DNA of 54,528 nt from an uncultured Pelagibacteraceae bacterium (GTDB lineage Bacteria > Pseudomonadota > Alphaproteobacteria > Pelagibacterales > Pelagibacteraceae): NCBI GenBank assembly GCA_902603905.1, contig CACKWM010000006.1, positions 1 through 54,528 on the forward strand, in the 5' to 3' direction. The position numbers were made by a program, and so were the translations under genes. Positions 1 through 54,528 of this stretch are shown piece after piece; the first letter of the stretch is position 1; each line of letters opens with the position of its first letter. Below the pieces are notes generated by a model, which worked only from the letters and a program-made list of their open reading frames with translations, was not told where the DNA came from and ran no database searches.

Positions 1-56
1 AAGCAGAAGCTAAAAAAGAAGCTCCTAAAGCAGAAGAAAAAAAAGAGGAAAAATAA
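1..56 (+). CDS. 3' end of a ribosomal-type protein (probably S16), partial
   Basis: Only the last 18 codons are present, in the frame starting at base 3 and ending with TAA at 54-56. They encode a tail made almost wholly of Ala, Lys and Glu with one Pro. It sits 8 nt upstream of trmD. In alphaproteobacteria the gene before trmD is usually rimM, preceded by rpsP. RimM normally ends in a folded PRC-barrel, whereas S16 proteins often carry Lys/Ala/Glu tails, so S16 is my first choice and RimM the alternative. The gene body lies outside the window, so this rests on composition and context only. Confidence 0.5.
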   Translation, partial: AEAKKEAPKAEEKKEEK

Positions 57-64
57 TTTAAATT

Positions 65-751
65 ATGTGGCAGGCTCAAGTTTTTACACTATATCCTGAA
101 GTATTTCCTGGTCCTTTAAATAAAGGACTATACGGAAAAGCATTATCAAAAAAAATTTGGAATTTAAAAGTTGTAAATATTAGAGATTATGCAGAAGATA
201 AACACAAAACAGTAGACGATACTCCATTTGGTGGTGGAAGCGGCATGCTTTTAAAACCAGATGTTTTGGCAAAATCGATTGATCAAAATATAAAAAATGG
301 TGAAAGAATTTTTTATTTATCACCAAAGGGAAAAAAGTTTAATCAAAAAATTGCAAAAGATTTGTCAAAAGAAAAATGTATAAATTTGATATGTGGACAT
401 TTTGAAGGAATTGATGAACGTATTTTAACAACACGAAATATAGAAGAAATTAGCATAGGAGATTTTGTTTTATCAGGAGGAGAGACAGCAGCTCTAGTAC
501 TAATTGACAGTATACTTAGATTATTACCAGGAGTTATTGGAAACGATATGTCAAAAAAAGATGAAAGTTTTGAAAATGGCTTGCTAGAATATCCTCAATA
601 TACAAAACCTCTAATTTGGGAGAAAAAAAGTGTTCCAGAGGTGTTATTATCTGGAGATCATGCCAAAATTAAAGGCTGGCGTTTATCTCAATCAGAGGCT
701 ATAACACGCGACCGAAGGCCAGATTTATGGCAAAAATATAAGAAGAATTAA
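65..751 (+). CDS. trmD: tRNA (guanine-37-N1)-methyltransferase TrmD
   Basis: TrmD transfers methyl from SAM to N1 of G37 next to the anticodon of tRNAs for Leu, Pro and Arg, which prevents +1 frameshifting. The 228-aa protein has the SPOUT trefoil-knot signatures: GGGSGM at residues 56-61, [10 protein letters not shown] at 110-119 and [10 protein letters not shown] at 131-140. [10 protein letters not shown] segment near residue 175 carries an acidic residue where the family catalytic Asp lies. Length is normal, though the C-terminal domain is on the short side. The ATG at 65 gives the conserved start. It lies between the S16-like tail and rplS, the classic rpsP-rimM-trmD-rplS order. Confidence 0.95.
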
Positions 752-767
752 ATTGATAAACATTAAC

Positions 768-1268
768 ATGAAAAATATTGAAGAAATTAATCAATCGAAT
801 GTAAAGAAAATTGCAGCTGAGAAAAAGCTACCAGAGTTTTTTCCAGGAGATATAGTTAAAGTTGGTGTTAGGATCACTGAAGGTAAACGAGATAGAATTC
901 AATATTTTGAAGGTGTTTGTATAGCAAAAAAGAACAGAAGTATTCATTCATCTTTTACTGTTAGAAAAATTTCTTTTGGTGAGGGTGTAGAAAGAACTTT
1001 TGCTTTATACAGTCCAATAGTTAATTCAATTAAGGTTATTAGATCTGGAAAAGTTAGAAAAGCTAAATTATATTATTTGAGAGACAGAACAGGAAAATCT
1101 GCAAGAATTACTGAAAAAATTAAGAAAAAAATTGGAATTGACTTAGAAAGTACGCCTGAGACAGTTACAGAAGAAAATTTAGCACCAATCATCAAGGAAA
1201 AAAGCACTGAAGCTAAAACAGATGCTCAACCAGAACCAAAAAAAGAAAGTTCTGAAGAAAAAAAATAA
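768..1268 (+). CDS. rplS: 50S ribosomal protein L19
   Basis: L19 lies at the 30S-50S interface. Residues 20-115 hold the L19 fold, with conserved segments [42 protein letters not shown] and [15 protein letters not shown]. The family is usually about 115-130 aa. This copy is 166 aa because of a C-terminal tail of about 45 residues rich in Glu, Lys, Pro and Ser. I chose ATG at 768, which gives [13 protein letters not shown] at 753 would add five residues and start 1 nt after the trmD stop, but has no ribosome-binding site. It is part of the trmD operon, with leuC 11 nt downstream. Confidence 0.95.
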
Positions 1269-1279
1269 TTTTTTTCTTA

Positions 1280-2683
1280 ATGCCTTTAACACTTTACGAT
1301 AAAATATGGAATGAGCATCTTGTTAATCAACAAGAAGATGGAACAGCTTTGTTGTTTGTGGATAGACATTTGATCCATGAAGTAACTAGCCCACAAGCAT
1401 TTGAAGGTATAAGAAATTCAAAAAGAAAAATAAGACAACCAAATTTAACACTTGCTGTTGCTGACCATAATGTTCCTACAACAGACAGGTCAAAAGGTAT
1501 ATCTGATAATGATTCAAAAATTCAAGTAGATACACTGGTTAAAAATTGCAAAGAATTTGGTATCCAAATTTTTGGAATGAATGATAAAAGACAGGGTATA
1601 GTTCATATTATAGGACCCGAACAGGGATTTACTCAACCTGGAACAGTTATAGTTTGTGGTGATAGTCACACAGCGACTCACGGTGCATTTGGAGCTCTTG
1701 CATTTGGAATTGGAACTTCAGAAGTTGAACATGTTCTTGCAACTCAAACATTAATTCAAAAAAAAGCTAAAAATTTTAGAATCAATGTTAATGGTAAGCT
1801 ACCACTTGGAGTAACTTCAAAAGATGTAATTTTACAAATTATTGGAAAAATTGGAACTGCGGGAGGTACTGGCTATGTTATTGAATATGCAGGAAATTTA
1901 ATTTCTTCACTATCTGTTGAACAAAGGATGACTGTTTGTAATATGAGCATTGAAGGTGGAGCTAGAGCGGGATTAATTGCACCAGACCAGAAAATTTTTG
2001 ATTATTTAAAAAATAAACCAATGTCTCCAAAAAACAAAAATTGGGATAAAGCTATTGATTATTGGAAAAATTTAAAAACTGACTCAGGTGCAAATTTTGA
2101 TAAAGAAGTCAGTTTAAATGCAGAAGAAATTAAACCTATGGTGACTTGGGGTACTTCTCCTCAAGATGTGGTTGCTATTGATGAAAAAGTCCCAAACCCA
2201 GCAAATGAACATGACATAGATAAAAAAAATTCTATCGAAAGATCATTAAAATATATGGGTTTAAAACCAGACACTTTTATAAAAGATATAAAAATAGATA
2301 AAGTATTTATTGGCAGTTGTACAAATGGAAGAATTGAAGACTTAAGAGAGGTGGCAAAAATAATTAAAGATAAAAAAAAAGCAACACATGTGCATGCAAT
2401 GATTGTTCCAGGTTCTGGCTTAGTTAAAGAACAAGCAGAACAAGAAGGTTTAGATAAAATTTTTATAGAATCTGGATTTGAGTGGCGTGAACCAGGTTGC
2501 TCTATGTGTTTAGCAATGAATGCAGATAAGTTAAAACCTCAAGAAAGATGTGCTTCAACATCAAATCGAAATTTTGAGGGAAGACAAGGAAGAGGAGGAA
2601 GAACTCACCTTGTAAGTCCTGCTATGGCAGCCGCAGCTGCAATTTCTGGAAATTTTGAAGATGTAAGAAAGTATCAAAATTAA
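1280..2683 (+). CDS. leuC: 3-isopropylmalate dehydratase large subunit
   Basis: With LeuD this forms isopropylmalate isomerase, an aconitase-family enzyme that converts 2- to 3-isopropylmalate in leucine biosynthesis. The 467-aa protein is full length. The three cysteines that ligate the 4Fe-4S cluster are at C347 (IGSCTNG), C407 and C410 (PGCSMC). Other aconitase motifs are [12 protein letters not shown] at 127-138 and the C-terminal [20 protein letters not shown]. It is followed 1 nt later by leuD and then leuB, so all three genes are surely cotranscribed. The gap after rplS is only 11 nt, so the leu genes may ride on the ribosomal operon. Confidence 0.97.
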
Positions 2684-2684
2684 A

Positions 2685-3290
2685 ATGAAAAAATTTAATT
2701 CATTAAAAAGCATTCCTGCATATCTACCAATAGTTAATATTGATACTGATATGATAATTCCTAAACAGTTCTTAAAAACTATTAAAAGAACTGGGCTTGG
2801 AAAAAATTTATTTTTTGAAATTAGGTATGACAATGATGGAAAAGAAATCAAAGATTTTGTTCTTAATCAAGAACCTTATAATAAATCAAAGATTTTAATT
2901 ACAGGAAAAAATTTTGGATGTGGATCTTCGAGAGAACACGCCCCTTGGGCATTAGCGGATTTTGGAATTACATGCATAATAAGTTCTAGTTATGCAGATA
3001 TATTCTATAATAATTGCTTTAAAAATGGAATTTTACCAATTGTTTTAGCAGAAGAAAAAATTAAAGAACTTTTAGAATACTCTAAAAGAAAACAAGAAAT
3101 ATCAATTGATTTAACTGAAGAAAAAATTTTTTTTGGCAATAAAGAAATTAAATTTGAAATTGATTCATTTAAAAAAAAATGTTTATTAGAAGGTCTTGAT
3201 GATATTGCTCTTTCTTTAGAAAAAGAAGAAAAAATTTTTTCTTTTGAAAAAAATTTAAAAAATCAAAAACCGTGGATATTTAATGATTAA
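2685..3290 (+). CDS. leuD: 3-isopropylmalate dehydratase small subunit
   Basis: This is the swivel-domain subunit of isopropylmalate isomerase. The 201-aa length is typical for the bacterial leuCD type. Signature segments are [14 protein letters not shown] at residues 17-30 and [17 protein letters not shown] at 74-90, which contains the conserved Ser/Arg substrate-binding loop. The start ATG lies 1 nt after the leuC stop, and the 3' end overlaps leuB by 8 nt, consistent with translational coupling across leuCDB. Confidence 0.97.
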
Positions 3291-4389
3291 AATAAAAAAA
3301 AGAAAAGTATTACTATTACCTGGAGATGGAATTGGTCCTGAGGTTACTAGAGAAGTAAGAAAAATTATTGAATGGTTTAATAAAAATAAATCTTTAGATT
3401 TTGAGATTGATGAAGATTTAGCTGGTGGAGCCTCTTATGATAAGCATGGCACTCCTATTACTGATGAAGTTTTTTATAAAGCTTTAGAAAGTGAAGTAGT
3501 AATACTTGGAGCGGTAGGTGGACCTAAATGGGATAACCTTGAGTTTTCAAAGAAACCAGAAAGAGCATTACTAAAATTAAGAAAAGAACTAAAATTATTT
3601 GCCAATTTAAGGCCAGCAATTTGTTTTAAACAGTTAGTTGATGCATCAAGTCTTAAACCTGAAATAGTTTCTGGGTTAGATATTATGATCGTTAGAGAGC
3701 TTACCGGTGGAATTTATTTTGGAGAACCTAGGGGGATTAAACCAATAGACAAAGGTGAGAGAAAAGGCATTAACACTCATACTTACACTACAAGCGAAAT
3801 AGTAAGAGTAGCAAAGGTTGCTTTTGATTTAGCTAAAAAAAGAGCAAATAAAGTTACATCTTGCGAGAAATCTAATGTAATGGAAGCAGGACAGCTATGG
3901 AAAGAAGAAGTTCAAGCACTGCATGATAAAGAATATAAAGATGTTGAATTAAATCATATGCTTGCAGACAATTGCGCAATGCAATTATTAAGAAATCCAA
4001 AACAGTTTGATGTAATTGTAACTGATAATTTATTTGGTGATATGCTATCAGACCAGGCCTCTATGTTAACTGGTTCGTTGGGACTTTTGCCTTCAGCTTC
4101 TCTTGGTGCAAAAAATAAAAATGGTGAAATGAGAGCTATGTATGAACCTATACATGGAGCTGCTCCTGATATTGCTGGCAAAGGTATAGCTAACCCAATT
4201 GCTACAATTCTGAGTTTTGCTATGGCGCTAAAATATTCTTTAGATTTGGATAAAGAGGCAGAAGGTTTAGAAAAAGCTGTTCAAAGTGTGTTAGATGATG
4301 GATTTAGAACAAAAGATATTTTAACCAAGGGAATGAAAGAAGTATCAACCACTGAAATGGGTGATGCGATAATTTCAAAATTGAAATAA
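3283..4389 (+). CDS. leuB: 3-isopropylmalate dehydrogenase
   Basis: LeuB oxidatively decarboxylates 3-isopropylmalate to 2-oxoisocaproate with NAD+. The 368-aa protein shows GDGIGPEV at residues 14-21, the substrate-binding helix [18 protein letters not shown] at about 94-111, and the metal-binding [12 protein letters not shown] at 246-257. [18 protein letters not shown] segment follows and forms part of the cofactor pocket. The start overlaps the leuD 3' end by 8 nt. LeuA is not in this window. Confidence 0.97.
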
Positions 4390-4415
4390 TTAACCATTTA
4401 TTCTAGAGTATTTGA

Positions 4416-6179
4416 ATGCCAATTTATACCGCTCCCGTTGAAGATATGATGTTTCTTTTTAATAAGTTAAGAAATAATAAAAATTATAATGAGATAGAGA
4501 AATATAAAGAAGTTAATTCTGAATTAGTAAAGGATATTTTAGAAGAAGCAGCTAAGATTAACCAAAATATTATATTGCCATTAGCAAAATCAGGAGATGA
4601 AAATCCAACTATTTTAGAAAATGGAGTAGTTAGAACCCCACCGGGTTATAAAGAAGCTTATACTAAATTTATTGAAGATGGATGGACATCTTTATCTTGT
4701 GATCCAAAATACGGTGGTCAAGGAATGCCAAAAACAGTTAGTTCTTTTTTTGATGAAATGCTATCATCTGCAAGTCTTTCATTTAAACTTTATAGTGAAT
4801 TGAGCATTGGTGCTTATAATTGCATTTCACATCATGCAACAGATTCTATTAAAAATAAATTTCTTCCCAAAATGGTACAAGGAAAATGGAGTGGCACTAT
4901 GTGTTTAACCGAACCAGTATGTGGAACAGATCTTGGATTGTTAAAAACTAAAGCAGTAGAACAATCAGATGGAACTTATAAGTTAAGTGGACAAAAAATA
5001 TTTATTACTTCAGGAGATCATGATCTTACAGAAAATATTATACATTTGGTAATAGCTAGAGCAGCAGATTCCCCAGCTGGAACAAAGGGTATAAGTTTAT
5101 TTTTGGTACCCAAATTTATTGTAAATGAAGATGGATCTATTGGATCTAGAAATGGAATTTCTACTGGATCTATAGAAAGCAAAATGGGAATTAAAGGTTC
5201 TGCCACATGTGTATTAAACTTTGATGATGCGATTGGTTATATGATTGGGCCAAAGAACAAAGGACTTAATGCTATGTTCACCATGATGAACTTAGAAAGA
5301 ATTGTTGTTGGAATTCAAGGTTTAGGAATTTCTGAAATTGCTTATCAAAATTCATTAAGTTATGCAAAAGAGAGAAAACAAGGAAAAGCAAATAATAGTA
5401 ATTCATCTAATGGTGCGGATTTTATAATTGAGCATGCAGATATAAGAAAATCTCTGCTTAACATGAAGTCTATCATCGAAGGAGAAAGAGCACTTTGTTT
5501 TTGGTTATCACAACAAACAGAAGTCAGTCTTAATCATCAAGATCAAAAAGTGAAACAAGAAGCATCTGATTTTGTTTCTTTGATGACGCCAGTAGTTAAA
5601 ACAATGTTTACTGATATGGGTATGGAAATAACAAGCGAAGCTATGCAAGTTCATGGTGGCTATGGTTACACAAAAGACCAAGGAATTGAACAACTTTATC
5701 GAGATAATAGAATTACACCAATTTATGAAGGCACAAACTCTATTCAGGCTGCTGATTTGGTATTTAGAAAGTTAGTTAATAGAAATGGCGATGTAATTAA
5801 CAAATATTTAGATATGATTAAAAATGATTGCAATACTGAAAACGAGAAAATCAAACCTTTTGCAAAAGAATTGACTGATCACATAGAAGTTTTATCTAAT
5901 TTTACAGTTTGGATTAAAGAAAAAATTCAAAACTCAAAAGATGATGCAAGTGCAGCATGTAATGATTATTTAAAAGCATTAGGCTTTGTATCTATAGGAC
6001 ATGCATGGATAAAAGTTTTAGAGGTAAGCTTTAATGATTATGATAATAATAAAAATTTTTATGAAGACAAAATACAAACTGCAAAATTTTATTTTAAAAG
6101 GGTTTTGCCAAGGGCAGAAAATCACTTTAAAACTGCTATAACTGGAAGTGATTATATAATGAACTTTAAGTTTAATTAA
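4416..6179 (+). CDS. dmdC: Acyl-CoA dehydrogenase, probable methylmercaptopropionyl-CoA dehydrogenase DmdC
   Basis: A flavin (FAD) acyl-CoA dehydrogenase of 587 aa. It is longer than the standard 380-400 aa because of extra N-terminal and C-terminal parts, as in the DmdC/FadE-long group. Visible motifs are CLTEPVCGTDLG at about 163-174, QVHGGYGYTKDQG at 411-423 and the catalytic-base segment ITPIYEGTNSIQA with E438. DmdC oxidises 3-methylmercaptopropionyl-CoA to methylthioacryloyl-CoA in DMSP demethylation. Substrate is inferred from the neighbours: dmdB starts 1 nt downstream and dmdA is two genes further on. Other acyl-CoA substrates cannot be excluded from sequence alone. The ATG at 4416 follows leuB by 26 nt, with no clear promoter. 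Confidence 0.87.
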   Translation: MPIYTAPVEDMMFLFNKLRNNKNYNEIEKYKEVNSELVKDILEEAAKINQNIILPLAKSGDENPTILENGVVRTPPGYKEAYTKFIEDGWTSLSCDPKYGGQGMPKTVSSFFDEMLSSASLSFKLYSELSIGAYNCISHHATDSIKNKFLPKMVQGKWSGTMCLTEPVCGTDLGLLKTKAVEQSDGTYKLSGQKIFITSGDHDLTENIIHLVIARAADSPAGTKGISLFLVPKFIVNEDGSIGSRNGISTGSIESKMGIKGSATCVLNFDDAIGYMIGPKNKGLNAMFTMMNLERIVVGIQGLGISEIAYQNSLSYAKERKQGKANNSNSSNGADFIIEHADIRKSLLNMKSIIEGERALCFWLSQQTEVSLNHQDQKVKQEASDFVSLMTPVVKTMFTDMGMEITSEAMQVHGGYGYTKDQGIEQLYRDNRITPIYEGTNSIQAADLVFRKLVNRNGDVINKYLDMIKNDCNTENEKIKPFAKELTDHIEVLSNFTVWIKEKIQNSKDDASAACNDYLKALGFVSIGHAWIKVLEVSFNDYDNNKNFYEDKIQTAKFYFKRVLPRAENHFKTAITGSDYIMNFKFN

Positions 6180-6180
6180 T

Positions 6181-7809
6181 ATGAGTCATTACGATACAAA
6201 CCTCGATAAGAATGAAGCAAATTATGTCCCGCTGTCTCCACTTTCATTTTTAGAAAGAACAAAAAATATTTATCCTAATTATGAGGCTATAGTTTATGAA
6301 AGCAGATCATACACTTGGTCTGAGGTGTATAAAAGATGTGTTAAATTTGCGAGTGCACTAGATAAAATAGGAATTAAAACAGGTGATACTGTTTCAGTTA
6401 TGGCATTTAATACACCTGAAATTTTTGAAGCCCATTATTCGATTCCTATGGTTGGTGCTGTAATTAATGCAATCAATACAAGGCTTGATCCAAAAACAAT
6501 TAGTTATATTTTAGATCATAGTGACGCAAAAGTTTTAATTGTAGATAGACAATTTAATAAAGTTGTTACTAAAGCTTTATCAAATGTAAAATCTAAAATA
6601 ACTATAATTGATATAGACGACAAAGATGCAAATCTTCCAGATTCAAAAAAAATTGGAGAACTTGAATATGAACAGTTTTTAAATACAGGAGATGAGAATT
6701 ATAATTGGAAAAAACCAAAAGATGAATGGCAAGCTATTTCTTTAGGCTATACTTCAGGAACAACCGGAAATCCCAAAGGTGTTGTTTGCCATCATAGAGG
6801 TTCTTACTTGATGGCCACTGGAAGTGCAACTGCTTGGAATATGCCTAATAAACTAAATTTTTTATATACAGTACCAATGTTTCACTGTAATGGATGGTGT
6901 TATACTTGGACAATGTCAATGTTGCACGGACGAGTGATTTGTTTAAGAAATATTGATGTTAAAAAAATTTTTGAGTTAATTGATAAGTATGATGTTACTC
7001 ATTTTGGTGGTGCACCAATCGTTTTAAACATGATAGCTAATGCTCCTAAAGAGCATCAAAAAAAATTAAAAAGAAAAGTACACGTATTAACTGCAGGAGC
7101 CCCACCTCCAAGTATTATATTTGAGAAAATGCAAAATTTAGGTTTTGATGTGATGCATGTTTATGGATTGACTGAAACTTATGGACATATTTTACAATGT
7201 GCATGGAACGATGAATGGGAGAATTTAGATCAAGAAAAACAAAATGAAATTCGAGCAAGACAGGGAGTTATATATCCTAATCTTGAAGGAGCAGTAGTTA
7301 TGGACCCGGAAACCATGAAACCTGTACCAAAGGATGGAAAAACTATGGGAGAAATTATGATAAGAGGAAACGTTGTAATGAAAGGATATTATAAAGATAA
7401 AGATGCAACAGAAAAATCAATGAAAGGTGGATGGTTTCATTCAGGTGATTTGGCTGTTACTTATCCAAATGGATATATTAAAATTCAAGATAGATCCAAA
7501 GATATTATTATTTCTGGCGGAGAAAATATTTCGTCAATTGAAATAGAAAATACCATAGCAAAGCATCCAGCAGTATCTTTAGCTGCGGTTGTTGCTAAAC
7601 CAGATGAAAAATGGGGAGAAACTCCCTGTGCATTTGTAGAGTTAATTGATGGAAAAAAAGCAACAGAAGAAGAAATAATAAAGTTTTGTAGAGAAACTTT
7701 GGCAGGATTTAAATTGCCTAAAAAAATAGTATTTTCTCCATTACCAAAAACTTCAACAGGAAAAATCCAAAAATTTGAACTAAGGAAAAAGGTCAAGGAG
7801 TTAAACTGA
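6181..7809 (+). CDS. dmdB: Acyl-CoA synthetase, probable methylmercaptopropionate-CoA ligase DmdB
   Basis: An ANL-superfamily adenylating enzyme of 542 aa. DmdB activates 3-methylmercaptopropionate, the product of DmdA, to its CoA thioester with ATP. Motifs are the P-loop YTSGTTGNPKG at residues 190-200, YGLTETYGH at about 335, GWFHSGDLAV at about 420, the hinge DRSKDIIISGGENIS, and the catalytic C-terminal lysine in TSTGKIQ (K528). The family also includes medium-chain fatty acid ligases; the assignment to DMSP metabolism comes from the cluster with dmdC and dmdA. Its stop codon overlaps the putative CTG start of the next gene (CTGA), and an AAGGAG at 7795-7800 lies inside its last codons. 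Confidence 0.88.
   Translation: MSHYDTNLDKNEANYVPLSPLSFLERTKNIYPNYEAIVYESRSYTWSEVYKRCVKFASALDKIGIKTGDTVSVMAFNTPEIFEAHYSIPMVGAVINAINTRLDPKTISYILDHSDAKVLIVDRQFNKVVTKALSNVKSKITIIDIDDKDANLPDSKKIGELEYEQFLNTGDENYNWKKPKDEWQAISLGYTSGTTGNPKGVVCHHRGSYLMATGSATAWNMPNKLNFLYTVPMFHCNGWCYTWTMSMLHGRVICLRNIDVKKIFELIDKYDVTHFGGAPIVLNMIANAPKEHQKKLKRKVHVLTAGAPPPSIIFEKMQNLGFDVMHVYGLTETYGHILQCAWNDEWENLDQEKQNEIRARQGVIYPNLEGAVVMDPETMKPVPKDGKTMGEIMIRGNVVMKGYYKDKDATEKSMKGGWFHSGDLAVTYPNGYIKIQDRSKDIIISGGENISSIEIENTIAKHPAVSLAAVVAKPDEKWGETPCAFVELIDGKKATEEEIIKFCRETLAGFKLPKKIVFSPLPKTSTGKIQKFELRKKVKELN
7795..7800 (+). promoter_or_regulatory. Shine-Dalgarno AAGGAG deciding the hydrolase start
   Basis: A near-consensus ribosome-binding site, 5 nt before CTG 7806, inside the 3' end of dmdB. 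No comparable motif precedes the GTG at 7833. Strong sites are uncommon in this window, so its presence supports the CTG start and a coupled CTGA stop-start overlap. Confidence 0.65.
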
Positions 7810-8582
7810 ATTTAAAAGTTGATGAAAAAGACGTGTTCGTCTCTACAGGCGGCATAGACTTCGATAAAGAAAAACCATCAATATTATTGATGCACGGAAG
7901 TGGACTGACTCATATAGTTTGGTCACTTCATGAACAATTTTATGCTTCACAGGGATTTAATGTTTTATCTGTAGATCTTCCAGGACATGGAAATTCAGAG
8001 GGTCCATCACTTGAATCTATAGAAAAAATTTCTAATTGGGTAAAATCGTTAATGAATGTTCTTAGTATTAAAAGAATAATTATTATAGGACACTCTCAAG
8101 GATCTCTTATAGGTATTGATTTTGCATCTCGATACCCTGATTTAATTAGTAGCTTAGTTTTGGTTGCTGGAACTTACAAAATGCCAGTCAATCAAGATCT
8201 TATCGATTATGCAGAAGCAGGCGATGAAAAAGCAGTTTTACTTATGATGAAGTGGGGCTATGAAGGATCAAAAGCATTTATAGGAGGCAATCCTGTAAAA
8301 AAAATAATTAATTCATCCCGCGACATTAGAGAAATTTTAGCTGTAGACTTAAATGCTTGCAACAATTACAAAGACGGCAAAGAATCTTTAAAAAAAATCA
8401 ATTGTCCAACGTTATGTATATTTGGTGATTTAGATAAAATGGTTCCCTTAGAAGTAGGAAATAAAATGGCATCTATGATAAAAAATTCTGAAAAAAAAAT
8501 AATTAATAATTGTGGACACATGATAATTTTTGAAAAGGCATTTGAAATGAGAAAAACTGTAAAAGAATTTTTAACTAAATAA
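7806..8582 (+). CDS. Alpha/beta hydrolase in the DMSP cluster, probable CTG start
   Basis: An alpha/beta-fold hydrolase of 258 aa by the start chosen here. The catalytic triad is visible: nucleophile elbow GHSQGS (S97), an acid in FGDLDKMV (D208 or D210) and H238 in NCGHM. The oxyanion segment LLMHGSG and [12 protein letters not shown] fit the fold. Known alphaproteobacterial relatives begin with a first strand like VNGKEVF-x4-GG, and here [12 protein letters not shown] matches only if translation begins upstream of the GTG at 7833. The sole candidate in that open stretch is CTG at 7806, preceded by AAGGAG at 7795-7800 with 5-nt spacing. Substrate unknown: a thioesterase or hydrolase acting on a DMSP-pathway intermediate is only an inference from position between dmdB and dmdA. 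Confidence 0.8.
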
Positions 8583-8584
8583 TT

Positions 8585-9694
8585 ATGAAAAATTATTTTA
8601 TTGCAAGATCAAGAAGAGTTAGAAGTACGCCTTATACTCCAAGAATTGAAAATCAAGGTGTAACTGCTTATACAGTTTATAATCATATGCTTTTGCCAGC
8701 TGCATTTGGTTCTTTAGAAGATTCTTATAATCATTTAAAGGAGCATGTCCAAGTTTGGGATGTTGCAGGAGAAAGACAGGTTGAAGTTTCTGGAAAAGAC
8801 TCTGCAAAATTAGTTCAGTTAATGACCTGCAGAGATCTTTCAAAATCTAAAGTGGGAAGATGTTATTACTGTCCAATTATAGATGACAAAGCAGGTTTAA
8901 TAAATGATCCTGTTATATTAAAACTTGATGAGCAACGTTGGTGGATTTCTATAGCAGATTCAGATGTAATTTTATTTGCAAAAGGTTTAGCAATTGGAAA
9001 CAAATTTGATGTTAAAATATTTGAACCAAACGTAGATATATTAGCTGTACAAGGACCAAAATCTTTTAAACTTATGGAAAAAATATTTGGAAAAAAGATT
9101 ACAGAAATGAAATTTTTTGGATTTGATTATTTTGAGTTTACTGGAGCAAAACACTTAATTGCTAGATCTGGGTGGTCAAAACAAGGAGGTTATGAAATTT
9201 ATGTAGAAGACACAAAATCTGGACTAGCCTTATACGATAAACTTTTTGAACTTGGTAAAGAATTTAATGTAAAACCGGGATGTCCAAATCTAATTGAAAG
9301 AATTGAAAGTGCTTTACTATCTTATGGCAACGATATTGATAATAATGATAACCCACTTGAGTGTGGTTTAGATAAATATGTCAATTTAGATACAGATGTT
9401 AATTTTCTTGGAAAAGAAAAATTAAAAGAAATTAAAAAACAAGGAATTAAAAGAAGATTAATGGGAGTAAAAATTGAAACAAAAACAATTAATGTTTCAA
9501 AATCAATAAAAATTTTTGATGAAAAAAACAATGAAATTGGAGAATTAAGATCTGGAGTTTATTCTCCTCATTTTGGTCAGGTTATAGGAATAGCGATGAT
9601 GCTTAAACCCTATTGGAATAAGTCACAATCCTTTAAAATTGAATTAAACGGTAAGAGTTTTGATGGAAAAGTTTGTGATTTATCATTCATCTAG
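8585..9694 (+). CDS. dmdA: Dimethylsulfoniopropionate (DMSP) demethylase DmdA
   Basis: DmdA transfers one methyl group from DMSP to tetrahydrofolate, giving 5-methyl-THF and 3-methylmercaptopropionate. It belongs to the GcvT (glycine cleavage T-protein) fold but is a separate clade. The 369-aa protein agrees throughout with the P. ubique DmdA as I know it: the N-terminal [77 protein letters not shown] and the C-terminal SPHF plus DLSFI. GcvT proper begins differently and lacks these segments. The gene starts 2 nt after the hydrolase and closes the dmdC-dmdB-hydrolase-dmdA run. It is the strongest taxon marker in the window. Confidence 0.96.
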
Positions 9695-9701
9695 GTATAA
9701 A
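9673..9701 (+). promoter_or_regulatory. Candidate sigma70 promoter for asd-sdhCDAB
   Basis: TTGTGA at 9673-9678 and TATAAA at 9696-9701 are 17 nt apart. They lie over the end of dmdA, and a start site near 9708 would leave a leader of only about 6 nt before the asd ATG. In so AT-rich a sequence the -10 alone means little; the paired spacing is the evidence. Confidence 0.45.
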
Positions 9702-9713
9702 ATATAAAATATC

Positions 9714-10712
9714 ATGAATATTACGATTGTAGGAGCCACTGGTAACGTTGGAAGGAAAATTATAGAGATTTTAGAAAAAAAAAATTTTCCTATTGATGCC
9801 TTATATTTGGTTGCATCTTCTAAAAGCGCAGGATCAAAATTAAGATTTAAAGAAAAAGAAATTGAAGTTGAAAATTTAGAAACTTTTGATTTTTCAAAAG
9901 GTGAAATTACTTTTTTTTCTGCCGGCAGCAAAATATCAGAAAAATATGCAGCAAAAGCTGCAAAGCATTCAACTGTAATTGATAATTCAAGCTATTTTAG
10001 AATGGATCCTGATGTTCCTCTTATTGTTCCAGAAGTTAATCCTAATGATTTAAAAAATCATAAAAAAAAAAATATTGTAGCAAATGCCAATTGTTCAGTA
10101 ATACCTTTAGTTGTAGCGCTTAAACCTCTTCATGATTTATATAATATAAAAAGAATTGTTGCATCTACGTATCAATCAGTTTCTGGAGCTGGCAAAGCTC
10201 CAATGGATGAATTGTTATCACAAACAAAAGATTTTTTTGATACTAAAGAGCTGAGATCAAATTATTTTACAAAACAAATCGCATTTAATGCGATTCCACA
10301 TATAGATAATTTTTTAGATAGTGGCTACACCAAAGAAGAGCAAAAAATGCATGATGAAGTAAAAAAAATTTTAGATTCAAAAATTAAAGTAACATCTACA
10401 TCAGTTAGAATACCTGTTTTGGTTTCACATGCTGTAAGTGTTAATGTTGAATTTAATAAAAAATATAAATTCAATGAAATCAAAAATGTATTAAATACCT
10501 CACCCGGGTGCAAAGTCATCGATGAACATAAAGATGGAGGCTATATTACACCAGCTGAAGCTGAAAATAAATTTGATACATTCATTTCTAGAGTTAGAGA
10601 AGATAATTCTCAAAGTAATACAATTAATTTATGGATTGTTTCCGATAATCTTCTTAAAGGTGCGGCTTTGAACGCAGTAGAGATTGCTGAAATATTAATT
10701 AAAAATAAATAA
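9714..10712 (+). CDS. asd: Aspartate-semialdehyde dehydrogenase
   Basis: Asd reduces aspartyl-4-phosphate to aspartate-4-semialdehyde with NADPH, the branch point to lysine/DAP, threonine and methionine. The 332-aa protein has GATGNVG at residues 7-13 for nucleotide binding and the active-site ANANCSVIP with C127. The substrate segment YQSVSGAGKA follows, and the acid-base His lies in the RIPVLVSHAVSVNVEF region. It runs directly into sdhC with no gap. Confidence 0.96.
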   Translation: MNITIVGATGNVGRKIIEILEKKNFPIDALYLVASSKSAGSKLRFKEKEIEVENLETFDFSKGEITFFSAGSKISEKYAAKAAKHSTVIDNSSYFRMDPDVPLIVPEVNPNDLKNHKKKNIVANANCSVIPLVVALKPLHDLYNIKRIVASTYQSVSGAGKAPMDELLSQTKDFFDTKELRSNYFTKQIAFNAIPHIDNFLDSGYTKEEQKMHDEVKKILDSKIKVTSTSVRIPVLVSHAVSVNVEFNKKYKFNEIKNVLNTSPGCKVIDEHKDGGYITPAEAENKFDTFISRVREDNSQSNTINLWIVSDNLLKGAALNAVEIAEILIKNK

Positions 10713-11096
10713 ATGGAAAATAAAAAACCTTTATCGCCTCATATTCAAATTTATAGTTGGAATATTTCTTCTTTAATTTCTATTTCTCACAGAATAGCAG
10801 GTGTAATAAATTTATTAATATTCACATTAATCTGCTTCTGGATAGGTTTATTGATGTTAGGTGAATCAAATTATGAATATATAAAATTTTTTCTTCAATC
10901 ATATTTTGGAAAATTTTTAATCTTATGTTTGACTTGGTCATTTATTTTTCAAATATTAAGTGAAATCAGACATTTATTTTGGGATTTTGGATATGGTTTT
11001 GAATTAATTACTTCAAAAATTTCAGGACTTTTTGTTATTTTTGGATCATTTATCTTAACAGTACTAATCTATTTAATTGGAAAGCAGATTATTTAA
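10713..11096 (+). CDS. sdhC: Succinate dehydrogenase cytochrome b556 subunit
   Basis: A 127-aa membrane anchor of complex II with three hydrophobic helices (about residues 22-48, 62-85 and 100-125). The family signature SISHRIAGV near residue 25 and the heme-ligand region SEIRHLFWDFGYG near 87-99 are present. Together with SdhD it binds heme b and the quinone site. The ATG follows the asd stop without a spacer. Small, but its place directly before sdhDAB makes the identity secure. Confidence 0.93.
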   Translation: MENKKPLSPHIQIYSWNISSLISISHRIAGVINLLIFTLICFWIGLLMLGESNYEYIKFFLQSYFGKFLILCLTWSFIFQILSEIRHLFWDFGYGFELITSKISGLFVIFGSFILTVLIYLIGKQII

Positions 11097-11097
11097 T

Positions 11098-11427
11098 ATG
11101 GTTAATGCAACAAAAAAATGGATATTTCTTAAAGTAAGTTCAATAATACTTATTCCATTGATGCTATGGTTTATTGTAAATTTAGTATCAATTTATGAAA
11201 AAGATTATATTGATATTGTAAGTTTTTTTTCTACTCAACCGTCAAAATTTCTGACATCTCTTTTAATAATTGTAGCTTTCTTTTATTCTTCATTAAACAT
11301 CAGTGAAATTTTTGAAGATTATATTCATGATGAAAATTTAAAAAATATAGCAAATAAAACTATGTATGCATTGTCAGTAATAATTCCTTTTTTAACTATA
11401 ATTGTAATTTTTAATTTAAATATATGA
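11098..11427 (+). CDS. sdhD: Succinate dehydrogenase membrane anchor subunit
   Basis: A 109-aa protein with three membrane helices (about residues 13-30, 46-64 and 85-105). The YIHDEN segment between the second and third helices supplies the heme/quinone-side His and Asp typical of SdhD. I chose ATG 11098, 1 nt after the sdhC stop, over an in-frame TTG at 11077 that would overlap sdhC by 20 nt. The sequence itself diverges strongly, so position between sdhC and sdhA carries much of the call. It overlaps sdhA by 4 nt (ATGA). Confidence 0.88.
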
Positions 11428-13199
11428 GCTCTTATAAAATTATAGATCATGAATATGATGTAGTAGTGTTGGGAGCTGGAGGCGCGGGATTAAGGGCAGC
11501 AGTAGGTCTTAGTGAGGCAGGTTTGAAAACAGCTTGTATATCAAAGGTTTTTCCAACTAGAAGTCACACTTCAGCAGCTCAAGGAGGTATTTCTGCAGCT
11601 TTAGGAAATATGGGAGAAGATGATTGGCGTTGGCATATGTATGATACAGTTAAAGGATCAGATTGGCTAGGAGATCAAGACTGCATAGAATATTTATGCA
11701 AAGAAGCTCCAGGAGCTGTTTTAGAATTAGAAAGATATGGCGTTCCATTTAGCCGGACAGAGGATGGAAAAATTTATCAAAGACCTTTTGGGGGAATGAC
11801 TAAAAATTATGGTAATGAAACTGTTCAGCGAACTTGTGCAGCAGCAGATAGAACAGGCCATGCAATATTGCACACAATGTATGGACAGGCTTTAAAACAT
11901 AACACTAGGTTTTTTATTGAGTATTTTGCTTTAGATTTATTAATGAAAAATGGAGAGTGCAAAGGTCTAATAGCTTGGAATTTAAATGATGGAACTATTC
12001 ATAGATTTAGAGCTCATATAACAATAATAGCCACAGGCGGATATGGTAAGACTTATTATTCTTCAACATCAGCTCACACATGCACGGGCGATGGAAATGC
12101 TATGGTTTTAAGGGCTGGTTTACCTTTGCAAGATATGGAATTTGTTCAATTTCATCCAACAGGAATTTATGGACATGGAACTTTAATCTCAGAAGGAGTT
12201 AGAGGTGAAGGTGGTTATTTATTAAACTCTAAAGGAGAAAGATTTATGGAGCGTTATGCTCCAAAAGCTAAAGATCTTGCATCTAGAGATGTTGTGAGCA
12301 GATCAATAGCTATTGAAATTAAAGAAGGAAGAGGAATTGGAAAAGAAAAAGATCATGTCCATCTTCATTTAAATCATTTGGATCCAAAAGTAATTGAGGA
12401 AAGACTTCCAGGAATTTCAGAGTCTTCGAAATTATTTGCTGATGTTGATGTAACAAAAGAACCAATACCTGTAGTTCCTACAGTTCATTATAATATGGGA
12501 GGTATTCCAACCAATTATAAAGCTGAAGTTATAACTGTTAATGATTCTGAAAAAACTGTGCCTGGTCTTATGGCAATTGGTGAAGCAGCATGTGTTTCTG
12601 TTCATGGAGCTAATAGACTAGGATCAAATTCATTAATTGATCTAGTGGTATTTGGAAGAGCAGCAGCTAAAAGAGCTGCTGAACTTGTTAAACCTGGAAC
12701 TCCTCACGAGGAAATTTCAAGAACTGAAACTGATAAATGCCTAGATAGATTTGAAAAATTAAGAAATGGAAATGGAAGCAATAAAACAGCCGATTTAAGA
12801 TTGGCTATGCAAAAAACAATGCAATCAAAATGTGCAGTATTTAGGACTGAAAAAACTTTAAAAGAAGGAGTTAATGAAATAAGGAGGCCATTTAATGATA
12901 TGGATACAATTTCAGTAAAAGATAAATCTTTAATTTTTAATACTGATTTAGTTGAAACTTTAGAGTTTGATAACTTAATTAGACAGGCTATAGTTACAAT
13001 GGACTCAGCTTATCAACGGAAAGAAAGTAGAGGAGCTCATGCTAGAGAAGACTATCCAAAAAGAGATGACAATAAATTTATGAAACACACACTATCTTGG
13101 TGTCAAGGCAGTGAGACAAAGATTACTTATAGATCAGTTCATAGTTCAACTTTATCAAACGACGTACAGTATTTTCCTCCTCAAGAAAGGGTTTATTAA
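11424..13199 (+). CDS. sdhA: Succinate dehydrogenase flavoprotein subunit
   Basis: The catalytic FAD subunit of complex II, oxidising succinate to fumarate. It is 591 aa. The dinucleotide fold is [10 protein letters not shown] at residues 17-26, and the covalent-FAD histidine is H48 in SHTSAAQGG. Substrate-site segments are [11 protein letters not shown] and RGEGGYLLN, then [19 protein letters not shown]. The C-terminus carries [14 protein letters not shown]. It overlaps sdhD by 4 nt and sdhB by 1 nt. Confidence 0.98.
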
Positions 13200-13972
13200 T
13201 GGTACAAATAAATTTACCTCAAAACTCAAAAGTGCAAAAAGGAGAGTATTATAAGGATAAAACTGGATCAAAAAATATTAGAAAAGTGAATATTTATAGG
13301 TGGGATCCCTCAAGTGGAAAAAATCCGAGAATAGACACTTATGAAGTTGATATGGATAATTGTCCATCAAAAGTATTAGACTTACTAAATAAAATTAAAA
13401 ATGAAATAGATCCATCGCTAGCTTATAGAAGATCTTGTGCACATGGAGTGTGTGGTTCTTGCGCAATGAATATGGATGGAAAAAATGGATTAGCTTGTAC
13501 TAAACCACATGCTGAAATAAATGGAGATATTAATATTTATCCCTTGCCTCATTTAAAAGTTGAAAAAGATTTAATTGGAGATTTAAGTACTTTGTACAAG
13601 CAATATGAATCAATAGAACCATGGTTAAAAACAAGTGCAAAAGTTGAGAGTAAAGAAATTCTTCAATCTAGAGAAGATAGATCAAAATTAGATGGCGCAT
13701 ATGAGTGTATAATGTGCGCTTGTTGTTCAACAGCATGTCCAAGTTATTGGTGGAATGGTGATAAATATCTTGGACCGGCTGTTTTATTGCAAGCTTATAG
13801 ATGGATTATAGATAGTAGAGATGAAGAAAGAAAAGAAAGGTTAAAAAAAGTTGCTGATGAATTAAAACTTTATAGGTGTCATACTATAATGAATTGTACA
13901 AATGCATGTCCAAAAGGCTTGAATCCTGCAAAAGCAATTGCATCTATAAAGAAAATGCTTGCAACAAGTTAA
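13199..13972 (+). CDS. sdhB: Succinate dehydrogenase iron-sulfur subunit
   Basis: This subunit carries electrons from SdhA to quinone. The 257-aa protein shows the 2Fe-2S cysteines C80, C85, C88 and C100, then two ferredoxin-type groups: C170, C173, C176 and C180, and C227, C233 and C237. These supply the 4Fe-4S and 3Fe-4S clusters. The ATG shares its A with the sdhA stop. It closes the sdhCDAB operon. Confidence 0.98.
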
Positions 13973-13996
13973 TTACTTAATTAAATAATTTTGGCT

Positions 13997-16460
<2,464 letters not shown>

Positions 16461-16461
<1 letters not shown>

Positions 16462-17621
16462 TGAATATACACGAGCACCAAGCAAAACAAATTTTAAAGG
16501 AATTTGGTATAGAAGTACCAAGTGGTGTATTTGCTCTTTCGGTTGAAGACCTTATAAAAAAAGCTAAACAGTTAAATACCAATAAGTACGTCCTTAAAGC
16601 CCAAATTCATGCCGGAGGAAGAGGCAAGGCAGGAGGTGTAAAAATTTTAAATAACATTGACGAATTGATTAAAGAATCTAAAAAGTTATTAGGAAAAAAA
16701 TTAATAACTCCTCAAACAGGAAAAGAAGGAAAAGAAGTAAAAAGATTATATGTAGAAGAATCTTCTAGTATTGAAAAAGAGTTTTATCTTTCATGTTTGG
16801 TTGATAGAGCAAGTTCAAAGATTGCTTTTATTTCAAGTGATCAAGGAGGTATGGATATAGAAGAGGTAGCGAAAAATAAGCCTGACAAAATAATTACTAC
16901 AAAGTTGGAATTTAGTGAAAATATTTCAGATAGTGATTGTGAAAAAATAATTAAAATTTTTAATCTTAAAGACGATTCAAAGTTATCAGCTATTAAATTA
17001 ATTAAATCTATTTATAAAATGTTTTTAAGCACTGACGCTAGTCTTGTTGAAATAAACCCACTTATTTTAACTGAAGATAAAAAAATAGTTTGTTTAGACG
17101 CAAAAATTAATTTTGATGACAACTCATTATTCAGACATCCAGAAATATTAAAGTTAAGAGATTTAAACGAAGAAGATCCGATAGAAGTAGAGGCAAGCAA
17201 ACATGATCTTGCTTATATTAAACTTGATGGAAGTATTGGATGTATGGTGAATGGAGCTGGTTTGGCTATGGCAACTATGGACATTATAAAACTTTATGGA
17301 GAAGAACCTGCAAATTTTTTAGATGTTGGAGGTGGTGCCTCAAAAGAAAAAGTTTCGGCTGCTTTTAAAATAATACTTTCAGATAAAAATGTTAGAGGAA
17401 TTTTAATTAATATTTTCGGTGGCATTATGAAATGTGATGTATTAGCTCAAGGCGTTGTAGAGGCTGCCAAAGAAAGAAAAATTAATGTTCCATTAGTTGT
17501 TAGATTGGCTGGAACTAATTTTGAGGAAGGTAAAAAAATTCTTCAAAATTCAAATTTAAAAATAATTTCAGCAGATAACCTTGATGATGCAGCAAAAAAA
17601 ATAGTTGAGGCAATCAAATAA
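16461..17621 (+). CDS. sucC: Succinyl-CoA synthetase beta subunit
   Basis: With SucD this performs the substrate-level phosphorylation step succinyl-CoA to succinate. The 386-aa protein has an N-terminal ATP-grasp domain, opening with [16 protein letters not shown] and containing [17 protein letters not shown]. The C-terminal CoA-ligase domain contains [12 protein letters not shown] and [13 protein letters not shown] plus [15 protein letters not shown]. Its ATG shares a base with the mdh stop; sucD follows after 5 nt. Confidence 0.97.
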
Positions 17622-17626
17622 AAAAT

Positions 17627-18502
17627 ATGTCAGTTTTAGTTAATAAAAACACGAAACTAATATGCCAAGGCTTTACAGGTTCACATGGAACTTTTCATTC
17701 TGAGCAGGCAATTAAATATGGAACTAATCTAGTAGGTGGAGTTACGCCAAAAAAGGGTGGTCAAAAACATTTAGATAGACCAGTTTTTAATACTGTGAAT
17801 GAAGCAAAAAAAGAAACAGGTGCGAATGCATCCATGATTTATGTACCTGCAAAATTTGCTGGATCAGCTATTATTGAAGCAATAGATTCAGAAATTGAAC
17901 TCATTGTATGTATAACTGAAGGTATTCCCGTACTAGATATGCTTAAAGTGAAAAAAAAATTATCAGAATCAAAAAGCAGATTAATAGGCCCAAATTGTCC
18001 AGGAATAATTACACCTGAAGAATGTAAAATAGGAATAATGCCAGGAAAAATTCACAAAAAAGGTTCAGTTGGAATTGTTTCAAGGTCAGGAACTTTAACT
18101 TATGAAGCTGTAGCACAAACTACTGAGATTGGATTAGGCCAATCAACCTGTATAGGAATTGGAGGAGATCCAATTAATGGAACAAATTTTATTGATTGTT
18201 TAGATCTTTTTTTAAATGATGAGGAAACCGAATCAATTCTAATGATTGGTGAAATTGGTGGAACAGATGAAGAAAATGCATCTGAATTTCTAAAAAATCA
18301 TAAAGTAAAAAAACCTGTTGTTGGTTTTATAGCTGGAATTACGGCGCCACCAGGAAGAAGAATGGGTCATGCAGGAGCCATAATTTCAGGTGGAAAAGGT
18401 GGAGCCAAAGAGAAAATAAAAAAAATGGAAGAATGTGGTATAACTATCGCTAAATCTCCATCAAAAATAGGAAAAACATTATTTAATAAATTGTCTAATT
18501 GA
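17627..18502 (+). CDS. sucD: Succinyl-CoA synthetase alpha subunit
   Basis: The CoA-binding and phospho-histidine subunit, 291 aa. It shows [17 protein letters not shown] near the N-terminus, [10 protein letters not shown] in the middle, and [10 protein letters not shown] with the phosphorylated H248. The stop TGA at 18500-18502 overlaps the -35 element of a strong candidate promoter for sucA. Confidence 0.97.
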
Positions 18503-18526
18503 AAAATATATTACAAATAATATAAT
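18499..18526 (+). promoter_or_regulatory. Candidate sigma70 promoter for sucA-sucB-lpd
   Basis: TTGAAA at 18499-18504 (one base off consensus) and a perfect TATAAT at 18521-18526 are separated by 16 nt. A start near 18533 gives a leader of about 9 nt before the sucA ATG. The -35 overlaps the sucD stop codon. This would let the oxoglutarate dehydrogenase genes be transcribed independently of mdh-sucCD. Confidence 0.6.
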
Positions 18527-18541
18527 ATTTTAGATAAATTA

Positions 18542-21418
18542 ATGTCTTCTCCAAAAAACTTAGAATACAAAAAAACATCATTTTTAAGCAAATCAAACAG
18601 CTCATTTATTGAAGAAATGTATATAAAATACATTGAAAAGGATCCTACTTTGCCAGCTAGTTGGGAAAATTATTTTAATACTTTAAATGAAGATTTAAAC
18701 TTAATTACAAAAGAAATTGAAGGGCCAATTTGGAAAAAAAATAAAAAAAAAATTACTTTTGATAAAAGAAAAATTACTTCAAAATTAAACATTGAAAGTA
18801 CTGAAAACATTGAAAAATATAAAGCTGAATCTATTAAAGCTATAGCATTAATAAGAGCATATAGAATCAGAGGCCATCTTATTGCAAATCTTGATCCACT
18901 TGGTTTAATGGAAAGAAAATATCTTCATGAGCTACATCCTGCAGATCATGGTTTTCAAAAAGAAGATTATAATAAAAAAATTTTTTTACATTCATATTTA
19001 GATCAAGGTTACGGATCAATTAACGAACTAATACCTTTTTTAAAAAGAATTTATTGTTCTACAATTGGAATTGAGTTTATGCATATTTCAGATCCTGTTG
19101 AAAAAGTATGGCTTAGAGAAAGAATGGAAAAAGAAGAAAATCAGCTAAAATTTACTGATAATGGCAGGAAAGCAATTTTAAATAAATTAATACAAGCAGA
19201 AGGTTTTGAAAAATTTCTAGCATTAAAATTTGTAGGAACAAAGAGATTTGGTTTAGATGGAGGAGAGTCTCTAATACCAGCTCTTGAACAAATTATTAAA
19301 AGAGGAGGTCAATTAGGAGTTAAAGAAGTAAAAATTGGTATGTCACATAGGGGAAGGTTAAATGTTTTAGCTAATTTATTGCAAAAATCTTATAAAAGAA
19401 TTTTTAACGAGTTTGTTGGAGAATTTGCCAACACACCAGAAGAATCTGCTGGAGATGTTAAGTATCATTTGGGAGCCTCATCAAATAGAGAGTTTGATGG
19501 TAATTCAGTACACATAAGTTTAACAGATAATCCTTCACATTTAGAAGCAGTTAATCCTGTCGTTCTTGGGCAAACAAGGGCAAAACAATTTTTTCATCAA
19601 GATAAAAAAAGAAATAAAGTAATTCCAATTTTAATTCATGGTGATGCTGCTTTTGCTGGACAAGGAATAGTTGCAGAGTGTTTTGCAATGTCAGGGTTAA
19701 AAGGTCATAACACTGGTGGGACAATTCATATTATTGTGAACAATCAGATTGGTTTTACCACAAGTCCAAGATTTGCAAGATCAAGTCCATATCCTTCAGA
19801 TTTAGGAAAGGTAATCGAGTCACCTATTTTGCATTGTAATGGAGATGATCCTGAAGCAGTAGTGCATTGTGCAAAAATTGCAATTGAGTTTAGACAAAAG
19901 TTTAACAAAGATGTTGTTATAGATATGATTTGTTATCGTAGATTTGGCCACAATGAGGGAGATGAACCTTCATTTACTCAACCTTTAATGTACAAAAAAA
20001 TTAAACAACATCCTACAACTTTGAACGTTTATGGAAAAAAACTAATAAAAGAAAATGTTATTACTCAAGAAGAATTTGATAAAATGAAAAAAAAATTCAA
20101 AAATCTTCTTGATGAACAATTTAAAACTGCAAAAGATTATAAACCAAAAATTGAATGGTATGAAGGAACTTGGAGTAGATACAAACCTGAAAAAGGTAAA
20201 GATAGAAGAGGAAAAAGTGGCGTTGATTTAAACAAACTTATAAAAATTTCTGAAAAAATTAATAATGCACCACCTGAAGTAAATTTGCATAAAACGATCA
20301 AGAAAATATTAGATTTAAGAAAACAATCAGTTCTTAATAAAAAAGGGATAGATTGGGGAACGGCAGAAGCTTTAGCTTTTGGGTCTCTTCTTGAAGAAGG
20401 TTATCCGGTAAGATTAGTAGGACAAGATTCAGGCAGAGGAACCTTTAGTCAAAGACACTCAGTTTTAAGAAATCAAGTAGATAATTCAAGATATATTCCT
20501 CTAAATAATATTTCTGAAAAACAAAAAAACTTTGAACCTGTGGATAGTTTTTTATCAGAATTAGCTGTTTTAGGATTTGAATATGGATACAGTCTAGTTG
20601 AACCAGGAACATTAACTATTTGGGAAGCTCAGTTTGGAGATTTTGCAAATGGAGCTCAAATAATAATAGACCAGTTCATTGCATCAGGTGAAAGAAAATG
20701 GTCTAGAGCCAGTGGACTTATAATGCTTTTACCACATGGTTATGAAGGTCAAGGTCCAGAACATTCATCTGGCAGATTAGAGAGATTTCTCCAATTATGT
20801 GCTCAAGATAATTTACAAGTGATGAACTGCACTACTCCTGCAAACTACTTTCACGCTTTAAGACGTCAAATACATAGAGATTTTAGAAAACCATTAGTTA
20901 TGATGACTCCTAAATCATTATTGAGAAATAAACTTTGCGTATCTAATTTAGAAGATTTCGGTAAAAAAAACTCATTTCATAGAGTTCTTTGGGATCACGC
21001 AATCGACCCAAAAGAAAATAACTTTATAGAACTTAAAAAGAGCAACAAAATAAGAAAAGTAATTTTATGTTCTGGAAAAGTGTATTTTGATTTATTGGCG
21101 GCTCGAGAAAAAAATAAAAAAGATGATGTGGTTATTTTTAGAGTTGAACAGTTATATCCTTTTCCAGTAAAATCATTAGTAAAAGAGATTAAAATTTATG
21201 CAAAAAATGCCAAATTTTATTGGTGTCAGGAAGAACCTAAAAATATGGGTGCATGGTTGTTGGTAAGAGATTATATACAATGGACATTAGATTATATAGG
21301 AGCTAATAATAATAAGATTGATTACATAGGAAGAAAACCAGCAGCTTCACCTGCAACAGGTTATGCTAAAAGGCACCTAGATCAACAAAAAAAAATTATT
21401 GAAAGTGTATTCAAATAA
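18542..21418 (+). CDS. sucA: 2-oxoglutarate dehydrogenase E1 component
   Basis: The thiamine-diphosphate E1 subunit that decarboxylates 2-oxoglutarate. At 958 aa it is full length. The N-terminal arm (about residues 15-45, with [14 protein letters not shown]...SWENYF) resembles the E2-docking part of the family. The transketolase-like core holds [13 protein letters not shown] at 266-278, the ThDP-binding GDAAFAGQG at 367-375 and [11 protein letters not shown]. Further along are [16 protein letters not shown] and [14 protein letters not shown]. It is 2 nt from sucB. Confidence 0.98.
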
Positions 21419-21420
21419 AA

Positions 21421-22761
21421 ATGAGTGAAAAAATTTTAGTACCAGTTTTAGGAGAAAGCATAACCGAAGCAACAGTTGCTAAATGGTTAAAAAATAAAGG
21501 CGAGGTGGTTAAAGTTGATGAAGCTATTGTTGAGTTAGAAACTGATAAAGTAAATCTAGAAGTACCATCAGCAGTAAATGGTATATTAACAGAAATCAAT
21601 GCAAAAAATGGTGAAGTCGTTAAAGTGGGTGCAATTCTTGGATCAGTTAGCGAAAGTGAAGAAACTGAAGAAGAAATAAAAAAAATAGTACCTAAAAAAC
21701 AAGAAAAAAAAATTATAAATTTAGATGTTGATAAAAAAAAAGAATCTATAAAAATTTTTGATGAAGGAAAAAATTTAAGTAATTCCGAAGAAGAAAATTT
21801 AAGTAATTCCGAAGAAGAAAATTTAAGTAATTCTAATGAAATTGAGCCATTAATTTTAACTAACGAAATTAAAAAAGAAAAAGATTCAAGTGTGCAAAAT
21901 ATAAACGAAAAACTTTCTCCAGCGGTAAGAAAAATAGTTTTAGAAAATAATATTGATATTGAAAAAGTTCAAGGATCTGGAAAAGATGGCAGAATTCTTA
22001 AAGGAGACTTAATTGATATAATGGGCATAAGTCCAAAACCTTCAGAGAGAAAAATTAAATATGGTCAAGAGGAAAGAATTAAAATGACCAGATTAAGACA
22101 AACAATTGCAAAAAGATTAAAACAAGCTCAAGAAAATGCTGCAATGTTAACAACTTTTAACGAGGTTGATATGACAAATATTATAGAAATGAGAAAAGAA
22201 AACCAGGAAGATTTTAAAAAAAGATATGGAATTAAGTTAGGTTTTATGTCTTTCTTTGTTAAAGCGTGTGTAGTCGGATTAAAAAATTTTCCAGCAATAA
22301 ATGCAGAAATAGATGATAATGAAATTATTTATAAAAATTATTATAATATTAGTTTTGCTGTTGGCACAGAAAAGGGATTGGTTGTACCAGTATTAAGAAA
22401 TGCAGATGAACTTTCATTTGCTGATATAGAAAAAAATATTATTAGCGTATCCGAAAAAGCACGAAGTGGTAAATTAACCATTGAAGATCTTCAAGGAGGA
22501 ACTTTTACTATTAGCAATGGAGGAGTTTATGGATCAATGTTATCTACACCAATACTAAATCCACCTCAATCTGGCGTTTTAGGGATGCACAATATTGTAG
22601 AAAGACCCATAGCAATAGATGGTGAAGTTAAAATAAGATCAATTATGTATCTTGCGTTGTCTTACGATCATAGAATAATCGATGGAAAAGATGCAGTGTC
22701 ATTTCTAAAAAATGTAAAAGAAAATTTAGAAGATCCAAGAAGGTTGTTTTTAGATATTTAA
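21421..22761 (+). CDS. sucB: 2-oxoglutarate dehydrogenase E2 (dihydrolipoyl succinyltransferase)
   Basis: The E2 core passes succinyl from E1 to CoA through a swinging lipoyl arm. Domain order: one lipoyl domain at residues 1-75 with the lipoylated K43 in [11 protein letters not shown], a long acidic linker (about 78-160), a peripheral-subunit-binding domain ([20 protein letters not shown]), and the catalytic domain ending with [13 protein letters not shown] (H417 and D421). The linker contains a 24-bp tandem repeat. Gene spacing to sucA and lpd is 2 nt and 0 nt. Confidence 0.97.
21772..21840 (+). repeat. 24-bp tandem repeat in the sucB linker
   Basis: Two identical 24-bp units (21772-21795 and 21796-21819) and a third that matches for its first 13-14 bases and then drifts. 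Each unit encodes NLSNSEEE and preserves the frame. The repeat lies in the flexible linker between the lipoyl and subunit-binding domains, where length changes are tolerated. Confidence 0.9.
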
Positions 22762-24162
22762 ATGGCAGAAAAATTTCAAGCAGTTGTTATAGGCGGGGGG
22801 CCTGGTGGATATGTTTGTGCAATTAGGCTTGCTCAGCTTGGTATTAAAACTGCATGTATAGAATCAAGAGGAACTTTAGGAGGAACATGTCTAAATGTCG
22901 GGTGTATACCCTCAAAAAGCCTATTAAATCTTTCCGAAAATTATTTTAGAGCAAAAAATTTTTCAAACTTAGGAATAGAAATTGAAAAAATTAATCTGAA
23001 TCTTAAAAAAATGATGCAAAACAAAGATCAAGCTGTAAACACTTTAACTAAAGGAATAGAATTTTTATTTAAAAAAAATAAAGTTACTTATTATAAGGGG
23101 ATAGCAAGCTTTAAATCAATTAATCAAATTTCCATAGTTGATCATAAAAATAAAAAAACAGTTATAGAGACAGAAAAAACAATAATTAGTACAGGTTCCG
23201 AAGCAGTTTCATTACCAGGTATTAAGTTTGATGAAAAAGTAATTATTTCTTCAACAGGCGCCTTATCATTAAATTCAGTTCCTAAGAAAATGGTTGTAGT
23301 TGGAGGAGGCTATATAGGTTTAGAAATGGGATCTGTATGGTCTAGGTTGGGCGCCGAAGTTCATGTGATTGAATTTTTAGATCATATAATTCCAGGCATG
23401 GATAAAGGAATTTCAAAAGAATTTATAAAAATTTTAGAAAAACAGGGAATAAACTTCCATTTAGAAACAAAAGTAAATTCAATTAAAAAAAACAACAACA
23501 GTGCAAATGTACTAACAACAAGTAAAAATGGTAAAAAAATTGATTTTGATTGTGATGTTGTTTTAATTTCTGTAGGTAGAAAACCTAATACCAAAAATTT
23601 AAATTTAGAAGCAGTAGGTATACTGCTTGATAATAAAAAAAGAATTGAAGTAAATAATAATTTTCAAACAAATGTAGATAGTATTTATGCAATTGGCGAC
23701 GTTATAAAAGGACCTATGTTAGCTCATAAAGCTGAAGAAGAAGGAGTAGCAATAGCCGAATTAATAGCAGGCCAATCTGGCCATGTTAATTATGATACTA
23801 TTCCAGGAGTTATTTATACTTTTCCAGAAGTTGCTTCTATTGGAAAAACTGAAGAAGAACTAAAAGATCTCAATATAAAATATAAAATTGGAAAATTTAC
23901 ATTTATGGCAAATTCAAGAGCTAAGGCGATAAATGAAACAGATGGGTTTGTAAAAATTCTTGCAGATGAAAAAACGGACAAAGTTTTAGGCACACATATA
24001 ATAGGACCAAATGCAGGTGAAATGATTGCTGAAATAGCGATTGCTATGGAATTTGGTGCGAGTTCTGAGGATATTGCAAGAACTTGTCATGCTCATCCAA
24101 CTTTTTCAGAGGCTATAAAAGAAGCAGCATTATCAGTAGATAAAAGACCAATACACTCTTAA
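22762..24162 (+). CDS. lpdA: Dihydrolipoamide dehydrogenase (E3)
   Basis: This FAD/NAD disulfide oxidoreductase reoxidises the lipoyl arms of 2-oxoacid dehydrogenase complexes. The 466-aa protein has the FAD fold GGGPGGYVCA near residue 11, redox-active C43 and C48 in GGTCLNVGCIPSKS, a second Rossmann motif VVVGGGYIGLEMGSVW, and the C-terminal catalytic pair H445 and E450 in HAHPTFSEA. It starts directly at the end of sucB, so it most likely serves the oxoglutarate complex, though it could be shared with pyruvate dehydrogenase or the glycine cleavage system. Confidence 0.97.
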   Translation: MAEKFQAVVIGGGPGGYVCAIRLAQLGIKTACIESRGTLGGTCLNVGCIPSKSLLNLSENYFRAKNFSNLGIEIEKINLNLKKMMQNKDQAVNTLTKGIEFLFKKNKVTYYKGIASFKSINQISIVDHKNKKTVIETEKTIISTGSEAVSLPGIKFDEKVIISSTGALSLNSVPKKMVVVGGGYIGLEMGSVWSRLGAEVHVIEFLDHIIPGMDKGISKEFIKILEKQGINFHLETKVNSIKKNNNSANVLTTSKNGKKIDFDCDVVLISVGRKPNTKNLNLEAVGILLDNKKRIEVNNNFQTNVDSIYAIGDVIKGPMLAHKAEEEGVAIAELIAGQSGHVNYDTIPGVIYTFPEVASIGKTEEELKDLNIKYKIGKFTFMANSRAKAINETDGFVKILADEKTDKVLGTHIIGPNAGEMIAEIAIAMEFGASSEDIARTCHAHPTFSEAIKEAALSVDKRPIHS

Positions 24163-24178
24163 TATATTTTCATATTAT

Positions 24179-26143
24179 ATGAGCATGAAGGTACCGATTC
24201 TTTTACCTAATATTTTTAATCATCCGTTTACATACGAATCATCTCATTTAAATTTAAAAATTGGTGATTATGTCACTGTTCCTTTTGGGAAATCAAAACT
24301 AACTGGAGTTGTTTGGGATCAATTTGAAAAAAATACAAATAAAAAGTATGTAATAAAAAAAGTAATAGAAAAACTTCAAATTCCATCTTTAAAAAAAAAT
24401 ACCATTAAATTTCTTAATTGGTTTTCAGAATATAATATGGTTCCAAAAGGAATGGCATTAAAATTATTGTTATTAAACAGTAGTGCTATTGAGAAATTTC
24501 CAAAAAAAAAATATGAATTATTTAAATCGGAAATAAAAAAAAACAATATTAAACTTTCAAAAGAGCAGGAAATAAGTTTAAAAAAAATGAATATACATAA
24601 TGAAAAATTCAGAGTTCATGTATTACAGGGTACTACTGGATCAGGAAAAACAATTGTTTATTTTCAGGCCCTAAAACAGTTAATTAAAAAAGGTTTTCAA
24701 GTTTTAATTATGTTGCCTGAAATTGGTTTAACAGGACAATTTGAAAAAAAATTTATTGAATTTTTTGGATTTAGGCCTGCAGTTTGGCATTCAGGCATAT
24801 CAAAAAAAAATAAAGAAATAATTTGGAGTGGGATTTCGAATGGAGAAATTAGGGTTGTTATAGGGGCTAGATCATCTTTATTTTTACCATTTAAAAAATT
24901 AGGTTTAATTATTGTAGATGAAGAGCACGATCAATCTTTCAAACAAGATGAAGGAGTAATCTATAATGCAAGAGACATGGCCATCTCAAGAGCTTCATTT
25001 GAAAATATACCAGTAAATTTAATTACAGCTGTACCATCAATTGAAACTTATGATAATATTAAAAAAGGAAAATATAGCTTTTCTAAGATTGAAAAGAGAT
25101 ATCAAAATGCATCTCTACCAAATTATGAAATTATAAATTTAAATAATACAAAACTTGAAACTCAATCATGGTTATCAAAAGAAATTATTCAAAAAGTTAA
25201 TTTACATCTTGAAAAAAATGACCAAATTTTATTTTTTTTAAATCGTAGAGGATTTTCACCATATGTTTTATGTAAGAAGTGTTTAGAAAGCTATTCATGT
25301 CCAAATTGTTCAATAAATTTAGTATATCACAAACATAAACAAAATTTACTATGTCATTATTGTGGATATAAAGCTAAACTAGGTAGAGATTGCAGCAAAC
25401 AAGGTAGATGTGATTTTGTTTTTAGTGGACCTGGTGTAGAAAGAATTTTCGAAGAAGTAAAAAAAAATTTTCCAGAAAAAAAATCTATAATTTTTTCAAG
25501 CGACACAATGAATAAAAAAAACTCTTCAGAAATATTAGAAAAAATAATAAATAATGAAATTAAAATTTTAATTGGAACTCAACTTATTTCTAAAGGATTT
25601 CATTTTCCTAATTTAAATTGCATTGTTGTTATTGACATTGATTTATCTTCTCAGGGTCATGATTTACGAGGTGCTGAAAAAAATTTACAATTATATCATC
25701 AACTTTCAGGAAGAGCTGGTAGAACTGGAAAACCTTCAACAGTTTATTTTCAAACATATAATCTTAATACTAAAATGATTTCTGATATTACAAATAAAAA
25801 TCCAGATATATTTTTAAATAAGGAGCTAGAAATAAGAAAGTTAAATGACTTACCTCCATTTCAAAGATTTATTGCATTAATAATTACAGGAAAAAAAGAA
25901 AATTATCTTGAACAAGAAGCTATTAAATTTAAGAATTTTATTATGAACTCAGTTGAGGGAAAAGTTCTTGGCCCAGTTAGCGCACCTATTTCTAGAATAA
26001 AAAGAAAATTTAGAGCCAGATTACTTATAAGAGGTAAAAAATCTCTTAAAGTTCAAAATTCACTAACTAAAATTATTTCAAAATATAAATTTCCAAGTGG
26101 AATAAAACTAACAGTTGATGTTGACCCAATTAATTTCAATTAA
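24179..26143 (+). CDS. priA: Primosomal replication restart helicase PriA
   Basis: PriA reloads the replisome at stalled forks. The 654-aa protein is shorter than the E. coli protein (732 aa). An N-terminal DNA-binding part (1-100) precedes the helicase with Walker A GTTGSGKT at residues 151-158 and the DEEH box VDEEHDQSF. Zinc-binding cysteines follow (CKKCLESYSCPNC, then CHYCG and later C residues in GRDCSKQGRC). The C-terminal helicase lobe has LIGTQLISKGFHFPN and SGRAGRTGKP. Two in-frame ATGs (24179 and 24185) are possible starts. It separates the TCA and ATP synthase clusters. Confidence 0.95.
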   Translation: MSMKVPILLPNIFNHPFTYESSHLNLKIGDYVTVPFGKSKLTGVVWDQFEKNTNKKYVIKKVIEKLQIPSLKKNTIKFLNWFSEYNMVPKGMALKLLLLNSSAIEKFPKKKYELFKSEIKKNNIKLSKEQEISLKKMNIHNEKFRVHVLQGTTGSGKTIVYFQALKQLIKKGFQVLIMLPEIGLTGQFEKKFIEFFGFRPAVWHSGISKKNKEIIWSGISNGEIRVVIGARSSLFLPFKKLGLIIVDEEHDQSFKQDEGVIYNARDMAISRASFENIPVNLITAVPSIETYDNIKKGKYSFSKIEKRYQNASLPNYEIINLNNTKLETQSWLSKEIIQKVNLHLEKNDQILFFLNRRGFSPYVLCKKCLESYSCPNCSINLVYHKHKQNLLCHYCGYKAKLGRDCSKQGRCDFVFSGPGVERIFEEVKKNFPEKKSIIFSSDTMNKKNSSEILEKIINNEIKILIGTQLISKGFHFPNLNCIVVIDIDLSSQGHDLRGAEKNLQLYHQLSGRAGRTGKPSTVYFQTYNLNTKMISDITNKNPDIFLNKELEIRKLNDLPPFQRFIALIITGKKENYLEQEAIKFKNFIMNSVEGKVLGPVSAPISRIKRKFRARLLIRGKKSLKVQNSLTKIISKYKFPSGIKLTVDVDPINFN

Positions 26144-26178
26144 TCCCGTAAAAAAAGGAACTTTACACAATGTCTCAC

Positions 26179-26207
26179 TTGAAGACGTTACACTCATATG
26201 CTAATTA
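26179..26207 (+). promoter_or_regulatory. Weak candidate promoter ahead of atpH
   Basis: The 109-bp gap between priA and atpH holds TTGAAG at 26179-26184 and TAATTA at 26202-26207, 17 nt apart. The -10 is a poor match, so this is tentative. The gap is otherwise unassigned and is the natural place for an atp promoter. Confidence 0.3.
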
Positions 26208-26252
26208 AATTCAAATTTTAACAAATCTTCAATTATTAATAAGGGATATAAA

Positions 26253-26810
26253 TTGAGCAAAAGCAAAGGTTTTTCAGATACTTCAGTTGGCAGATACTCT
26301 TTGGCGCTATATGAGCTTGCAGAAGAAAGCAATTCTATTAATGAAATAGAGAAAGATTCTTTATCAATCATTGAATTAATATCTAATAGTGATGATTTTA
26401 ATTTGCTTATAAAAGATCCAACTAATAAAAAAGAAGATCAACTTAAAGTATTATTAAAAATATCTGAAAAATTTAAAATTAATAATTTATTAACTAAATT
26501 TTTAAGTTTTTTAATCTTTAAAAGAAGATTTTTTTATGTTGAAAAAATATTAAAAAATTTTATTGAAACTTGTTCAAAAAAAAGGGGCGAAATAAAAGCA
26601 GAACTTACTTCTGCAAAAGAACTTACTGAAAAAGAAATTAATAGTATTAAAGAAGAATTAAATAAAAACTTTAGTTCAAAAATAAAATTAAACTACAAGT
26701 ATGATCCAGGTTTAATTGGAGGTTTAGTTGTACAAGTAGGCAGTACGATGGTTGATACTTCTCTTAAAAATAAATTACAACAAATTAAACATAGAATGAT
26801 AGAGGCTTAA
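26253..26810 (+). CDS. atpH: ATP synthase F1 delta subunit
   Basis: The delta (OSCP-like) subunit links the F1 head to the peripheral stalk. It is 185 aa, a normal length. The N-terminal helical part opens with GRYSLALYELAEE, and the C-terminal signature YDPGLIGGLVVQVGSTMVDTSL matches the family. The start is a TTG at 26253, supported by AAGGGA at 26241-26246 with 6-nt spacing and by the position of the conserved N-terminus. It begins the F1 operon atpHAGDC; the Fo genes are not in the window. Confidence 0.94.
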   Translation: MSKSKGFSDTSVGRYSLALYELAEESNSINEIEKDSLSIIELISNSDDFNLLIKDPTNKKEDQLKVLLKISEKFKINNLLTKFLSFLIFKRRFFYVEKILKNFIETCSKKRGEIKAELTSAKELTEKEINSIKEELNKNFSSKIKLNYKYDPGLIGGLVVQVGSTMVDTSLKNKLQQIKHRMIEA

Positions 26811-28346
26811 ATGGAAATAAATCCATCAGAAGTAACAAAAATATTAAAAGAGCAAATAAAAAAATTTGGAAATAAAGCTGAAGTAACTGAAGTTGGACAA
26901 GTTTTGTCTGTAGGAGATGGTATTGCTAGAATATACGGTTTAGATAATGTTCAAGCTGGCGAAATGGTAGAATTTGCTGATGGCTCTAAAGGAATGGCTT
27001 TAAACTTAGAAAGTGAAAATGTGGGAGTTGTTATTTTTGGAGATGATAGAGCAATTAAAGAAGGAGATACTGTAAAAAGAACTGGAGCTATTGTTGACAC
27101 ACCGGTAGGAAAAGAATTACTTGGAAGAGTTGTTGATGGATTGGGAAATCCAATAGATGGAAAAGGTGCTCTAGATAAATCAGTTAAAAAAAGCAGAGTT
27201 GAAGTAAAAGCTCCTGGTATAATTCCAAGAAAATCTGTTAGTGAACCAATGCAAACAGGTCTTAAATCAGTTGATAGTCTTGTACCAATTGGTAGAGGAC
27301 AAAGAGAATTAATTATTGGTGATAGACAGACTGGAAAAACAGCAGTTGCGATAGATGCAATAATAAACCAAAAAAAAATAAATGAATCTGGTGATGAAAA
27401 GCAAAAATTATATTGTGTATATGTAGCAATTGGACAGAAAAGATCTACTGTTAGACAAATTGAAAAAACTTTAGAAGAAGCTGGAGCAATGGAATATACC
27501 ACAATAGTAGCCGCTACAGCATCGGATGCTGCACCACTTCAATTTTTAGCACCTTACACTGGTTGTGCCATGGGTGAATATTTCAGAGATAATGGAATGC
27601 ATGCTTTAATTATATATGACGATTTATCTAAACAAGCTGTTGCTTACAGGCAAATGTCTTTATTGTTAAGAAGACCTCCAGGAAGAGAAGCTTATCCAGG
27701 AGATGTATTTTATTTACACAGCAGATTACTTGAACGAGCAGCTAAACTTAGCGACGAACATGGTGGAGGATCATTAACAGCTCTTCCAATAATAGAAACA
27801 CAAGGAGGTGATGTTTCAGCCTTCATCCCAACTAATGTTATATCAATTACAGATGGTCAAATATTTCTTGAGACAAACTTATTCAACCAAGGTATCAGAC
27901 CTGCAATTAACGTAGGATTATCAGTATCTAGAGTTGGATCTTCAGCACAGACTAAAGCCATGAAGAAAGTATCAGGATCTATGAAATTAGAACTTGCTCA
28001 ATATAGAGAAATGGCCGCTTTTGCTCAGTTTGGTTCAGACTTAGACGCATCTACACAAAAACTTTTAAACAGAGGATCAAAATTAACTGAACTTTTAAAA
28101 CAGAAACAATACTCACCAATGACAGTTGCAGAACAAGTAATTTCAGTTTTTTGTGGAGTTAGAGGTTATTTAGATGATGTTGAAAACAAAGATATTGCAA
28201 ATTTTGAAGCTAAAATTATTGAAAAATGTAAGTCTGAAAAACCTGAAATTATAGAATCTATTTCTAGCTCAGGAAAACTAGAAGAAGATTCTGAAAAACT
28301 ACTAGTAGAAGTAATAACAAATTTAAAAAAAAACTTTAATTCTTAA
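26811..28346 (+). CDS. atpA: ATP synthase F1 alpha subunit
   Basis: The non-catalytic nucleotide-binding subunit of F1, 511 aa. Walker A is GDRQTGKT at residues 170-177. Also visible are [40 protein letters not shown] and the family signature [17 protein letters not shown] with the catalytic-interface Arg. It starts directly after the atpH stop and is followed by atpG after 3 nt. Confidence 0.99.
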
Positions 28347-28349
28347 AAA

Positions 28350-30648
<2,299 letters not shown>

Positions 30649-30649
<1 letters not shown>

Positions 30650-31050
30650 TGAGCAATTCTTTTAAATTGGACATAGTAAACCCAGAAAAATCCTTCTTAT
30701 CAAAAGAAGATGTCACTGAAGTAATAGTGCCTGCATTTGAAGGCGATATGGGTTTTTTAAAAGATCACATATCTATAATTTCATTTTTAAAACCAGGCTT
30801 GTTAAAAGTTATAGATGCTACTGCTGCTGAAGAAACGTATTATGTTGAAGACGGAATAATAGAATTTAAAAACAATTGTCTGTCAGTATTAACAAGTAAT
30901 ATTTTTGATATTAAAAAAATGGATAAAAATAAAGTAAAAGATATTCTGACTGAAGCAGAAAAAGATTCGAAAAATAATGGTATTTCGGATCAAGCAAAAT
31001 ATCTAGTTGATCAAAAAATTGAAGTTTTAAAATCTTTAACTCTAAATTAA
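30649..31050 (+). CDS. atpC: ATP synthase F1 epsilon subunit
   Basis: Epsilon couples rotation and restrains ATP hydrolysis. The 133-aa protein has the N-terminal beta-sandwich (FKLDIVNPEKSFLSKEDVTEVIVPAFEGDMGFLKDHI) and a short helical C-terminal part. The start ATG shares one base with the atpD stop. At the 3' end its TAA overlaps the rppH stop on the other strand in a shared TTAA at 31047-31050. Confidence 0.95.
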
Positions 31051-31523
31051 TTTAAAATTTTTTTTATCTCAGATGTTAGTTTTTTATAAACTTCTAGTTT
31101 AAATGGTACGGCTATCTCAGTAAGATTTTCCAAATCTATCCATTTCCAATCTAAAAACTCAGGATGCTTTGTTTTAATGTTAATTTCTGATTTATCTCCG
31201 GTAAATCTCATAATAAACCACTTTTGTTTTTGTCCTCTAAATTTACCTTTCCAAATAATTCCTATTAAATTATCAGGCAAAATATAAGTAAAATTGCCTT
31301 CAATTTCTTTAATTAGTTTTATATTGGTAATACTGGTTTCTTCTTTTAATTCTCTTAATGCTGCAGTATAAAAATCTTCACCTTTATCAATACCTCCTTG
31401 TGGCATTTGCCAGAAATTCTTAGGATTATCTATTCTTTTTGCAACAAATATTTTATTTTCTTTATTTAATAAAATAATTCCAACACCACTTCTTAGTGGT
31501 AGTTTTTTATATTCTTCTTTCAT
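31047..31523 (-). CDS. rppH: RNA pyrophosphohydrolase (Nudix)
   Basis: RppH removes pyrophosphate from mRNA 5' ends and so triggers decay; older names are NudH or (di)nucleoside polyphosphate hydrolase. The 158-aa protein has an intact Nudix box from G43 to E62, with GGIDKGE followed by RELKEE. LPLRSGVGIILLNKENKIFVAKR and NFWQMPQGGI are family hallmarks. It is the last gene of the long - strand operon, 2 nt after ctpA. Confidence 0.93.
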   Translation of the reverse strand: MKEEYKKLPLRSGVGIILLNKENKIFVAKRIDNPKNFWQMPQGGIDKGEDFYTAALRELKEETSITNIKLIKEIEGNFTYILPDNLIGIIWKGKFRGQKQKWFIMRFTGDKSEINIKTKHPEFLDWKWIDLENLTEIAVPFKLEVYKKLTSEIKKILN

Positions 31524-31525
31524 AT

Positions 31526-32668
31526 TTATCCGTTAAGAAGTCTTAGAGCAAAATTTAATTGGTTATCAGTTTCACTATTGATTACAAAAGCATCCGAACT
31601 TTCTTCAATCTCGATATCAGGAGTTATGCCAACTTCAGAAATAGAGTTGCCAGAAGGTAAGTAATATTTTGAAATTGTTAATCTTATTGCTCCATTATTT
31701 TTTAATGGAATTATTGACTGCACAGATCCTTTTCCATAACTATTTTCACCTATCAGAATAGCTCTTTTATGCTCTTTTAAAGCTCCAGCTACAATTTCAG
31801 ATGCAGATGCAGATCCATAATTAATTAATACTATTAAAGTTTTGCCATCAATAAGATCACCTTTTTTAGAAAACCATTTTCTATTTTCTGAGCTCTTTCT
31901 ACTTTTTGTTGATACAATTTCACCATAATCTAAAAAAAAATCTGAAATTTTAATAGCTTGTGATAACAATCCTCCAGGATTATTTCTTAAATCTAAAATG
32001 TAACCTTTTATTTTTTTTTCTTTTTCAATTTCCTTAATTTTTTTTTTTATTTGCTTGCTGCTATTTTCGTTGAAGGAAGTTAGTCTTAAGTAGCCAATTT
32101 TGTCTTCTATTATTTTTGATTTAACTGATTCAATTTCTATAATTTCTCTAGTTATATTAAAAATTATAGCTTTTTTTTCTCCCACTCTTCTAACTGTAAT
32201 TTCAATATCAGTACCAACTGGCCCTCTCATCAGGTCTACAGCTTCGCTTAATGATTTACCTTGCACCTGCATATCATTAATTTTTACTATGTAGTCTCCA
32301 GCTTTTATACCAACTTTAGATGCAGGTGAATTATCAATTGGCGAAATGACCTTAACAACACCAGATTCCATTCCTACTTCGATTCCCAATCCTCCAAATT
32401 TTCCACTTGTTTCAGTTTGCATGTTGTCAAACATTTCTGGTGACATATAAGATGAGTAAGGATCTAAAGATTGTAATACACCATTTATTGCAGCATCCAT
32501 TACTTCACTTTGATTAACTTCATCAACATATTCTTTATTAATTTTCTCTAAAACTTCGCTAAATAAATCGATTTTTTGGTAAATATTCTCTTCATTATTT
32601 GAAAAACTTTTATTTAGGAATAGAATTGAAAAAAGAATAATAAATAAAATTTTTTTACATTTAATCAT
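31526..32668 (-). CDS. ctpA: Periplasmic C-terminal processing protease (S41)
   Basis: A carboxyl-terminal processing serine protease of 380 aa. Residues 1-24 form a signal peptide (Lys-rich start, then LFIILFSILFL and a short polar end). A PDZ domain spans about 90-165 (GGLGIEVGM, IKAGDYIVKIND). The catalytic Ser/Lys dyad is S288 in GSASASE and K313 in GENSYGKGSVQ. It acts in the periplasm on C-termini of envelope proteins. It overlaps rsfS by 4 nt. Many alphaproteobacteria have an M23 peptidase next to ctpA; here the neighbour is rsfS instead. Confidence 0.94.
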   Translation of the reverse strand: MIKCKKILFIILFSILFLNKSFSNNEENIYQKIDLFSEVLEKINKEYVDEVNQSEVMDAAINGVLQSLDPYSSYMSPEMFDNMQTETSGKFGGLGIEVGMESGVVKVISPIDNSPASKVGIKAGDYIVKINDMQVQGKSLSEAVDLMRGPVGTDIEITVRRVGEKKAIIFNITREIIEIESVKSKIIEDKIGYLRLTSFNENSSKQIKKKIKEIEKEKKIKGYILDLRNNPGGLLSQAIKISDFFLDYGEIVSTKSRKSSENRKWFSKKGDLIDGKTLIVLINYGSASASEIVAGALKEHKRAILIGENSYGKGSVQSIIPLKNNGAIRLTISKYYLPSGNSISEVGITPDIEIEESSDAFVINSETDNQLNFALRLLNG

Positions 32669-33015
32669 ATTAATATTTTTTCTTTTGGAATAAGTTCAGA
32701 CCACATTTTTTCTAATTCATAAAACTTTCTTTTTTCTGGATTAAAAATATGAACTATTACGTCCATTCCATCTATTAGTTTCCAATCATTACTATCTTTT
32801 CCTTCTATTTTACAATTTTGAATTCCATTACTTTTAAATTTTTCTAATACTTGTTCTGATAATGACTGAATATGTCTTGACGAGGTACCACTAGCAATTA
32901 TCATGTAATCAGCGATAGAACCTTTATTTTCAAGGCTAATACTTACTATGTCGAAGGCTTTATTTGAATCCAGTGTATTTAAGATTTTTTTTTTGAGTTC
33001 AGAAATTTTGTCCAT
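32665..33015 (-). CDS. rsfS: Ribosomal silencing factor RsfS
   Basis: RsfS binds L14 and blocks subunit joining during starvation. The 116-aa protein is full length and has the DUF143/Iojap signature: KAFDIVSISLENKGSIADYMIIASGTSSRHI in the first half, then EGKDSNDWKLIDGMDVIVHIF. It lies between nadD and ctpA. The nadD-rsfS pairing is conserved in many bacteria. Confidence 0.95.
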   Translation of the reverse strand: MDKISELKKKILNTLDSNKAFDIVSISLENKGSIADYMIIASGTSSRHIQSLSEQVLEKFKSNGIQNCKIEGKDSNDWKLIDGMDVIVHIFNPEKRKFYELEKMWSELIPKEKILI

Positions 33016-33038
33016 TAATTATCAAAATCTTATCAAAT

Positions 33039-33569
33039 TTATCTCAATTGAGAAGATGAAATATTAACTTTTTTAAATTTAATAAACTTTAAGTTCTTTT
33101 GTTTTAGTCGTTTATATGTAATTGATTTCAAAGACTTTGCTTTATAACCCTGCCTGTCAAAGACAAGAATATTACATTTTTGTGAAATCAATTCCCATTT
33201 GTGCCATTTATGGAATTTAATGAGATTGTCAGCTCCCATTATAAAATGAATATTTAATTTTTTGTCCTTTTTTTTTATATGGTTTATTAAATCAATTGTT
33301 TTATTAGATTTAATTTTATCTTCAAAAAATTTAATTTTTATAAATTTATTTATACCAATAATTTTTTTTGCAAGTTTGATTCTAGTGATCAATTTTATTT
33401 TGCTTTTTTTTTTAAAAGGATTTTTTTTTGTTATTGCCCATATAATATAGCTAAGTTTATATTTTTGTTTCGCCTGTTTTGAAATTTCTAAGTGACCTTT
33501 GTGCGCTGGATCAAAAGTTCCTCCTAATATACCAATTTTTTTATTTTTTTTTTTAAATAGTTTTTTCAA
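33039..33569 (-). CDS. nadD: Nicotinate-nucleotide adenylyltransferase, short C-terminus
   Basis: NadD joins nicotinate mononucleotide and ATP to deamido-NAD. The 176-aa protein shows GGTFDPAHKGH at residues 16-26, the nucleotidyltransferase HxGH-type motif, and HFIMGADNLIKFHKWHKW in the middle. It ends immediately after the second nucleotide-binding motif NISSSQLR (169-176). Homologues usually continue about 20 residues with a terminal helix, so the end looks clipped, though the active site appears complete. It is surrounded by proA (3 nt) and rsfS (23 nt). Confidence 0.9.
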   Translation of the reverse strand: MKKLFKKKNKKIGILGGTFDPAHKGHLEISKQAKQKYKLSYIIWAITKKNPFKKKSKIKLITRIKLAKKIIGINKFIKIKFFEDKIKSNKTIDLINHIKKKDKKLNIHFIMGADNLIKFHKWHKWELISQKCNILVFDRQGYKAKSLKSITYKRLKQKNLKFIKFKKVNISSSQLR

Positions 33570-33572
33570 AAA

Positions 33573-34835
33573 TTATTTCCTTATTTGTCCTTTTCCTTCT
33601 AAAATATATTTATAAGTAGTAAGCTGATTAAGTCCGATTGGACCTCGTGGATGAAGCTTACCAGTTGATATACCAACTTCAGCACCAAATCCAAATTCTC
33701 CACCATCAGCAAACTGTGTTGAGGCATTATGAATTGCTATAGAGCTTTTTACGTTTGAAAGAAATTTTTTAGCAGTTTTTTTATTTTTTGTTACTATTGA
33801 ATCTGTATGAGAAGAGCCATATTTATTTATATGATTAATAGCTTCAGTTACGCCATTTACACTTTTTACAGAAATTGTGGGTGAAAGATATTCTGTATTC
33901 CAATCTTTTTCTTTTGCAATTTTCATTTTTCCAGAAATAAATTTTTTTATAGATTTATCGCCTATGATTTTGCATCCTATTTTATTTAGTTGATCTAATA
34001 TTGGTTTGCAGTGCGTTTTTAGGCACATTTTATCTATTAATAAAGTTTCGGCAGCTCCACAAATACTAACATTTCGCATTTTTGAATTTTTTACAACTTT
34101 AATTGCTGTACTTAAGTTTGCGTCTTTGTCTACAAAGACATGACATAACCCTTCATAATGACCAATGATTGAAACCGAAGATTTTTTCAAAACTTTTTTC
34201 ACTAACCCTTTGCCTCCTCTTGGTATTATTAAATCGATATAATTTTTCATACTAGCCAAAAGATAATCAACATGTGTTCTGTCTCTACTTTCAACAAATT
34301 GGACACAGTTTTCATCACATTTTTTCTTTTTCAAGGCTCTTTTAAAAAGTTTGGCTAAAACTTTATTAGAATGAAATGCTTCTGAACCTCCACGTAAAAT
34401 TACTACATTTCCACTTTTAAAACATAAAGCTGAAACATCAGAGGTTACATTTGGTCTACTTTCATAAATTACACCAATTATACCAATTGGTATTGACACT
34501 TTTTTTATAATTAAACCATTTGGTCTTTTCCAAGAAGATAAAGTTTTTCCAACAGGATCTTTAAAGATTATGATTTTTTCTATTGAATTTCTAATTTGTT
34601 TAATTTTTTTACTGTTTAATTTAAGCCTATCAATCATACTATTTTTAATATTTTTAGATTTTGCTTTAAATATGTCTTTTTTGTTTGCGTTTAAAATTAA
34701 TTTCTCATTTTTTTTTAAGTACTGAATAAATTGCCTTAAAACAGAATTTTTTTTATTGATACTTAAGTTAGATAAATTCAAGGAGGCAGTTTTTGCCTTT
34801 TCACCTATTTTTTTCATGTATAAATTTTTATTCAT
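33573..34835 (-). CDS. proA: Gamma-glutamyl phosphate reductase
   Basis: ProA reduces glutamyl-5-phosphate to glutamate-5-semialdehyde with NADPH, the second step of proline synthesis. At 420 aa it is full length. Motifs are PIGIIGVIYESRPNVTSD at about 116-133, LRGGSEAFHSN and the catalytic C259 in NVSICGAAETLLID, with ADGGEFGFGAEVGISTGKLHPRGP near the end. It lies 2 nt after proB. Confidence 0.97.
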   Translation of the reverse strand: MNKNLYMKKIGEKAKTASLNLSNLSINKKNSVLRQFIQYLKKNEKLILNANKKDIFKAKSKNIKNSMIDRLKLNSKKIKQIRNSIEKIIIFKDPVGKTLSSWKRPNGLIIKKVSIPIGIIGVIYESRPNVTSDVSALCFKSGNVVILRGGSEAFHSNKVLAKLFKRALKKKKCDENCVQFVESRDRTHVDYLLASMKNYIDLIIPRGGKGLVKKVLKKSSVSIIGHYEGLCHVFVDKDANLSTAIKVVKNSKMRNVSICGAAETLLIDKMCLKTHCKPILDQLNKIGCKIIGDKSIKKFISGKMKIAKEKDWNTEYLSPTISVKSVNGVTEAINHINKYGSSHTDSIVTKNKKTAKKFLSNVKSSIAIHNASTQFADGGEFGFGAEVGISTGKLHPRGPIGLNQLTTYKYILEGKGQIRK

Positions 34836-34837
34836 TT

Positions 34838-35944
34838 CTAAACTTTTACTAAGTCATCCTTATGTATAATTTCTTCTCTACTAGAATATCCTAATATATT
34901 TTTTATTTTGCTACTATGTGAACCTTTTATTTTTTCTATTTCGATTGATGAGAACGACGTTAAACCCCTAGCACATTCAACATTGTCCTGATCTTTAACG
35001 AGAATATGATCTCCTTTCTCGAAGTTTCCATTAATTTTTTTCACTCCTGCTGGTAATAAACTTTTTCCATTTCTGATCGCTTTTGTTGCTCCATAATCAA
35101 TAATTACTTCACCTTTAGGAGCAACTGATCCAATTATCCACTGTTTTCTTGCATCAAGTTTAGAAATTTTGGGTAAAAACCAAGTACATTTTTCACTTTC
35201 ATTTATTTTTTTTATTGGATTTTTGTTAACACCATTTGCGATTACCATATAGCATCCAGATAATTGGCAAATTTTTGCTGCATCAATTTTTGTTTTCATG
35301 CCTCCAGATCCATAAATATTTTCTCCTCTAGATGCATATTTTTTAATATTTTCATCTATTTTTTTCACAATCTTAATTAATTTTGTTTTCTTATTTTTTT
35401 TTGGATTATCAGTGTAAAGTCCATCAACATCAGACAATAAAATCAAACAATCAGCACCAATTATTTGTGAAACTCTTGCTGCCAGTCTATCATTATCTCC
35501 ATATTTTATTTCAGTTGTAGCAGTAGTATCATTTTCATTAACAATTGGCACAATGCCCATTGTTAATAAATTATCAATAGTTCTTCTTGCATTAATTGAT
35601 CTTCTTCTTTGTTCGGTATCATCTAAAGTTAAAAGAATTTGAGATATTTTTATATTAAATTTTTTAAATACATTTTGGTATAGATTCATCAGTTCTATTT
35701 GTCCTATAGATGCTACAGCTTGGCTTTTATCAATTTTTAATTTTTTTTTATTTAAATCTAATTTTTTGCAACCAAGAGCAATTGAGCCTGAACTAACTAT
35801 AATTACATTTTTTTTATTACTAGATAAATATTTTATATCTTTTGCTAATTCAGACAGCCATTTTTTTTTTATATTTTTTTTATCATTTATTAATAATGAA
35901 GATCCAATTTTAATTACGATAGTTTTAAAATTTTTAAGATGCAT
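34838..35944 (-). CDS. proB: Glutamate 5-kinase with PUA domain
   Basis: ProB phosphorylates glutamate to glutamyl-5-phosphate and is the usual feedback point for proline. The 368-aa protein has an amino-acid-kinase domain (KIGSSLL at 12-18, VNENDTTATTEIKYGDNDRLAARVSQI in the substrate loop, GSGGMKTKIDAAKI) and a C-terminal PUA domain from about residue 275. Its ATG lies inside the end of obgE, an 11-nt overlap, so the two are translationally coupled. Confidence 0.97.
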   Translation of the reverse strand: MHLKNFKTIVIKIGSSLLINDKKNIKKKWLSELAKDIKYLSSNKKNVIIVSSGSIALGCKKLDLNKKKLKIDKSQAVASIGQIELMNLYQNVFKKFNIKISQILLTLDDTEQRRRSINARRTIDNLLTMGIVPIVNENDTTATTEIKYGDNDRLAARVSQIIGADCLILLSDVDGLYTDNPKKNKKTKLIKIVKKIDENIKKYASRGENIYGSGGMKTKIDAAKICQLSGCYMVIANGVNKNPIKKINESEKCTWFLPKISKLDARKQWIIGSVAPKGEVIIDYGATKAIRNGKSLLPAGVKKINGNFEKGDHILVKDQDNVECARGLTSFSSIEIEKIKGSHSSKIKNILGYSSREEIIHKDDLVKV

Positions 35945-36917
35945 ATTTTATTAATTTTGATTTAATTTTTTTAATTGAAACTTTGTCAAAAGTTGAAATT
36001 GTTAGTACTTTTTTTTTTATTTTTTTTGAAAAATTTTTTTTTTTTTCATTTAATTTATTTTTATCTATCAAGTCAATTTTATTAAATACAACTAATTCAT
36101 CTTTCTTTAATAATTTTTTACTATATTTTCCAAGTTCATTTCTTACCTGTTTATATAAATTTTCTATGTTTTGTTCTGTAATATCAATCAAATGTATTAA
36201 AGTTTTGCATCTTTCTATGTGTTTTAAAAATTTAAGTCCTAGACCAATTCCACTATGTGCTCCTTCTATTATACCCGGTATGTCCGCTAAAGTTATTTCT
36301 TTATCATCATAAACTGCAACTCCAAGGTTTGGATTTAAAGTTGTAAATTTGTAGTTTGCAATTTTTGGTGTTGCCTTGGTAATAGAAGCCAGTAAACTTG
36401 ATTTACCTGCATTTGGTAATCCAATTATTCCAATATCAGCTATAGTTTTTAATTGTAACCAAATTACATATTCTTCTCCAGTTTTTCCTTTTGTAAATTT
36501 TCTTGGAGCTCTATTCGTAGAACTCTTAAATCTTGTGTTTCCTAGTCCACCCTTACCACCATTTGCTGCAACAAATTCTTCTTTTTCATTTTTAAAATCG
36601 TAAATCATAGTTTTGTTATCTTCTTCAAAAACTTGAGTGCCAATTGGAACTTTTAAAATTAAATTATTACCACCTCTACCTGTTCGATTTTTTCCAGAAC
36701 CATCTCCTCCACGTTCTGCTTTATGATGTTGTTGATATCTGTAATCAATTAATGTGTTTAAATTTCTTTCAGATTTTAAAATTATAGAGCCACCCTTGCC
36801 ACCATCACCACCATCAGGTCCACCAAATTCAATGAATTTTTCCCTTCGAAAGCTTGGCGATCCATTTCCACCATCACCTGCTTTAATATAAATTTTTACT
36901 TGATCTAGAAATTTCAT
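35934..36917 (-). CDS. obgE: Obg-family ribosome-assembly GTPase
   Basis: Obg/CgtA binds the 50S subunit late in assembly. The 327-aa protein has the glycine-rich Obg fold in residues 1-157 (KAGDGGNGSPSFRREKF, GGPDGGDGGKGG) and a G domain with G1 GLPNAGKSS (166-174), G3 DIPGIIEGA and G4 NKID. It stops soon after the G domain: the variable C-terminal domain of some family members is absent. It follows rplU and rpmA, the widely conserved order. Confidence 0.96.
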   Translation of the reverse strand: MKFLDQVKIYIKAGDGGNGSPSFRREKFIEFGGPDGGDGGKGGSIILKSERNLNTLIDYRYQQHHKAERGGDGSGKNRTGRGGNNLILKVPIGTQVFEEDNKTMIYDFKNEKEEFVAANGGKGGLGNTRFKSSTNRAPRKFTKGKTGEEYVIWLQLKTIADIGIIGLPNAGKSSLLASITKATPKIANYKFTTLNPNLGVAVYDDKEITLADIPGIIEGAHSGIGLGLKFLKHIERCKTLIHLIDITEQNIENLYKQVRNELGKYSKKLLKKDELVVFNKIDLIDKNKLNEKKKNFSKKIKKKVLTISTFDKVSIKKIKSKLIKYAS

Positions 36918-36919
36918 AA

Positions 36920-36945
36920 TACAACTCTCAATTTTTTAAGTTGTA
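36920..36945 (-). other. Inverted repeat between rpmA and obgE
   Basis: TACAACT at 36920-36926 and its exact complement AGTTGTA at 36939-36945 form a 7-bp stem with a 12-nt loop in the 32-nt gap, ending just before the obgE ATG. No U-run follows on the - strand, so it is not a standard terminator. It may tune obgE translation or mRNA stability. Confidence 0.35.
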
Positions 36946-36949
36946 ATGA

Positions 36950-37204
36950 TTAATTGGGTTTTACTGAAACGTAAGTTCTATCTGACTTAGTTTTTTTAAA
37001 TTCAACTTTTCCTTTTACTAATGAAAAAATTGAGTGATCTTTTCCAATTCCTACATGTTTGCCAGGAAAAATTTTTGTTCCTCTTTGTCTAATAATAATA
37101 TTACCAGGAATTACGAATTGACCACCGTATTTTTTAACACCAAGTCTTCGACCTGCACTATCGCGTCCATTTCTAGATGATCCACCTGCTTTTTTTGTTG
37201 CCAT
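36950..37204 (-). CDS. rpmA: 50S ribosomal protein L27
   Basis: L27 reaches into the peptidyl-transferase centre with its N-terminal arm. The 84-aa protein has the full signature: [27 protein letters not shown], then [27 protein letters not shown]. Unlike Firmicutes versions it has no cleavable N-terminal extension. It follows rplU by 13 nt. Confidence 0.98.
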
Positions 37205-37217
37205 AATTTATATAATT

Positions 37218-37622
37218 TTATTTATCTTTATTTAGTACTTCTTTTTTTATCGTTTTTTTAGTCGGAACTGAATTTTTTTTAGCTTCTGAGATTACAGAAC
37301 CGTCTTTAGAAAAAATTTTACTGATTTTTATTAAAGAATATTGTTGTCTATGTCCATTTTTTCTTCTTGAATTTTTTCTTCTTCTTTTTTTAAAAATTAA
37401 TATTGTTCTATTTTTTCCATTTTTAATTAATTCTGCTTCAACTTTTGCACCATCCAACAATGGAGTACCAATTTCAATTTTTTTATGGTCTCCATAAGCA
37501 AGAATCTCATTAAATTCTATTTTACTATTGGGTTTTGAGTTTTCTAATTTTTCAATTTTTAAAATTTCGCTAGCTTTTACTTTGTATTGCTTGCCACCTG
37601 TCTGTATTATTGCATATGTCAT
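37218..37622 (-). CDS. rplU: 50S ribosomal protein L21
   Basis: L21 binds 23S rRNA and L20. Residues 1-103 are the standard L21 fold: YAIIQTGGKQYKVKASEIL, IEFNEILAYGD, and KKRRRKNSRRKNGHRQQYSLIKI as the RNA-binding segment. The protein is 134 aa, about 30 longer than typical, through a Lys-rich C-terminal tail (KKTIKKEVLNKDK at the end). It is the first gene of the operon. Confidence 0.97.
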   Translation of the reverse strand: MTYAIIQTGGKQYKVKASEILKIEKLENSKPNSKIEFNEILAYGDHKKIEIGTPLLDGAKVEAELIKNGKNRTILIFKKRRRKNSRRKNGHRQQYSLIKISKIFSKDGSVISEAKKNSVPTKKTIKKEVLNKDK

Positions 37623-37648
37623 TGTTTAATCTAAATTTTATAATCAGC

Positions 37649-37676
37649 AATATAGTTCGGGACTTGTTATAGTCAA
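37649..37676 (-). promoter_or_regulatory. Sigma70-type promoter for the rplU operon
   Basis: Read on the - strand: TTGACT at 37676-37671, 16-nt spacer, TATATT at 37654-37649, both one base from consensus. It lies in the 64-nt gap between gloB and rplU, giving a leader of about 20 nt. It probably drives rplU-rpmA-obgE-proB-proA-nadD-rsfS-ctpA-rppH. Confidence 0.7.
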
Positions 37677-37686
37677 GCTGAATAAC

Positions 37687-38448
37687 TTAAAATTTGTCCT
37701 TTAAATCTCTTAATTTTGAAAAGGTTTCTAATGAATTATTATTATTAAAATTTAATTTAGTTTGAATATCGAGATTATCTGATCGTAAAAAAATATTACA
37801 TTCTAATTCATCTTTAATAGTTGATGGAATTGTGGGCAAATTATTTTTAAGATTTTTTTTAATGTTAATTATTTTATTTTTTAAATTTTTATTATTTGGG
37901 TCGTGTTTTATGCAGAATTTTGAATTTTGTAGAGTATATTCATGTCCACAAAAAATTTTAGTATCTAAAGGCAAACTTTTAAAAAAATTTAGTGATTTGT
38001 GCATTTGCAAATAAGTTCCTTCAAAAATTCTTCCACATCCAAGTGAGAACAAGGTATCCCCAGTAAAAATATTTTTTTCATTAAAAAAATGAAAACATAT
38101 ATGTCCAAGAGTATGTCCAGGTATATGTGTTATTTTAGCCTTAAAGTTATTTTCTGACCAAATTTCTCCATCTTTAACCATTATGTCGATATCTGGAATT
38201 CTTTCAGCATCATCAATGTATCCAACTACTTTTGCATTATATTTTTTTTTTAATTCACTATTACCTCCTACATGATCATAATGATGGTGCGTATTTAAAA
38301 TAAAAGTTAGTTGAATTTTTTTCTTGTCTAAATAATTTATTATTGGTTGAGCTTCACTAGGATCAACAATACAAGCATTCTTATTCTTTTCATCAATAAT
38401 TAAATATGAATAATTATCTTTTAAGCAAGGAATAATTTCAATTTTCAT
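37687..38448 (-). CDS. gloB: Hydroxyacylglutathione hydrolase (glyoxalase II)
   Basis: GloB hydrolyses S-lactoylglutathione to lactate and glutathione in methylglyoxal detoxification. The 253-aa metallo-beta-lactamase-fold protein has the metal motif THHHYDH (H54, H56, D58, H59), a second His in HIPGHTLGH, the bridging Asp in IFTGDTLFSLGCGR, and GHEYT near residue 165. A C-terminal HAGH domain follows. It overlaps the end of metW by 11 nt and is the last gene of the metX operon. Confidence 0.94.
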   Translation of the reverse strand: MKIEIIPCLKDNYSYLIIDEKNKNACIVDPSEAQPIINYLDKKKIQLTFILNTHHHYDHVGGNSELKKKYNAKVVGYIDDAERIPDIDIMVKDGEIWSENNFKAKITHIPGHTLGHICFHFFNEKNIFTGDTLFSLGCGRIFEGTYLQMHKSLNFFKSLPLDTKIFCGHEYTLQNSKFCIKHDPNNKNLKNKIINIKKNLKNNLPTIPSTIKDELECNIFLRSDNLDIQTKLNFNNNNSLETFSKLRDLKDKF

Positions 38449-39040
38449 TTTCGATTAGAAAAATCCCCAATTCCGAAGAAAGATTTTTTAAATTGAGATT
38501 CATTTTATTAATATTAGAAGTTTTTTGTTCATGTAAAGCAATTGATTTATATAGTTTAATTCCCTTTTTGGAACAAAAATTAAAAAAATCTTTTATAGAG
38601 CACATATGCAAGTTTGGAGTGTTATACCATTCATCAGGCAAATTTTTTGTTATTGGCATTGTTCCTTTAAACAGTAGGTGTGATCTAACCTTCCAATATC
38701 CAAAATTAGGAATCGTGACTATAGCTTTATTTGCCACTCGTAAAAGATCGTTAATTACTTTTTCTGGTTTGTAAAATGCTTGTAGTGTTTGACTCAAAAT
38801 AACATAATCAAAAGATGAATTAGGAAACTGCTGTAAATCTTTTTCTGCATTACCTTCAATAACAGCTAATCCTTTTCCAATACAAATTTGAACATTATTT
38901 TTAGATATTTCTAATCCTCTAGTGTCAATATTTTTATTGTCTTTTAAATATTTCATCAAAATACCATCTCCACAACCAACATCGAGAACTCTAGTATTGT
39001 TTTCTATTAATTGTGCAATTATTTTGAACTCTTTTTTCAT
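38438..39040 (-). CDS. metW: MetW, methyltransferase-fold partner of MetX
   Basis: A 200-aa SAM-methyltransferase-fold protein. Motif I is VLDVGCGDGILMKYL at about residues 18-32, with the acidic motif II (TRGLEI), then SSFDYVILSQTLQAF and VTIPNFGYWKVRSHLL. In alphaproteobacteria metW is almost always directly downstream of metX and is needed for homoserine acetylation, but its own reaction is not settled. Here it starts 7 nt after metX. Family and context give a firm name; the biochemical role stays open. Confidence 0.93.
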   Translation of the reverse strand: MKKEFKIIAQLIENNTRVLDVGCGDGILMKYLKDNKNIDTRGLEISKNNVQICIGKGLAVIEGNAEKDLQQFPNSSFDYVILSQTLQAFYKPEKVINDLLRVANKAIVTIPNFGYWKVRSHLLFKGTMPITKNLPDEWYNTPNLHMCSIKDFFNFCSKKGIKLYKSIALHEQKTSNINKMNLNLKNLSSELGIFLIENEN

Positions 39041-39047
39041 ATATCTT

Positions 39048-40157
39048 TTAGTAATTTGCCTCTATAAAATTTTTTATTGATTTTAAAAAATCAGGTACAT
39101 CTAATAGAAATGAATCGTGTCCTTTATCACTATTTATTTCTATAAAACCAACATCTGCTCCCGAGGCATTAAGAGCAATCACAATTTCTTTATTTTCGGA
39201 TGTAGGATAAAGCCAATCTGATGTAAAAGAAATTATGAAAAATTTTGTTTTACTTTCTTTAAAAGCATTAGAGAGATTTCCATTATATTGTTTTATTAAA
39301 TCAAAATAGTCCATTGCTCTTGTTATATAAAGATAGCTGTTAGCATCAAATCGATCTACAAAAGCCGAACCTTGGTGCCTCAAATAGCTTTCAATTTGAA
39401 AATCAGCATCAAAACTAAATTTTAAATTATCTCTTTCTTGAAGCTTTCTGCCAAATTTTTCTTCTAGGCCTTTTTTTGAGAGATAAGTAATATGTGCTGC
39501 CATTCTTGCAACAGCCAGACCTTTAGCTGGCGATGAATTTGCATTAAAATAATTTCCTTTATTCCAGTTTTGGTCTGCCATAATTGCCTGTCGACCTAAT
39601 TCATTAAGTGCAATATTCTGAGCAGAATGGCTAGCAGAACAAGCAATTGGTATAGCAGTTTTAGATTTATTTGGATAATTAGCTACGAATTGTAAAGCTT
39701 GCATACCCCCCATGGATCCACCAGTTACACAATATAATTTATCAATTTTAAAAAACTCTAATAAGTTATATTGGGCATTTACCATGTCATTAATTGTAAT
39801 AACTGGAAAATTTGTATCAAGTCTTTTGCCGGTTGTTGGATCAACATCACTAGGTCCATATGATCCCATGCATCCACCAATTACATTTGCGCATATTACA
39901 AAAAATTTATTTGTATCTATTGATTTATTTGGCCCAACTAAATATGACCACCACCCATTTTTATTTGTTATTGGATTAATGCCACTTACAAATTGATCTC
40001 CAGATAAAGCATGAAAAGCTAAAATTGCATTATCTTTTTTTTCGTTTAACTTGCCATAAGTTTCATATGCAAGCGGATAATTATTTATAGTCTTTCCACA
40101 ATCTAAAGTAAGTGGTTTTTTTATAATTATTTTTTTAATATTTTTTTCAGTATTCAT
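39048..40157 (-). CDS. metX: Homoserine O-acetyltransferase
   Basis: MetX acetylates homoserine with acetyl-CoA, the committed step to methionine through direct or trans-sulfuration. The 369-aa alpha/beta-hydrolase-fold protein shows GGSMGGMQ with nucleophile S148, an acid in SDWLYP and H347 in KGHDSFLL. Other family segments are FHALSGDQF, NVIGGCMGSYGPSDVDP and SHSAQNIALNE. It is preceded by a SAM-II riboswitch and a clear promoter, so it is very likely switched off by high SAM. Confidence 0.97.
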   Translation of the reverse strand: MNTEKNIKKIIIKKPLTLDCGKTINNYPLAYETYGKLNEKKDNAILAFHALSGDQFVSGINPITNKNGWWSYLVGPNKSIDTNKFFVICANVIGGCMGSYGPSDVDPTTGKRLDTNFPVITINDMVNAQYNLLEFFKIDKLYCVTGGSMGGMQALQFVANYPNKSKTAIPIACSASHSAQNIALNELGRQAIMADQNWNKGNYFNANSSPAKGLAVARMAAHITYLSKKGLEEKFGRKLQERDNLKFSFDADFQIESYLRHQGSAFVDRFDANSYLYITRAMDYFDLIKQYNGNLSNAFKESKTKFFIISFTSDWLYPTSENKEIVIALNASGADVGFIEINSDKGHDSFLLDVPDFLKSIKNFIEANY

Positions 40158-40191
40158 AATATTACACTGAAGATGAATTGTGAGAAAAAAA

Positions 40192-40240
40192 CTTGTTTAG
40201 CGGTTTTTTTTAAGCGCTCGCAATTCAGATAAATCAGCGC
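40192..40240 (-). ncRNA. SAM-II riboswitch upstream of metX
   Basis: On the - strand the leader reads GCGCUGAUUUA, then AUUGCGAGCGC, an A-rich segment and CCGCUAAAC. These match, in order and spacing, the conserved SAM-II (metA) blocks GCGCUGAUUUA, AUUGCaAGCGC and GCUAAA. Stem P1 is GCGCU/AGCGC (40240-40236 with 40218-40214). The 3' GCUAAA block is the part that returns to form the pseudoknot in this class. About 34 nt separate it from the metX ATG. SAM-II RNAs are typical of alphaproteobacterial metX leaders and were crystallised from a Sargasso Sea sequence. Confidence 0.88.
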
Positions 40241-40245
40241 ACTTT

Positions 40246-40274
40246 TTTGTACTAAATGAGATTTCATATGTCAA
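40246..40274 (-). promoter_or_regulatory. Sigma70-type promoter for metX-metW-gloB
   Basis: On the - strand: perfect TTGACA at 40274-40269, a 17-nt spacer, and TACAAA at 40251-40246. The predicted start is at about 40239-40240, which is the first base of the riboswitch P1 stem. Confidence 0.72.
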
Positions 40275-40357
40275 TTTTTTTTATTTTTTTTATTAATTCT
40301 GTGTAAAAGTAGATAAATTTATTTATAAAGATGAGTATAAATTAATAATAAATAACA
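40275..40357 (+). other. Leader and promoter region of hisC, no clear promoter
   Basis: The rest of the metX-hisC gap is nearly pure A/T. TATAAA occurs at 40324-40329 and 40336-40341 on the + strand, but neither has a convincing -35 at 16-18 nt. Transcription of hisC-tyrA must start about here, because the upstream gene is divergent. Confidence 0.4.
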
Positions 40358-41437
40358 ATGATATTACCAAAATTTAGAAAAACTATTGTTCAATCTTATA
40401 AGCCTGGAAAATCAAAATTATCCAGAATTAAAAAAATTGTAAAATTATCTGCAAATGAGTCTGCTTTAGGTGTAAGTCCTAAAGTTAAAAAAGAAATTAA
40501 TAATAAAATTAATTTTTCTAAATATCCCGACAATAAGTCAAGCAATTTAAGATTAGCCATTTCAAAAAATTTTAAATGTAAATTTGATAAAATTATTTGT
40601 GGAGCTGGCTCAGATGAAATTATTCAAATTATTTGTCAATTATTTTTAAAACCAAGAGATGAAGTAATTGTTCCTCAATATAGTTTTTTAATGTACAGAA
40701 TTTATTCAAAAATATCTGGAGCTAATGTAGTATATGCAAAAGAAAATAATTTTAAAATATCTGTTTCAGAAATAATAAAAAAAGTATCAAAAAAAACAAA
40801 AATTGTTTTTTTAGCAAATCCGAACAACCCAACAGGCACTTATTTGAAAAAAAAAGAATTAATACAATTAAGAAAAAAACTTAGAAGTAATGTCTTGTTA
40901 GTTGTTGATGATGCTTATGACGAATATATTCAAAAAAGAGATTATGAATCAGGTTTAAAGCTTTTTAATAAAAGTAAGAACGTTATTATACTTAGAACTT
41001 TTTCTAAAATATATGGACTTGCAGCATTAAGAATAGGATGGGGCTACGGACCAAAAAAAATTATTGATGCTATGAATATTATTAAACCTCCATTTAATGT
41101 AAATATGGCTGCTCAATTAGGAGCGATTGCATCTTTAAATGATAAAAGCTTTATTAAAAAATCAATTAAACATAATATTTTGTGGGCTAATAAAATAAAA
41201 AAATTTTTAAATAAATATAAAATAATAACAAATGATGTTAATACTAACTTTTTTTTACTAAATTTTAATAAGTGCAGATATTCTGCAAAGTATATTCGAA
41301 AAAAATTAGAAAATAATGGAATTATTTTAAGATCTATGAAAAGTTATAAAATTAATAACGCACTGAGGTTAACAATTGGCAGTAATGCTGATAACAAAAA
41401 ACTTATAAGTGCTCTTAATAAAATTTTTAAAAAATAA
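40358..41437 (+). CDS. hisC: Histidinol-phosphate / aromatic aminotransferase
   Basis: A PLP aminotransferase (fold type I) of 359 aa. Visible are KLSANESALGVSPKV near the N-terminus, LANPNNPTGTYL at 152-163, DDAYDEY at 184-190 and the PLP lysine K217 in RTFSKIYGLAALRIGWGY. HisC enzymes convert imidazole-acetol phosphate to histidinol phosphate and often also make Phe and Tyr. Being 1 nt overlapped with a prephenate dehydrogenase gene suggests that this copy serves aromatic amino acids as well as, or instead of, histidine. Confidence 0.92.
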   Translation: MILPKFRKTIVQSYKPGKSKLSRIKKIVKLSANESALGVSPKVKKEINNKINFSKYPDNKSSNLRLAISKNFKCKFDKIICGAGSDEIIQIICQLFLKPRDEVIVPQYSFLMYRIYSKISGANVVYAKENNFKISVSEIIKKVSKKTKIVFLANPNNPTGTYLKKKELIQLRKKLRSNVLLVVDDAYDEYIQKRDYESGLKLFNKSKNVIILRTFSKIYGLAALRIGWGYGPKKIIDAMNIIKPPFNVNMAAQLGAIASLNDKSFIKKSIKHNILWANKIKKFLNKYKIITNDVNTNFFLLNFNKCRYSAKYIRKKLENNGIILRSMKSYKINNALRLTIGSNADNKKLISALNKIFKK

Positions 41438-42333
41438 TGAAAAATATTCTTATAATAGGCTGTGGATTAATTGGCTCTTCAGTTTTAAGAGCAGTATATT
41501 CTAAAAAAATATCAAAAAATATTTATATTTATGAAAAATCAAAAAAAAATATTTTAATAATTAAAAAATTAAAAATTAGATGCAAAATAATAAATAATTT
41601 TCAAAAAATTAATATAAATTTTGATTTAGTGATTTTTTGTACTCCAATGAGTGAATATTCAAAAAATATTTCAAGAATAAATAAATTTCTTACAAATAAA
41701 ACGATTGTGACCGATGTTGGTTCAACTAAAGAATTAAGCTCAAAAAATGTTAAGAAAAAATTAAAAAAAAATATAACATGGATACCTTCTCATCCAATAT
41801 CTGGATCTGAAGTAAGTGGAGCAATACATGGAAATAAAAATTTATTTAAAAATAAATGGTGTGTTTTAATTAAAGAAAAAAATATTAAAAAAATACATTT
41901 ATCTAAACTTAAATTGTTTTGGAAAAAATTAGGTGCCAAAGTTGCTATAATGAATGCAAAAGAACATGATTTTATTTTTTCAGTAACAAGTCATTTACCT
42001 CACTTAATTGCCTACAATTTAGTTAAAACAGCAACTGATTTTGAAAAAAGAAAAAAAATGAATTTAATTCAATATAGTGCAGGAGGTTTGCGTGATTTTT
42101 CACGTATAGCAGCTAGCAATGAAATAATGTGGCGAGATATTTTTTTTAGTAATCAAAAAAATATTATTTCCGCCATAAGTTTGTTCATAAAAAATCTCAA
42201 TCTATTTAAAAATGATATTAAGTTAAAAAATAATAGTAAAATAATTAAAAAACTAATTAATACTAAAAAAGTTAGAAAAAAAATAATTAAATTAAAACAA
42301 GATATAAATAAACCTGATTTTGGAAGATTCTAA
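41437..42333 (+). CDS. tyrA: Prephenate (cyclohexadienyl) dehydrogenase
   Basis: This enzyme oxidatively decarboxylates prephenate (or arogenate) to the tyrosine precursor. The 298-aa protein has the NAD fold IIGCGLIGSS near residue 8, VTDVGSTKEL at 91-100 and the catalytic-His segment WIPSHPISGSEVSG at 115-128. H-D-F and SHLPHLIAYNL in the helical domain also fit TyrA/TyrC. Lys and Asn are unusually frequent even for this window, an effect of A-rich codons. It ends convergently, overlapping the sulfotransferase gene by 4 nt. Confidence 0.93.
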   Translation: MKNILIIGCGLIGSSVLRAVYSKKISKNIYIYEKSKKNILIIKKLKIRCKIINNFQKININFDLVIFCTPMSEYSKNISRINKFLTNKTIVTDVGSTKELSSKNVKKKLKKNITWIPSHPISGSEVSGAIHGNKNLFKNKWCVLIKEKNIKKIHLSKLKLFWKKLGAKVAIMNAKEHDFIFSVTSHLPHLIAYNLVKTATDFEKRKKMNLIQYSAGGLRDFSRIAASNEIMWRDIFFSNQKNIISAISLFIKNLNLFKNDIKLKNNSKIIKKLINTKKVRKKIIKLKQDINKPDFGRF

Positions 42334-43880
42334 TTAAAATTAAAATTACTAACCAGTTTATCTAAATATTTTTCATACTTATTAGATGATTTAATGGCTG
42401 ATTTATAAATTGGTTTTCTAGCTTGATTAAAACTAACAGTTTTAATTACTCTTTTATTTTCATAATGTTTTAGACAATTAGGATCCCAATTAAGTTCACA
42501 AAATTTAATTAAATTTTTTATTTCTATTTCTGAGTTATTTATTAAATTTTCATAATTTAAGTCATAAATATTATTTGAAAAGTATTTTTTCCAAAATTTC
42601 ATAATATTTTCGTATTCATTATAGTATTTAGCTAAATCTTCTAAATCATTAGAAAAATTTAATGTTCCACCAAAATAGTTTTTAAAATTTGACCAACAAA
42701 CATCTACTGGATTTCTTTTACAATTAATTATTTTTATATTAGGAAAAATATTAATTAAAAAACCTATATATCTAAAATTAAGTGGTGTTTTATCGGTGAA
42801 TGATTTCTCTGAACTATCCATAGATGATATTTGCTGCAAATAGTAATCTTGGGAATTATTTAATTTTTTTTCTAAATCATTAATTTCACTAAAATTTTTT
42901 GTGCTTTTGTCTTGTAAAAAATTTTTATTAATTGTTGATGGAATAAAAGGAATTTCACCCCCACCAAAAACATTATTATGTGAAGATAATATTTGCTCAG
43001 TTAATGAAGTTCCAGATCTTGGCATGCCTAAAATAAAAATTATTTTTCTTTCATTTTTTTTTATTTTGAAATTTTTGTAAATTTTAAAAATATTTTTTAT
43101 TTTTTCAAATTTTTTAATATCATCTTGAATACTATAATTTGTAATTTTCTTTTTTATAGAATTTCCTTTATTGTAATGACTAAAAGCATTTTCATAATCA
43201 TTTATATCTTCATAACATTTGCCTAATCCAAAATGTAATTGAAGAATTTGATAATCACTTAATTTTGAATCTGAAACTTTTTTTAACATGATTTTAAAGT
43301 GTTCATTATTTTCATCATATTTTGTTATTAGTGACAGCACTCTATCAGCCTCAGAAAAATTGGGATTAATTTCTAATGTTTTTTCTAAATATTCTTTTGA
43401 TTTTTCAAATTCACCTAAACTTTGATAAATTATAGCTAAATTAAAATTTGTTACTAAAATGTTACTGTTTATTGATAAAGATTTTTTGTAATATTTTATT
43501 GCTTCGTCAATTAAATTTAAATCTTTTTTTAAATTTGCTAAATTATTTAAAATATTAATATAGTTTGGTTCTAACTCCAAACCTCTTTGAAAATGTTTTT
43601 CTGCCTCTATGAATTGTTCTAAATTGTGATAACTGATTCCAAGATTATTTAAGTGTAACACGTTTCTTGGATAAAGTAGAAGAGCATCATGCATTATTTG
43701 AACAGAATTATTAAATTCACCTTTTTTTTGAAAAGCCAATGAAAGTAGGTTAAAAACCACTGGATGCTGTGTTTTTTTTAAAAGTATTTTCGCATCTAAA
43801 ATAACTTCATCAAGCAGTCCTGCTTGAAGTTTATTAGCAATTTTTTCAACTTTTTTTTTTAGGTCAATATCTGATAACAT
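42330..43880 (-). CDS. TPR-repeat sulfotransferase
   Basis: A two-part protein of 516 aa. Residues 1-245 are tetratricopeptide repeats, with the paired-helix pattern (for example GISYHNLEQFIEAEKHFQRGLELEPNY split over 81-107). Residues 278-500 are a sulfotransferase: the 5'-phosphosulfate loop GMPRSGTSLTEQIL at 285-298 and the 3'-phosphate motif CKRNPVDVCWSNF at 387-399 would bind PAPS. The acceptor is unknown; possibilities include a cell-surface glycan, lipid or peptide. It has no signal peptide. The gene is the last of the - strand run after the NlpC/P60 gene, with no gap between them. Confidence 0.87.
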   Translation of the reverse strand: MLSDIDLKKKVEKIANKLQAGLLDEVILDAKILLKKTQHPVVFNLLSLAFQKKGEFNNSVQIMHDALLLYPRNVLHLNNLGISYHNLEQFIEAEKHFQRGLELEPNYINILNNLANLKKDLNLIDEAIKYYKKSLSINSNILVTNFNLAIIYQSLGEFEKSKEYLEKTLEINPNFSEADRVLSLITKYDENNEHFKIMLKKVSDSKLSDYQILQLHFGLGKCYEDINDYENAFSHYNKGNSIKKKITNYSIQDDIKKFEKIKNIFKIYKNFKIKKNERKIIFILGMPRSGTSLTEQILSSHNNVFGGGEIPFIPSTINKNFLQDKSTKNFSEINDLEKKLNNSQDYYLQQISSMDSSEKSFTDKTPLNFRYIGFLINIFPNIKIINCKRNPVDVCWSNFKNYFGGTLNFSNDLEDLAKYYNEYENIMKFWKKYFSNNIYDLNYENLINNSEIEIKNLIKFCELNWDPNCLKHYENKRVIKTVSFNQARKPIYKSAIKSSNKYEKYLDKLVSNFNFN

Positions 43881-44606
43881 TTACTTCATTTTTCCAATTA
43901 CACTAAGGTTAGCGTTTTGTTTTATTTCATTTATTGTTTTTTTAATATTCATAATAACTACTTTTTTTTTGGGACCATAAGCATGGATTAATGATTTGTT
44001 GTTTATACATACCGCAACATGACCTGTCCAAAAAATTAAATCATTTTTTTTAAAAAATTTATTATTTTTTGATTTTTTAAAAAATTTAATTTGGTCTTTC
44101 GTATCCCTTGGACAAAATTTATTATTATATTTATAAAATATTTGAACTAACGCTGAACAGTCTATCCCTTTAAAACTTGAACCTCCCCATCTGTATTTAA
44201 TACCTTCAAAAATTTTTATTTTTGAGAAAATATTTTCGGTTTTATTTATTGGTGTTACATCTTTTTTTTTAATCCAATAGTTGTCAAATTTATAAAAACT
44301 ATTTTTTTTCTTTTTTATACTTATAAAAGAACAGAAGCTTAATTTTTTTTTAGTTTTAAAATTTTTATTGGGTTTTTTATATATTGTAGCAGATAGTTTA
44401 TTTACTTTATGTGTATTAATTACTTTTGGTTTAAATTTTTTTTTTTTAATATATCCTATATAGTTATCATATTTACTTTTTATTTTAATCCAGTTTAAAT
44501 AGTTTTTTTGGATTGAAAAGTTTTCTCCATATAATAATTGTGTTACTAATTTTGATGATAATTTTTTTTTTTCGTAAACGTTTAGTAAAATTTTAGTGTT
44601 TCTCAT
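43881..44606 (-). CDS. NlpC/P60 cysteine peptidase with SH3-like N-terminus
   Basis: A 241-aa peptidoglycan-type endopeptidase. The N-terminal 120 residues are two weak SH3-like repeats (short strands with W or Y). The NlpC/P60 domain has the catalytic C150 in YRWGGSSFKGIDCSALV, H196 in DLIFWTGHVAVC and a third polar residue H208 in LIHAYG. No signal peptide or lipobox is present, which suggests a cytoplasmic enzyme of the gamma-D-Glu-diamino-acid endopeptidase (YkfC) kind. It follows an AmpG-like muropeptide permease by 3 nt, supporting cell-wall peptide recycling. Confidence 0.88.
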   Translation of the reverse strand: MRNTKILLNVYEKKKLSSKLVTQLLYGENFSIQKNYLNWIKIKSKYDNYIGYIKKKKFKPKVINTHKVNKLSATIYKKPNKNFKTKKKLSFCSFISIKKKKNSFYKFDNYWIKKKDVTPINKTENIFSKIKIFEGIKYRWGGSSFKGIDCSALVQIFYKYNNKFCPRDTKDQIKFFKKSKNNKFFKKNDLIFWTGHVAVCINNKSLIHAYGPKKKVVIMNIKKTINEIKQNANLSVIGKMK

Positions 44607-44609
44607 ATT

Positions 44610-46085
44610 TTAATTCTTTATGGGTGCAACTTTTGATATCCAAACAATCATTAACAATACTGGAATTCCAAGAATTGCAGTTAACGTAAAGAAATTAGCA
44701 TATCCCATTATATCTACCCAACTACCTGAATATCCAGCTATCAATTTAGGTAAAAAAAGCATTATAGAACTGAAAAGTGCATACTGAGTTGCTGTAAATT
44801 TAACGGACGTTAATCCTGACAAATATACAACAAAAGCTGCACCAGCAAATCCACTTGAAATATTATCTGCAGTAATTACAATTATTAGAAATTTTATACT
44901 TATTGGAGCAACAGCCAGCCAAGCAAATAATAAATTACTTGCAGCTGCTATCAAAGCACCTAAAAATAATGCTTTCATTGTTCCAAATCTTAAAGCAAAG
45001 AAACCTCCAAGAAATCCTCCTAATATGGTAGCAAAAACTCCAAAAAATTTTGAATAAGTAGCTATTTCATTTATATCAAAACCTTTTTCTAGATAAAAAA
45101 CGTTAGCCACTACTCCCATAACAACATCGGCTATTCTATATAATCCAATTAACAATAAAATTGCTACAGCAAATTTTCCATATTTTTGTGTAAAATTTGT
45201 AATAGGTTTAATATAGAGGTTACTAGTATCTCTCATAGAAATAAATCCTACAAATATAAATGTGCTAACTATAGTTCCAGCTAAAATAAAACATAACAAA
45301 ATTCTAAAACTAGCAAATAAAAATTTGATTAAAATTTGTTCTTCATCAAATGGATTACTAATAACTTGATATAAAAAAATAAATCCTATTATTGCTAAAA
45401 TAAATACTATAAAAAATTTAAGATGATAGTTATTATTAATTAATTTTACTCTTTTAATTTTTGGTTCTGTAGAAAAAATTGTTGTTAGAATTCCTATTAA
45501 CATTAAAGAAGACATACAAAAATATACAATTTGCCATACTGCAACTTTGTAAATCTCAGTTCCTAAATATGATGCTAGCCAAAGGCTTCCAGCGCCAGAT
45601 GTTAACATAGCTATTCTGTATCCAGCTATATACATAGAAGATAGTACGCCTTGGAATTTTTGTGGAGCAGATTCAATTCTAAATGCATCAATTAAAATAT
45701 CTTGTGTTGCGCTTGAAAAAGCTACAAAAGTTATTCCTATTGCAGTAAAAACTAGAGTTTGAGAAGGATCTGTTAATGCAGTAAATATTAGAGAAACAAC
45801 AATCATAATTTGTGAAAAAAGTAACCAACTTTTACGATGACCAAATTTTTTAGATAATGGTAATTTTAAATTATCAACCAAAGGAGACCACAGATATTTA
45901 AACGCATAAGCGAACCCCGCCCAACTGAATAATGTTACTGTACTTCTACTAACTCCAGCGTTTACCAACCAAACAGACAAAGTTGAAAAAACTAATAAAA
46001 TTGGCAATCCTGCAGAAAATCCTAGAAACAGCATTTTTAAAGATTTCTTCTCAAAAAAAATTAATATGTTTTTTTCTTTAATCAT
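44610..46085 (-). CDS. ampG: AmpG-like muropeptide MFS permease
   Basis: A 491-aa major-facilitator protein with at least 12 membrane helices. AmpG features in order: LFLGFSAGLPILL, then STLSVWLVNAGVS, FKYLWSPLVD (residues 66-75 or so), HRKSWLLFSQ, SATQDILIDAFRIE and YIAGYRIAMLTSGA. AmpG imports anhydro-muropeptides for recycling. I chose ATG at 46085, which gives MIKEKNILIFFEKKS and lies 2 nt after the trkH stop. A longer frame to 46175 would overlap trkH by about 90 nt and adds a sequence without family support. Nearby NlpC/P60 fits the function. Confidence 0.88.
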   Translation of the reverse strand: MIKEKNILIFFEKKSLKMLFLGFSAGLPILLVFSTLSVWLVNAGVSRSTVTLFSWAGFAYAFKYLWSPLVDNLKLPLSKKFGHRKSWLLFSQIMIVVSLIFTALTDPSQTLVFTAIGITFVAFSSATQDILIDAFRIESAPQKFQGVLSSMYIAGYRIAMLTSGAGSLWLASYLGTEIYKVAVWQIVYFCMSSLMLIGILTTIFSTEPKIKRVKLINNNYHLKFFIVFILAIIGFIFLYQVISNPFDEEQILIKFLFASFRILLCFILAGTIVSTFIFVGFISMRDTSNLYIKPITNFTQKYGKFAVAILLLIGLYRIADVVMGVVANVFYLEKGFDINEIATYSKFFGVFATILGGFLGGFFALRFGTMKALFLGALIAAASNLLFAWLAVAPISIKFLIIVITADNISSGFAGAAFVVYLSGLTSVKFTATQYALFSSIMLFLPKLIAGYSGSWVDIMGYANFFTLTAILGIPVLLMIVWISKVAPIKN

Positions 46086-46087
46086 AA

Positions 46088-46384
46088 TTAATTTCTCCAA
46101 AAAGAAGGAAGAAATAAAACTAATATAGCAAATAATTCTAACCTTCCTAATATCATACCAATACTTAATACCCATTTAGAAAAATCTGGTAGAAGAGAAA
46201 AACTTCCATTTGGTCCAATAATTGCACCCAAACCAGGCCCAACGTTTGAAATTGCTGTTGCAGCACCAGAAATAGAAGTTATGAAATCCAAACCAGAAAG
46301 TGACAATAAGGCAGTCATTACAAAAAATATTATTATATACAAATATATAAATGAAATAATAGAAGCCATAAATTTTTCATCCAC
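46088..46384 (-). CDS. trkH: TrkH potassium transporter, C-terminal part (out of frame with the N-terminal part)
   Basis: These 98 residues are the end of TrkH: the last membrane helices, the fourth selectivity-filter loop NVGPGLGAIIGPNGSFS, and the terminal GRLELFAILVLFLPSFWRN. The coordinates given start at the first ATG, but the homologous reading frame continues upstream to about 46440 (IIYPRGIFIIKYENNSV), where it meets the N-terminal part in another frame. It is unlikely to be expressed as a separate protein from this ATG. Confidence 0.85.
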   Translation of the reverse strand: MDEKFMASIISFIYLYIIIFFVMTALLSLSGLDFITSISGAATAISNVGPGLGAIIGPNGSFSLLPDFSKWVLSIGMILGRLELFAILVLFLPSFWRN

Positions 46385-46418
46385 ACTATTATTTTCATAT
46401 TTAATTATGAAAATTCCT

Positions 46419-47534
46419 CTAGGGTAAATAATTTTTTTTTAACTGATTAACTAAAAAAAGATATAATATTTGAACTCTAAAAATTTTTATTCCGCAAGTA
46501 GTGGATCCGGCACATCCACCAATAAACATTAATATAAGGAAAAATATTAATGAGAAGCTTCCCCAATTGTCAAATTCTTTTGTTACATATCCTGTCCCAG
46601 TCAAAATTGATATAACATTAAAAGATATTGCTCTTAAATTAATCTCTTCAAAATTTTTATTTTGTAATAATAAATAAAAAAATAATATAAGTATTGAAAT
46701 TATAATTATTTTAATAAATGATCTTATCTGAGAGTCTGAAATGAATATTTTTTTATCTCCACTTAAAAATTTAATATAAGCAATAAAAGGTATACTACCC
46801 AAGATGATAAAAATTATAGAAGTTATTTCAATAGTTGCACTATCAAAATATCCTATAGATTCATTGTAATTAGAAAAACCACCAGTGGCAATTGTTGTCA
46901 TGGAGTGGGTTAAACTATCAAAAAAATTCATTCCAAAGATTTTATAAAAAAACGCACAAAGCAATGTTAATCCTGAGTAGATTAAAATTAGTCTTATTGA
47001 AATTTCTTTTGATTTTGGTAAAATTTTTTCAGATTTATCACTAGTTGATATTTTAAATAGTTGCATTCCACCAACATTCATTATTGGCATTAATGTTATG
47101 GCCATTACAATTATACCAATTCCACCAAGCCATTGAAGAATTGCTCTCCAAAAAAGAATTGCCTTAGGGGATTCATTTAAATTTGTAATTATAGTCGAAC
47201 CAGTGGTTGTTATGCCCGACATACTTTCAAAGATCGCGTCAGTAATCGATAATTCAAGATTTGAAAAAATAAACGGTAACGATCCAAATATTGCAATACT
47301 AATCCAAGATAAAGATGTTAGTAAAAAAGCTTGTTGTAAATTTAATTTTTTTTCATGATTTAAATTTGATAAAAAAAATAATACTCCAAATATTATTGTT
47401 ATTATTCCAGCACCAATAAATGACGAATCTAGCTGATTATAAATAACCTGAATTATAATGGGAATCAGCATCGAGATACCCAGAATAATTTGCAGAACAC
47501 CTAAGGTAAAAAAAACAGTTTTATAATTGGACAT
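46419..47534 (-). CDS. trkH: TrkH potassium transporter, N-terminal part (frame broken)
   Basis: The first 371 residues of the Trk potassium-uptake channel subunit, which works with cytoplasmic TrkA. Three of its four pore loops are present: TTGS at 110-113, TGGF at 217-220 and TGTGY at 312-316. The frame then runs into NYLP-stop just after an A9 run at 46440-46432. Removing one A joins it to the C-terminal part and gives a normal 482-aa TrkH. Without the fourth loop this fragment could not form a proper pore. Confidence 0.88.
   Translation of the reverse strand: MSNYKTVFFTLGVLQIILGISMLIPIIIQVIYNQLDSSFIGAGIITIIFGVLFFLSNLNHEKKLNLQQAFLLTSLSWISIAIFGSLPFIFSNLELSITDAIFESMSGITTTGSTIITNLNESPKAILFWRAILQWLGGIGIIVMAITLMPIMNVGGMQLFKISTSDKSEKILPKSKEISIRLILIYSGLTLLCAFFYKIFGMNFFDSLTHSMTTIATGGFSNYNESIGYFDSATIEITSIIFIILGSIPFIAYIKFLSGDKKIFISDSQIRSFIKIIIISILILFFYLLLQNKNFEEINLRAISFNVISILTGTGYVTKEFDNWGSFSLIFFLILMFIGGCAGSTTCGIKIFRVQILYLFLVNQLKKNYLP
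46432..46440 (-). other. A9 run where the trkH frame breaks
   Basis: On the - strand nine A residues follow CAGTT. With nine the frame ends at TAG (46421-46419); with eight it continues as KKIIYPRGIFIIKYENNSVD into the rest of TrkH. It may be a sequencing or assembly error, a real mutation, or a slippage site that restores the frame in part of the transcripts. Confidence 0.85.
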
Positions 47535-47625
47535 TTTGAATGAACATTATTTTATGGTAAATAAATTTCAACTCTATAAGAATTAATAAAAACCCCAAAT
47601 ATAAGATATTTTGTTATTATAAATA
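47535..47625 (+). other. Divergent trkH-lysS intergenic region
   Basis: Promoters for both directions must lie here, but although several TATAAA-like boxes occur I found no convincing -35/-10 pair on either strand. No tRNA or hairpin was seen. Confidence 0.4.
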
Positions 47626-49188
47626 GTGATCGAAAAAATAAATTTAGATAAAACTAATGCCTGGCCGTTCGTTGAGGCAAAAAAAATATTAAAAGACAAA
47701 AAAATTTCTATTGAAAAAAAGGGAAAAATTACCTTACAAACTGGATATGGTCCAAGTGGCCTTCCACACATTGGAACTTTTGGTGAAGTTGCCAGAACTT
47801 CAATGATAGTTAATGCACTAAATCATCTAACAGATATACCAAAAGAAATTATTACATTTTCTGATGATATGGATGGGCTAAGAAAAATTCCGGATAATGT
47901 GCCCAATCAAGAGCTTTTAAATCAAAACTTGCACAAACCTTTGACTAGTGTACCTGATCCTTTCAAAAAATATAATAGTTTTGGAGAACATAATAATGAG
48001 ATGTTAAAAAATTTTTTAAATCAATTTAATTTTCAATATAATTTTAAAAGCTCCACGGCTCTTTATAAGTCAGGTTTTTTTAATTCTACATTACAAATTG
48101 TTCTAGAAAAATATCAAGATATTATGGACATAATTATTCCAACACTAGGTAAAGAGCGTCAAAAAACATACAGTCCATTCTTACCAGTTTGCCCAGAAAC
48201 TGGAGTTGTTTTAGAAATTCCTGTTCTAGAAATTTTAAAAGAAAAATCAAAAATAATATTTGATAATAATGGAAAAAAACTTGAGGTAAATATTTTAAAT
48301 GGAAATTGCAAATTGCAATGGAAGGTAGATTGGGCCATGAGATGGTACGCCCTTGATATTGATTTTGAAATGTATGGAAAAGATTTAATCGAGAGTGCAA
48401 TATTATCAACAAAAATAATTAAACTAATGGGAAAAAATAATCCATCAGGATTTGCTTATGAGCTTTTTTTAGACGAGAAAGGTGAAAAAATTTCTAAATC
48501 AAAAGGTAACGGCATAACAATTGATCAATGGTTAAAATATGCATCACCAGAGAGCTTATCTTTATTTATGTATCAAAATCCAAAAAGAGCAAAAAAACTT
48601 TATAAAGAAATTGTACCAAAGGCAGTAGATGAATATTTAGATTTTATTGAAAAAGGAAATAGTCAAAATGAATTACAATTATTGATGAATCCAGTTTGGC
48701 ATGTACATAACGGAAAAATGCCAAAGGAAAAAATTATCATGACTTTTTCAATGTTATTAAATTTAGTTGAAGCAAGTAATGCTGATACAAAAGAATTACT
48801 ATGGAAATTTGTCAAAAAATATAAAAAAGATATTTTTGAAAATGAACATCCAATTTTTGATAATTTGATAAAATATGCAATTAAGTATTTTCAAGATGTA
48901 ATTAAACAAAAGAAAAAATACAAAAAACCAAATGATAGTGAAAAAAAAGTTCTTAATGCATTAATTAATACTTTGGACACTTGTAATGATGAAATGACCC
49001 CAGAAGATATACAGACTAAAATTTATTCTGTTGGCAAAGAGAATGGTTATAAAGAAAATTTAAGAGATTGGTTTAAATTAATTTACGAAGTAGTTTTTGG
49101 AGATGAAAATGGACCTAGAATGGGAAATTTCATAAGTTTTTTTGGAGTTAGTGAAACTAAACAACTTATTAAAGATAAAATAAAATAA
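47626..49188 (+). CDS. lysS: Class I lysyl-tRNA synthetase
   Basis: This enzyme charges tRNA-Lys. It is the archaeal-type class I LysRS, unrelated to the common bacterial class II enzyme. The 520-aa protein has the HIGH-type motif PHIGT at residues 47-51 within TGYGPSGLPHIGTFGEVART, and KISKSKGNG at 288-296 as KMSKS. Further agreement: WKVDWAMRWYALDIDFEMYGKD and PSGFAYELFLDEKG. The start is GTG at 47626, with no clear ribosome-binding site. Class I LysRS is known in many alphaproteobacteria. It overlaps pyrD by 1 nt. Confidence 0.95.
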   Translation: MIEKINLDKTNAWPFVEAKKILKDKKISIEKKGKITLQTGYGPSGLPHIGTFGEVARTSMIVNALNHLTDIPKEIITFSDDMDGLRKIPDNVPNQELLNQNLHKPLTSVPDPFKKYNSFGEHNNEMLKNFLNQFNFQYNFKSSTALYKSGFFNSTLQIVLEKYQDIMDIIIPTLGKERQKTYSPFLPVCPETGVVLEIPVLEILKEKSKIIFDNNGKKLEVNILNGNCKLQWKVDWAMRWYALDIDFEMYGKDLIESAILSTKIIKLMGKNNPSGFAYELFLDEKGEKISKSKGNGITIDQWLKYASPESLSLFMYQNPKRAKKLYKEIVPKAVDEYLDFIEKGNSQNELQLLMNPVWHVHNGKMPKEKIIMTFSMLLNLVEASNADTKELLWKFVKKYKKDIFENEHPIFDNLIKYAIKYFQDVIKQKKKYKKPNDSEKKVLNALINTLDTCNDEMTPEDIQTKIYSVGKENGYKENLRDWFKLIYEVVFGDENGPRMGNFISFFGVSETKQLIKDKIK

Positions 49189-50237
49189 TGTTCTCAAAAT
49201 TACGATCTTTAATTTTTAAGCTTGATCCAGAAATTGCCCATAATTTAGCAATAAAATCTTTAAAATTTAATTTAGTTCCAAATATTTTTGATGAAAATAA
49301 AAATGATCCAATGTTTAAAACAAATTTATTTGGAAAACAAATAGAGAATCCAATAGGTTTAGCAGCTGGATTTGATAAAAATGCGGAGGTGTATAATGCA
49401 TTGTTTAAATTGGGATTTGGCTTTGTAGAAGCTGGAACTGTTACACCTATAAAACAACCTGGTAATCCAAAACCAAGAATTTTTAGACTTGAAGAAGATC
49501 AGGCACTTATTAATAGGTTAGGATTTAATAGCTTTGGCGCTGATAATGTAAGTTCTAAAATTAAGTCAAATCAGCCAACTGGTTTATTAGGTCTAAATAT
49601 AGGTCCTAACAAGGATAGCAAAGATAAATTGAATGACTACCTAATTTGTCTTAAAAAATTTCATGATATTGCAGACTACATAACTATAAATATTTCATCA
49701 CCTAATACAGAAAATTTAAGAGATTTCCATGATCAAAATAAATTAGAAAAATTAATAGGTTCAATTGATTTACAAATGAAAGAATTAAAATCAAATACAC
49801 CAATAGTCATTAAAATTTCTCCAGATATTTTAGATGAACAGGCAACTCAGATAAGCGAGATATTGTTAAATCATCAAATTAAAGCAATAATTGTATCAAA
49901 TACCACCGAAAGAAAGAGAGAAAATTTAACCAATATATCAAAACATCAAAAAGGTGGATTATCAGGCAAACCTTTAGAATCAAGATCGAATCAATTAATA
50001 AATATTTTTTATAATTTGTTAAAAGGCAAAATCCCAATTATTGGCGTTGGAGGAGTTGATTCTGGAGAAAGTGCTTATGCTAAATTTTTAGCTGGTGCAA
50101 ATTTCATACAACTGTATACAGGAATGGTTTATGAAGGTCCAAATATTGTTGTTAAAATTAAAAAAGAGTTAAAAGAATTATTGATAAATAAAGGCGCAAG
50201 TAATTTTCAAGATATAATTGGCAAGAAAGAAAATTAA
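49188..50237 (+). CDS. pyrD: Dihydroorotate dehydrogenase (quinone)
   Basis: PyrD class 2 oxidises dihydroorotate to orotate and passes electrons to quinone at the membrane. The 349-aa protein has the N-terminal amphipathic part (LDPEIAHNLAIKSLK), GLAAGFDKNAEVYNALFKLGFGFVE at 57-81, PGNPKPRIFRL and the active-site Ser S171 in NISSPNTENLRDF. FMN-binding VSNTTE, GGLSGKPL and GVGGVDSGESAYAKFLAGA follow. It ends convergently with the TSUP gene, sharing TTAA at 50234-50237. Confidence 0.96.
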   Translation: MFSKLRSLIFKLDPEIAHNLAIKSLKFNLVPNIFDENKNDPMFKTNLFGKQIENPIGLAAGFDKNAEVYNALFKLGFGFVEAGTVTPIKQPGNPKPRIFRLEEDQALINRLGFNSFGADNVSSKIKSNQPTGLLGLNIGPNKDSKDKLNDYLICLKKFHDIADYITINISSPNTENLRDFHDQNKLEKLIGSIDLQMKELKSNTPIVIKISPDILDEQATQISEILLNHQIKAIIVSNTTERKRENLTNISKHQKGGLSGKPLESRSNQLINIFYNLLKGKIPIIGVGGVDSGESAYAKFLAGANFIQLYTGMVYEGPNIVVKIKKELKELLINKGASNFQDIIGKKEN

Positions 50238-51313
50238 TTTTTTTGTGTATATTTTTTTCTTAAATTAGAAAAAAATCTTCTAATAAAAGCCGCAGAAATT
50301 CCTAATACAACAGCAAAAATAATAGAAATGATTCCATAAATAATAGAAAAATTTTCTGAAAGATTTTTAATAAAATTTGAAAAAGGACCTAAATTTTTTG
50401 TCCCATTATTAATTACTTGTATTGGATCATGGATTGCAAAAAAACTATCGTATGCAATAGCTATACCTACAGCTAATAAAAGAATCGCTAAAAGAGTTTT
50501 TAGTTCTGAACTATCAATAAATTCACCAATTTTTTGTCCAATTTGCACACCAACAATTGATCCACAGACTAACATTGAAACTAAAATTAGGTCTATGGAT
50601 CCATAATTAAACGCATGAAGAACTGTTACAATTGCACTAACAAAAATAGTTACAAATAAAGATGTTCCTGGAATTAATTTAGTTGGCATTCCAATAATAT
50701 AAATCATTGCAGGAACCAATATAAATGCACCACCAATGCCCATAATTGCCGCAATAAAACCAACCAATAAACCAATTACAATTGGAGTAAAAGCACTTTC
50801 ATATAATTTTGATTTTTTAAATCTCATTCTCAAAGGAAGACCATGTATCCAATAATGAGAATGTAATTTTTTTTTTATAATAATTTTTTTTCTAGCTCTA
50901 TCTATTTCTCCAATACCCTGAACTAGCATTGCAGTTCCAATAATAGCTAGAACATACATGTAAGCCAAGGAAATCACTATGTCTATTTTTCCTATTCCTT
51001 TAAAGTAAGTAAAAGTAAGAATTCCAATGATTGTTCCTGCTGCTCCACCTGCAACAATCATTAATCCCATTTTATAATCCAATGTATTTTTTAACCAATG
51101 TGTTGTTGAACCTGAAACAGATGTTGCAAGTATATTATTTGCTTCATTTGCGACAGCATATGTTGGAGGTATACCCATGAAAATTAAAAATGGAGTCATA
51201 AGAAATCCACCACCAACTCCAAATAATCCTGATAACACCCCAACGACTGTACTAAGAGAAAAAATTGATATTATATTTACTGATACTTCTGCAATGGGTA
51301 GAAAAACTTCCAT
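50234..51313 (-). CDS. TauE/SafE (TSUP) family membrane exporter
   Basis: A 359-aa membrane protein with two homologous halves. Each half opens with the family signature: GVLSGLFGVGGGFLMTPFLIFMG near residue 25 and GLLVGFIAAIMGIGGAFILVPAMIY near residue 180. About eight helices are visible plus one more at the C-terminus. TSUP proteins move sulfite, sulfoacetate, taurine-derived anions or other small organic acids; the substrate cannot be read from sequence. ATG 51313 lies 8 nt after the stop of a small upstream gene that likely shares its transcript. Confidence 0.88.
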   Translation of the reverse strand: MEVFLPIAEVSVNIISIFSLSTVVGVLSGLFGVGGGFLMTPFLIFMGIPPTYAVANEANNILATSVSGSTTHWLKNTLDYKMGLMIVAGGAAGTIIGILTFTYFKGIGKIDIVISLAYMYVLAIIGTAMLVQGIGEIDRARKKIIIKKKLHSHYWIHGLPLRMRFKKSKLYESAFTPIVIGLLVGFIAAIMGIGGAFILVPAMIYIIGMPTKLIPGTSLFVTIFVSAIVTVLHAFNYGSIDLILVSMLVCGSIVGVQIGQKIGEFIDSSELKTLLAILLLAVGIAIAYDSFFAIHDPIQVINNGTKNLGPFSNFIKNLSENFSIIYGIISIIFAVVLGISAAFIRRFFSNLRKKYTQKN

Positions 51314-51321
51314 CTATTTTT

Positions 51322-51471
51322 TTAATTTAACATTAAAAAAGTGCCTAAAAAAATTATCATCCAGTAGATGAACAACGTAAAATTGACTCCAGTTTTCACA
51401 AAATTAATAGTTAAATTTTGAGGCAATTTTTTTAAAATTTTTCTATAATTTTGATTAAAGACTTGGAACAT
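51322..51471 (-). CDS. Small 49-aa single-helix membrane protein
   Basis: A short open frame from ATG 51471 to TAA 51324-51322. GGAG lies 5 nt before the ATG, one of the better ribosome-binding sites in the window. The first 28 residues are polar and basic; residues 31-48 form one hydrophobic segment (FTLFIYWMIIFLGTFLML), so it should be a membrane protein with its basic end probably inside. It ends 8 nt before the TSUP exporter. I do not recognise a family. An accessory subunit for the exporter is only a guess. Confidence 0.6.
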   Translation of the reverse strand: MFQVFNQNYRKILKKLPQNLTINFVKTGVNFTLFIYWMIIFLGTFLMLN

Positions 51472-51567
51472 TTTTTCTCCGTAACATAACTAAAAGCCTT
51501 TTGCTATAATTATTTTAGCAATTCGCAATTTTGTAGTATTAAATTTGGTAACTTGTTATATATAAAC

Positions 51568-51596
51568 TTGACGAGATCATTATCACATCTTATACA
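51568..51596 (+). promoter_or_regulatory. Sigma70-type promoter for rpmB
   Basis: TTGACG at 51568-51573 and TATACA at 51591-51596, with a 17-nt spacer. The predicted start is near 51603, about 11 nt before the rpmB ATG. It lies in the 142-bp gap between the divergent small gene and rpmB. Confidence 0.65.
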
Positions 51597-51613
51597 AGCA
51601 CTTTAAAATTATT

Positions 51614-51895
51614 ATGTCTAAAAAATGTGAATTAACTGGAAAAATACCTTTAAAGGGGCATAAAGTTAGTCATGCCAACAATAAAGTTAAAAGAAGATTT
51701 TTACCAAATTTAAAAAAGGTTAAATTTACCAGTAATATTTTAAAAAGAAATTTGAGACTTAACGTCTCAAATGCTGGGGTTAGATCAGTAGATAAAAAGG
51801 GGAGTTTTGATCAATTTTTAAAAAATGCAAAAAACAGCAATTTGTCTCCAAGATTAAAAAAAATTAGAAAAACAATTTTAGCAAAAACTGCTTAA
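51614..51895 (+). CDS. rpmB: 50S ribosomal protein L28
   Basis: L28 is a late-assembling 50S protein. The 93-aa protein begins with [23 protein letters not shown], the family signature with the conserved Cys and GxxVSH-type pattern, then [12 protein letters not shown] and [18 protein letters not shown]. It is normal in size for alphaproteobacteria. The stop overlaps the start of the next gene by 1 nt. Confidence 0.97.
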
Positions 51896-52443
51896 TGAAT
51901 AGGCTAATGCCACTTCTCCCAGTTTTAATGGGAGTTATTGTTTTATCATCAAATTATTTAGTTCAATTTCCGGTTAATTATTATAATTTAGAAAACATAT
52001 TAACTTATGGTGCATTCACTTATCCAATTGCATTTTTAATTACAGATTTAGCAAATAGATCTTATGGAAAAATAGTAGCACGAAAAATTGTTTATATTGG
52101 TTTTGTTTTAGGCGTTGCTTCTACACTTTTTTTTTCAACAAATTTTTCAGATTTAATTTCAATAAGAATAGCTATTGGATCAGGCACTGCATTTATTGCT
52201 GCACAATTATTAGATGTAAAAATTTTTGATCATTTAAGAATGGAAAAATGGTTTGTAGCACCATTAGTTTCATCTTTTATTAGTTCAATAGTTGATACTT
52301 TTTTATTTTTTTCCATTTCATTTTACGGAACAGGAGTACCTTGGATCACATTATCTTTTGGAGATTTGGTTGTAAAAATTTTAGTAGCTTTGATTATGTT
52401 AATACCTTTTAGAATATTACTAAATACTTTTAAGGCAGCTTAG
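51895..52443 (+). CDS. yhhQ: VUT-family transporter, probable queuosine precursor importer
   Basis: A 182-aa membrane protein with about six helices. It has the VUT (YhhQ/DUF165) signature: ILTYGAFTYPIAFLITDLANRSYGKIVARKIV at residues 35-66 and VAPLVSSFISSIVDTFLFFSISF at 121-143, followed by GDLVVKILVAL. Known members import queuine, preQ0 or preQ1 for tRNA modification. ATG 51895 shares a base with the rpmB stop. The substrate is inferred from the family. Confidence 0.88.
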   Translation: MNRLMPLLPVLMGVIVLSSNYLVQFPVNYYNLENILTYGAFTYPIAFLITDLANRSYGKIVARKIVYIGFVLGVASTLFFSTNFSDLISIRIAIGSGTAFIAAQLLDVKIFDHLRMEKWFVAPLVSSFISSIVDTFLFFSISFYGTGVPWITLSFGDLVVKILVALIMLIPFRILLNTFKAA

Positions 52444-52453
52444 TTAGAAATGA

Positions 52454-53332
52454 TTATTGGTATAAAAATTTATAAGATAAAATTTTATAAGCTAATTTAG
52501 CTACCAAAAAATTATAAGAATTAAATCCCTTGATTGGAGATAATTCATTTATATCTGCTCCAACAATATTAGAATTTTTTGCTGCTATTTTTATTATATT
52601 TAAAGTTTCATCCCAGAATAATCCCCCAGGTTCTGGTGTGCCAGTTGCAGGCATTATGCTTGAGTCTAATCCATCTACATCAAATGTCAGATAAACATTT
52701 TTATTTTTAATCAGCTGTTTAAATTTTTTTAAATTCCACTTAGCTTTATTTTTGGCCCAAAAGATATTAATTCTAGATGAGTTTTTTTTCAAATAAGAAA
52801 TTTCATTTTGTGAAATATTTCTTATTCCAAATGAAATTACTGATATATTTTTATTATCTAAGCATCTTTTAATCGCTGATGCATGTGAAAATTTTTCTCC
52901 ATTATAACTTTCTCTTAAATCGGCGTGTGCATCAAAATGCAACAAGCATAATTTTTTATATTTTTTTGCAAAGGGAGCAATACATCCAGGTGTAATAGAA
53001 TGCTCTCCACCTAATGTTATTGGAAAAAGTTTTTTATTTAAAATTTCTTCGTTAATATTTGATATTTGTTTTAGAGCTCTTTTTATATTTTTATCAATTT
53101 TAAATGGTTTTAATGTTTTGATTCCAATTTTTTTATAAGGTTCACAGTGTAATTCTTCATCATATAATTCTACTTGATGCGAAGCTTTAATAATTTCTTT
53201 TGGACCATTCTTTGTTCCTGCACCATAACTAACAGTTTTTTCTAAACCAAACGGCACAACAATTACTCTTTCTTTAAAATTAAATTTATTATCAATTCCA
53301 AGAAAACCATTTTTATTTGATAAATATTTCAA
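52454..53332 (-). CDS. speB: Agmatinase / ureohydrolase family enzyme
   Basis: A manganese ureohydrolase of 292 aa. Metal ligands are in place: H111 (GGEHSIT), D134, H136 and D138 (FDAHADLR), and D218 and D220 (FDVDGLDSS). SpeB hydrolyses agmatine to putrescine and urea. The family also includes arginase, guanidinobutyrase, formimidoglutamase and others, so exact substrate is inferred from the polyamine-type neighbours: it follows a deoxyhypusine-synthase-like gene by 5 nt, which follows a decarboxylase gene. Confidence 0.87.
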   Translation of the reverse strand: MKYLSNKNGFLGIDNKFNFKERVIVVPFGLEKTVSYGAGTKNGPKEIIKASHQVELYDEELHCEPYKKIGIKTLKPFKIDKNIKRALKQISNINEEILNKKLFPITLGGEHSITPGCIAPFAKKYKKLCLLHFDAHADLRESYNGEKFSHASAIKRCLDNKNISVISFGIRNISQNEISYLKKNSSRINIFWAKNKAKWNLKKFKQLIKNKNVYLTFDVDGLDSSIMPATGTPEPGGLFWDETLNIIKIAAKNSNIVGADINELSPIKGFNSYNFLVAKLAYKILSYKFLYQ

Positions 53333-53337
53333 TTTTT

Positions 53338-54381
53338 TTATCCAAATATTTTTGAAAAGTTTTTTCTAGTTCTGATTTTCCAGTCACCTCTATGATATGA
53401 ATCACTTGCAATTAATGGTAATACACTAGTTGCTTCAGCAAAAACCATTTGCTCTTTAGTTACATCTACTTTCCCCCAAGAACTTGCTTCTTTTAAAGTG
53501 GAACTACTACAAGCTCCATCTCTTGAGTCTGCAACTGTAATTTGTATAGCGTATTTATGCATTTCTACATCTTTTCCTAAAAGTTCAGCACAAATCACTG
53601 TATCTTGTATAAAGTTTTTAGGAACCCCACCGCCTATCATGAATAACCCTGAACCTTTTGATCTTATTTTTATTTCTGTTAATTCACGAAACTCTTTTAC
53701 CGAGTCAATACTTACGTGTTTTTTTGGATTTTTCTCTTGGTGCATTACCAATCCAAATCCCGCGCTTGAATCTGTAAACGCTGGACAAAATATTGGTACA
53801 TTATTGTCATATGCAGTTTCAATTAAAGAATCTTTTTTTTTTGAATTTTTTTTTAAATATTTTCCGATTTCATGAATAAATTCTCTTGATGTATAATTTC
53901 GTGGTTCTAATTTATCAGCTATTTCACATATTTTTTTATCACACATCTGCAATTCATCTTCATCTATGTAAGTGTCGTAAATTCTATCAATGTAGTTTTT
54001 TCTTAATTCTGTATCATCTTGAAATTGTGAACCTTGATAGTGTTTAAATCCCAAAGCTTCAAAAAAATCCATATCAATTATAGAAGCTCCAGTAGCTACA
54101 ATTGCATCTACCATATTATATTTTACTAAATCTTTGTAAATATTCATACAACCAGCTGCAGATGTAGATCCAGCAAGAGTTAAAAAAATTGTACATTCTT
54201 TATCTTTAATCATTTCATTAAAAATGTTTGCAGCATTTGCAGTTTCTCTTGAAACAAAAGACATTTTTTCCATTGATGAAATTATTTTTCTAGAATCAAA
54301 GGATGTAATGTCTATATGTTCTACAGGTTTTTTAAGGAAATCTTTTTTGCTGTTATGTCCAAGATTTTTTTTATCAGGCAT
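53338..54381 (-). CDS. Deoxyhypusine-synthase-like protein
   Basis: A 347-aa protein of the deoxyhypusine synthase fold. NAD-site segments are LTLAGSTSAAGCM and VDAIVATGAS near residues 68-99, and GSGLFMIGGGVPKNF near 245. The catalytic lysine that carries the aminobutyl group is kept: K304 in SSWGKVDV. Eukaryotes and archaea use the enzyme on eIF5A, which bacteria lack. Some bacterial homologues are thought to be homospermidine synthases. Position between a decarboxylase and an agmatinase gene supports polyamine synthesis. The ATG overlaps the upstream stop by 1 nt (TAATG). Confidence 0.85.
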   Translation of the reverse strand: MPDKKNLGHNSKKDFLKKPVEHIDITSFDSRKIISSMEKMSFVSRETANAANIFNEMIKDKECTIFLTLAGSTSAAGCMNIYKDLVKYNMVDAIVATGASIIDMDFFEALGFKHYQGSQFQDDTELRKNYIDRIYDTYIDEDELQMCDKKICEIADKLEPRNYTSREFIHEIGKYLKKNSKKKDSLIETAYDNNVPIFCPAFTDSSAGFGLVMHQEKNPKKHVSIDSVKEFRELTEIKIRSKGSGLFMIGGGVPKNFIQDTVICAELLGKDVEMHKYAIQITVADSRDGACSSSTLKEASSWGKVDVTKEQMVFAEATSVLPLIASDSYHRGDWKIRTRKNFSKIFG

Positions 54382-54528
54382 TAAGCAACAAGAAACGTTT
54401 TCTTATTTTTCTTGTCGTACATAGTCATTATTGGGTTATCATTAACTTCATATATTTCATTAGAATAAAATCCATTAAATTCTGTTCTAAAGGTTAAACC
54501 ATAGGCACCAAGTTGACCTAATTCAATA
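54381..54528 (-). CDS. 3' end of an ornithine/lysine decarboxylase-like gene, partial
   Basis: Only 48 C-terminal codons and the stop are in the window. They read IELGQLGAYGLTFRTEFNGF and end in a Lys-rich tail. The GAY-x(4)-R-T-x-FNGFY pattern is the C-terminal signature of fold-III PLP decarboxylases of the ornithine/lysine type. Such an enzyme would make putrescine (or cadaverine) for the downstream deoxyhypusine-synthase-like enzyme. Ornithine is the more likely substrate, but specificity residues lie outside the window. Confidence 0.75.
   Translation of the reverse strand, partial: IELGQLGAYGLTFRTEFNGFYSNEIYEVNDNPIMTMYDKKNKKTFLVA

Follow-up and report, generated by a model that had tools for sequence, protein, structure and literature searches.

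The dimethylsulfoniopropionate (DMSP) demethylation locus described here has a published counterpart in Pelagibacter ubique HTCC1062, for which a figure legend names dmdA, mhpC, fadD and mmgC together (Sun et al. 2011, PMC3160333). DmdD is reportedly missing from P. ubique, and in the cited passage alternate enzymes for methanethiol release are only hypothesised (PMC5069961). In Rhodospirillum rubrum an O-acetylhomoserine sulfhydrylase forms methionine from O-acetylhomoserine and methanethiol, the latter as a glutathione adduct (PMC4958253). We analysed a 54,528-nucleotide stretch of an uncultured Pelagibacteraceae genome (contig CACKWM010000006.1; hereafter the window), and compared its DMSP locus with those of related genomes.

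The DMSP demethylation cluster between leuB and asd

Open reading frames and family models place four genes on the same strand of the window in the order dmdC-dmdB-hydrolase-dmdA (Table 1). They abut with spacings of 1, -4 and 2 nt, just as a sequence-only reading of the DNA had it. leuB ends 26 nt before dmdC and asd starts 19 nt after dmdA. The names leuB, asd and mmsA come from family models, and sdhCDAB, mdh, sucCD and sucAB are our reading of the sequences.

Table 1. Positions of the features of the window.
Feature	Position	Strand	Basis
leuB, conserved upstream neighbour	3283..4389	+	family model, synteny
dmdC-like long acyl-CoA dehydrogenase, 587 aa	4416..6179	+	Acyl-CoA_dh domains, PDB 6ijc match
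dmdB-like ANL acyl-CoA ligase, 542 aa, PRK08162 type	6181..7809	+	NF006020, 876 bits
alpha/beta hydrolase (hydA), 258 aa from probable CTG start	7806..8582	+	nucleophile elbow GHSQG
dmdA, DMSP demethylase, 369 aa	8585..9694	+	NF009133, 572 bits; PDB 3tfh identity
asd, conserved downstream neighbour, synteny-survey anchor	9714..10712	+	family model, synteny
sdhCDAB and mmsA, same-strand run continued	10713..15490	+	sdhCDAB by sequence reading, mmsA by family model
MetX-like protein, full-length, 369 aa	39048..40157	-	TIGR01392, 443 bits, below curated cut-off 500

Across the genus sample the cluster is flanked by leuB and asd. Of 79 asd-anchored loci in other genomes of the genus, 78 have dmdA before asd and the remaining one is a contig end, and the arrangement is therefore not a matter of chance. 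The leuB-dmdC gap is 26-33 nt in 65 measurable loci and the dmdA-asd gap 15-21 nt in 77. The sequence-only reading saw here a physical link of sulfur uptake to the flow of central carbon; this over-reads a fixed SAR11 gene order, and the tie to TCA genes is one of gene order only. mmsA beside sdh might handle malonate semialdehyde, but in four loci its slot holds only a reversed relative (~60%). No riboswitch was found in the window at Rfam gathering scores. Between positions 3000 and 11200 we found 33 promoter-like sites (43 in shuffled sequence) and 5 terminator-like sites (2.6, sd 1.9, in shuffles), none of which was taken as a boundary.

The 369-aa protein scores 571.9 bits against NF009133 (cut-off 410) and is identical at 280 of 369 residues (76%) to PDB 3tfh, presumably the structure of P. 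ubique DmdA. A tree made by a quick method, with long-branch warnings among its outer rows, groups it with 3tfh and 16 other cluster DmdAs (SH-aLRT 100), and the genome's four other GCV_T proteins fall outside this group. The curated model and the clade with 3tfh confirm the protein as DmdA. GcvT is ruled out by the same tree position and by GcvT models that all stay under their own cut-offs (TIGR00528, 152.7 bits against 235.85).

The other two pathway assignments are less firm. The long acyl-CoA dehydrogenase is likely DmdC: it matches PDB 6ijc, which we take to be a DmdC structure, with 507 bits over residues 2-582 and has the catalytic Glu, in IYEGTN, although 8png, another long acyl-CoA dehydrogenase, scores higher (552 bits). 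The ligase, earlier called DmdB, is of PRK08162 type (NF006020, cut-off 677) but does not reach the NCBI 3-(methylthio)propionyl-CoA ligase model NF005426 (344.8 bits, cut-off 822). Because that cut-off is missed, the name DmdB rests on the match to the published P. ubique gene set, and we regard the protein as a putative MMPA-CoA ligase. Homology and synteny together establish the locus as the SAR11 DMSP demethylation cluster. The four-gene set is already known, as the same kinds of gene have been published for HTCC1062 (PMC3160333).

The hydrolase and its pairing with metY

The sequence-only reading made little of the hydrolase, which is the most informative gene of the cluster. The -4 overlap requires the hydrolase gene to start with a CTG at 7806 (CTGA, across the dmdB stop); the first ATG, GTG or TTG in its frame is a GTG at 7833. 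In all 50 genus copies, the window's included, the start is CTG or TTG and never ATG, and in the cluster form it overlaps the dmdB stop or sits just behind it. Over codons 2-9 of 13 CTG copies the protein is similar and the changes are silent, and in the structural model a strand (2-5) begins right after the CTG codon. These silent changes, the modelled strand and the place held in 50 of 50 copies support CTG as the probable start. The presumed triad columns S97, D210 and H238 are invariant in 35 aligned copies, dN/dS is 0.08 for the hydrolase and 0.07 for dmdA, and three clusters without the hydrolase keep a remnant of the gene's end. The matches listed for the predicted structure (pLDDT 88) are generic alpha/beta hydrolases; the best is an enol-lactonase, and the nearest are lactonases and esterases.

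We searched 101 genomes of the genus (threshold 1e-30, our choice). A single hydrolase match came from each of 83; 52 of these have the dmd-cluster form and 31 a second form, ~45% identical, that lies directly behind a PRK08134-type O-acetylhomoserine aminocarboxypropyltransferase gene (metY). Enzymes of this type are thought to build methanethiol into methionine. No genome had both forms. PRK08134-type metY occurred in the same 31 genomes and was not found in the 52 with the cluster form, 35 of which have another MetY. The remaining 18 genomes gave no hydrolase match, and in four of these (G027, G031, G039 and G056) the dmd cluster was seen. Among 80 named loci, 49 are of the metY type; each of these has metY upstream of the hydrolase, in one (L231) ~2 kb away. 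On a FastTree tree of SAR11 only six independent pairs test the exclusivity of the forms (median p 0.06); in numbers of changes, hydB requires 10 and the loss of hydA 6. The form count based on this tree leaves out L043 and L107, both at contig ends, and treats as hydrolase-less L036 (G044), in which dmdA is cut and there is no real dmdB; without L036 it comes to 50 cluster form, 23 metY form and 4 neither.

The pairing extends to the whole class. Among 386 Alphaproteobacteria, 106 of 110 hydrolase genes directly follow PRK08134 metY, counts that are lower bounds because at most 2-6 candidates were scored per genome (PRK08162 figures are likewise given as 'at least'). The four exceptions comprise three from SAR11, including the window's copy, and a fourth at the end of a contig. 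Both unpaired PRK08134 genes likewise lie at contig ends. The hydrolase is present in at least 109 and PRK08134 in at least 107 of the 386 genomes (about 28%), and the pairing spans 73 genera. Pairs were defined as up to 500 nt apart (measured gaps -1 to 427 nt), with thresholds of our choice (1e-45 for the hydrolase, 1e-180 for PRK08134 and PRK08162, 1e-100 for FadB). No riboswitch was found near metY at Rfam gathering scores in five metY-hydrolase loci; SAM-V precedes the other metY in five of eight loci. Newly seen here is that the cluster hydrolase is, by sequence, related to the usual partner of PRK08134-type metY. The window's copy, which is 45% identical to the metY-linked form of locus L142 with motifs in common along the chain, is on this evidence a displaced relative.

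The generic fold, and a SAR11 run that mixes functions (leu, asd and sdh beside dmd), would suit an unrelated metabolic esterase riding in dense operons; set against metY pairing over so many genera and two alternative sites in SAR11, this is hardly credible. MetX, which feeds MetY, is an alpha/beta hydrolase fold enzyme too, and near-obligate pairing with an enzyme that uses O-acylhomoserine could point to the hydrolase as a small homoserine O-acyltransferase supplying it. The hydrolase also matches the MetX-like putative esterase model NF005262, weakly (35 bits, cut-off 450). However, 15 of 17 genomes searched, with both hydrolase forms and the window's genome among them, have a full-length MetX-like gene that scores 439-460 bits, in every case below the curated 500, and the window hydrolase is absent among TIGR01392 matches at E <= 0.001, where the only cluster hydrolase is that of G062 (17.5 bits). 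We consider an acyltransferase very unlikely. That the hydrolase is the cell's sole MetX is also unlikely, given the window's own MetX-like protein (Table 1). MetA gave no match above cut-off in the 17 genomes and four weak ones below it.

A possible role in methanethiol release

Neighbouring genes tie the hydrolase to fadB and the ligase. Of 11 named dmdB-metY-hydrolase loci, 10 have fadB in front (fadB-dmdB-metY-hydrolase) and the eleventh lies on a contig that begins inside dmdB; six further genomes from two families have metY-hydrolase-fadB. Other lineages show fadB-dmdC-(metF)-dmdB-hydrolase-dmdA: fadB precedes dmdC in five dmd clusters of other Pelagibacteraceae loci, with metF in four. 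No fadB was seen in 26 of 31 named dmd clusters, of which two (L196 and L242) do not extend upstream of dmdC. Seven FadB-type genes lie within 3 kb of hydrolase-metY pairs (~0.1 expected), and at least 18 PRK08162 genes, from 12 families, within 15 kb (~0.7 expected); the expectations assume 4.2 Mb genomes and ignore kinship. The FadB proteins carry HAD and crotonase motifs, as does this genome's own copy, which is encoded on contig 4, outside the cluster.

In most PRK08134-hydrolase pairs no dmd or fadB gene was seen alongside, and the hydrolase's partner may therefore be metY alone. It could clear or recycle a side product of sulfhydrylation, such as homocysteine thiolactone or S-methyl thioesters from stray methanethiol. 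Its presence among the dmd genes would then mark a shared need under abundant methanethiol. The lactonase and esterase folds nearest to it would fit. Against such a role stand the recurrent association with fadB and with PRK08162 ligase genes, and the SAR11 cluster genomes that pair the hydrolase with dmd and in which PRK08134 metY was not found; we think it improbable. Because the hydrolase is paired with metY class-wide, has exchanged forms within the genus and occurs in fadB and dmd loci, gene association suggests that it most likely works at the point of methanethiol release or capture. It is thus a candidate enzyme for the final, missing step of DMSP demethylation.

The cluster holds no DmdD-type hydratase, which bears out the sequence-only reading. 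A search of the genome (61% complete) found only two PF00378 crotonases, one an enoyl-CoA hydratase (NF006008, 346 against 313) and one of FadB type; the entries nearest to the stand-alone crotonase are called enoyl-CoA hydratase. DmdD activity could be split, with a crotonase hydrating MTA-CoA and the hydrolase serving as a plain acyl-CoA thioesterase, on the hydrated product or on malonate-semialdehyde-CoA remaining after methanethiol loss, to give acetaldehyde as in DmdD without oxidation. A review describes hydrolysis activity in DmdD, itself a hydratase (PMC5395565), P. ubique is reportedly without it (PMC5069961), fadB and the hydrolase are co-located and a stand-alone crotonase is also encoded. 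However, a split DmdD alone gives no account of the hydrolase-metY bond where no dmd genes are seen alongside, and it leaves the dehydrogenase half of FadB idle; we judge it possible but unlikely.

We favour an oxidative route through FadB, the hydrolase and MetY. As in the known pathway, DmdA would remove one methyl group from DMSP, the ligase would form MMPA-CoA and the dehydrogenase methylthioacryloyl-CoA (MTA-CoA). The FadB-type enzyme would hydrate MTA-CoA to the hemithioacetal 3-hydroxy-3-methylthiopropionyl-CoA and, with NAD+, oxidise this to the S-methyl thioester of malonyl-CoA. Cleavage of that thioester by the serine hydrolase would give methanethiol and malonyl-CoA, and MetY would join methanethiol and O-acetylhomoserine to give methionine. 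FadB and the hydrolase would thus stand in for the missing DmdD. To our knowledge, FadB oxidation is not documented for this hemithioacetal.

As a whole, our best explanation, in which a SAR11 DMSP cluster has a hydrolase at the methanethiol step and a FadB/hydrolase/MetY route, has about an even chance of being right. More tentative, and in our view doubtful, is the wider claim that SAR11 and many other Alphaproteobacteria free methanethiol from MTA-CoA by an oxidative FadB route, unlike DmdD, using a new family of S-methyl-thioester hydrolases that is obligately paired with a methanethiol-using MetY and yields malonyl-CoA. SAR11 rank with the sea's most abundant cells, and for the methanethiol-releasing step there are now two named candidates: the hydrolase of the cluster and the FadB-type enzyme. 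If the route holds, the measurable product would be malonyl-CoA instead of acetaldehyde. Gene association further suggests a role for the hydrolase-metY pair of ~28% of the sampled Alphaproteobacteria.

Comparison with known systems

In formaldehyde detoxification, FrmA oxidises a hemithioacetal to a thioester with NAD, and FrmB, an alpha/beta serine hydrolase, acts next. The proposed FadB/hydrolase route would follow the same order of chemistry with another substrate and dehydrogenase family, and the likeness is one of analogy. The R. rubrum enzyme resembles the proposed MetY step in coupling methanethiol, a likeness of enzyme kind that does not imply the PRK08134 type; there methanethiol comes from methylthioadenosine, and the cited passage mentions no hydrolase partner (PMC4958253). 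With the Roseobacter DmdA-DmdB-DmdC-DmdD/AcuH pathway, as set out in the cited text, the window cluster shares the first three steps; it differs in having no DmdD-type gene, a ligase of PRK08162 rather than NF005426 type and a hydrolase built in (PMC5395565). The HTCC1062 set, compared by kind of gene, has the same four: dmdA, an alpha/beta hydrolase, a CoA ligase and an acyl-CoA dehydrogenase. The cited part of that account gives the hydrolase no role, and does not include the metY-linked form, the start codon or the fadB and metF versions of the cluster described here (PMC3160333).

Identity and conservation of the dmd cluster

The dmd cluster lies on contig 6 of an 853-kb genome that is 61% complete; the window is made up of the first 54,528 bases of this contig. 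Its four genes abut on one strand, with intergenic spacings of 1, −4 and 2 nt and with leuB and asd as flanking genes, which confirms on the sequence the layout described in the sequence-only reading. We identified leuB, asd and mmsA by matches to family models; asd is followed by sdhCDAB, mmsA, mdh and suc, where the names sdhCDAB, mdh and suc are a reading of the sequence. This run into TCA cycle genes had been taken as a physical link between sulfur uptake and central carbon flow, but it is a gene order and not a shown regulatory link.

The assignment of the last gene to DmdA and not GcvT held. The protein scores 572 bits against the curated DmdA model (cut-off 410), GcvT models score under their own cut-offs on it, and 280 of its 369 residues are identical in PDB 3tfh. 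In a tree made by a quick method that gave long-branch warnings, it forms one group with 3tfh and 16 other cluster DmdAs (SH-aLRT 100), and four other GCV_T proteins of its own genome fall outside. The acyl-CoA dehydrogenase matches long DmdC-like structures and has the catalytic Glu in place. The ligase is of the PRK08162 type and misses the cut-off of the NCBI MMPA-CoA ligase model, so its name DmdB relies on the match to the gene set published for P. ubique.

The set itself was already known: a figure legend of Sun et al. 2011 (PMC3160333) names HTCC1062 dmdA, mhpC, fadD and mmgC together, and passages of later papers name DmdA–C with DmdD missing in P. ubique (PMC5069961), SAR11 enzymes of the demethylation pathway (PMC5395565) and a similar pattern in SAR116 and SAR11 (PMC8547437). 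The position of the cluster between leuB and asd is a fixed SAR11 feature. We located asd in 80 of 101 genus genomes and compared stretches from 79 (the window's excluded); dmdA precedes asd in 78, and the remaining locus stops at a contig edge. The leuB–dmdC gap is 26–33 nt (65 loci measured) and the dmdA–asd gap 15–21 nt (77 loci).

Many genus genomes have a second DmdA-like protein (46–51% identical to that of the window) and some a third (40–41%); the stretches fetched around their genes (L108–L125, L126–L128) contain no dmdB, dmdC or hydrolase matches. In four loci (L034, L043, L072, L094) a reverse-strand relative with about 60% identity occupies the usual mmsA place behind sdhB. Five contigs (the window at position 1, G012:C1, G035:C13, G046:C3 and G065:C9), one of them a single-contig genome, start almost at one point, just before trmD, with dmdA at about 8.56–8.59 kb: a shared break or start point.

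Two sites and probable non-ATG start codons of the SAR11 hydrolase

The hydrolase is absent from 28 of 77 non-window clusters with dmdB and dmdA matches on the contig (27 of 76 without L036, a doubtful case). The space in these clusters is at most 107 nt, L036 excepted, and in L073, L077 and L080 the dmdB–dmdA interval contains what looks like the remains of the hydrolase C-terminus, a deletion scar. Presence of the cluster hydrolase changes at least six times on the species tree (FastTree, 71 rows).

A profile of the cluster form (E ≤ 1e-30) gave one match each in 83 of the 101 genomes, 52 at 469–495 bits and 31 at 217–285 bits, and none in the other 18. The second kind of hydrolase is found at another site, directly behind a PLP enzyme gene in 19/19 loci examined. 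The one such enzyme tested, that of L142, is a PRK08134 O-acetylhomoserine aminocarboxypropyltransferase (663 versus a cut-off of 636); enzymes 90–100% identical to it occur in 31 genomes, the same 31 that have the second-kind hydrolase. None of the 101 genomes has both kinds. Four match-less genomes (G027, G031, G039, G056) have a visible cluster lacking the hydrolase and lack the PLP gene too, possibly through assembly gaps. Correction for kinship leaves six independent pairs (mean 5.4 agreeing, 0 disagreeing, median p 0.06). On the tree, 10 changes are required for the second kind versus 6 for loss of the cluster form; support for alternation of the two sites within SAR11 is therefore suggestive. 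L106 (G015:C5) has a hydrolase 87% identical to the window's, yet its tree neighbours have the TTG type or none; its asd lacks the first part and contains an in-frame stop, pointing to gene exchange or a chimeric contig.

Translation of the window's hydrolase probably starts at a CTG that overlaps the dmdB stop, as its frame has no ATG, GTG or TTG until 7833. At the aligned start place, 50 genus copies including the window's have TTG (37), CTG (13) or ATG (0). Codons 2–9 of the 13 CTG copies preserve a protein pattern and show silent changes, and the later GTG is absent in 4 of these copies. The first strand of the AlphaFold model (mean pLDDT 88) comprises residues 2–5. Among 80 named loci, in which genomes may overlap with those of the 50 copies, the start is TTG (18) or CTG (13) in the 31 cluster copies and ATG (47) or GTG (2) in the 49 metY-linked ones.

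Hydrolase neighbours across Alphaproteobacteria

Across the class, the hydrolase is almost always paired with a PRK08134 enzyme. A search of 386 genomes, all at least 80% complete apart from the window's own, gave 110 hydrolase and 108 PRK08134 genes, each in 73 genera. They form 106 pairs, in which the hydrolase follows the PRK08134 gene on the same strand with a gap of −1 to 427 nt. Of the four hydrolases left unpaired, three are SAR11 copies (the window, G295, G381) and the fourth sits at a contig end, as do both unpaired PRK08134 genes. In the 80 named loci the PLP gene is upstream of the metY-type hydrolase in 49/49, about 2 kb off in L231, and the remaining 31 are SAR11 dmd clusters. In a SAR116 MAG the pair comes immediately after a betaine-homocysteine methyltransferase gene, and IMES-2 RNA motifs occur in stretches around metY–hydrolase loci and, in two genomes, around other metY.

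Coordinates of features in the window and in loci from other genomes
Feature	Sequence	Coordinates	Strand
dmdC-dmdB-hydrolase-dmdA cluster	window	4416-9694	+
Alpha/beta hydrolase gene	window	7806-8582	+
Methyltransferase gene and metY-hydrolase pair	L191	3711-6988	
IMES-2 RNA motif	L129	16631-16771	
IMES-2 RNA motif	L131	16642-16781	
IMES-2 RNA motif	L134	17026-17166	
IMES-2 RNA motif	L153	14037-14177	
IMES-2 RNA motif	L154	9649-9789	

The order dmdB-metY-hydrolase occurs in 11 named loci, which come from alphaproteobacterial single-cell genomes and a MAG; fadB (3-hydroxyacyl-CoA dehydrogenase/crotonase) precedes dmdB in 10, and the 11th contig begins inside dmdB. Five named Pelagibacteraceae clusters (L195, L197, L199, L202, L218) have fadB ahead of dmdC, with fadB truncated where the locus ends in L195 and L202; in four of these clusters dmdC and dmdB are separated by a metF-like gene. 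Neither gene was seen in the other 26 named clusters, of which L196 and L242 stop short of the region upstream of dmdC. Contig 4 of the window's genome carries the fadB relative. It shares 68% identity with the L199 copy and contains NAD-binding, HFFNP and crotonase motifs. Outside SAR11, a full-length FadB-type gene lies within 3 kb of 7/107 hydrolases (three families; ~0.1 expected) and a PRK08162 ligase within 15 kb of at least 18/107 (12 families; ~0.7 expected).

A possible role for the hydrolase

The hydrolase is constrained like its neighbours: median dN/dS is 0.08, against 0.07 for both dmdA and asd (17 pairs each), and the presumed triad columns are invariant in 35 copies. Its fold is generic. 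A MetX function is unlikely, as 15/17 genomes, the window's included, encode a full-length MetX-like protein. Because the hydrolase has two homes, a methanethiol-making cluster and a pair whose PLP enzyme kind can use methanethiol, we place it by association at the junction between making and using methanethiol. A split DmdD, or an accessory role for MetY only, would be simpler. None of the titles and abstracts listed in searches of open-licence literature assigns a role to the hydrolase, which does not itself prove novelty.

The chemistry proposed for this junction is inferred. Hydrated methylthioacryloyl-CoA (MTA-CoA) is a hemithioacetal, and FadB could use its dehydrogenase half to turn it into an S-methyl thioester of malonyl-CoA. 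This thioester could in turn be split by a serine hydrolase into methanethiol and malonyl-CoA. In the formaldehyde pathway of FrmA and FrmB a hemithioacetal is oxidised and the thioester then hydrolysed, a precedent that the proposed FadB and hydrolase steps would resemble.
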